DNA from: Phycisphaerales bacterium
Lineage (GTDB): Bacteria; Planctomycetota; Phycisphaerae; Phycisphaerales; UBA1924
Direction of reading: 5' to 3'
DNA: 36,760 nt
NCBI GenBank assembly: GCA_014379385.1
Contig: JACMLW010000175.1
Location: 1 to 36,760 of the forward strand
In this document: positions 1 through 36,760 of the stretch, one piece after another
Numbering within the stretch: the first letter of the stretch is position 1
Layout: each line of letters starts with the position of its first letter
The notes under the pieces: model-generated
Database searches by the model: none
What the model saw: only the letters and a program-made list of their open reading frames with translations
Told to the model about the DNA's origin: nothing
Program-made: the position numbers and the translations under genes

Positions 1-1
1 C

Positions 2-286
2 CTTGGGCCTCGGCCCGCCGCGCCATCGCTCGCCTCTGCGCCATTAGAACTCGCCCCGGCCCCTACCGCCGAGGCCGGCGCCATCGTTACGCCCTCCGCG
101 CCGAGCATCTCCGATGAGTGTGAAGCGCTCCTCACCCTGCTTGGCAGCGACCGATCCACGCGCGAAGAACTCCTCGCCGCGCGGCGAGGCCTCCGCGATC
201 TGCTCGACCGCGGCCCCTGCGCCCGCCTCGGAATCTCGCGCCGGCAGCACGAGCTCGCACGCTTGTACCTCGCGCCCTTTGGCTGA
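2..286 (+). CDS. C-terminal end of an unknown protein (5' truncated)
   Basis: An open frame enters from the left edge in frame 2 and ends at a TGA, giving 94 residues. The first ~35 residues are Ala/Pro-rich and look like a linker. The last ~55 are charged and helical, with many Leu, Arg and Glu residues, and end in ARLYLAPFG. This composition looks coded, unlike the other frames here, which are Arg/Ser-rich. No family was recognised and the start lies outside the window. The frame is followed by several strong palindromes, consistent with the end of a transcription unit. That it is a real gene is inferred from composition only. Confidence 0.45.
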   Translation, partial: LGPRPAAPSLASAPLELAPAPTAEAGAIVTPSAPSISDECEALLTLLGSDRSTREELLAARRGLRDLLDRGPCARLGISRRQHELARLYLAPFG

Positions 287-325
287 CACTCTTTGCAACC
301 GGTGACCCAGGCGCTCTGCGTGGCC

Positions 326-559
326 CGCCGCTCCGCGGCGGTTCTCCACCTCGCGAGGCTTTCAAGGGAGGGGGTGCCGGGGAAACCCGCAGGTTTCCCG
401 GCATCAGCGACACATGACTGGCAGCGAGCCGCCCCCCACGAGCGAGCAAGGGGGCGACCGCTCGCCCCCTGCCCCCGTCCGATCTCAGAAGAGACAGGGG
501 ATGGTGGGCGAACCCTGAGCGCCGTTCGCACGTTTCGTGGGTAACCGGGCGTAGCCCGG
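326..559. repeat. Cluster of palindromes in the spacer before the DUF4344 gene
   Basis: The spacer between the partial gene and the next CDS holds several perfect or near-perfect inverted repeats. At 375-403 a 12-bp stem with one bulged G closes on the loop CGCA. At 450-469 an 8-bp GGGGGCGA/TCGCCCCC stem closes on CCGC. At 545-559 CCGGGC/GCCCGG closes on GTA, ending about 10 bases before the next gene's ribosome site. A shorter CGCCG/CGGCG pair lies at 326-340. None has a T-run, so they are not classic intrinsic terminators. They could be mRNA 3'-end structures, REP-like palindromes or a 5' leader structure. Confidence 0.5.
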
Positions 560-581
560 CAACGTATCTGGAGACATGACA

Positions 582-1985
582 ATGGCGAAGTGGAGCTCGA
601 GAACTGCGTCAGGTCTGGCTGCGGCTGCTTTCGTCGTGTCCGGCCTTGGAGTGCCCGCGCCTGCCGGGGCGCAGGAGCAGCAGCCCGCCAATCCCCCGCC
701 CCACGCCGACCCCCAGGCTCACCCCGAGTGCACCGTGGACCTCGCTAATGCCGGGAACTTGAAGGACATCCTGTCGAACGCGCTTATCCGGGGACTGAAA
801 ATCCCGAAGCGAGACGTCGCGCTTTTCCTGGACGGTGCGCAAGACAGGTACGCGAACGGACCGGAACTTCTGAAGGCCGCGGCCGTTCATTTCAAGTTGG
901 CCGAGGATGTTCTGGCCGCAAAAGTCGAGAAGTACAAGCATTGCAACTGCAAGCATCCAGTGCCGAGCGCCCTGCACCCCGATCTCCAGGTGGACCCACA
1001 TCCCCATCCGGAATGCACCATCAACCTTGAGCTTGCCGGGAAAATGAATGATGTCATGTCGAACGCGCTGCTCCTGGGACTAAGCGTCCCGGAGCGGGAT
1101 GTGGTGGCGTTCCTGGATGGCGCGGGGGCGAAGTTCGAGGATGGTCCGGAGCTTTTCAAGGCAGCTGCCGTCCATTTCAAGATGAGCGAAGACACCCTGG
1201 CCGCGGAAGTCTTGAAGTTCAAACACTGCAACTGCAAGCACCCCGGCGGCGGCGAGGCCGGCGGTGAAGTTCAGCAGCGCGATGACGGCCTCCCGGTGTC
1301 GGCGTTCGCCAAGGATGTGACGCTGCACGTGATCCTGCACGAGCTCGGGCACGCCCTCATCCGCGAGTTTGACATCCCGGTTCTCGGGAACGAAGAGACC
1401 GTGGCGGATGCGTTCGCCACCTACTACCTCACCACCCACCTCCCCGATCGCGCCCTCGACGTCCTCACCGCGCGGACCACATCGCTGATGATCGAAGCGG
1501 GAGAGGCGGCGGGGATGAGGGTCGACTGGGGCGGTGAGCACGATCACGATGCCCGCCGCGCGAACCAGATCGCCGCGCTCGCTGTCGCGGCCGATCCGGT
1601 GAAGTACAAGCAGGTGGCCGACATCGTCGGGATGTCGGAGAAAGACATCGAGGATGCGCGGGACTACGGCGGCGAGATCCGGCGGTCGTGGCGTCGCGTG
1701 CTCGGGCCGCTCTGGATGCCGGAGGGCGCCACCTCCGCCGAAGCGCGCGTCATCTACGACGACGGCAGCGCGTTTCTCATTCGCCTGTGCGAGGATGGAC
1801 TGGCGAGCGAAATCGACACGGCCATTAAGGGCTTTGACTGGCACTCGCAGGTGACGATCCGCTTTGTCGATGGCGATGGTGGCGCTGGGTGGAACCGCTC
1901 CGGCCGGACCATCACCGTTCACAGCGCGTACGTTCGCAGGTTTATCCAGCAGGGAGGCCGCGGCCTGCCCGCCCGCTCGAACTGA
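582..1985 (+). CDS. Secreted DUF4344-like zinc metalloprotease with a duplicated Cys-containing module
   Basis: The protein has about 467 residues. An N-terminal signal peptide (basic start, Ala/Val core, cleavage near AGAQ) points to export. A Pro/His-rich linker leads to two copies of a ~78-residue module, spaced exactly 95 residues (285 bp) apart. Each begins HPECT, carries RDV-FLDGA and GPEL-KAAAVHFK, and ends KHCNCKHP. The C-terminal half carries HELGH (near residues 253-257) followed by EETVADAFATYYL, the arrangement of DUF4344 putative metallopeptidases, with His, His and a downstream acidic residue as likely zinc ligands. ATG 582 is preferred to ATG 576 because GGAG at 570-573 lies 8 bases before it and only 2 before the other. 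The module was not recognised. Protease activity is inferred from the motif. Confidence 0.8.
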   Translation: MAKWSSRTASGLAAAAFVVSGLGVPAPAGAQEQQPANPPPHADPQAHPECTVDLANAGNLKDILSNALIRGLKIPKRDVALFLDGAQDRYANGPELLKAAAVHFKLAEDVLAAKVEKYKHCNCKHPVPSALHPDLQVDPHPHPECTINLELAGKMNDVMSNALLLGLSVPERDVVAFLDGAGAKFEDGPELFKAAAVHFKMSEDTLAAEVLKFKHCNCKHPGGGEAGGEVQQRDDGLPVSAFAKDVTLHVILHELGHALIREFDIPVLGNEETVADAFATYYLTTHLPDRALDVLTARTTSLMIEAGEAAGMRVDWGGEHDHDARRANQIAALAVAADPVKYKQVADIVGMSEKDIEDARDYGGEIRRSWRRVLGPLWMPEGATSAEARVIYDDGSAFLIRLCEDGLASEIDTAIKGFDWHSQVTIRFVDGDGGAGWNRSGRTITVHSAYVRRFIQQGGRGLPARSN

Positions 1986-2247
1986 GACCGGCTCCGAGTT
2001 GCAGGTGTTTAGATCCCGGCTGCGGACACCCTCGCGCCACGAGCCGGGACGAGTACAGATGCCCGAGAGTGCGCCTGCGGGGGATGCCCGTCTGGTCCGC
2101 GGGTTGTGCAGGGTCCGGGGGAGCATCGGTGAAGATGGGATACTCCGCCGAGCAGGCCAGCAAGATCGAGCGGACGATCGAACTTTGCGAGCGTGAGAGG
2201 CGTTGAGAGCGGCAAGCAGTCAGGCAGTCGGAAAGCGTCGCCCCACC

Positions 2248-2769
2248 ATGACCGGAACCTACTTGATGGATGTTGAGGATGATCCGACGACCAAGGGGGA
2301 GGGGGGGCGGCCTCTCCACGATCCGGTAGCCGAGGTGCTGGCGTTCCTGAAGGGCCGCTCAGTCCCCTGCCCGCGCTGCGCCTACGACCTTCGCGATATC
2401 CAGACGGCCAGGTGCCCAGAGTGCGGAGAGCCGCTGGTGCTCAAGATCGGCTCGCCGCGGGCGCGCTTCGGATGGCTGGTGCTCGCCATGGCGCCCGGGT
2501 GCTTCTCGGGCGTCGCTGCGCTGTTCGTCTTGATTCCAGTCTACATGCACACCAGGTACCCGTCGCCCGCGGCCAAGGGCGTGTGGGCGGTCATGGTTGC
2601 CGACGCGTTCGGGTTCCTCAGCGCGGCGTCGGTGGCGCTGATGTACCGGCACCGGCACCGGTTCATGTCCTGGACGGCGCGCCGTCAGGCCGCGTTCGCA
2701 GGGGCAGTCTGGGGAATCCACGTCCTGGTGTTTGTGCTGATCCTTCTCGCTCTGTGGTATTCGCAATAG
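2248..2769 (+). CDS. Zinc-ribbon membrane protein
   Basis: About 173 residues. An acidic N-terminus precedes a four-Cys zinc ribbon, CPRCAYDLRDIQTARCPECG, a form common in planctomycete proteins of unknown role. Three or four hydrophobic segments follow (starting at GWLVLAMAPG, VWAVMVADAF and VWGIHVLVFV), so the ribbon probably sits in the cytoplasm at the membrane face. ATG 2248 was chosen for its reading sense. It has no clear ribosome site, and ATG 2266 or the upstream TTG at 2203 are possible. Function is unknown. The ribbon may bind a protein or nucleic acid partner, but nothing in the sequence decides this. Confidence 0.7.
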   Translation: MTGTYLMDVEDDPTTKGEGGRPLHDPVAEVLAFLKGRSVPCPRCAYDLRDIQTARCPECGEPLVLKIGSPRARFGWLVLAMAPGCFSGVAALFVLIPVYMHTRYPSPAAKGVWAVMVADAFGFLSAASVALMYRHRHRFMSWTARRQAAFAGAVWGIHVLVFVLILLALWYSQ

Positions 2770-2821
2770 TCTCGCGAGCCCTTGTGTCCGTGGGCTGAGC
2801 GAGAGGTGGTCGATGCCACTC

Positions 2822-4006
2822 TCAGTTGGTTCCCGGCCAGCCTGGAAAGAGGAAGCGGCCATCGTGGTGGAAGAGTTCGCCATCGGCGTGGATTGTGCCG
2901 CCCGGGTTGCCGGGGAACGCCGCGCTGGGTCGGAGGTCGCAGACGATGTCCCAATGCAGGGCGGACTCGTTGGAGTTGCCGGTCTCTGGGTAGCCGGCGC
3001 CGAGCGCGAGGTGGAACGTGCCGCCGATCTTCTCATCAAAGAACGCGTTCTTCGAGAAGCCTTTGAGGGCGTAGTTCGTGCCGATGGCGATCTCGCCGAC
3101 GTTGCGCGCGCCGTCATCCTGGTCGAGGAGCTTGAACAAGTAGTCTTGGTTCTTGGTGGCGCTCGCCTCGACCACTCGGCCGGCGATGAACTTCAGGCGC
3201 ACGCCCTCGACTTCCTTGCCGCGGTAGACCGCGGGGAAGGTGAAGTTCACGACGCCATCGACGCTTCGGGGGCCGGTGAAGACCTCGCCGTCGGGGAAGT
3301 TCTGGCCGCCGATCCCGGCGCAGTTCACCCAGGTGCGCCCGCCGACATCGACGGTGAGGTCGGTGCCGTCATGCGGGCGTTGGTTGTGGGTTCCGTCGCA
3401 GGCGGGCGCCTGGAATCGGAGCGTGTGCTTGCTCTGGAGGTACTCGATCACCTTCTGCTGCTGGTCGTGGAGCGTGCGCCAGGCCGCGATGGGGTCGGGG
3501 AGGTGCAGGAACCCGGCCTGGTACACCCAGTCGGCGTAGTCGGTGAGCGACATGTCGGCGTCCTGCGCGGCGGCGTTGCTCGGGATCTCGGTGAGCACGT
3601 AGCGGACCTGTCCGGCGGCCGCGCGTTGCAAGGACATGGTGAGGAGCGGCCGTCGCGCCGCCTGGGCGATAGTTGCCCGATGGGGGTCGATCCGGCCGAG
3701 GAACTTGGTGTTGGTCGGATAGATCAGCACGATCAGAACGTCGCAGGTGGAGAGGCGGTGCTTCTCGAACGGGCAGACGTGCTGGAGTTGATTGTCGCTG
3801 CCGTGGCGCAGGAGCAGTTCCTGGAGGGCGTCGCTTCGTGGGTGGAAGCTCGGGTGGCCGCCCGCGCGAAGTGTTGCCTCGAAGGTGGCTTCGACCGCGG
3901 GGATGGCGCCGGGCTCGGCGACGATGGTGACGAGGTCGCCGCGCTTGACGGCGGTGCAGTGGCGGACGAGCATTTCGGCGAGTGTGTCGAGTCGTGGGTC
4001 GCGCAC
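2822..4006 (-). CDS. M29-family aminopeptidase (aminopeptidase T-like)
   Basis: About 394 residues, the usual length of thermophilic-type M29 metalloaminopeptidases, which remove N-terminal residues from peptides with a two-metal centre. The N-terminal domain starts RDPRLDTLAEMLVRHC and contains KRGDLVTIVAEPGA. The C-terminal half holds the expected metal-ligand region: VGEIAIGTNY, then FFDEKIGGTFHLALGAGYP, then HWDIVCDL, supplying Glu, His, His and Asp. GTG 4006 is chosen because it gives the normal family length and N-terminus. The frame stays open to 4375, but that would overlap the next gene on the other strand. No strong ribosome site is visible. It is divergent from the esterase gene at 4221. 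Confidence 0.85.
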   Translation of the reverse strand: MRDPRLDTLAEMLVRHCTAVKRGDLVTIVAEPGAIPAVEATFEATLRAGGHPSFHPRSDALQELLLRHGSDNQLQHVCPFEKHRLSTCDVLIVLIYPTNTKFLGRIDPHRATIAQAARRPLLTMSLQRAAAGQVRYVLTEIPSNAAAQDADMSLTDYADWVYQAGFLHLPDPIAAWRTLHDQQQKVIEYLQSKHTLRFQAPACDGTHNQRPHDGTDLTVDVGGRTWVNCAGIGGQNFPDGEVFTGPRSVDGVVNFTFPAVYRGKEVEGVRLKFIAGRVVEASATKNQDYLFKLLDQDDGARNVGEIAIGTNYALKGFSKNAFFDEKIGGTFHLALGAGYPETGNSNESALHWDIVCDLRPSAAFPGNPGGTIHADGELFHHDGRFLFPGWPGTN

Positions 4007-4220
4007 GGGAAGGAGTCTACGAGAGGAGTCGAGTACGCGGTGAGTGGGAGTCGGCGCGAGGGAGGTCGGGGGTTGGCGTGATGAGGCGTGGGGGAATACA
4101 ACAGGGGAGGCGCGATAACCAGAGCGCCGCAAATCTCGTGTCGCAATACCTGGCCGCGAGACTCGTTCCGCTTGGCGGTGACCCGACCGATGAATCTGGT
4201 GTGACGATGGAGGTGCATTG

Positions 4221-5141
4221 ATGTCCGTGCTCGTGCGAATCGTTGGGGTGATGCTCGCGTTCGTGCAGGTTGCGTTGACGCAGGTGCCGCCGACGGCCGC
4301 GGGAACCGTTGAGTCAAGTCCGCCGGCGGAGACCGAGAGGGCGCAGCCTCGCGGCGGCTCCGGACTTGAACGCATGGTCTGGACTGTGGAGAACCAGGAG
4401 CGGATCGCCTTGCTCCACGTCCCGGATGCGGCGGCGACGGCTGAGACGCCGGTCGTGTTCGCGTTCCACGGTCATGGCGGGAGCGCCCGTCAGGCATCGC
4501 GTTCGTTCGCTATGCACACACATTGGCCCGAGGCGATCGTGGTGTACATGGAGGGGCTGCCCACGCCCGGCGCCCTTACCGATCCGGAGGGGAAGAGGAA
4601 CGGATGGCAGAAGCGCGAGGGGCTCGAAGGGGATCGCGACCTCAAGTTCTTCGACGCGGTGCTGGCCACGCTGAAGAAGGAGTACAAGGTCGATGCGCGG
4701 CGGGTCTACGCGATGGGGCACTCCAACGGCGGAGGGTTCACGTATCTGCTGTGGCAGACTCGGCCGGACGTGTTCGCGGCGTTCGCCCCGTCGGGGGCCT
4801 TCACACTGCGGGCGCGAAGCCTTGCCCCCAAGCCGGCGATGCACATCGCGGGCAAGAAGGATCCTCTGGTCAAGTTCGAGCATCAGGAGCGAACGATCGA
4901 GGCGATCAAGAAGGCTAACGGGTGCGCGGCGAAGGGGGAGGCATGGGCGGAGGACTGCACGATCTATTCATCGAAAGGGTCGTCATCGACGGCTCAGGAG
5001 GGAGACGCCACGCCGCTCGTGACGCTCGTGCATGAGGGGGGCCACAAGTATCCGGCCGAAGCGCCGGCGCTCATCGTGAGGTTCTTCAAGGGACAGGCGA
5101 AGACGGCGGCGAAAGAGGTTGAGGCAAGCTCGACGAAATGA
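4221..5141 (+). CDS. Secreted alpha/beta-hydrolase, PHB-depolymerase/feruloyl-esterase type
   Basis: About 306 residues. A hydrophobic N-terminus followed by a Pro/Ser-rich stretch suggests export. The fold signature is clear: oxyanion segment FAFHGHGGSARQ, nucleophile elbow GHSNGGG (Ser near residue 168), a likely catalytic Asp in GKKDPLVKF and His in HEGGHKYP. This matches the LpqC/PHB-depolymerase esterase group, whose members cleave esters of polyhydroxyalkanoates, feruloyl sugars or acetylxylan; the substrate cannot be read here. ATG 4221 has GGAGGTG at 4209-4215, an excellent ribosome site. A TTG lies directly before it. The gene converges on rsmH with about 45 bp between stops. Confidence 0.82.
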   Translation: MSVLVRIVGVMLAFVQVALTQVPPTAAGTVESSPPAETERAQPRGGSGLERMVWTVENQERIALLHVPDAAATAETPVVFAFHGHGGSARQASRSFAMHTHWPEAIVVYMEGLPTPGALTDPEGKRNGWQKREGLEGDRDLKFFDAVLATLKKEYKVDARRVYAMGHSNGGGFTYLLWQTRPDVFAAFAPSGAFTLRARSLAPKPAMHIAGKKDPLVKFEHQERTIEAIKKANGCAAKGEAWAEDCTIYSSKGSSSTAQEGDATPLVTLVHEGGHKYPAEAPALIVRFFKGQAKTAAKEVEASSTK

Positions 5142-5186
5142 TCGGCACAAGATTCGCGAGATGGACGCCGAGTCCATCGGGCGCCG

Positions 5187-6116
5187 TTACGTCAGCCGTG
5201 CCCACCTCAGCTTCGCCGAACGGGAGCGCGGGTTAGTGCGCTGCTCGGTCTCATCGGCGATGATCGGGTCGCGGGTTTCTTCCGAGTAGATGCCGGCACG
5301 GAGGCCGTCGCGGAAGGCGTTCTTCACGCGGCGGTCCTCGCCGGAGTGGAACGTGATGATCGCGGCGACGCCGCCGGGCTTGAGCACGTCCGGCAGGATG
5401 GTCAGCAGGCGATCGAGGTTCGCCAGCTCTCGGTTGACGAGGATGCGCAGGGCCTGGAACGTCCGCGCGGCGGGGTGCAGCTTGGCGCGGGCGGCGCGCG
5501 CAAGCGTGAAGTCGCGAGCCTCGCAGATGATGGCCATCAGGTTCTGTGTGGTCGTGATCGGGCTCGCGGTGCGGCGCTCGACGATGAGCCGGGCGATCCG
5601 CGGGGCGTCGGTCTCGTCGCCGAGTTCGAGGAACGCGGCGGCCAGCTCGCTCTCGCTCATTGTGTTGACGAGCGCCGAGGCGGGCCGGCCGCGGGTGGGG
5701 TCCATGCGCATGTCGAGGGGTCCGGGGCGGCGGTAGGAGAAGCCGCGGGCGGGGTCATCGATCTGGGTGCTGGCGACACCGATATCGGCGAGGATGGCAT
5801 CGGCGCGGCCACCTTCGACGCCTGCCTGCGCGAGGACGCCCGGCAGGCCGGCGAAGTTGCTGTGGAAGAGGTCGAACTTGCCGCCGACCCAGCGGAGGCG
5901 TTCCGTGGCTTTGGCGATGTTGGCGGGGTCGAGGTCAAGGCCGATGAGGCGGCCACCGGGGTGGATGCGCGGGAGGAAGGCCGCCGAATGCCCGCCAAGA
6001 CCGAGCGTGCAATCGACAACGACGTCGCCGGGCTTGAGCGCGAGGGCGCGGAGGGCTTGCGGGAGCAGGACGGGGAGATGATCGCGGGCGTGTGGGGCGG
6101 CGTCTGGCGCGGTCAA
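5187..6116 (-). CDS. rsmH: 16S rRNA (cytosine-1402-N4)-methyltransferase
   Basis: RsmH (MraW) methylates N4 of C1402 in the ribosomal P-site using S-adenosylmethionine. The 309-residue length is typical. Visible motifs are HLPVLLPQAL at the N-terminus, DCTLGLGGHSAAFL and GLDLDPANI (SAM-binding Rossmann), DAILADIGVAS, RGFSYRRPGPLDMRMD and, near the end, ITFHSGEDRRVKN (usually FHSLEDR). The start appears to be TTG 6116 with no clear ribosome site, so it is uncertain. In most bacteria rsmH follows mraZ in the division and cell-wall cluster. Here no mraZ, ftsL, ftsI or mur gene is near, in keeping with the broken-up cluster of planctomycetes. Confidence 0.93.
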   Translation of the reverse strand: MTAPDAAPHARDHLPVLLPQALRALALKPGDVVVDCTLGLGGHSAAFLPRIHPGGRLIGLDLDPANIAKATERLRWVGGKFDLFHSNFAGLPGVLAQAGVEGGRADAILADIGVASTQIDDPARGFSYRRPGPLDMRMDPTRGRPASALVNTMSESELAAAFLELGDETDAPRIARLIVERRTASPITTTQNLMAIICEARDFTLARAARAKLHPAARTFQALRILVNRELANLDRLLTILPDVLKPGGVAAIITFHSGEDRRVKNAFRDGLRAGIYSEETRDPIIADETEQRTNPRSRSAKLRWARLT

Positions 6117-6255
6117 GGTGCGGGATGGTAAGGTCGCGCGGATGGATCAACGAGCGGTCGCTGCGCGGCGTCGGGCTCAGGGTCGCCAGAGGCGGGTGCC
6201 GAGGTGATGGCGCAGCGGGTCTCGCGGGCCTTTCTGGACGGATGTCCCGGCCTGC

Positions 6256-6585
6256 TCAATCAACAATGAAGAGCCGCGCGCCGACGGTGGTGCGAGAACG
6301 GTGCGGCTCGGCGTCGTCGGCCACCTGGTAGCTCATGCCCGGCTTGAGCGTGAACCCGCGACCATCCGCAAGCTCGGTCTGCAGCTCGCCTTCGAGGCAC
6401 AGGACGATGTGGCCCTTCGTGCACCAATGGTCGGCGAGATAGCCCGCTGGGTAGTCGACCATGCGGACGCGGACGGACCCGAACGACTTCGTGCGCCAGG
6501 TGGCGACACCTTGCTCTCCCCGGTGCTCGGTGTGCTCGATCTGGGACCAATCAATGATGGCGAGCGCGAAGCCAGATAGATGCAC
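6256..6585 (-). CDS. DHCW-motif cupin-fold protein
   Basis: About 109 residues, a single cupin domain. It begins with AIIDWSQIEHTEHRGE, has the family block YLADHWCTKGHIVLCLEGE containing the Asp-His-Trp-Cys residues, and ends HRSRTTVGARLFIVD. His residues in the barrel probably bind a metal; the reaction is unknown for the family. GTG 6585 is chosen because AGGAG lies 5 bases upstream and because homologues start near this point; the frame is open to 6624. It sits 75 bp downstream of mnmG on the same strand and may be read through from it. A GCCCGG/CCGGGC hairpin lies in that gap. Confidence 0.82.
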   Translation of the reverse strand: MHLSGFALAIIDWSQIEHTEHRGEQGVATWRTKSFGSVRVRMVDYPAGYLADHWCTKGHIVLCLEGELQTELADGRGFTLKPGMSYQVADDAEPHRSRTTVGARLFIVD

Positions 6586-6660
6586 GGCGGCTCCTGAGCT
6601 CCGGGTTGCCCGGCTCCCGGGCACACGCGGTGATGATGGGCGCGCTGTGCAGCGCTCCCG

Positions 6661-8697
6661 CTACTGAATGGTGGCGGCGCGGCGAACGAGGACCGCGAGC
6701 AAGGTAAGGTCGGCGGGGGTGATGCCCTCGAGGCGACCGGCCTGGCCGAAGGTCTCGGGCTTGAAGCGGGTGAGGGCCTGGCGCGCCTCGGCGCGCAGGT
6801 TGGAGAGAGACGCGAAGTCGAGGCTGGTGGGGATTCGGCGCCGCTCGAGCTCGGCGTGACGCCGGACCTCGGCGTGCTGGCGATCGATGTAGGCGGAGTA
6901 GAAGGCGTCGGTGTGCGCCGTGGCGACCGCGGCGCGTGAGAAGGCCGCCGCGGGGTCGCTCTCGGCGAGCAGTTCGGCGAGCCAGTCGGCGGTGGTCTCG
7001 GGACGGCGGAGCACCTCGGCGAGAGGGATGTTGTCGACGCGGACACGCCCGATCCTGGCTTCGAGTTGGGCAAGCTCGGCGCGGCGCTTGGCGAAAAGAT
7101 CGGAGCGCCGGCAACCGAGTTCGGTCGAGGCCAGCAGGCCGAGGCGATCAGCCAGGGGAGTCAGGCGGTCGGCGGCGTTGTCGGCGCGGAGGAGCAGGCG
7201 GTGCTCGGCGCGGCTGGTGAACATGCGGTAGGGCTCGACGGGCGTCTTGGTCACCAGGTCGTCCATGAGCACGCCGATGTACGCCTGGTCGCGCCCGATG
7301 GTGATGGGCTCGTGGCCGAGCGCGAGGCGGGCGGCGTTGATGCCCGCGACGACGCCCTGCGCGGCGGCCTCCTCGTAGCCGCTGGTGCCGTTGATCTGCC
7401 CAGCGAGGAAGAGGCCGGCGATGAGCTTGGTCTGCGCCGTGGCGCCGATCTGGTGCGGGCGGACCATGTCGTACTCGACGGCGTAGCCGTAGCGGTAGAT
7501 GTGGGCGCGTTCGCAGCCGGGCATGGCGTGAACGATGAGGTTCTGCACGTCGGCGGGGAGGCTGGTTGAGATGCCGTTGCAGTAGACCGAATCGTCATCG
7601 AGCGATTCGGGCTCGAGGAAGACGTTGTGCGAGTGGCGGTCGGCGAAGCGGACGACCTTGTCCTCGATGGATGGACAGTAGCGGGGGCCGATGGACTCGA
7701 TCTGGCCGGAATACATCGGGGCCCGGTGCAGGTTCGCGCGGATGGCGTCGTGCGCCGCGGCGTTTGTGCTGGTGACACGGCATTCGACCTGGGGGAGGAC
7801 CGGGAAGCGAGTGAGCGAGGGGGCCGCCCCAAGAAGCGGCGCGTCGGCGGGCGCCGATGCCGCCGAGAGATCCGAGAAAGGCGTCGGCAGCGCATCGCCG
7901 AGTTGGGCCGGGAGCGCCTCCCAGTCGATGGTGGATCGCTTGAGTCGCGGGGGGGTGCCGGTCTTGAGGCGGCCGAGCTCGAAGCCGAGACGGACGAGGG
8001 AGGACGAGACAGCGGTTGCCGCGGCCTCGCCGTGACGGCCACCGGGGGTGCGCGACTCGCCGGTGTGCATGAGACCGCGCATGAAGGTGCCGGTGGTAAG
8101 CACGACCGCTGGGGCGCGCAGCATCCGGGGGCGAGCGGCGTCATCGACCATCGCGGTGAGGCCGTGCGCCGACAGGCCGCCGCGGCGGTCGAACTCACGT
8201 GCCGCGTCGCAGGCCGAGTTCATCGGGAGCGGGCGAGAGGTGGGAGACGGGCCGATGCGGACGGCGATGATGTGGCCGGACTCGACGATGAAGTCCTCGA
8301 CAGCGCCGGCGATGACGCGGATCTCCGGGCGCGAGGCGAGAAGGGCCTGCACGACGCGGGCGTAGGCGTGCTTGTCACATTGGGCCCGGGGCCCCCGGAC
8401 GGCGGCGCCCTTGGATGCGTTGAGAACCTTGAACTGGATTCCCGTGGCGTCGGTCGCGAGGCCCATGACGCCGCCGAGGGCGTCGATCTCGCGGACGATC
8501 TGGCCTTTGGCGAGGCCGCCGATCGCGGGATTGCACGACATGACCCCAATTTTTGCGGGATCGAGTGTGACCAGCGCCACGGTCGGGGCGTGGTTCGGGG
8601 CGACAGGGAGCAGGTTCGCCGCGGCCCACGCCGCTTCGACGCCGGCGTGACCACCGCCGATGACAATGACCTGGAATATGAGATCGCGAGCTTCCAC
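6661..8697 (-). CDS. mnmG: tRNA uridine-5-carboxymethylaminomethyl modification enzyme, FAD subunit
   Basis: MnmG (GidA), with MnmE, installs the carboxymethylaminomethyl group on wobble U34 of several tRNAs. At 678 residues it is somewhat longer than the usual ~620-630. Seen in order: FAD-binding VIVIGGGHAGVEAAWAAA at the N-terminus, GPRAQCDKHAYARVVQ, IGPRYCPSIEDKVVRF, NGISTSLPADVQ, GQINGTSGYEEAAAQG, and TSRAEHRLLLRADNAADRL. Much of the extra length lies between residues ~150 and ~195 (after DFIVES, before VVLTTGTFM), a Pro/Arg-rich insertion. The start is GTG 8697. mnmE was not found in the window. It is the first gene of a minus-strand run with the cupin and rsmH. Confidence 0.95.
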   Translation of the reverse strand: MEARDLIFQVIVIGGGHAGVEAAWAAANLLPVAPNHAPTVALVTLDPAKIGVMSCNPAIGGLAKGQIVREIDALGGVMGLATDATGIQFKVLNASKGAAVRGPRAQCDKHAYARVVQALLASRPEIRVIAGAVEDFIVESGHIIAVRIGPSPTSRPLPMNSACDAAREFDRRGGLSAHGLTAMVDDAARPRMLRAPAVVLTTGTFMRGLMHTGESRTPGGRHGEAAATAVSSSLVRLGFELGRLKTGTPPRLKRSTIDWEALPAQLGDALPTPFSDLSAASAPADAPLLGAAPSLTRFPVLPQVECRVTSTNAAAHDAIRANLHRAPMYSGQIESIGPRYCPSIEDKVVRFADRHSHNVFLEPESLDDDSVYCNGISTSLPADVQNLIVHAMPGCERAHIYRYGYAVEYDMVRPHQIGATAQTKLIAGLFLAGQINGTSGYEEAAAQGVVAGINAARLALGHEPITIGRDQAYIGVLMDDLVTKTPVEPYRMFTSRAEHRLLLRADNAADRLTPLADRLGLLASTELGCRRSDLFAKRRAELAQLEARIGRVRVDNIPLAEVLRRPETTADWLAELLAESDPAAAFSRAAVATAHTDAFYSAYIDRQHAEVRRHAELERRRIPTSLDFASLSNLRAEARQALTRFKPETFGQAGRLEGITPADLTLLAVLVRRAATIQ

Positions 8698-8765
8698 GAG
8701 CGATCATAGGGATGCGCTGAACGACTCAGTGTGAAGTAGAGGCTTCCGTGAGGCGCGACGAGTTG

Positions 8766-9428
8766 TCAGGGGCGGCGGCGGCGGGAGAAGTAGAGCCCGG
8801 CGGCGGTGAGCGTGACGAGCGAGCTGGGGCCCGGGAGGGGCGTGAGTTCAATGCCGATCTGGCGTGAGAGCGACACCAGGTTGCTCTCGCCGGGCCCGGC
8901 GAACGTGCTGACATCGATTGGGAAGGTGTCGAACAGCACCGCGAACTGGTAGAAGCCGGGGGAGATCACATCGTCTTGAACATACGAGCCGGACATGTTA
9001 AGGGCGAAGAGCTCCTCGTCACCGTTGTAGAGGAAGTCGTCGCCCAAGATGAGCAGATCAAACTGGAACGAAGAGAGCCCGCAGTTGGCCTCGGCGTGAC
9101 CGGAGAAAAGCGAGCCCGAGACGGAGGCCGTCACGGTGGTATCGCTGGTTACGTCAAGGGACCAGAGGTCGGGGGCCAGCGTGATAAGCGGGGTCGCGAG
9201 CATCGTGGCCGAGTACGCAACGAGCCCGTTGTCGTACGCGATGTCGCCGCCAAAGTCCTCGTGGATTGAGATCGGGATGCCATCGATCTCGGCGTACCCG
9301 GCCCGATAATAGTTAGCAGAGAAGTTTGAGAAGGTGATCGGTCCCGCAAGGGATTCGCCCGAAACGAGCATGGCGCCCAGGGAGGCGGCGAGGCAACGGA
9401 GTGTGGGGGGCGTTCGTGGCCTAGTCAT
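8766..9428 (-). CDS. Secreted protein with PEP-CTERM-like sorting tail
   Basis: 220 residues. A signal peptide (SLGAMLVSGESLAGP) is followed by a beta-rich, Asp/Ser/Thr-rich body with no known domain and only one Cys. The C-terminus reads PLPGPSSLVTLTAAGLYF then SRRRRP: a Pro-rich motif, one transmembrane segment and a basic end. This is the layout of PEP-CTERM tails, which are cut by exosortase, although the canonical Pro-Glu-Pro is replaced by Pro-Gly-Pro. The neighbouring sugar transferase fits the common link between PEP-CTERM proteins and exopolysaccharide genes. No exosortase was seen in the window. ATG 9428 lacks a clear ribosome site. Confidence 0.75.
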   Translation of the reverse strand: MTRPRTPPTLRCLAASLGAMLVSGESLAGPITFSNFSANYYRAGYAEIDGIPISIHEDFGGDIAYDNGLVAYSATMLATPLITLAPDLWSLDVTSDTTVTASVSGSLFSGHAEANCGLSSFQFDLLILGDDFLYNGDEELFALNMSGSYVQDDVISPGFYQFAVLFDTFPIDVSTFAGPGESNLVSLSRQIGIELTPLPGPSSLVTLTAAGLYFSRRRRP

Positions 9429-9590
9429 CGCCGGCTAGTTTGAGATATGTGGTATTGAGATTCAAGCATCACACCAAAGAAAACTAATCTCTTGTGTAAG
9501 GTCGTATGAAGTTCCGATGTTCAAGGCCCCCGCTTATGGGCCGATCGCGCAGTTGTTGCGGCGGGGCTGATTCTCGGGCGTCGGGCAGGT

Positions 9591-11117
9591 TTAGTGGGCG
9601 TTGCGGTGGATAAATCCCCTAAAAAAGGTTAGCAACAGGATGCGAAGGTCGAAGGCGAGCGACCAGTTCTTGATGTAGAAAAGGTCGTACTGGAGGCGTT
9701 TGCGGAGACTGGTCTGGCCCCGGAGACCGTTAACCTGTGCCCATCCGGTGATGCCGGCCTTGACGTGTTGACGGAGCATGTAGCCGCGCCAATCTTCGCG
9801 GAAGCGGCGGATGAGTTCGGGTCGCTCCGGCCGAGGGCCGACGAGCGACATATCCCCCTTAAAGACGTTGAGGAGCTGGGGAAGCTCGTCCAAACTCGTT
9901 CGACGGAGCCAACGCCCGATGGGGGTAATGCGTGGGTCGTTCCGCTGCGTCCAGCCGTAGATGCCTGAAGTTGCATCGGACTCTGCCGCACCGTCGGTCG
10001 CGGGAAGGGGTTCGCGGGGCGCGTGAGACATGGTGCGGAACTTATAAATCTTGAAGGTGTCGCCGCCGAGACTGACGCGGCGCTGCTTGAAGATGACCGG
10101 CCCCGGTCCGCTGACCCGCACTAGAACTGCGACCAGCAGGAAGAGGGGAGAGAGGATGAACATGCCGAGACCGGAGCCCAAGATATCAACCGCGCGCTTG
10201 GAGAGGCCGCCGACGCCGGCGGTGGTGCATTCGCGGTACGAGAGGATCGGCATTCCATCGAGCTCGGAGACCGCCATGCTCTGGGGGAGGTGACGGGGGC
10301 TGAGGTCCGGCACGACGCGCACATCGACCGCGAACTTGTCGAGCCGGGCGAGCACCTCGGGCAGCAGGTTGAACTTGTGAACCGGGAGCGCGAGATATAC
10401 GGCGTCGGGCTTGTGGGATTCGAGAGTGAGTTCGAGGTCGGCCAGGCCGCTGCGGATGGGGCGATCCATGCACGTGGAGTGCTTGGCGTGGTCGAGATGG
10501 GAGATGAAGTAGGAGACGCGGATGCCGGTCCAGGAGTTGCGATCGAGGGTGCGGGCGACGATCTGGCCGAGCTTGCCGCAGCCGATGATGGCGACGTGTC
10601 GCTGGTTCCAGCCGCGCCGGCGCAGGGTGCGAAGCACGAGGCGGAACAGGCCGCGATGCAGGCCGAGCGTCGCGGGAAGGATGAGGGCGAGCGAGCCGAG
10701 TTGGACCTTGCCGGCGTCGAGCACCATTCCCAGGAACTGGACTGTGTTGAGCTTGGGATCGGCGAGCTGGGCGGGGGAGCTGACCTCGCGGCTGACGAGG
10801 CTTGAACTGATGGCCCACAGGACGATGACGAGCGCGGCGACGGTGAGCCCTGAAGCCTTGAGGAGTTGAGAGAGTTCGCTCAGGAACGAGCGGTCGCGGC
10901 GGGGGCGGTAGAGGCCGAAGACCCAGAAGCAGTACAGCGCGACCGGGAGCGCGAAGACGTAGTAGGGCTCGCGGAGCCAGGTTTCCCAGCTATTGGCCCA
11001 CCATCCCTCGATGCTGAAGCGGCGCGCGGACCATGCCAAAAAGCACGCCGCGATGACCATGAGCGCATCGGCTAAACAAAGCAGGGCTACGAACAACTGG
11101 TGTTGTTGCTTGAGCAC
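9591..11117 (-). CDS. Polyprenyl-phosphate glycosyl-1-phosphate transferase (exopolysaccharide initiation)
   Basis: 508 residues of the WbaP/WcaJ type, which moves a sugar-1-phosphate onto undecaprenyl phosphate to start exopolysaccharide or O-antigen synthesis at the inner membrane. The N-terminal ~130 residues form about four membrane helices. The middle holds a CoA-binding-like domain (HVAIIGCGKLGQIVARTL). The C-terminal ~200 residues are the bacterial sugar transferase domain: KRAVDILGSGLGM, VIFKQRRVSLGG, FKIYKFRTM, RRTSLDELPQLLNV, MSLVGPRPERPE and ITGWAQVNGLRG. The start is GTG 11117, with a weak AAGGG upstream. The sugar cannot be read from the sequence. No other glycosyltransferase lies nearby, so it is not part of a visible polysaccharide cluster. 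Confidence 0.9.
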   Translation of the reverse strand: MLKQQHQLFVALLCLADALMVIAACFLAWSARRFSIEGWWANSWETWLREPYYVFALPVALYCFWVFGLYRPRRDRSFLSELSQLLKASGLTVAALVIVLWAISSSLVSREVSSPAQLADPKLNTVQFLGMVLDAGKVQLGSLALILPATLGLHRGLFRLVLRTLRRRGWNQRHVAIIGCGKLGQIVARTLDRNSWTGIRVSYFISHLDHAKHSTCMDRPIRSGLADLELTLESHKPDAVYLALPVHKFNLLPEVLARLDKFAVDVRVVPDLSPRHLPQSMAVSELDGMPILSYRECTTAGVGGLSKRAVDILGSGLGMFILSPLFLLVAVLVRVSGPGPVIFKQRRVSLGGDTFKIYKFRTMSHAPREPLPATDGAAESDATSGIYGWTQRNDPRITPIGRWLRRTSLDELPQLLNVFKGDMSLVGPRPERPELIRRFREDWRGYMLRQHVKAGITGWAQVNGLRGQTSLRKRLQYDLFYIKNWSLAFDLRILLLTFFRGFIHRNAH

Positions 11118-11261
11118 CGTGCGGACCCTTCAAGTGGGCAGGCCTTCCGTGTCCGTGTCCGTCCTGGGCCGTGGCAAAGGAGACTGTCGCAGCGATGAGG
11201 GGGTTTGTCAACCTCGGGGGCCGAGAATCGGTGCTGGAAAGAGGGGAAAGGACACGGAGGA

Positions 11262-12584
11262 TTACAAGGTCGAAGCGGAGGGTCGGGGTGTAATGGGCTC
11301 GCCGCGCCAGCGTGCGATGACGACCGAGGCGACGGCGTCGCCGGTGACGTTGACGATGGTGCGGCACATGTCGAGGAGGCGGTCAACGCCGAGGATGACG
11401 GCGATGCCCTCGGCGGGGACGCCGACGGACTGGAGGACGATCACGAGCATGACGATGCCGGCGCCGGGGATTCCGGGGGTGCCCAGGGTTGCGAGGGTGG
11501 CGGTGAGGACGATAGTGAGTTGCTGAGTGAGATTAAGATCAATGCCGACCATCTGCGCGATGAACATGGTGGCGACGCCCTGGTAGAGGGCGGTGCCGTC
11601 GAGGTTAATGGTGGCGCCGAGGGGGCAGACGAAGTCGGTGATCTCGTCTGAGACACCGAGGCGGTGCTTGACGCACTGCATGGTGACGGGAAGGGTGGCG
11701 TTGGAACTTGAGCTGGAGAAGGCCAGGAGCTGGGCCGGGGCCATGGCCTTGAGGAAGCGAGGGAGGGAGACTCGCGCGAGGATGTGGATGAGGAACCCGT
11801 ACTCAACGAAGATGACGAGGGCCAGGCCCAATACGACGGTGAGTACATACATCGCCAGGGCTTGGATGATGCCGTAGCCCATGGTGGCGACGACTGGAAC
11901 GAGCAGGGCGAATACCGCATAGGGGGCGATGACGAGCGCCGCCTGAACCAGCTTGGCGAGCGCCTCGGTGAGCGCATCGGCGATGGCGACGATGGGGGCG
12001 GCCTTGTGCTTGGGGATCATCGTGAGGGCGACGCCGATGGCGAGGCCGAAGACGACGACCTGGAGCATGTTGGCGTTGGCGAGGGCGTTGAAGGGGTTTT
12101 TCGGGACGATGTCAACGACGGTTTGCCAGATCGGCTTCTTGACGCCCGAGACGTCGGCCTTGCTCTTGTCCACCGCGCCGGCGTATTTCTCCATCAGCTC
12201 GACGCGGGTCTTCTCGGGAACAGACTTGCCGGGCTTGATGGCGTTGGCCAGGGCAAGGCCGATGGTGACGGCGACGACGCAGGTGCAGAAGTAGATGGCG
12301 ACGGTCTGCAGCCCGATCTTGCCGAGCTTGCGCGGATCGCCAAGGCTGGCCGCGCCCATGATGAGCGAGAAGAAGACGATGGGGACGGCGATGAACTGGA
12401 GCGCCCGGAGAAAGATCTGGCCGACGAACTGGATGGTGCCATCGGCAATGGCGCCGGCGCGGGCGAAGGCCGGCGAGTCGGCGGCTGCGCTCGCGATGTG
12501 CTCGCGCAGCTCGTAGAGCGCGAGGCCGACCACGACGCCGAGGAGCATCCCGATGACGATTTTCCAGTGGAGCGCGAGTTTCAT
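11262..12584 (-). CDS. Dicarboxylate/amino acid:cation symporter (DAACS family)
   Basis: 440 residues, inner-membrane sodium- or proton-coupled uptake of glutamate, aspartate or C4-dicarboxylates (GltP/DctA/GltT group). Family hallmarks visible are the start LHWKIVIGMLLGVVVGLAL, an IAVPIVFFSLIMGA helix, the serine-rich hairpin FSSSSSNATLPVTMQ, the NLDGTALYQGVATMFIAQ stretch (NMDGT motif) and GTPGIPGAGIVML. An extra ~45-residue charged loop (roughly residues 115-165, with KYAGAVDKSKADVSG) is longer than in E. coli GltP. ATG 12584 is the only sensible start. It is divergent from the ABC transporter gene, with about 130 bp between starts. The exact substrate is undetermined. Confidence 0.92.
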   Translation of the reverse strand: MKLALHWKIVIGMLLGVVVGLALYELREHIASAAADSPAFARAGAIADGTIQFVGQIFLRALQFIAVPIVFFSLIMGAASLGDPRKLGKIGLQTVAIYFCTCVVAVTIGLALANAIKPGKSVPEKTRVELMEKYAGAVDKSKADVSGVKKPIWQTVVDIVPKNPFNALANANMLQVVVFGLAIGVALTMIPKHKAAPIVAIADALTEALAKLVQAALVIAPYAVFALLVPVVATMGYGIIQALAMYVLTVVLGLALVIFVEYGFLIHILARVSLPRFLKAMAPAQLLAFSSSSSNATLPVTMQCVKHRLGVSDEITDFVCPLGATINLDGTALYQGVATMFIAQMVGIDLNLTQQLTIVLTATLATLGTPGIPGAGIVMLVIVLQSVGVPAEGIAVILGVDRLLDMCRTIVNVTGDAVASVVIARWRGEPITPRPSASTL

Positions 12585-12717
12585 TCGGGGACCATCGTAA
12601 TCAAACCCAAGGAATCGCGCCGGGGCTCCGAAACGGGGTTGGCCGGCGGGGACTCAAGATCGATTTTGTCGGGTTTGGTTGGATCGGTCGTGTGCAGGGC
12701 GATGGGTAGCATTGGCT

Positions 12718-14895
12718 ATGCCGCGCGGCTCGCTCTCAAGTAAGTCATTGTTCAGGTCGTATCTCCAGAAGTACCGGGAGCAGCGCGCCAAGGAGCGAGT
12801 CGAGAAATCGGAGAAGCGCCTGGGCAAGGGGGCCGCGGGAACGGAGCGAGCGGAGCGGAAGCCGGCGCCGCCCCCGGCCGAAGCGGGCCCGGGCTCGGGG
12901 GTGCCCGGTGACGAGAAGAAAAAGAAGCGATCGCGCTCGTTCCTGGTGCTCTTCAAAGAATACTGGCGGCTCCTGCACGGGTATCGGGCGACGGTGATCT
13001 GGTCGCTGTTGACCCTCACAGTCGCGACCGGGCTGGGGTTGCTTCAGCCGGCCGCGACGAAGCTGGCGTTTGACTACATCCTTCTGGATAACCCCGGTCC
13101 GACCGGGTTGCCCGCGTGGGTGCGTGGGCTGGCTGGGGTCGAACTGGATGCGGGAGCGGGCGGGGGGGCCACGTCGCGGGCGCGGGTGCGCCTGCTGGTG
13201 ACGCTGGGGGCCGGGCTGGTGGCGGTGACGGTGCTGCACGTGCTGTTTGGAATGTGGGGGCGCGTGCAGGTGACGCGGATCACCAAGCGCTTACAGGTTC
13301 GGTTGCGACGGCTGGTGTTCGATCACGCGGTTCGGCTGCCGCTGCACCGGGTGTACCAGCTCAAGAGCGGGGGCGTGTCGAGCATCCTGCGGGAGGATGC
13401 GGGGGGCGCGGGCGACCTGAGCTTCAGCCTGATCTACAACCCGTGGCGGGCGGTGATCCAGCTCGTCGGGACGCTGGTCATCCTGGGGATCACCGACTGG
13501 CGCATGCTGTTGGGCGGGCTGGCGCTGATCCCGGCGGTGTGGCTGAGCCACCGGACGTGGATCTCGCGCATCCGACCGGTGTTCATGGACATCCGCAAGA
13601 ACCGCTCGCAGATCGACGCACACGCGACCGAGGCCTTCGGCGGCATGCGCGTCGTCCGCGGGTTCGGGCGCGAGCGCGGCGAGGCGGGGCGGTTCGTGCG
13701 CTCGAGCCATGTGATGGCGCGCCAGGAGATGATGGTTTGGTGGTGGTCGCGGATCATCGAGATCGCCTGGGCGATGCTGGTGCCGACGGCGAGCGCCGCG
13801 GTGCTCGTCTATGGCGGGTGGCAGGTGGTCAAGGGGAACCTGACACTGGGCGACGTGATGATGTTCTCCGCGTACCTCTTCATGCTGCTCTCTCCGCTTG
13901 ACGTGCTGGTGAGCACCGCGACGACGATCCAGAACAACCTCGCCGGGTTCGACCGCGTGCTGGACCTGATGCAGGAGCCGCTGGAGCTCGGGCTGAGCGC
14001 CGGGCCCCAGCGTCACCTGCCGGTGGATGGTGCGGTCGCACCGAGCGGCCTGGCCGTGCTGAGCCACGGGCGGGTCGCGGGGCGGGTCACGCTGCGCGAT
14101 GTGGTGTTCTCGTACCCGGGGCACGAATCGCGCGTGATCGACGGCGTGAGCCTGGATGTGGCGCCGGGGCAGATGATCGCGCTGGTCGGGCCGAGCGGGT
14201 CGGGGAAGACCACGTTGTGCAACCTAGTGGCGCGTTTCTTCGACCCGACTTCCGGCGTGATCGAGCTCGACGGGGTGAGCCTCAAGCAGATCGACGTGAA
14301 CAGCTACCGACGGCTGCTGGGCGTTGTGGAGCAGGACGTGTTCCTGTTCGATGGCACCGTGGAGGAGAACATCGCGTATGCCGACCCAGAGGCGAGCCAC
14401 GAGCGAGTGCTGGCGGCGGCGTCGGCGGCGAACGCCGATGGGTTCATCGCCAAGCTGGAGAAGGGGTACGACACGCTGATCGGGGAGCGGGGCGTGCGGC
14501 TGAGCGGCGGGCAGAAGCAGCGGCTGGCGATCGCAAGGGCGCTGCTGGCGGATCCCAGGATTCTGATCCTGGACGAGGCGACGAGCAACCTTGATTCGGA
14601 GAGCGAGTCGCTGATCCAGCGGTCGCTGCGCGTGCTGATGAACGGGCGGACATCGTTCGTGATCGCGCACCGGCTGAGCACCATTCGGCACGCCGACTTG
14701 ATCGTGGTGCTGGAAAGCGGAAGGATCATCGAGCGGGGGACGCACGAGCAGCTCATCGAGCAGGAGGGGCGCTACTGGGAGATGCTCATGCACCAGGTCC
14801 ACGCGCACACCGAGCCGCTAGGAGGGCGAGGGCCGGGCGGGGTGGATGGGAAGCCGGCGGGCGCGGGACGCGCCTTGCCCGAAGAGATCTTCTAG
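12718..14895 (+). CDS. ABC exporter, fused membrane and ATPase domains (MsbA-like)
   Basis: About 725 residues; one gene encodes a half-transporter that would work as a homodimer. After a basic, Lys/Glu-rich cytoplasmic extension of ~80 residues comes a six-helix type I exporter domain (roughly 85-345), with a Gly/Ala-rich loop after the first helix. The ATPase domain has Walker A GPSGSGKTT (near 491-499), VVEQDVFLFDGTVEENI after the Q-loop, signature LSGGQKQRLAIARALL, Walker B ILILDEATSNLDSE and the switch His in IAHRLST. Lipid, lipid A-like or peptide cargo are all possible. ATG 12718 is chosen; an upstream TTG at 12679 is in frame. The stop is five bases from that of the next, convergent gene. 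Confidence 0.92.
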   Translation: MPRGSLSSKSLFRSYLQKYREQRAKERVEKSEKRLGKGAAGTERAERKPAPPPAEAGPGSGVPGDEKKKKRSRSFLVLFKEYWRLLHGYRATVIWSLLTLTVATGLGLLQPAATKLAFDYILLDNPGPTGLPAWVRGLAGVELDAGAGGGATSRARVRLLVTLGAGLVAVTVLHVLFGMWGRVQVTRITKRLQVRLRRLVFDHAVRLPLHRVYQLKSGGVSSILREDAGGAGDLSFSLIYNPWRAVIQLVGTLVILGITDWRMLLGGLALIPAVWLSHRTWISRIRPVFMDIRKNRSQIDAHATEAFGGMRVVRGFGRERGEAGRFVRSSHVMARQEMMVWWWSRIIEIAWAMLVPTASAAVLVYGGWQVVKGNLTLGDVMMFSAYLFMLLSPLDVLVSTATTIQNNLAGFDRVLDLMQEPLELGLSAGPQRHLPVDGAVAPSGLAVLSHGRVAGRVTLRDVVFSYPGHESRVIDGVSLDVAPGQMIALVGPSGSGKTTLCNLVARFFDPTSGVIELDGVSLKQIDVNSYRRLLGVVEQDVFLFDGTVEENIAYADPEASHERVLAAASAANADGFIAKLEKGYDTLIGERGVRLSGGQKQRLAIARALLADPRILILDEATSNLDSESESLIQRSLRVLMNGRTSFVIAHRLSTIRHADLIVVLESGRIIERGTHEQLIEQEGRYWEMLMHQVHAHTEPLGGRGPGGVDGKPAGAGRALPEEIF

Positions 14896-14900
14896 CGTGG

Positions 14901-15728
14901 TCAGTTGGCGGCGCGGTTCGCCCAGCCGAACTCGGTCGCACTCGACTCCCACACCGGGTACGCGGCGGCTCTCTTCTTGAGCAGGCGGAAATGACCGGCA
15001 TCGAGGTCGCTGTTCTCGGCAAGACGGTCGCTCGGACCGACGGGCGGGCGGAAGGCGCCGACCGAACCATCGAGGTAGCCGATGTGACCGGCTCCGCCGC
15101 GACCGCCCGCGTCGGATCCCGAGGCGCGCGTGCCGTGACGAGTTGAGACCTGGTCATTGCCGGCGAAGGAGCCGTCGTCGTAGGTGCGGTTGTAGAACAG
15201 GTCGTGCTCCTCGACGAGGAGCGGGATGTGCGGGAAAGGCTTGCGCGGCGAGTTGCTGACCTGCGGCCGCAGCGGGTAGCTCGCGTGCCAGGGAAGGTCG
15301 ATACGGGCGCCGGCCATTCGGATGACCGCGGTGTAGTCAAAGAAGGTGTTGGCATGTCGTTTGGCGGTCGGGCAGCCGAGCACGCGGTCGGCGTTGTCGA
15401 GGTGATCGCGCATCACCGAAGTCTCGAACGGGTGGCGGTAGGAACCGGGCGATGAGGTGTAGAGCACGTTGTTGCGGCCGCACCAGTCAAGATTCTGGGC
15501 TCCCTGCCAATAGGTGCCGGGGATGACGCCGCGATAGTCGCCGGCGTAGGTAGTGAACGCGAGCATGACCTGACGCACGTTGGAGAGGCAGATGGCCTGT
15601 CGTGCGGATTCACGGCTCCTGGCCAGCGCTGGGAGCGTGATCGCCAGCAAAGCGGCGATGATCGCGATCGCGACCAACAGTTCAATGAGTGAGAACGCTG
15701 CGCGGCCGTGAGAGCGCACGATGGTCAC
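14901..15728 (-). CDS. Prepilin-like secreted protein (H-x-DG type)
   Basis: About 275 residues. A short basic leader precedes the type IV/type II prepilin signal AFSLIELLVAIAIIAALLAI, cut by prepilin peptidase before Phe with Glu at +5. The body resembles the large planctomycete families of pseudopilin-like proteins (DUF1559 and relatives): SRESARQAICLSNVRQ after the helix and a late STRHGTRASG ... IGYLDGSVGAF region matching the H-x-DG tail. GTG 15728 is chosen because GGAG sits 6 bases upstream and gives a normal short leader; the frame is open to 15860. Such genes occur in many copies per genome and their role is unknown. Confidence 0.85.
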   Translation of the reverse strand: MTIVRSHGRAAFSLIELLVAIAIIAALLAITLPALARSRESARQAICLSNVRQVMLAFTTYAGDYRGVIPGTYWQGAQNLDWCGRNNVLYTSSPGSYRHPFETSVMRDHLDNADRVLGCPTAKRHANTFFDYTAVIRMAGARIDLPWHASYPLRPQVSNSPRKPFPHIPLLVEEHDLFYNRTYDDGSFAGNDQVSTRHGTRASGSDAGGRGGAGHIGYLDGSVGAFRPPVGPSDRLAENSDLDAGHFRLLKKRAAAYPVWESSATEFGWANRAAN

Positions 15729-15919
15729 CTGATTCTCCCGCACGCCCGTTCCACTTGTGCCCGAGCGTACCGCCCGGGCGCGGATGCCACAAGAGCGTGG
15801 GCCATCCGGGCGCGCGGGGGTGATCCGTGTCCTCGACCGCCTGAACGCGGTATCCTGCAACCCCGGGCCTGCGCGCGGCGAACACGCCGCAGAGCCGGTG
15901 GCCCGAATGGAAGTTCATC

Positions 15920-17455
15920 ATGCCCGGACCGACTGAATGTGCGCCCTATCAGGAACTGAAGAACTTGCTGCGAGAGGCCGCGACGCTCGGCTCCGTGGGG
16001 GCGCTGGTCTCGTGGGACCAGGAGACGTACATGCCGTCGGCGGCGGGCGCGCACCGTTCGGAGCAGGCGGCGCTGCTCTCGGGGCTGGTGCATGAACGCA
16101 AGACGTCGCCCCGGGTGGGCGACCTGCTGGCCGAGTGCGAGTCCGAGCCGGCGCTGCGCGAGAGCGAGGGCGCGGCGGCGAACATCCGGGAGATGCGGCG
16201 CGATTACGACCGCGCCGTGCGGGTGCCCACCGAGCTCGTGTCGGAGCTCGCGCGGGTGGGTAGCCTGGCGCAGGACGTGTGGAAAGAGGCTCGCGGCAAG
16301 AGCGACTTTGCGATGTTCGCGCCGTGGCTCGACAGGGTGATGGGGCTCACCAGGCGGAAGGCCGAGTTCCTGATGGCGACGATGCCGCCCGGCGCGGAGC
16401 TCTACGACGCCCTGCTTGACGAGTACGAGCCCGGGATGACGGCGGCGCAGATCCAGGCGACGTTCACGCCGCTCAAGGTGCAGCTGAGCGGGCTGGTGCA
16501 GGCGGTCGCGGGCTCGGGGCACACGGTGGACGTCTCGGTAACCAAGGTGCAGGTGCCGGCGGCGAGGCAGCACCAACTCGGGACGCTCGTGCTCGGCGCG
16601 ATGGGGTTTGACCTCCGCGCCGGACGGCTCGATACCACGGCCCACCCGTTCTGCTCGGGGATCGCGCCCGGGGACACGCGCCTGACCACCCGGTACACAG
16701 AGCGCGGCGGCTTTCTTGAGCCCCTGTACGGCACCATGCACGAGGGCGGGCACGGCCTGTACGAGCAGAATCTCCCGAAGGGTGACGAGTTCGGATTGCC
16801 GTCGTCGGAGGCGGTCTCGCTCGGTATCCACGAGAGCCAATCCAGAATGTGGGAGAATTTTGTGGGCCGGAGCCGCGCATTCTGGCAGTGGGCACTGCCA
16901 AAGGCGAAAGAGCTCTTTTCGCCCGCGCTCGATACCTGCACGCTCGATCAGATTCACACGGCGGCGAATCAGGTGTCGCCGAGCTACATCCGTGTCGAGG
17001 CCGACGAGGCAACGTACAACCTACACATCATGATGCGGTTTGAGCTGGAGCGGGCGATGATCGCGGGGAACCTCGCCACCGGCGACCTGCCCGGGCATTG
17101 GAACGATCGTTTCAAGCAGTCATTCGGGCTGGAGGTGCCCGATGCACGGCGCGGATGCCTGCAAGACGTCCACTGGTCATTCGGTCTGATCGGCTACTTT
17201 CCCACCTACACGCTGGGCAACCTATACGCGGCGCAGATGTGGGAGAAAATCAACGCCGACCTGCCGGGTCTGGATGACCAGATGTCACGCGGCGACTTCA
17301 GCGGCCTGAGGAGCTGGCTCGTCGAGAACGTGCATCGCCATGGGCGCCGGTATCGCGCGGCGGACCTTTGCCGACGCATCACGGGGCGCTCGCTGGAGTC
17401 GGGACCACTGGTTCGACACCTTCAGGGTAAGGTGAAAGCGACGTACGGCGTGTGA
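15920..17455 (+). CDS. M32 metallocarboxypeptidase (carboxypeptidase Taq family)
   Basis: 511 residues, the standard family length. These zinc enzymes remove C-terminal residues from peptides in the cytoplasm. Seen are the N-terminal WDQETYMPSAAGAHRSEQ, the zinc motif HEGGH (near residue 274), and HESQSRMWENFVGRS about 30 residues later, supplying the third ligand Glu. Further family blocks are SYIRVEADEATYNLHIMMRFE and DVHWSFGLIGYFPTYTLGN, near the end. ATG 15920 follows a poor ribosome site (GGAAG 9 bases upstream). The gene is divergent from the prepilin-like gene and has no evident partner. Confidence 0.94.
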   Translation: MPGPTECAPYQELKNLLREAATLGSVGALVSWDQETYMPSAAGAHRSEQAALLSGLVHERKTSPRVGDLLAECESEPALRESEGAAANIREMRRDYDRAVRVPTELVSELARVGSLAQDVWKEARGKSDFAMFAPWLDRVMGLTRRKAEFLMATMPPGAELYDALLDEYEPGMTAAQIQATFTPLKVQLSGLVQAVAGSGHTVDVSVTKVQVPAARQHQLGTLVLGAMGFDLRAGRLDTTAHPFCSGIAPGDTRLTTRYTERGGFLEPLYGTMHEGGHGLYEQNLPKGDEFGLPSSEAVSLGIHESQSRMWENFVGRSRAFWQWALPKAKELFSPALDTCTLDQIHTAANQVSPSYIRVEADEATYNLHIMMRFELERAMIAGNLATGDLPGHWNDRFKQSFGLEVPDARRGCLQDVHWSFGLIGYFPTYTLGNLYAAQMWEKINADLPGLDDQMSRGDFSGLRSWLVENVHRHGRRYRAADLCRRITGRSLESGPLVRHLQGKVKATYGV

Positions 17456-17588
17456 GCCGTCCCGGTGTGGTTGCGCCGACGTCGTTTGAAGAATGCCACC
17501 TTCCAGGTCGAGTCTGTTCTTTGATCTTCGCAGATCTAAGAGCAGATTCACCGCGCCGCACGTTGCTGGCCCGGGTACCCCATTGTTC

Positions 17589-17873
17589 CTACGCCCCGCC
17601 GAGATCGCTCAAGACCCGCTTGGCAACCAGATCCAGCACGTCGTCTTTCTCGCTCCGGTTGTTGCGAAGCATCGCTTGTGCGGCGGCAACCGCCGAGGCG
17701 GTTGTTCGAGAGACTCGGGTAGCCTGCGTGCTGTTGCCAGCCGAGCAGATCGCCTCGCCGGGGCGAATCGATACCCCCCCGAATCCGGCGTCAATGTAAT
17801 CGCGGCTCGATGCGCCGCGCGAAGTGGAACGGCTTAGAGAGTCGGATCGTTCACGGGTCAGTTCGCGGGGCAT
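17589..17873 (-). CDS. Small hypothetical protein
   Basis: 94 residues, no family recognised. The first ~25 are Arg/Ser-rich. Then come DYIDAGFGGVSIRPGEAI and an Ala-rich helix with a charged end, EKDDVLDLVAKRVLSDLGGA. The second half reads like real protein, with alternating charged and hydrophobic residues. ATG 17873 is preceded by GGAG with a 7-base gap, which supports translation; the frame itself is open to 17936. The opposite strand has only Arg/Ser-rich shadows. It lies downstream of and convergent with the M32 gene. I judge it more likely real than not. Confidence 0.45.
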   Translation of the reverse strand: MPRELTRERSDSLSRSTSRGASSRDYIDAGFGGVSIRPGEAICSAGNSTQATRVSRTTASAVAAAQAMLRNNRSEKDDVLDLVAKRVLSDLGGA

Positions 17874-18337
17874 CAAGCGGCTCCGTGGCGGCCGTGTAGC
17901 TCGCCGAATAAGAAGGTATGAATGCGACGCGATCATGGCGTGCGGTACTCAACCAAGTATCGCCGCGGAACGCCCCCACTCTCCATAGGGACTTGACCGG
18001 CTTGACGGACTGCCGCAAGCAGGGGGTGCGGGCGTGCCGCATCGGGCGTTTCCCACGCGGTTGCACGCGGACGCCCGGCCGCCTTTGTCTGCGCGCCATG
18101 GGAAAGCAATGTAAGAATATCACCCGAAGGGCGAGCGTGAAGTAATTTATTGTGCGGGGGCACTCTTCAAGGGAGATGATTAGGTCATGCTGCCGATGGC
18201 GATTCGCCACGCGGGCCACAACACTCTCCGTCGGATCGCAACGCCATTGACGGCTTCCCGCGATTTGGGGCGGAGAACCGCTCGTAGCGCCCCGCGGCGC
18301 TCGATGACACCCAGCATATATTAACAAGGAGACGTGC
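17874..18337. other. Intergenic region upstream of the PRC-barrel gene
   Basis: No convincing gene is present on either strand. Reading frames here are Arg-rich and lack ribosome sites. The last 25 bases contain an AT-rich CATATATTA at about 18317, a possible -10 element, and the strong AAGGAG site of the next gene. No spaced -35 was found. The region probably holds the promoter and leader of the stress-type cluster. Confidence 0.4.
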
Positions 18338-19795
18338 ATGGATCGAACCAATAACAAGCTCGTGCTGACCGCCGCGGCGGCGATGATGCTCGCCGCCGGA
18401 GCCGCGGCACAGCCGGCGACGACAACCCGCGACAACAACAGGTCGAATCAGCCGACCACCAATCAACCGGACCGACCCGCAAAGCCGGGCATGAAGGACA
18501 AGGCCGGCGGAGAACACGCTGTCCACCCGCTCATGAAGGTGAGCGACGTCCTGTCGATCGACGTCACCAACGCCAAGGGCGAGAATCTCGGAGATATCGA
18601 AGATCTCGTTCTGGACGTCGAGCGCGGTCGCATCGGGTACGCCGTGCTCTCGTTCGGCGGCATCGCGGGCATCGGCGATGAACTCTTCGCCGTTCCGTGG
18701 GAGATGCTCACCCCCGCGCCGGGCAGCGCGAAGATGTACGTCACGATCGACAAGGCTCAGCTCGAGGCGATGGACGGCTTTGACAAGGACAACTTTCCCG
18801 ATATGGCGGACCCCACCTGGGCTGCCAATACGTACCAGCGCTTCAATCGCGAGCCGTACTGGACCACCGACCCGTGGCGCGCCGACCGTGCCGACCGCAC
18901 GGATCGCGCCGTCGCCGATCCACGATGGCGCGGGTGGGGTGCTCGCGACCGCTACAACACCCTTTACGATCGTAATCGGCTGACGGACCTTAACGGCACC
19001 GTGATCGCGGTTGACCGCGCCCGGCCCTACGACGACATGGACGAGGCGGTGGTCGCCACCATTCGTACCGACGACGGCAAGACGCACACCGTCCACCTCG
19101 GCCCGGCCGGGTATCTGCAGGATCGCCGCCTGATCATTCGCGAGAACGACAAGGTGAAGGTCCACGGCTCGTCCGCGACCATCAACAACAAGAGCGTCAT
19201 CCTCGCGTCGAACCTGAATCGTGACAGCGACGCCATGACCTTCCGCGACGATACCGGGTGGCCCTCCTGGATCGACCGAGACGACCGCACCGAGGCGGAC
19301 GCGGACGACAAGGACGTGAAGCTGGCCCGGTTCCAGCTCGCGCGTGCGAGCCAACTCATGGGAGCCGATGTGCAGGGCCCCGGCGACGACGACCTGGGGG
19401 AGGTTGAGGACTTTATCATCCAGCCCGCCAACGGCCGCATCGTGTACGGCGTGCTCGCCGCCGGCGGGTTCATGGGGATGGGTGAGGACCACATCGCGCT
19501 GCCCTTGAGCGCCCTGCAGCACCGCATGGACGGCGACACCCACGAGTTCTTCCTCAACATGACGGCCGACCGCCTGAAGAATGCTCCCAAGTTCGGCAAG
19601 GACTCCTGGCCGAATATGGAGGACCGCACGTGGGGCGAGCCCGTCCACAAGTTCTTCGGGGTCGAGCCGTTCTGGGTGCTCGACGAGCGCGGCGCCGGCA
19701 TCACCGGCGCCGATCGCAAGAACCGCGAGTTAGACAAAGACCGCACGACGGACCACGATAACGACGGCGATAACCGGGATCGCGATCGTAGGTAA
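18338..19795 (+). CDS. Secreted protein with two PRC-barrel domains
   Basis: 485 residues. A signal peptide ([15 protein letters not shown]) and an Asn/Thr/Pro-rich linker precede PRC-barrel 1 (~64-150, from [12 protein letters not shown]), an OB-like middle segment (~217-292, [16 protein letters not shown] to [10 protein letters not shown]) and PRC-barrel 2 (~332-414, from [14 protein letters not shown]). Each barrel ends in a similar tail, [12 protein letters not shown] then FNREPYW in the first and [12 protein letters not shown] then FFGVEPFW in the second. The protein therefore arose by internal duplication around the middle segment. The C-terminus is very rich in Asp and Arg. PRC barrels bind proteins or small ligands; the exported location is unlike the classical photosynthetic H subunit. 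AAGGAG lies 6 bases before the ATG. It leads the DUF1328 and YciE genes. Confidence 0.85.
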
Positions 19796-19799
19796 GGCC

Positions 19800-19833
19800 T
19801 CATCTTTCCGAGTATCTCATCTTTCCGAGTATC
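19800..19833. repeat. Perfect 17-bp tandem direct repeat
   Basis: TCATCTTTCCGAGTATC occurs twice in a row, at 19800-19816 and 19817-19833, between the PRC-barrel stop and the DUF1328 ribosome site. It is not palindromic. It may be a recent slippage duplication or a paired binding site of about 1.6 helical turns. Confidence 0.9.
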
Positions 19834-19881
19834 CGGGCGTCGAGGCTTCGCCGCGGCCGCCCCTCGTCAAGGAGTTCTGAC

Positions 19882-20058
19882 ATGCTGTACTGGGCAATGG
19901 TGTTCCTGGTGATCGCGCTGGTCGCGGCCCTGTTCGGGTTTGGCGGCATCTACGTCGCCGCCGCGGGTATCGCGAAGATTCTTTTCTTTGTCTTCTTGGT
20001 TTTGTTTGTGATCTCACTGATCGCCGGTGCGGTTCGGCGGCCGACAGTCCGGCCGTGA
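19882..20058 (+). CDS. DUF1328 small membrane protein (YtjA-like)
   Basis: 58 residues. It reads [20 protein letters not shown], then [20 protein letters not shown] and a second hydrophobic run ending in a short basic tail. This is the full DUF1328 family, inner-membrane peptides with two helices and a central GFGG turn, often found near stress genes; no reaction is known. AGGAG lies 7 bases before the ATG, so translation is well supported. It sits between the PRC-barrel and YciE-type genes on the same strand, 86 bp after the former. Confidence 0.92.
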
Positions 20059-20088
20059 TCCCGCCAACCAGCGCATCGATGTATGTTG

Positions 20089-20135
20089 CCGTCATGTGAC
20101 GGCCCATGTTCACGGGGCCTTTTGTGGCCCTTTTT
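20089..20135 (+). terminator. Probable intrinsic terminator after the DUF1328 gene
   Basis: A CCGTCA/TGACGG palindrome is followed by GGGCC (20115-20119), loop TTTTGT, GGCCC (20126-20130) and TTTTT. The stem is short, so termination may be partial and let some transcripts reach the YciE-type gene. Confidence 0.6.
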
Positions 20136-20174
20136 CATTGAGCATCCCCAACCACGATTCCACCGGAGGACCGC

Positions 20175-20669
20175 ATGAAGCTCGACTCGTTCGACAAGCT
20201 CTACCTGCACGAGCTCAAGGATTTGTACAACGCAGAGAACCAGCTCCTCAAGGCCCTCCCCAAGATGGCCAAGAAGGCCACCAGCCCCGCGCTACGCAAG
20301 GCGATCGAGGCACACATCATCGAGACCAAGCAGCAGGTGGGGCGCCTTGATCAGATTTTCGAGGGCCTCGGCGTGCCCGCTCGCGGCAAGAAATGCGAGG
20401 CCATGGCCGGTCTGATCGAAGAGGCCAAGAGCTTTATGGAAGAGGACGCCCTCCCGGAAATCATGGACGCGGGGATTATCGCCTCCGCCCAGCGAGCCGA
20501 GCACTACGAGATCGCCGCCTATGGCTCGGCGCGGACTTTCGCCCGACTCCTCGGCCGCAATGAGGACGCCGAGTTGCTCCAGCAGACGCTCGACGAGGAG
20601 GGCAAGGCCGATAAGAAGCTCACTGCCATCGCCGAATCCGTCGTCAACCCCGCCGCGCTGCGTACATAG
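20175..20669 (+). CDS. YciE/DUF892 ferritin-like protein
   Basis: 164 residues forming the four-helix ferritin-like bundle of the YciE/YciF (DUF892) family, linked to stress responses in several bacteria. Visible metal-site candidates are Glu in LHELKDLYNAENQLLKAL, the HIIETKQQ helix, the EHYEIAAYG helix and LDEEGKADKKL at the end. GGAGG sits 5 bases upstream of the ATG. It is the third gene after the PRC-barrel and DUF1328 genes, though a weak terminator precedes it. No catalase or second YciE copy is seen here. The biochemical role of the family is not established. Confidence 0.92.
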   Translation: MKLDSFDKLYLHELKDLYNAENQLLKALPKMAKKATSPALRKAIEAHIIETKQQVGRLDQIFEGLGVPARGKKCEAMAGLIEEAKSFMEEDALPEIMDAGIIASAQRAEHYEIAAYGSARTFARLLGRNEDAELLQQTLDEEGKADKKLTAIAESVVNPAALRT

Positions 20670-20688
20670 GCCCGGCTTGGCCCGGATA

Positions 20689-20722
20689 GGGCTCGGTTCC
20701 TATAGGAAATCCAACCGAGCCC
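20689..20722 (+). other. Long hairpin after the YciE-type gene
   Basis: GGGCTCGGTT (20689-20698) and AACCGAGCCC (20713-20722) form a perfect 10-bp stem around a 14-base loop that contains CCTATAGG. There is no T-run, so it is not a simple terminator. It may be a 3'-end stabiliser. Confidence 0.6.
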
Positions 20723-20754
20723 GCGTACTTAAGTTGGACGGTTGCACACCAAAG

Positions 20755-20789
20755 GCCGTTGACATCCGACTGGGTGTCGCGGCTTTTTT
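20755..20789 (+). terminator. Intrinsic terminator before the sensor kinase
   Basis: GCCG-TT-GACAT pairs with GTGTC-G-CGGC with a small internal loop, followed directly by TTTTTT at 20784-20789. It closes the YciE-type transcript and separates it from the histidine kinase gene. Confidence 0.65.
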
Positions 20790-20859
20790 GGATCCTCGTG
20801 TCATTCCCATTCTTCTCAAAACGCCGATGGCCTGGCGACTCGGATAGCTTGCAAGCCTG

Positions 20860-23800
20860 ATGTGGCAGGTGATTCTTCATCCCGGTGATGTCGAAGGTGC
20901 TCAAGAGGTGTCGCCGCGGCCCAACAGTCTCGTCGCGATCGCCGCCTCTGTCGCCTGTGTCGCGATCGCTCTGGTTGTGATGGCGGGCTGGTTTCTGCTT
21001 TCCTCGGGCACGGCTCCCAAGGTTGGGATGTCGCTCATCCGTCTGCTGCCGGGCCTGCCCTTCATGAAGTTCAACACGGCGCTCTGCCTCGGCCTTTCCG
21101 CCGTGGCGCTGCTCTGTTTCCTGGGCGGCGCAAAGGACAAGGGCGGCGCCGCGTGGCTTCGATGGGTCTGGCTCATCGCCGTGGCGATGGTCACCTCTAT
21201 TGTCGCCCTCACGGCCCTCGAGCATTTTTCGCTTGTGGACCTCGGGATCGACGAGCTCTTCGTGCAGGTGCCATTATCTCTGGCGCCGGGCCACGGACGC
21301 ATGGCGTTTGCCACCGCGTGTGTCCTCCTGCTCTGCGCAAGCTCGTTGATCCTCGCGGGCGCCCGCCCGCTCCACCCGCTCGCGCGCCGCCAGCTCGCCC
21401 CCACTGGGGCCGTCGCCGTTGGAATCGGGATCATCGTCTTGCTCGGCCTCCTCCCCAGCTTTCGCGCGCCGCTGACCGCCGGCGCGCCGGTCGCCGTTCA
21501 TACCGCGACGGGCCTGATTCTTCTCGGGCTCGCGATGTTCACCGCAGGGATTGCAAACCGCCCCCTGCGGGCCTTCGAGCGCCGCATCGCCGCCGCGGGG
21601 ATCGGCGTGTTCATCGTAGTTGTCGCCCTCTGGGTCGGCATCGTCGCCGGGCGCATCAAGGGCACGCTGGTCGAGGTGACCGTCGCGAGCCAGGCCATCA
21701 CCGTGATCGCTGCCATTCTCGCGCTGGCCACGATGATCGGGCTCTACCTGTTCGAGACCATCCGGCTCGGCTCGGCGCAGCTCCGGCTCGTAGGGAGCCG
21801 CCTGCTGGAGCAGTCCGAGCAGCGCGAGCTGGCCCAAGCCGAGCTCCGCTCGGCCGGCGAGTGGACCTCGCACGTGCTCGACAGCGTGACCGACGCCGTC
21901 TTCGCCGTTGACCGCGACTGGCGGCTCACGTATGTGAACCGGAACTGCCGGCCCCACCTGTCTGGGTCAAGTGCAGAGCTCATCGGCAAGGCGCTCGAAG
22001 AGGTGGAGCCGGACACCGAGCTCGTCGCCCGCTTTCGGCGGGTCGCCGCCGACGGGGCTCCCGCGTCGTTCGAGCAACAGAGTGCGTCGGGCTCGTGGCG
22101 CCACTTCGATGTGTACCCCTCGCCGCGAGGGCTCTCGATCATCTTCCGCGACATCACGGCCCAGAAGCGAGAGGACATCGAGCGCCGCCGCGCCGAGCGA
22201 GAAAGACTCGAAAGCCAGGCGTGGCTCTCACTGGCCGCCCGCAGCGGCCGCATTGGCGCTTGGCGGCAGAACCTCGCGACCAACGAGGTGTTCCTCTCGC
22301 CCGAGCTCGAGGCCATCTTCGGGTTCGAGCACGGCGCGTTCCAAGGCACCGAGACGGCCCTGCTTGCGATCGTCCATCCCGACGACCGGGCCGAGTTCCG
22401 GCGCGCCACCGCCGCGGCCATGCACGCCGGCAACGAGCACGAGTTCGAGGTCCGCTTTATCCACGCGCTCTCCGGCCAGACCCGCTGGATTGCCTGGAGG
22501 GGCCTCGCGTTTCTCGACGAGAAGTCGCGTCCGCTCCACCTCGTCGGCGTCGCGATGGATGTGAGCGAGCGCAAGCAGGACGAGGCGGCCCTACGCGATA
22601 GCGAGGCGAGGTTCCGCGCCACCTTCGATCAGGCGGCCGTCGGCCTCGCCACCGTCGGGCTCGACGGCCAGTACCTCTCCGTGAACCCGGCCTTGTGCGA
22701 GATTACCGGGTACACAAGGGAGGAACTCGTCCGCCTCAGCACCTGGGACATCACCCACCCGGACGACCTGGCGAGCGGCGAGCAGTTCTTCGACCGCCTC
22801 ATCAAGCGCGATATGGAGAGCTTCACTGTCGAGAAGCGTCTCGTCCGCCGTGATGGGCAGCCCGTCTGGATCGAGCTGACCTGCTCGGTCGTGTGCGGTG
22901 ATGATGACCGGCCGCGTTACGCCGCGCACATCATCCAGGACGTCACCGAGCGGAGGCGCTTCCGCGACCAGCTCGTGGAGAGCCGCGAGCACCTCAAGGC
23001 CTTCTTTGATTCAAGCGTCGTCGGCACGGTCGCGGCGAGGTTTGATGGCTCCCTCGACGACGCCAACGACGAGTGCCTTCGCATTCTGGGTCGCTCGCGC
23101 GAGGACCTGATCGCCGGTCTCTCCTGGCGCGAACTCACACCCCCGGAGTGGCTCGCCGCCGACGCCGAAGCTATCCACGAGGCCCGCGAGCGCGGCGAAT
23201 GCACGCCCTACGAGAAGGAGTATCTCCGCCCCGACGGAACCCGCGTGCCGGTCATTGTCGGGTTCGTCGCGGTCGGCTCCGAGCGGGATCGCGCGATCGG
23301 GTTCGTGATGGACCAGTCCGAACGCAAGCGTGCCGAGCAGGAGCTGCGCGAGAGCGAGGCTCGCTTCCGCTCGATGGCGGACAACGCGCCCGTCCTCATC
23401 TGGATGGCCGGAGCAGACAAGGCGTTCAACTACTTCAACCGCCGGTGGCTCGAGTTCACCGGCCGGACAATCGAGGAGGAAGTCGGGGCCGGTTGGGCGT
23501 GTGGCGTTCACCCCGATGACTGCGGGCGCTGCGTCGAGATCTACGAACGCTCCTTCGATGAGCGACGCGATTTCTCCATGCAGTACCGTCTCCGGCGCGC
23601 CGATGGCCAGTACCGCTGGATCATCGACAGCGGCTCTCCGCGCTTTACGCCCGACGGGACGTTCGCCGGCTTCATCGGGAGCTGCGTTGATATCAATGAC
23701 CTCGAGCAGGCCCGATCGATCCTCACCGCCCGCGCCGCCCAGTGGGCCGCCCTCGCCCGCCTCGGACAGGTGGCTCTCCACTCCCGCGGTGTTGACCTGA

Positions 23801-25746
23801 TGCGCGAGGCCGCCTCTCTTGTCGCCTCGACACTCTCAATCGGCTGCTGCCGCATCGATGAACTGTCCGCCGCCCCGGCCACCAGCGACCAGGAACTCGT
23901 CAGCGTCGCCTCCGTCGGCGAGCACTCCGGGGCCGTCGGCACTCCCTGCGGCGAGCCCGGCCCTGAGTCCGTGCTCGCGCTCGCTTCGCCCGGGGCCGTC
24001 ATCGTGCAGCATGGCTCCGCAGAGGACGACGCGTATGGCTCCGTGCCGGCCCATCCCTTTATGGCCATCGCGATCGCCGGCGAGAGCGGCGCCACCGGCG
24101 TCCTCTCCGTCCACGCGCCCGCCGGCTCCGATCGTCACTTCAGCGCCCTCGAAGAGAGCTTCCTCCATTCCGTCGCCAACGTCCTTGCCGCGGCGATCGG
24201 GCGCGAGCAAACACAAGAGGCCCTCCACCAGGCCGAGCGCCGCTTTCGCGAGACCCTCGAGAACCTCGAGCTCGTCGGCGTCATGCTCGACGCCGAGGGC
24301 CGCATCATCTTCTGCAACGAGTACCTGCTCCGTCTCACCGGCTACCAGCGCGACGACGTGCTCGGCCACGTCTGGTTCGACCGCTTCCTCCCCGAGGGGA
24401 ACCGGTCGGCGGCGCGTGCCGCGCTCGAGCGGGCGCTGGGCGATCAATGGCTCCCGGCCCACAACGAGGCCAGCATCGTCACCAGCTCCGGCGGTACCCG
24501 ACTCATTGCCTGGAACAACACGGTGCTCCGCGACACCGACGGGCGTGTCATCGGCATCACCTCGCTGGGCGTTGACGTCACACGCCAGCGCTGGGCCGAG
24601 CGCCAGCTCACGGCCCACAAGGAACGGCTCGAGGAGCTCGTCGCCGAGCGCACGGTCGCCCTCGAGAAATCGCACGAGCAGCTCCGCCTCCGCGAGCGGT
24701 TGGCCTCGATGGGCACGCTCGCCGCCGGCCTCGGCCACGATATCAACAACCTGCTCCTCCCCGTCCGTTGCCGCCTCGATGCGCTCACCCGCACGCCTAT
24801 CTCCGACGAGGCCGATGAGCACGTAGAGGGCATCCGCCACAGTGTTGAGTACCTCCAGCAGCTCACCACCGGCCTGCGCATGCTCGCCATGGACCCGGCC
24901 GACGCCCGCCACGGCGAGGGCGTCACCGACCTGCACCGCTGGTGGCGCGATATCGGCGCCCTCCTCCGCACCGCCCTCCCCAACGACGTCACCCTCGAGC
25001 GCGATATCCCCGACGGCCTGCCCCCCGCTCGGATCGGCGCCCAGCCACTCACGCAGGCGATCTTGAACCTCGTCACGAACTCCGGGGACGCTATCAACGG
25101 CCCCGGCCTCGTGCGCGTCTGGGCGCGCTTGTCCGGCGAGCGAGTGCTTATCGGTGTCACCGACAACGGCCCGGGCATGAGCGATGAGGTCAAGCGCCGC
25201 GCCGTCGAGCCCTTCTTCACCACCAAGGCCCGCCATCTCTCCACGGGCCTCGGTCTCGCGCTCGTCCACGGGATCGTCGAGTCCGCGAAGGGTTCCCTCA
25301 CCATCGATTCCGAGTCCGGGCGAGGGACCACCGTCGAGCTCTCGCTCCCCGCCGCGATCCGGCACGGCGCCACCCGCGCGGGGGCCGACATCTCCCCCGC
25401 CGACGAGGTCCTGGTCGCCGAAGTCGCCCTCTCCGATCCCCGTCTCGCGGCCTACGCCGTCGCGATGCTTGGCCCGCTCGGCTACGAGGTCCGGCACGCC
25501 GGCCCCGGCAGCTCCGGCTCGCGCGACCTCTGGATCATCGACGCCCCCGCCGCTTCGCCCGACGCTGTGGAATCGTTCCTCCGGTCCGCCCCGAACCGGC
25601 GCATCATCCTCGTCGGCAAGCGAGATCACCTCGCCGAAGCGCCGGGTGTCACGTTTGTGGACCCGGGCGAAGGCCCCGGCGCGCTGCGCGTCGCCCTGAT
25701 GCAGGCGGGCTACCCCGCGCCGCACGAGCAGCAGCCGCGCGCCTAG
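20860..25746 (+). CDS. Giant membrane-bound multi-PAS sensor histidine kinase
   Basis: 1628 residues. About eight membrane helices fill residues 23-305, a MASE-like sensory region I could not assign. Six PAS domains follow, near 334-435, 456-570, 583-698, 710-822, 832-945 and 1126-1240, with a GAF domain near 965-1115 between the fifth and sixth. A coiled coil (VAERTVALEKSHEQLRLRER) leads to the phospho-acceptor box MGTLAAGLGHDINN, with His near 1293. The ATPase has N-box ILNLVTNSGDAI, G1 DNGPGMS and G2 GLGLALVHG. The last ~115 residues look like a receiver fold. The usual N-terminal acidic pair is replaced by VLVAEVALSD, although an Asp stands in LWIIDAP where the phosphorylated Asp would be. 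No response regulator is adjacent. ATG 20860 lacks a clear ribosome site. Confidence 0.93.
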   Translation: MWQVILHPGDVEGAQEVSPRPNSLVAIAASVACVAIALVVMAGWFLLSSGTAPKVGMSLIRLLPGLPFMKFNTALCLGLSAVALLCFLGGAKDKGGAAWLRWVWLIAVAMVTSIVALTALEHFSLVDLGIDELFVQVPLSLAPGHGRMAFATACVLLLCASSLILAGARPLHPLARRQLAPTGAVAVGIGIIVLLGLLPSFRAPLTAGAPVAVHTATGLILLGLAMFTAGIANRPLRAFERRIAAAGIGVFIVVVALWVGIVAGRIKGTLVEVTVASQAITVIAAILALATMIGLYLFETIRLGSAQLRLVGSRLLEQSEQRELAQAELRSAGEWTSHVLDSVTDAVFAVDRDWRLTYVNRNCRPHLSGSSAELIGKALEEVEPDTELVARFRRVAADGAPASFEQQSASGSWRHFDVYPSPRGLSIIFRDITAQKREDIERRRAERERLESQAWLSLAARSGRIGAWRQNLATNEVFLSPELEAIFGFEHGAFQGTETALLAIVHPDDRAEFRRATAAAMHAGNEHEFEVRFIHALSGQTRWIAWRGLAFLDEKSRPLHLVGVAMDVSERKQDEAALRDSEARFRATFDQAAVGLATVGLDGQYLSVNPALCEITGYTREELVRLSTWDITHPDDLASGEQFFDRLIKRDMESFTVEKRLVRRDGQPVWIELTCSVVCGDDDRPRYAAHIIQDVTERRRFRDQLVESREHLKAFFDSSVVGTVAARFDGSLDDANDECLRILGRSREDLIAGLSWRELTPPEWLAADAEAIHEARERGECTPYEKEYLRPDGTRVPVIVGFVAVGSERDRAIGFVMDQSERKRAEQELRESEARFRSMADNAPVLIWMAGADKAFNYFNRRWLEFTGRTIEEEVGAGWACGVHPDDCGRCVEIYERSFDERRDFSMQYRLRRADGQYRWIIDSGSPRFTPDGTFAGFIGSCVDINDLEQARSILTARAAQWAALARLGQVALHSRGVDLMREAASLVASTLSIGCCRIDELSAAPATSDQELVSVASVGEHSGAVGTPCGEPGPESVLALASPGAVIVQHGSAEDDAYGSVPAHPFMAIAIAGESGATGVLSVHAPAGSDRHFSALEESFLHSVANVLAAAIGREQTQEALHQAERRFRETLENLELVGVMLDAEGRIIFCNEYLLRLTGYQRDDVLGHVWFDRFLPEGNRSAARAALERALGDQWLPAHNEASIVTSSGGTRLIAWNNTVLRDTDGRVIGITSLGVDVTRQRWAERQLTAHKERLEELVAERTVALEKSHEQLRLRERLASMGTLAAGLGHDINNLLLPVRCRLDALTRTPISDEADEHVEGIRHSVEYLQQLTTGLRMLAMDPADARHGEGVTDLHRWWRDIGALLRTALPNDVTLERDIPDGLPPARIGAQPLTQAILNLVTNSGDAINGPGLVRVWARLSGERVLIGVTDNGPGMSDEVKRRAVEPFFTTKARHLSTGLGLALVHGIVESAKGSLTIDSESGRGTTVELSLPAAIRHGATRAGADISPADEVLVAEVALSDPRLAAYAVAMLGPLGYEVRHAGPGSSGSRDLWIIDAPAASPDAVESFLRSAPNRRIILVGKRDHLAEAPGVTFVDPGEGPGALRVALMQAGYPAPHEQQPRA

Positions 25747-25829
25747 ATCGTCGCACATCTCGGTTGGTTTCCCACCTCGTGCTGGCCTTCGGCCTGCCGA
25801 TGCAATGGGCTTCGCTTCGCATACTCCCC

Positions 25830-25865
25830 CGAGCCTCTCCTATGTAGCTTTAGGATGCGGGCTCG
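25830..25865 (+). other. Interrupted hairpin between the kinase and the ligase
   Basis: CGAGCC and GGCTCG form an outer stem and TCCTA/TAGGA an inner one. There is no T-run after it. It could end the kinase transcript or lie in the leader of the end-joining genes. Confidence 0.4.
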
Positions 25866-25946
25866 GCCAATCTTGCGTGTGACCGCGCGGCGCGGCCCCG
25901 CCGCCTTCGCACCGCGCGCCGACCCCCAAGGAGTTCCGCCACAGCC

Positions 25947-26984
25947 ATGGTCGCTGAAACCCGTCACTTCCGAGAAAGCCTCCAACCCGCGACCATGCCC
26001 GATCGTCTCGAGCCCATGCTCGCCACCTCCGGCGACATGCCGGCCGATCAGTCGGCCTACGCCTTCGAGTTCAAGTGGGACGGCGTGCGCGCCATGTGCT
26101 TCCACACCCGCTCGAACACCACGTTCCAGAGCCGCAATCTCCTCGATATCACGCTTCGCTACCCCGAGATCACCGGAATTGGTCCCGCCCTCGGCCGCCG
26201 TCAGGCGATCCTTGATGGCGAGATCATCGCGCTGGATCCTCGCGGCCGCCCCAGCTTCAGCCTTTTGCAGACACGCGCCCAGGCAAATGCCGTTTTGCCC
26301 GGCTCGCGCCGCGCCCGCGTGCCCGTTATCTACATGGTGTTTGACGTTCTCTTCCTCGATGGACGATGGACGACCTCCCTCCCCTTCACCGCCCGACACG
26401 AAATGCTGCAGGAACTCCTCGGCGGCCACCAGAGCGGACCTTGGCGCGTCTCCACCGCGTACCCAGGCGAGGGCACCGCGCTGATCGACGCCGCGCGCCT
26501 CGTCGGTCTCGAGGGCATCATGGCCAAGCGCCTCGAGAGCCACTACGCCCCCGGCCGCCGGACCGGCGACTGGCTCAAGATCAAGCTCCGCCGCGGCCAG
26601 GAGTTTGTCGTCGCCGGGTACACGGTTGGCGATAAATCATTCAAAGGAACCCTCGGCGCGCTCCTGCTCGGCTATTACGAGCGACCCGCTCGCCGCCGCA
26701 CATCCCCCCCGCGCCTCGTCTACGCGGGCAGCGTCGGCTCCGGCTTCACCATCGAGCAGCGCGCCGAGATCCTCCGCGCCCTCGCGCCGCTCGGGCTCGA
26801 CGCAAGCCCCTTTGATGAGCCTGTCCCCAAGCGCGGCGCCGTCTTCGTCGAGCCGCGCCTCGTCGCCGAGATCGAGTTCGCCGAGTGGACCCACGAGAAC
26901 ATCCTCCGCCAGCCGTCCTTCAAGGGTTTCCGGCTGGACAAGGCCCCGCACCAGGTCGTGCGCGAGCCCGATTCGCACGCCTGA
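25947..26984 (+). CDS. ATP-dependent DNA ligase (LigD ligase-domain type)
   Basis: 345 residues, a stand-alone version of the LigD ligase domain, which seals breaks during bacterial non-homologous end joining. The nucleotidyl-transfer motif is FEFKWDGVR, with Lys43 as the adenylated residue. Other motifs are LDGEIIALD, VFDVLFLDG, EGIMAKRLES and DWLKIKLRRGQEF. The C-terminal OB domain runs from VAGYTVGDKSFKGTLGALL to LRQPSFKGFRLDK. No polymerase or phosphoesterase domain is attached. AAGGAG lies 13 bases before the ATG, a long gap, so the start is a little uncertain. Ku follows after 52 bp and the polymerase after that, so the three probably form one operon. Confidence 0.92.
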   Translation: MVAETRHFRESLQPATMPDRLEPMLATSGDMPADQSAYAFEFKWDGVRAMCFHTRSNTTFQSRNLLDITLRYPEITGIGPALGRRQAILDGEIIALDPRGRPSFSLLQTRAQANAVLPGSRRARVPVIYMVFDVLFLDGRWTTSLPFTARHEMLQELLGGHQSGPWRVSTAYPGEGTALIDAARLVGLEGIMAKRLESHYAPGRRTGDWLKIKLRRGQEFVVAGYTVGDKSFKGTLGALLLGYYERPARRRTSPPRLVYAGSVGSGFTIEQRAEILRALAPLGLDASPFDEPVPKRGAVFVEPRLVAEIEFAEWTHENILRQPSFKGFRLDKAPHQVVREPDSHA

Positions 26985-27036
26985 CGCTGTTTCCACTCTT
27001 GCCCACCGTCCCGCGAAGCGCCCGGAGCACCTCACT

Positions 27037-27861
27037 ATGGCACGTTCAATCTGGAGCGGCACCATCAGCTTCGGTCTGGTGAACATCCCCATCAAACTGT
27101 TCACCGCCGTGCGCGACACCACCATCCACTTCCACATGCTCTCCAAGGACGGCCAGTGCCGCCTCCGCCGCCGGCTGGTCTGCCCAGACACCAACGAGGA
27201 ATACGACTTCCAGGATACCGCCCGTGGCTACGAGGTCGCCCCCGACCAGTACGTCATCATCCGCGATGAGGAACTCGCCTCCGTTAAGCCCGAGGCCGGT
27301 CGGACCATCGAGATCACCGACTTCGTCGACCTCGCCGAGATCGACCCCATCTACTACGACCGCACCTACTACCTCGGCCCAGACGCTCGCGGCGGCAAGG
27401 CCTACCGCCTTCTTCTCGATGCCATGACCCAGTCCGGCAAGGTCGGCATCGCCAAGTTCGTCATGCGCACCAAGGAATACCTCGCCGCCATCCGCCCCGG
27501 CCGGGGAATCCTTTGCCTCGAAACCATGTACTTCGCCGACGAGGTGCAGGACGCCAAGGGCGTGGTTGATGTGCCCGCGGCCAAGGAAGTGAACAAGAAG
27601 GAACTCCAGGTCGCCGCGCAGCTCATCGATGCCCTCTCCGGCCCCTTCAAGCCTGAGAACTACCGCGACGAGCACCGCGACCGCGTGCAGGAACTCCTGG
27701 ACAAGAAGGCCGCGGGCGAGACCATCAGGGTCTCCGACGAACAGGAGGAGGAGGCGCCGCGCGTCCTGAGCCTCATGAAGGCCCTCGAAGCCAGCCTCGC
27801 CAAGAGCAAGAAGTCGGCCCGCGCGCCCGCGCGCAAGGCTAACCGGAAGAAGAGCGCATGA
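27037..27861 (+). CDS. ku: Non-homologous end-joining protein Ku
   Basis: 274 residues. Ku forms a homodimeric ring that threads onto broken DNA ends and recruits LigD. The family start MARSIWSGTISFGLVNIPIK is unmistakable. YEVAPDQYVIIRDEEL and IYYDRTYYLGPD follow, then the core end with LIDALSGPFKPENYRDEHRD. The last ~25 residues are a Lys/Arg/Ala tail (SKKSARAPARKANRKKSA), which in other Ku proteins helps bind DNA. ATG 27037 is set by the family start; the frame is open much further upstream but overlaps the ligase. The stop overlaps the next gene's start by four bases (ATGA), a sign of translational coupling. Confidence 0.97.
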   Translation: MARSIWSGTISFGLVNIPIKLFTAVRDTTIHFHMLSKDGQCRLRRRLVCPDTNEEYDFQDTARGYEVAPDQYVIIRDEELASVKPEAGRTIEITDFVDLAEIDPIYYDRTYYLGPDARGGKAYRLLLDAMTQSGKVGIAKFVMRTKEYLAAIRPGRGILCLETMYFADEVQDAKGVVDVPAAKEVNKKELQVAAQLIDALSGPFKPENYRDEHRDRVQELLDKKAAGETIRVSDEQEEEAPRVLSLMKALEASLAKSKKSARAPARKANRKKSA

Positions 27862-28763
27862 CCGCCTTTGCCACAACAGTGGGGGGGAAGCGTCTCAAGC
27901 TCACCAATCTGGACAAGCTGCTCTACCCCGACGCCGGATTCACCAAGTCGGGCGTTATCGACTACTACACCCGCATCGCCCCGGCCATGCTCAAGCACCT
28001 GGCCAGCCGCCCGGTCTCTCTCAAGCGCTACCCCAACGGCGTCAACGAGAAGTTCTTCTTCCAGAAGAACGCCCCCGACCACCGCCCCCCCTGGGTCAAG
28101 ACCGTTGCTGTCCACTCGGAGGTTCGCGGCGAAGACATCGACTACATCATCGTCTCGACTCGCGCCACGCTCGTGTGGCTCGCCAACCTCGCCGCGCTGG
28201 AGATCCACACCTACCTCGGCAAGTCTCCCAACCTCATGCGCCCCACCGTCATGGTGTTCGACATGGACCCCGGCGCCCCCGCCGGGCTGCTCGAGGCCAT
28301 GCAGATCGCCGTGATGTTCCGCGACTTCCTGAGCCACGCCGGCCTCGACAGCTACGCCAAGACCTCCGGGGGCAAGGGCGTCCACGTCTACGTGCCCCTC
28401 AACTCCGCCGTCACCTACGACCAGACCAAGCGCTTCGCCCGCGAGGTAGCGCTGGTGCTGGAGCAGAAGTACCGGGGCCGCATCACCTCCAACATGCGCA
28501 AAGACCTCCGCACCGGCAAAGTCTTCATCGACTGGAGTCAGAACGACGACCACAAGACCACGGCGTGCGCCTACACCCTCCGCGCGCACGCACGCCCCAC
28601 GGTCTCGACCCCCGTCACCTGGGACGAGATCGAGGAGGCGATTAAGCGCCGCAAACCGGAATCTCTTGTCTTTGAGGCCCCCGCCGTGCTCGAGCGAGTC
28701 GATCGACTCGGCGATCTCTTCGAGCCCGTGCTCACCCAGCGCCAAAGACTGCCGAGCGTGTAG
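27858..28763 (+). CDS. LigD-type DNA polymerase (primase-polymerase domain)
   Basis: 301 residues, the archaeo-eukaryotic primase-like polymerase domain of LigD as a separate protein. It fills gaps and adds nucleotides at DNA ends bound by Ku. Visible are LTNLDKLLYPDAGFTKSGVI at the start, VSLKRYPNG, FFFQKNAPDH, the metal-binding VFDMDPG (the Asp-x-Asp pair) and TSGGKGVHVYVPL. Later come RGRITSNMRKDLRTGKVFID and DHKTTACAYTLRA. The ATG overlaps the Ku stop. No phosphoesterase (3' end-processing) domain is encoded in this operon. The 3' end overlaps the convergent gene by 32 bp. Confidence 0.95.
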   Translation: MTAFATTVGGKRLKLTNLDKLLYPDAGFTKSGVIDYYTRIAPAMLKHLASRPVSLKRYPNGVNEKFFFQKNAPDHRPPWVKTVAVHSEVRGEDIDYIIVSTRATLVWLANLAALEIHTYLGKSPNLMRPTVMVFDMDPGAPAGLLEAMQIAVMFRDFLSHAGLDSYAKTSGGKGVHVYVPLNSAVTYDQTKRFAREVALVLEQKYRGRITSNMRKDLRTGKVFIDWSQNDDHKTTACAYTLRAHARPTVSTPVTWDEIEEAIKRRKPESLVFEAPAVLERVDRLGDLFEPVLTQRQRLPSV

Positions 28764-29199
28764 CATGACCATCATTCGATGCCCGCGAGCTCACTCCATT
28801 GCTCGCCACGCGCACGCCCGGCGGACGCCGCACCTTCCCCGACTTTGAATCCATGAACTTCCGGGCCGCGATCTTCAGCACGATCGGGAGCACGCGCGAC
28901 GCGAGAACCCTCCACATCAGCGCCCCGGCGAGCACCTTCCGCCCCCCACGGAACTTCGCCAGGAGGAATCCCGACGCCAGCGCCCCCGCCACCACCGCCG
29001 GCCAGTACTGATTCACGAGCCCGCCCGCCGCGCCGCCACCGCACAGCCCACCTGCCGCGCGCTGCGGCTTCCGCTCTCCCAGCTCGCGCAGGCGTAGCTT
29101 CGCGGCCTCGACACCCAGCCGCGGGTCGCCCGGCTTGTACTCCACCCGGGCGGTCGTGTCCACCGCCACAATCACCGGTTCATTCGGGCCATGGCCCAT
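28732..29199 (-). CDS. Hypothetical membrane protein, third gene of a yqjD/yqjE-like cluster
   Basis: 155 residues. A polar N-terminus (VDTTARVEYKPGDPRLGVEA) leads to a charged helix, a Gly-rich stretch with one Cys and a hydrophobic segment WPAVVAGALASGFLLAKF. After a second moderately hydrophobic helix comes a basic Ser/Arg-rich tail. No family was recognised. GGGAGGAG lies 4 bases before the ATG, a very strong ribosome site, and the start overlaps the end of the holin-like gene by 28 bp. This points to co-translation in one operon. Its place matches that of yqjK in the enterobacterial yqjCDEK operon, but similarity to YqjK was not established. Confidence 0.7.
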   Translation of the reverse strand: MGHGPNEPVIVAVDTTARVEYKPGDPRLGVEAAKLRLRELGERKPQRAAGGLCGGGAAGGLVNQYWPAVVAGALASGFLLAKFRGGRKVLAGALMWRVLASRVLPIVLKIAARKFMDSKSGKVRRPPGVRVASNGVSSRASNDGHATRSAVFGAG

Positions 29200-29429
29200 A
29201 GCAGCACTCCTCCCACCATGGCCGCAGCAAGCCCGACCACCAGCGCCGCCACCGGCGGGCTCGCCGCGTCCGCCACCGCCATGTAGGTTGCGATCATCAG
29301 CATCACCGCGCCGCCCAGCAGCAGGACCGCCGCCACCAAACCGATCGCGGCGCCCATGCTTAGCTTCACCACATTGCGCTTCAGCAGACGCCCCTCGGCC
29401 TCCGCCAGATCGGCAACGCGCACGATCAT
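29172..29429 (-). CDS. Small two-helix membrane protein, YqjE/holin-X-like
   Basis: 85 residues. An N-terminal amphipathic part, VADLAEAEGRLLKRNVVKLS, is followed by two long hydrophobic helices joined by a short Ala/Ser/Pro turn and ending WAMARMNR. This is the pattern of the phage-holin superfamily III/YqjE group, which usually lies next to DUF883 genes, as here. Despite the family name, cell lysis is not implied. The ribosome site is weak. It follows the DUF883-like gene by 101 bp and overlaps the next gene. Confidence 0.75.
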   Translation of the reverse strand: MIVRVADLAEAEGRLLKRNVVKLSMGAAIGLVAAVLLLGGAVMLMIATYMAVADAASPPVAALVVGLAAAMVGGVLLWAMARMNR

Positions 29430-29530
29430 CTCAGAGATGGATTGAATGGGCCCACTCCTTCTTCCAGCGGTGCGTGCAACTTCCTTGGCGCCGTTCGTTC
29501 CATCCGCGCCGGTGATCAGTGCGCCGCGCC

Positions 29531-29836
29531 TCAGCGCTTGTGGCCGTGATTCCCGGTGAGGAGCATGCCCAGGACAAACCCAACACCCAGGGCCGCGCCC
29601 AGGGCCGCCATCGGCCGCTGCTCGACCTGGTGCTGAACGTCGCTCAGAACCTGCTTGCCGCGCTCGCCAAGATCTCCCACGGCGTGGGTGGCGCGGTCGC
29701 GCGCCGCGTGCAGCTCGCTCTTGCCGCGCCCGAACATGTTCTGCGCCATCCCAACCACGTCGCCGCGAAGCTGGTTCAGGTCTCCCTTGAGCGAATCCAG
29801 ATCCTCGCGCAGGTTACCGGCATTCTCCATAGGCAT
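29531..29836 (-). CDS. DUF883 (YqjD/ElaB-like) membrane-anchored protein
   Basis: 101 residues. A long helix with charged heptads (LREDLDSLKGDLNQLRGDVV, then GKSELHAARDRATHAVGDLG) ends in one membrane helix RPMAALGAALGVGFVLGMLL and a His/Lys tail. This is the layout of YqjD, ElaB and YgaM, tail-anchored proteins of stationary phase; E. coli YqjD has been reported to bind ribosomes. ATG 29836 is chosen because GGGAG lies 7 bases before it; a TTG six bases upstream is also in frame. It is the first gene of the three-gene minus-strand cluster. Confidence 0.82.
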   Translation of the reverse strand: MPMENAGNLREDLDSLKGDLNQLRGDVVGMAQNMFGRGKSELHAARDRATHAVGDLGERGKQVLSDVQHQVEQRPMAALGAALGVGFVLGMLLTGNHGHKR

Positions 29837-30394
29837 GTGCAATCTCCCTTATTTGCAAGTCATTTGGATGAGCACGCGGCCCGCGCGTGCGTCACTCTTT
29901 CGTATTGGCGGGCGCGAACATACCACGGCGCCAGCGGTACGTCGATACTACCGTGGGCGCCCATCGCAGCCAGTGAGTGAACCGCCCTATCTGGGGCGAA
30001 CCCGGTGGGGTACCTACTCAACATGGATGTGCGTGCGAGATCGCTCGCGCCCCCCTCCCCCCCCGCACCCCGCGGCGCCGCTTTCATGCGACGAGTGACG
30101 GGACCCGTGGGCGCCACGCTTCGGGCGCGGCGCCATCGGGAGGGTGCGGGTCGGGCGCGGGCGGCGGTTGCGGTGGGAGACCGCTCCCCGCGGGTCGCGG
30201 CTCTGTGGGCCAATACACGAGACGCTTCTGAGGGTGGACCTGTTCCGCCAGACGGTGCGCCGGCGGGATGTACATGGGAGGATGCGTGTGATGGCGGCGC
30301 GAGGCCGCATGCTTCCGCTGACGGCTCGGCGCTCTTTTACCAGTCTCACGGCTGGGACGTTTGGTCGCTTGCGAGCGAGGTGAGGGCTGGGTAA
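29837..30394. other. Intergenic region between the DUF883 gene and the HNH gene
   Basis: No gene could be supported. Frames on both strands are Arg/Pro-rich and none has a ribosome site with a sensible start. The right part (30200-30390) drops in GC, as does the HNH gene beside it. The promoter of the DUF883 cluster should lie near 29840-29930, where the sequence is more AT-rich, but no clear boxes were found. Confidence 0.4.
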
Positions 30395-31333
30395 CTAAAC
30401 CTTGTCGCCCTTCTTCAAGTTGCAAATCTCGCAGAGAATCTGGATGTTCTGCACGGTCGTTGCGCCGCCCTTTGACTGCGGAATAATGTGGTCGTATTGA
30501 AGTCCAGTGTCCGATCGGCATTCGGCGCATATGCCGCCGTCTCGGGCATATACGGCCTGTCTGATTTCCAAAGGAATCGGTGTGCGGCGACTGTTTTTGA
30601 ACAGCGCGCCCGACTCGTCGTAAAGCCGCTTGCGCCGCTCCAATGTCTTTCGTTCGTCGTCCAGCTCTTCGAGGAACAAAAGCCGGAGATGGTTCAAGCC
30701 TCGAACATGGTCGTCAGCAGGAACCTCCCAGCCGTACCGGTCAAACAGATGGAAATGAAACCAGCTTGATCCTCGTTTGGTCCGGGTGAACTCCTCCGAG
30801 ATCGCCTTCAGATTGAACGGCACGTCACCGCGGAGTGCCGTCAGAAAGTCCCGCAGGGGATTCCCGTAGAGCGAGGCTTGCTGCCGTTGAAAGAGGTGGG
30901 AGAGCTCTACAAGCACGATTCGACTAGAACGATCCACCAACTCGCTAAATCCCAAAGGTTGCGAGGTCAATCCCAGCTCCAACAAATCTATTGCGAGCTG
31001 AGCTACGACGGCGTGGGCTTCGCCAATGCCTGTCCGAAGAGAAGGCGAAATCGATGAGCAATACTTGAGATCGTCCCCTTGTTTCCAGCGAATCAGGAAT
31101 GGCTCGGTCTTGGCTGAGTTATCCAGGAACAACGACGATAGCGTTAGTGGAGTGAGCGTTCGCTCGTGGAGGTCCGGCCTCTTGGGACCGAATCTGCAAT
31201 ACTCCCCCAAAGTCGTGAGAATCCGGGCGACTTCGACGCACCCGCTCTCTGAGTCCGGGCTCCCAACACCAAGGGAGTACGCAACGACTTTGGGGAATCT
31301 TTCCCAATTGAATAGGCGTCGGTGCTTTGCCAT
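30395..31333 (-). CDS. HNH endonuclease-domain protein
   Basis: 312 residues. The last ~57 form an HNH nuclease domain: RQAVYARDGGICAEC, then LQYDHIIPQSKGG, TTVQNIQILCEICNLKKG. Two Cys pairs should hold a structural zinc, and Asp-His with the later Asn forms the metal-bound active site. The first ~250 residues are unfamiliar, mostly helical, and may be a target- or partner-binding region. The gene is visibly less GC-rich than its neighbours, has more varied codon use, and stands alone. This suggests a transferred defence or mobile gene (inference). No methylase or integrase is near. ATG 31333 has AGGATGG 4 bases upstream. Confidence 0.88.
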   Translation of the reverse strand: MAKHRRLFNWERFPKVVAYSLGVGSPDSESGCVEVARILTTLGEYCRFGPKRPDLHERTLTPLTLSSLFLDNSAKTEPFLIRWKQGDDLKYCSSISPSLRTGIGEAHAVVAQLAIDLLELGLTSQPLGFSELVDRSSRIVLVELSHLFQRQQASLYGNPLRDFLTALRGDVPFNLKAISEEFTRTKRGSSWFHFHLFDRYGWEVPADDHVRGLNHLRLLFLEELDDERKTLERRKRLYDESGALFKNSRRTPIPLEIRQAVYARDGGICAECRSDTGLQYDHIIPQSKGGATTVQNIQILCEICNLKKGDKV

Positions 31334-31599
31334 TCTGCCATCCTATCGAAGAATCCACAGGACAGCTTTCTCGGGTATGCTCAGTCAAATGACCCCCGAA
31401 GAGCGAGCCGAGTACAAGCCGCCTTGCGGCGTCACGACGGCGAAACCGCCTTGCAACCCGTTGGTGGGCGGAGAATCTGTGACCCTAGTTTCTGGCGTTG
31501 TGCTTGGGCCGTCGCATATGCGGGGCGCACGGCATCAATCGCCAAGCCGTCGAATCCACGAGCCGACTAATTGGCTGGGCCACGGCTGCCCTAAGTTGG

Positions 31600-31634
31600 A
31601 ATGGGTTGGCGTACCCGGCCAACCCATTTCTTTC
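31600..31634 (+). terminator. Strong hairpin, terminator-like on the plus strand
   Basis: AATGGGTTGGC (31600-31610) pairs perfectly with GCCAACCCATT (31618-31628) around a 7-base loop, followed by TCTTTC. No plus-strand gene is known upstream, so it would end an unrecognised transcript or be a structural element. Confidence 0.55.
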
Positions 31635-31785
31635 GGTCGTTCGATTCCGTTGGCATCTGGCGAGTTAAGATGGACAAGCGAGGGACTTGCTCATTCTTCT
31701 GCCTCGAAAGTGTGACAATCGGGTACTCTGTTTCGGCCCCAGCTCCCAGGGCTGGCGTGGGGGGCCATGTTTGCCCCTCGTATTT

Positions 31786-31829
31786 GTTCGCAAGAAAGAA
31801 GCCCCGCTGCCTTATGGGCAAACGGGGCT
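31786..31829 (-). terminator. Terminator-like hairpin, minus strand
   Basis: Read on the minus strand, AGCCCCG and CGGGGCT form a stem with extra inner GCC/GGC pairing, followed by TTCTTTCTT. It lies ~320 bases downstream of tRNA-Ala, beyond that gene's own terminator. This suggests a second minus-strand transcript between them. Confidence 0.6.
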
Positions 31830-32098
31830 AAACAGGAGCATGACGAGATGGTTGGGCCGTAGCTACTACCTCGTCTCGGCCACAATAATGGCGTTGCCCA
31901 AGAAACTGCCAGAAGTAGTTGCCGCTGACATGACGACGCAGAGACGGGATTGATGCACGACCCATCGGGAGCCCTTCTCCGCCGTATCCCCCGATAGGGA
32001 CAAGGCAGAAACAGGAGCATTGATCCCGAGCGCCAAAGGGCACCCATCCCAATAGCCAGGAGGGCCGACGGGAACCGTCGGAAACCTCTAATAAACCC

Positions 32099-32135
32099 GA
32101 AAAACACAAACACCGCAGGCGTGAACCTGCGGTGT
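32099..32135 (-). terminator. Intrinsic terminator of tRNA-Ala
   Basis: On the minus strand ACACCGCAGG (32135-32126) pairs perfectly with CCTGCGGTGT (32119-32110) around a 6-base loop, followed by TTGTGTTTTT. It begins 12 bases past the tRNA 3' end. Confidence 0.88.
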
Positions 32136-32147
32136 CTTTGCGGAAAG

Positions 32148-32222
32148 TGGAGGCGAAGAGACTCGAACTCTCGACCTCTTCCATGCCATGGAAGCGCTCT
32201 ACCAAAACTGAGCTACGCCCCC
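32148..32222 (-). tRNA. tRNA-Ala (anticodon GGC)
   Basis: 75 bases. The acceptor stem GGGGGCG/CGCCTCC contains the G3:U70 pair that marks alanine tRNAs. The D-arm starts TAGCTCAG, the anticodon stem CTTCC/GGAAG closes the loop ATGGCAT with anticodon GGC (reads GCC and GCU), and the T-loop is TTCGAGT. The discriminator base is A and CCA is not encoded. It is a single gene with its own terminator. Confidence 0.95.
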
Positions 32223-32581
32223 TTCCTTTGGCAACAAGTTGTCAGCGCCGGCGATCCGGCACGCCCCCATCGTAGGGCCGCGTCACTCCGGGTCAACCGG
32301 CCGCGCCGACGCTCCGGCCCCGTCCAGCCGCGGCCGCGCCCCTCCCTCCTCGGTCGGGGCGCCCGTTCTACTCAACTTGGCGGCTGCCCAACGCCCGAGA
32401 AAAATCTTGCCGCAACCGATAACCCGCGCTTATCCGCGTCCGAGGTGCAGCCGATACAACCCGCAATGTCTCTCGGACCCGTTCACCCTACCCAGCCCGC
32501 ACGGACCCCCCCCGCACGGACCCGCCCCGCTCGGACGCCCGCCGCGTGGAGCCCCGTCACACGGACCCATGGAGTTTCGTG
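32223..32581. other. Intergenic region upstream of tRNA-Ala and the small hypothetical gene
   Basis: No gene is supported. ACGGACCC occurs three times between about 32500 and 32570, twice as CGCACGGACCC 16 bp apart, in a C-rich, repeat-like stretch just before the next gene's ribosome site. The tRNA promoter should lie at its left end, but no clear boxes were seen. Confidence 0.45.
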
Positions 32582-32965
32582 ATGCCCGGTATCGAATATC
32601 AGCACATCGGACACGACCCCCGCTACGGCGAGATCGCCCTCTGGTCCATCGACGATCGCGGCGAGATCCACGAAGACCGTCGCTGCTTCCCTATCCCCGA
32701 TGCCGATTGGCTCGACTGGGCGCACGAGAACGTCTTCCGTGAAGTGAAGATCCGCGCGGTCGGGCGCGTCGAGCTTTCCCGGCGGGCCGGGTCGATCCAC
32801 ATCTCCGACCCCAACGTCGGGCTTTCCGACCACCGCCTCACCCGTCTGCTCGACAAACTCGATGAGAAGTACCCGCAGACCCGCTGGTATCTCTTCGGCT
32901 CGGGCTTTCATGGTGAGAACGCGATGACGGCCCTCGCCCGGCGCGTGCTCAGCACCGCGCCCTGA
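32582..32965 (+). CDS. Conserved-looking hypothetical protein
   Basis: 127 residues, soluble, no signal peptide. It opens MPGIEYQHIGHDPRYGEIAL, continues with a DDRGEIHEDRRCFPIPDADW segment and an acidic/aromatic WLDWAHENVF. Near the end are a DKLDEKYPQTRWYLFGSGFH stretch and an Ala/Arg helix. Its composition is that of a genuine globular protein, but no family was recognised. GGAG lies 7 bases before ATG 32582, so that start is preferred to an in-frame one at 32546. It converges on fabF with 28 bp between stops. Confidence 0.75.
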   Translation: MPGIEYQHIGHDPRYGEIALWSIDDRGEIHEDRRCFPIPDADWLDWAHENVFREVKIRAVGRVELSRRAGSIHISDPNVGLSDHRLTRLLDKLDEKYPQTRWYLFGSGFHGENAMTALARRVLSTAP

Positions 32966-32993
32966 GGCACCTCTTTGTGCCCAGTGCCTTCGG

Positions 32994-34274
32994 CTACTCC
33001 CACCGCCCGATCACCAGCGTCACGTTGTGGCCCCCGAACCCGAAGGTGTTGTTCATCGCGTACTTCACGCGCCGCTCGCGCGCTGTGTGCGGCACGAAGT
33101 CCAGGTTGAACCCATCGTCCGGGTCGTCGAGATTGATCGTGGGGGGGATCACCCCATCGCGCACCGCGTGAACGCACGCGATCGTCTCGATCGCGCCCGA
33201 CGCCCCCAGCGCGTGCCCGTGCATTGATTTGGTCGAGCTCATCATCAGCTTCCCGCCACGCGCCGGCAGCGAGTGCTCGCCGAACACGCTCATCACCGCG
33301 TTCACCTCCGCCTTGTCCCCCAGCGGCGTGCTCGTCCCGTGCGCGTTGATGTAGCCGATGTCCATCGGGTTCAGCCCGCAGTCTTCCAGCGCCCAGCGCA
33401 TGGAACGCGCGGCGCCGCTCCCCTCCAGGTCCGGCGCCGTGATGTGCGCCGCGTCCGAGCTGTTCCCGTAGGCCACCAGCTCCGCGTAGATCCGTGCCCC
33501 GCGCTTCTTCGCGTGCTCCTCGGTCTCGAGCACGAACATCGCCGAGCCCTCCGCCAGCACGAATCCGTCGCGGCCCCGGTCAAACGGCCGGCTCGCCTTC
33601 GCGGGGTCGTCGTTCCGCTGGCTCAGCGCCTTCATCGTCATGAACGCGCCCACGCACAAGGGCGATACCGCCGCCTCCGCACCCCCGCCGATAATCACGT
33701 CCGCCCGCCCCCGCCGTAGCAACTCGAGCGCATCGCCCAACGCGTGCCCCGAGCTCGCGCACGCCGTCACATGCGTCGTCCCGGGACCGCGCAGCCCGTA
33801 CTTGATCGAGATCATCCCCGTCGCGGCGTTCGCCATCAGCCGCGGCACCGTGAACGGGCTGATCCGGTCCGGCCCCTTGTTGAGCATCACCGTCACGCCG
33901 TCCTCGATCGTCTGGATCCCACCCACCCCCGACCCGGTCACGACCCCGCACCGCTCCGGGGTTTCCTTGGAGAAGTCGATCCCAGAATCCTGGACCGCCT
34001 GCGCCGCCGCGCCCAGGCCCAGCAGCGTGAACCGGTCCAGACGCTTGATATCGCGACCCTCGACCCACTTCGCCGGATCGAACCCCTTGACCTGGCCCGC
34101 GACCCACACCGACCATCGGCCCGCGTAACGGTCAAACTCCGGGCCCTCGATCCGCGTGATCCCGCTCCGCCCTTCGCGCATCGCCTCCCACGTCGCCCCG
34201 GCGCTGAGGCCAAGGTTCGTCACGGCGCCCATGCCGGTAATGACTACTCGCGGCCCGCTTCGTCCACTTGCCAT
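32994..34274 (-). CDS. fabF: 3-oxoacyl-[acyl-carrier-protein] synthase II
   Basis: 426 residues, the elongating condensing enzyme of fatty-acid synthesis (malonyl-ACP plus acyl-ACP). The Cys-His-His triad is visible: nucleophile in HVTACASSGHALGDAL, first His in INAHGTSTPLGDKAE and second in STKSMHGHALGASGA, where the more usual residue after Met is Thr. The start VVITGMGAVTNLG and the end NNTFGFGGHNVTLVIGRWE are typical. ATG 34274 is the natural start. It follows acpP by 95 bp with a terminator-like hairpin between. No fabD, fabG or fabH is in the window. Confidence 0.96.
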   Translation of the reverse strand: MASGRSGPRVVITGMGAVTNLGLSAGATWEAMREGRSGITRIEGPEFDRYAGRWSVWVAGQVKGFDPAKWVEGRDIKRLDRFTLLGLGAAAQAVQDSGIDFSKETPERCGVVTGSGVGGIQTIEDGVTVMLNKGPDRISPFTVPRLMANAATGMISIKYGLRGPGTTHVTACASSGHALGDALELLRRGRADVIIGGGAEAAVSPLCVGAFMTMKALSQRNDDPAKASRPFDRGRDGFVLAEGSAMFVLETEEHAKKRGARIYAELVAYGNSSDAAHITAPDLEGSGAARSMRWALEDCGLNPMDIGYINAHGTSTPLGDKAEVNAVMSVFGEHSLPARGGKLMMSSTKSMHGHALGASGAIETIACVHAVRDGVIPPTINLDDPDDGFNLDFVPHTARERRVKYAMNNTFGFGGHNVTLVIGRWE

Positions 34275-34285
34275 GCGCCTGCCCG

Positions 34286-34330
34286 GATAAAAGAACCGCG
34301 GCCTGCCGGCTCTGTGGCTCGACAGGCCGC
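34286..34330 (-). terminator. Terminator-like hairpin between acpP and fabF
   Basis: On the minus strand GCGGCCTG and CAGGCCGC form an 8-bp stem with a 17-base loop, followed by GGTTCTTTTA. The T-run is short, so it may only reduce read-through. That would fit a need for far more acyl carrier protein than synthase. Confidence 0.6.
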
Positions 34331-34369
34331 CTTGTGTTCAGCTTACGCCCGAACGGCCCGCGACAGGCC

Positions 34370-34618
34370 TTACCCCGCGGTCTGGGCCTGCTTGATGTAC
34401 TCCACCGCCTCGCCGACCGTGTTGATCTTCTCCGCCTTCTCGTCCGGGATGTCCGTGTCGAACGCATCCTCGAACGACATGACCAGCTCCACCCGGTCCA
34501 GGCTGTCCGCGCTCAGATCGTCCACGAAGTTCGTGCTCCGGTTGAGCTGCGCCTTGTCCACGCTCATCTGATTCGCGACGATCTCGATGACCTTCGCTTC
34601 AATCTCTTGCTCGGTCAC
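34370..34618 (-). CDS. acpP: Acyl carrier protein
   Basis: 82 residues, acidic, carrying growing acyl chains on a phosphopantetheine arm. The modification site is Ser in SADSLDRVELVMSFEDAF (DSLD), and the four-helix ACP pattern is complete from EIEAKVIEIVANQMSVDKAQ to VGEAVEYIKQA. The start is GTG 34618, with GGAG 8 bases upstream. A likely promoter lies ~135 bp before it. fabF follows on the same strand. Confidence 0.96.
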   Translation of the reverse strand: MTEQEIEAKVIEIVANQMSVDKAQLNRSTNFVDDLSADSLDRVELVMSFEDAFDTDIPDEKAEKINTVGEAVEYIKQAQTAG

Positions 34619-34752
34619 AGCTCGGTCTCCATTCTGATTCGCCCCACTGTCCGCCCACTATCCCCGACCGGTCCGCCGGGGGCATCCCGGCCGCGGCAAC
34701 CAGCCTCGAGAAGCAGCGAGCACCCGCACGGGGCTGGCCTGTTGATCCGGGG

Positions 34753-34782
34753 AATATAGCCGCCCCCGGTCTACGCCGCCAA
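34753..34782 (-). promoter_or_regulatory. Candidate sigma-70-type promoter of acpP
   Basis: On the minus strand TTGGCG (34782-34777), an 18-base spacer and TATATT (34758-34753) match the -35/-10 consensus at four and five of six positions. This leaves a leader of ~130 bases before acpP, in which CCGG-rich palindromes occur. Confidence 0.5.
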
Positions 34783-34825
34783 GCCGGCCCCGGTACAAGC
34801 CCGTACTCCCTAGGCACCGGCGCTG

Positions 34826-36340
34826 CTATCGCCCCGCGCCACGCATGACCCGCGGCCTCGGAATCCCGAACTTGTCCATCCGCGACAGCAGCGTCGACGG
34901 GTTGATGTCCAGCTTCGACGCCGCGCCCTCCCCGCCGAACACGCGGTACCCACAGCTCTCCAGCGCGTGCATGATCTGCAGCCGCTGAAGCTGCTCGAGG
35001 CTCAGGTCCAGCAGGATGTCCCGGGTCTGCGTCACCGGGCTCGATCGTGCCCCGGGCCATTCTGCTCCTGTCGCCCCGGCCCCTCCACCCATCTCCGGCA
35101 CCGGTGATTCAGGCAACTCCACCTCCAGCTCCGGTCCATCCGCCAGCAGCGTCGCGCGCTCCACCGCGTTCGCGAGCTCGCGGATGTTCCCCGGCCACCG
35201 GTACGCCATGATCCGCCGCATCGACCGCTCACTGATCGGCAGGATCGGCCTTGCCATCCGGCGCGCCACCCGCTCGTGCAGATACTCCACAAGCGGCCGC
35301 AGATCTTCGCGCCGCTCCCGCAGCGGCGGCACGTCGATGCGGAAGACGTTGAGCCGGTAGAACAGATCCTCGCGGAACAGATTCCGCTCCACCCGCCGCG
35401 CCAGATCGCGGTGCGTGGCCGCGACCACCCGCACATCCACTCGCACCGTCTCCGACCCGCCCACTCGCTCGAGCACGCCCTCCTGCAGCACACGCAGCAA
35501 CTTGGCCTGCGATTGCAGCGGCATCTCCGCTACCTCATCGAGAAACAGCGTCCCCCCGTCCGCCAACTCGAACTTTCCCAGCCGCCGCCGGTCCGCGCCC
35601 GTGAACGCCCCGCGCTCGTGCCCGAACAACTCGCTCTCGATCAAACTCTCCGGCAGCGCCGCACAGTTCACCGCCACCAGCGCCCGCCGCGCCCGCCCCG
35701 ACTCCGCATGAATCGATCGCGCCACCAGTTCCTTGCCCGACCCCGTCTCTCCCTGGATCAGCACCGTCGTGTCGCTCGGCGCGACCCGCGCCACCTGCTC
35801 GCGCACCCGTTGCAGCGCGCCCGATGCCCCGATGATCACCGGCGGCTCCGCCCCCTCCGCCAGGTGCTCCTGAAGCGTGCTTAGTTTCGCGCGGTCCCGT
35901 TCCGACTCCGCCAGCCGCGCCCGCAGCCGGTTCATCTCCTCCTCCGCCGCGGCCCGGCCCGTCACATCGATCAGCGTCAGCACCACCCACTCGCCAGCGC
36001 GCAGCGCGATGATGTCCACCGGCACCCGGCGCGCTCCGGCTTGCACCCCCGCCAGCATCACTCTCGACGCCTCGCCGCCCCCCGCGCTGCCCCGATCGCT
36101 CGCCGCGAGCCCTGCTTGGAGTCGCCCCACGACCTCCGCGGGCACGAGCTGCTCAAGTGATTGCCCCTCGAACGATGCAGCGCCCCCAATGCTTGCCCAT
36201 CCCGCAGTCCCGCTGCCTCCCCTCAGCAGGTCGGCCGCGGCGCGGTTCACTCTTCGCACATGCCAATCGCCGTCCAGCACGAGCACCGGTGTCCCGACAG
36301 TATCCCAGGGCACTTCGTTCATGCAGATATTGTGACCCAT
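34826..36340 (-). CDS. PAS-domain sigma-54-dependent transcriptional activator
   Basis: 504 residues, an NtrC-like enhancer-binding protein that remodels sigma-54 polymerase using ATP. The N-terminal PAS-like domain (~12-130; TPVLVLDGDWHVRRVNRAAA) replaces a receiver, so control is by ligand or partner, not phosphotransfer. A coiled linker follows. The AAA+ domain has Walker A GETGSGKE (~197-204), ELFGHERGAFTGA with the sigma-54 contact loop (~244-249), Walker B GGTLFLDE and YRWPGNIRELANAVERA. The C-terminal Fis-type helix-turn-helix includes GEGAASKLDINPSTLLSRMD. ATG 36340 is used; ATG 36322 is also possible. It is divergent from a secreted-protein gene with a sigma-54-like site. Confidence 0.93.
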   Translation of the reverse strand: MGHNICMNEVPWDTVGTPVLVLDGDWHVRRVNRAAADLLRGGSGTAGWASIGGAASFEGQSLEQLVPAEVVGRLQAGLAASDRGSAGGGEASRVMLAGVQAGARRVPVDIIALRAGEWVVLTLIDVTGRAAAEEEMNRLRARLAESERDRAKLSTLQEHLAEGAEPPVIIGASGALQRVREQVARVAPSDTTVLIQGETGSGKELVARSIHAESGRARRALVAVNCAALPESLIESELFGHERGAFTGADRRRLGKFELADGGTLFLDEVAEMPLQSQAKLLRVLQEGVLERVGGSETVRVDVRVVAATHRDLARRVERNLFREDLFYRLNVFRIDVPPLRERREDLRPLVEYLHERVARRMARPILPISERSMRRIMAYRWPGNIRELANAVERATLLADGPELEVELPESPVPEMGGGAGATGAEWPGARSSPVTQTRDILLDLSLEQLQRLQIMHALESCGYRVFGGEGAASKLDINPSTLLSRMDKFGIPRPRVMRGAGR

Positions 36341-36358
36341 CGCAGTAGTCTCGACAAC

Positions 36359-36388
36359 TGCTAAATATCACAAAAAACATTGCTAAAT
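36359..36388. repeat. Paired TGCTAAAT direct repeats upstream of the activator gene
   Basis: TGCTAAAT stands at 36359-36366 and 36381-36388, 22 bp apart or about two helical turns, in an AT-rich patch 20-50 bases before the activator's start. It could be an operator for autoregulation or part of the promoter. Confidence 0.5.
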
Positions 36389-36444
36389 AACGCTGTAAAA
36401 CCTTTCCGCCACTCTCGCTCGCGGTTTCCGGAGGTAATTCGGAC

Positions 36445-36460
36445 TGGCACACCAGTTGTA
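36445..36460 (+). promoter_or_regulatory. Candidate sigma-54 (-24/-12) promoter
   Basis: TGGCAC, five bases, then TTGTA. The -24 half is perfect and the spacing is right, but the -12 GC is GT. It faces the secreted-protein gene at 36598 and lies ~105 bp from the start of the sigma-54 activator on the other strand. Confidence 0.45.
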
Positions 36461-36597
36461 TTGACACTCCTGTTCCCGACTTGTTCGAGGGAAGCCAGAC
36501 GAGAGTGCCAGAAAATAAACGCTCGAACTGCCGGATACGGCCGCGAGCGATTTCCGTCCGGGTGCTGTGTTGGCACCCTGGAGAACGAGGTTCGGCA

Positions 36598-36760
36598 TGG
36601 CGATGTGGGCTCGCCATTCCTGCCTCGTTTTCTGTTTTTGGATCGTGTGTTACGCACCGGCGCACCACGCGCAGACGGGGCGACGGCGCCCCCCCCCCCC
36701 CCCCGGGGCGCCCGCCCCCCCAAACAACGGGCGAAAAGAGTACCGGCAAAAGACCCCCCA
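36598..36760 (+). CDS. N-terminal part of a secreted protein (runs off the right edge)
   Basis: The frame starts MAMWARHSCLVFCFWIVCYA and continues PAHHAQ, a good signal peptide with a possible cut after AHHA. GAGG lies 6 bases upstream of ATG 36598. After about 30 residues the frame enters a 16-C run, beyond which it reads Pro/Arg/Lys-rich and cannot be trusted. The protein's identity is unknown. The sigma-54-like site and the divergent activator suggest regulated expression (inference). Because the last ~70 bases look like poor sequence, only the first 30 residues should be relied on. Confidence 0.45.
36689..36704. repeat. Run of 16 cytosines near the window edge
   Basis: Sixteen consecutive C bases inside the frame that starts at 36598, followed by another 7-C run at 36715-36721. 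It is most likely an assembly or read-quality effect at a contig end, but a real tract would be prone to slippage. Confidence 0.85.

Follow-up and report, generated by a model that had tools for sequence, protein, structure and literature searches.

A DUF4344-family protease, most likely circularly permuted, with two copies of a planctomycete Cys/His module

The gene at positions 576-1985 of the window (the whole stretch of 36,760 nucleotides from a Phycisphaerales bacterium that was analysed) encodes a protease that is most likely a circular permutant of DUF4344 (PF14247), preceded by two copies of a Cys/His module. The best explanation of the whole protein, to which we give about an even chance, is an exported, permuted DUF4344 metalloprotease of the gluzincin type with two docking or anchoring modules. 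The features of the gene and its product were as follows.

576-1985, + strand: whole coding sequence, 469 amino acids (ORF list and translation)
576-671, + strand: likely Sec signal peptide, residues 1-32, ending ...APAGA before QEQQ (sequence by eye; pLDDT <50 for residues 1-47)
729-956, + strand: module copy 1, residues 52-127 (C....H-C-N-C-K-H), four predicted helices (self-comparison, profile search, AlphaFold2)
957-1013, + strand: linker between the modules, mostly of low pLDDT (AlphaFold2)
1014-1241, + strand: module copy 2, residues 147-222 (self-comparison, profile search, AlphaFold2)
1242-1295, + strand: linker from module 2 to the protease, residues 223-240, mostly of low pLDDT (AlphaFold2)
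1308-1703, + strand: DUF4344 core, profile positions 89-220, residues 245-376 (Pfam)
1338-1352, + strand: HELGH, probable zinc-binding and catalytic motif, residues 255-259 (H255, E256 and H259 invariant in 14/14 rows)
1392-1412, + strand: EETVADA, probable third zinc ligand region (E273, E274 and D278 invariant in 14/14 rows)
1743-1964, + strand: permuted part, residues 390-463, with a strand, a helix, three strands and a helix (profiles, alignment, AlphaFold2)
1836-1847, + strand: DWHS, residues 421-424, invariant in the subfamily (14/14 rows)

The GGAG at 570-573 was spaced better from an alternative start, ATG 582, than from ATG 576. Judged by eye from its N-terminus, the window protein is probably exported. 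The EETVADA region presumably supplies a zinc ligand, as in zincins. In the source assembly (92.75% complete, 227 contigs), this was the only gene found with DUF4344 or the module.

The protein is a probable gluzincin-type zinc peptidase of the DUF4344 family, as judged from its sequence. PF14247 matched with an E-value of 1.9e-19 and 70.8 bits, against a curated cut-off of 29.6, and the HExxH motif and the downstream EE..D motif of DUF4344 were invariant in 14/14 aligned relatives. The preliminary description, which had named a DUF4344 protease with HELGH in an exported protein, is thus borne out, export being read by eye. Only profile positions 89-220 were matched, so that the linear layout over the whole profile 1-220, which is usual in the family and is not a curated criterion, was absent. 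Since the positions before 89 correspond to the C-terminus in the relatives, and weakly so in the window protein, the latter is described as a circularly permuted variant. Nothing meaningful beyond DUF4344 was obtained from the Pfam, NCBIfam, PADLOC and PHROGs scans; weak matches to SNAP (E 0.0011, 19 bits against a cut-off of 25), PADLOC peptidase_U41 (E 0.0033) and phrog_1233 (0.0025) were set aside, those to peptidase_U41 and phrog_1233 being confined to the HExxH stretch. Foldseek and VIA-align gave no significant match of the protease to a solved structure, and such sequential aligners handle permutants poorly. The best fold-search result for the protease (Z 3.9, 101 residues, 4.0 Å) was taken as a common helical arrangement, and the best PDB sequence profile match had an E-value of 0.94.

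The two modules open with HPECT at 720 and 1005, spaced exactly 285 bp apart, and both close with KHCNCKHP, in agreement with the preliminary description, whose two copies stand and whose module length of ~78 residues becomes about 80. Compared without gaps, the copies were identical at 51 of 81 residues. At the DNA level they were 71% identical over 243 bases, and 36 of the 70 differences fell at third codon positions, the pattern expected for two copies under protein-level selection. AlphaFold2 placed the helices of copy 1 at residues 59-73, 78-91, 95-105 and 110-120, and those of copy 2 similarly. With a pLDDT of about 88-97 in the helices of both copies, the module is predicted to be a separate four-helix unit, and the linkers, modelled at low confidence, resemble disordered stretches. 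The Cys-bearing ends of the module were modelled less confidently, the blocks that contain them having a pLDDT of 73 and 57 in copy 1. In the full-length model (pTM 0.54), the contacts between the domains were not fixed. No Pfam or NCBIfam family matched the copies above cut-off, and this result together with the separate predicted units upholds the earlier view of a distinct module. Weak matches of the module were KorB as the best PDB sequence profile match (E 0.06) and, for the module region of L058, HTH_28 (E 0.00088) with two more, all below cut-off. The best fold-search result (MtlD, Z 4.9, 67 residues, 3.5 Å) was again taken as a common helical arrangement.

Conservation in the module family was assessed in 26 copies collected by a pattern requiring the end Cys and HxNC, and is therefore partly the product of that pattern. 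Cys1, His71, Asn73 and Cys74 were invariant in all 26; the pattern left out one known module protein, the degenerate L067, and the fair count is hence 26/27. His76 was present in 24/26 copies and replaced by Asp or Val in the other two. The first Cys of the CxC, Cys72, occurred in 16/26 copies and was Val or Ile in 10/26, so that the CxC is not the conserved core. Accordingly, of the paired CxC with flanking His that had drawn attention earlier, the second Cys (Cys74) and His71 proved conserved and the first Cys did not. Cys1 and Cys74 were the only cysteines in 7/26 copies. Cys41 was found in 3/10 copies without Cys72 and in 0/16 copies with it; the third thiol may possibly swap between positions 41 and 72. 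In L067 (one case, from a draft genome), the Cys and His residues of both module ends were lost together and the middle was retained, which suggests that the two ends form one site.

The module was common among the closest relatives of the protein. It was present in 15/16 distinct planctomycete-type DUF4344 proteins sampled, with two copies in the window protein and one in the others, and L010 was the only one without it. These 16 proteins, 15 of which came from Planctomycetota or related genomes while L016 is recorded as from an uncultured bacterium, had been retrieved via the protease or the whole protein and not via the module. Genes recovered twice (L017, L019 and L053, the same as L003, L004 and L011) were counted once, and L022, which contains masked bases, was excluded from alignments and counts. 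L058 (genome G650) also carries two module copies. The copies within a protein were identical at 47/76 positions in the window protein and 46/76 in L058, but at only 37 to 41 between the two proteins; the doublings thus look independent or homogenised. L024, from an alphaproteobacterial genome, had no module, and none was seen in the eight permuted Pseudomonadota ORFs (L024, L025, L042-L047). A profile of the module gave matches in at least 16 of 392 Planctomycetota genomes; 15 were clear after the match in G241 (E 0.0065, two stops) had been dropped as spurious. On whether the module occurs alone or beside other DUF4344 genes, a point raised in the preliminary description, no free-standing module was found among the 15 clear genomes: it was N-terminal on a permuted DUF4344 protein in 6 and C-terminal on a second protease family, here called HESVH, in 9. 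None of 249 Pseudomonadota genomes matched the module profile in a search run without a positive control, so that this empty result shows nothing. Viral contigs held no relatives of the protein or of the module.

The second family (L059-L067, L080, L081) is a planctomycete HExxH family with the signature SSVVGTDFDFI...HESVHAAWD...GEDLAES and, where complete, an exported-looking N-terminus. It was found in at least 11 of 384 genomes; nine of these members bear the module and two (L080, L081) do not. The genome counts of this survey, which scored no more than 6 candidates per genome, are lower bounds, like those of the module survey, where the limit was 14. The module was C-terminal in all carriers (9/9), the copy of L067 being degenerate and that of L063 being cut by the contig start. 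Among the HESVH members scanned, neither Pfam nor NCBIfam gave a match above cut-off, and their catalytic domain showed no detectable kinship with DUF4344 (profile comparison probability 0.4, E 0.14). The Cys/His module is therefore what the window protein shares with 9/11 members of this family, though at the opposite end of the chain. By eye, L059 and L062 have a hydrophobic C-terminal segment after the module. L081 (genome G564) ends in two dockerin-like repeats, also seen by eye, at the place that the module usually takes. At the end of L066 (ORF 793-2667, minus strand), an extra domain (CGLTFEVYLCALL...HSAIFVNW) follows the module; it resembles an NlpC/P60-type hydrolase by eye, and Pfam returned nothing for it.

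The computations show the duplication, the module as a family with its two protease contexts, the permuted order in the Pseudomonadota relatives and the kinship of the window protein with these; export, zinc and proteolytic activity, and closure of the module by a disulfide or a metal are inferred. The best reading of the module, and the most conjectural part of our account, is a mobile docking domain. Itself without catalytic function, it would dock or anchor exported proteases at a surface or partner, and its duplication would increase avidity. Its change of side between the two proteases, the hydrophobic C-terminal segment of L059 and L062, and the dockerin-like repeats of L081 favour anchoring over inhibition. 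Dockerin and anchoring domains on secreted enzymes offer an analogy, since they too are small add-ons of exported enzymes, repeated here, whose position can change; the module differs from dockerins, whose calcium-loop repeats Pfam recognises, in matching no Pfam family at or above cut-off and in being a predicted four-helix unit of its own. Within the module, Cys1 and His71-x-Asn73-Cys74-x-His76 would most likely form one closed site, either a disulfide or a metal site.

That alternative at the site leads to metal binding, a serious rival to the docking reading, though a rather unlikely one. The modules would then be metal-binding units (Cys1, His71, Cys74 and His76, CCHH-like) which act as a zinc buffer, hand zinc to the protease or signal metal to it. 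The retention of Cys1, His71 and Cys74 in 26/27 copies and of His76 in 24/26, the joint disappearance of the Cys and His residues of both ends in L067 with the middle still in place, and the attachment of the module to an HExxH protease in all 15 clear cases are consistent with it. The replacement of His76 by Asp or Val in two copies speaks against it, and a disulfide would explain just as well why an exported protein keeps a pair of cysteines.

An inhibitory prodomain or cysteine switch, which would mask the catalytic zinc until removed, appears quite improbable. In DUF4344 proteins the module does lie N-terminally, ahead of the helix with the active site, and it does have conserved Cys and His residues. 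A cysteine switch stands N-terminal to the protease that it blocks, as the module does in the window protein, but in 9 of the 15 genomes the module was C-terminal, on the HESVH protease in all 9 carriers. This switch of side between two proteases argues against a prodomain, as do the absence of the module from L010 and L024 and the low-confidence linkers in the AlphaFold2 model. The early suggestion that the module keeps the protease inactive is thereby made unlikely; among the three roles proposed in the preliminary description, to tether a partner is the favoured guess. Equally, we think it very unlikely that Cys72, or Cys41 in its place, cross-links one module with the other, or a module with a partner, as a redox or covalent tether: both window modules have Cys72, and its distribution relative to Cys41 would fit such a role, but the 7/26 copies with Cys1 and Cys74 only do not.

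Returning to the docking reading, a broader proposal may be made tentatively. A private planctomycete attachment domain (four helices, Cys1 plus HxNCxH) might independently mark two exported metalloprotease families that are not related to each other, a permuted zincin and the HESVH family, and direct both to the same partner or site on the surface; the permutation might have freed the chain start beside the active site for attachment.

The circular permutation of the protease was absent from the preliminary description. Profile positions 1-88, left unmatched in the window protein, directed attention to its C-terminal 93 residues, of which residues 390-463 are the proposed equivalent of the canonical DUF4344 N-terminal part. 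The clearest cases of swapped order came from Pseudomonadota. In G254, the alphaproteobacterial MAG of L024, a 267-residue ORF matched profile positions 71-220 (E 8.4e-36) and, further downstream, positions 3-81 (E 4.7e-13), the second match extending two codons beyond the ORF stop. DUF4344 was detected at an E-value of 1e-8 or better in 24 of 249 Pseudomonadota genomes surveyed, where linear matches (L028, L029 and others) coexist with swapped or core-first ones (L025, L026, which is the gene of L024, and L042-L047). In five of the swapped or core-first cases the distance to the contig start exceeds 360 kb, which makes contig-edge artefacts unlikely. A profile of the canonical N-terminal part, built from 16 canonical proteins with the permutants left out and used with Z set to 1000, matched downstream of HExxH in 8/8 Pseudomonadota permutants (E 1.1e-5 to 6.4e-12), which had been preselected because their Pfam matches were swapped or began with the core; upstream of HExxH in the same eight, it found nothing (E 40 or more). 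L050 had been removed from the canonical set because it has no HExxH. This permuted-looking DUF4344 relative (genome G262, ORF 1471-2673, minus strand) matches profile positions 6-68 at its C-terminus and reads EFHIS at the likely place of the motif; from its sequence, it is probably a catalytically dead member.

Direct matches of the planctomycete proteins were weaker. The window protein matched the canonical N-part profile downstream with an E-value of 0.66; among the 16 planctomycete-type proteins the downstream matches were individually weak (best 0.018), yet they scored above the upstream ones in all 13 proteins that scored both. In profile-profile comparison, the Pseudomonadota C-part (7 proteins) matched the canonical N-part with probability 98 and E 4.3e-14, and the planctomycete C-part matched the canonical N-part with probability 30 and E 5.6e-4 and the Pseudomonadota C-part with probability 6.8 and E 0.0053; the module controls gave probabilities of 0.3 and 0.7 (E 0.23 and 0.085). 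The window C-terminus alone had no Pfam match, and a rearranged concatenate of the window protein carried the Pfam match no more than five positions further, to position 84.

Kinship with the permutants was seen by other routes. The window protein aligned with a linear model of 7 Pseudomonadota permutants over model positions 6-228 of 242. Of the 17 test proteins (the 16 planctomycete-type ones and L024), 13 aligned with this model through the C-terminus and 4 stopped at about position 155. Shuffling of the C-terminus lowered the window score by 10.6 bits on average, and 0/200 shuffles reached the native score; the same held (0/200) for 9/17 proteins, and in the other 8 between 3 and 67 of 200 shuffles did so. 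L024 was 40% identical to the window protein over residues 241-463 (E 3e-48). As its C-terminal part matches the canonical N-part (E 1.1e-5) and resembles that of the window protein, homology can be carried across to the latter. AlphaFold2 modelled the protease domain alone as one domain (pLDDT 87.6, pTM 0.88), in which the core helices are followed by a strand, a long helix, three strands and a helix; in a zincin, strand and helix elements like these should come before the HExxH helix. The domain would thus start just before the HELGH helix and end with the strands and helix that come first in ordinary DUF4344 proteins, its C-terminus closing the same fold as there, and its N-terminus would bear the two four-helix modules on flexible linkers. 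That the C-terminus is instead an unrelated lineage-specific extension of a truncated DUF4344 protease is highly improbable: the weak direct scores of the window protein and the weak planctomycete profile scores speak for it, but the alignment with the permuted model, the shuffling test, the single-domain model, the clear permutants in G254 and other Pseudomonadota and the continuity through L024 all speak against it.

In a tree of the core, the 16 planctomycete-type proteins formed one clade (99/97), with L024 as its sister (98/93). The best tree did not unite the permuted proteins in one clade and needs 4 changes of order; a single clade was not rejected (p-AU 0.241, with long branches). Nine plasmid records matched the core (Rhizobium 5, Azospirillum 3, Vibrio 1), and three that were examined had the canonical order; with a permuted protein from Pseudomonadota as query, plasmids gave no match at an E-value of 1e-20. 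Compared with DUF4344 as catalogued, the window protein shares the HExxH and EE..D motifs and core positions 89-220 above cut-off; it differs by its swapped halves, its added N-terminal modules and a divergent permuted part, with DWHS and GGAxWxR, where others have the canonical N-part. With the permuted Pseudomonadota proteins it shares the permuted order in one chain; it differs from the eight ORFs in having modules. DWHS and the residues A437, W439 and R441 (the GGAxWxR stretch) were invariant in the 14/14 aligned relatives, and the canonical DUF4344 proteins examined have other letters there; these residues perhaps have a role with substrate or metal.

The genes that follow in the window were these.

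2203-2769: membrane-like protein with CxxC pairs, zinc-ribbon matches only below cut-off
2822-4375, - strand: M29 aminopeptidase
4218-5141: S9/DLH-type hydrolase
5187-6116, - strand: RsmH/MraW

In the stretches of flanking sequence covered for the relatives, nothing recurred besides ORFs that overlap the gene, and no conserved operon was seen. In the literature, DUF4344 is among the domains named in a legend that deals with type IV secretion effectors used to kill bacteria (PMC6536674) and is tabulated beside 'electron transport chain' (PMC12828279), each source being covered in part. The part of PMC3482391 covered has passages on HExxH and does not contain the words 'circularly permuted'. No description of a permuted DUF4344 protein was found in the portions of the open-access literature searched, a scope that leaves subscription journals outside.

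The protein points to circular permutation as a natural event in a zinc-protease domain. It was seen in two phyla, and in family databases it appears as a partial or split match. Permuted DUF4344 proteins offer a ready test of whether the order of strands and helices matters in the folding of zincins. The module, for its part, provides a handle on how planctomycetes, with their unusual envelope, might place their secreted enzymes.
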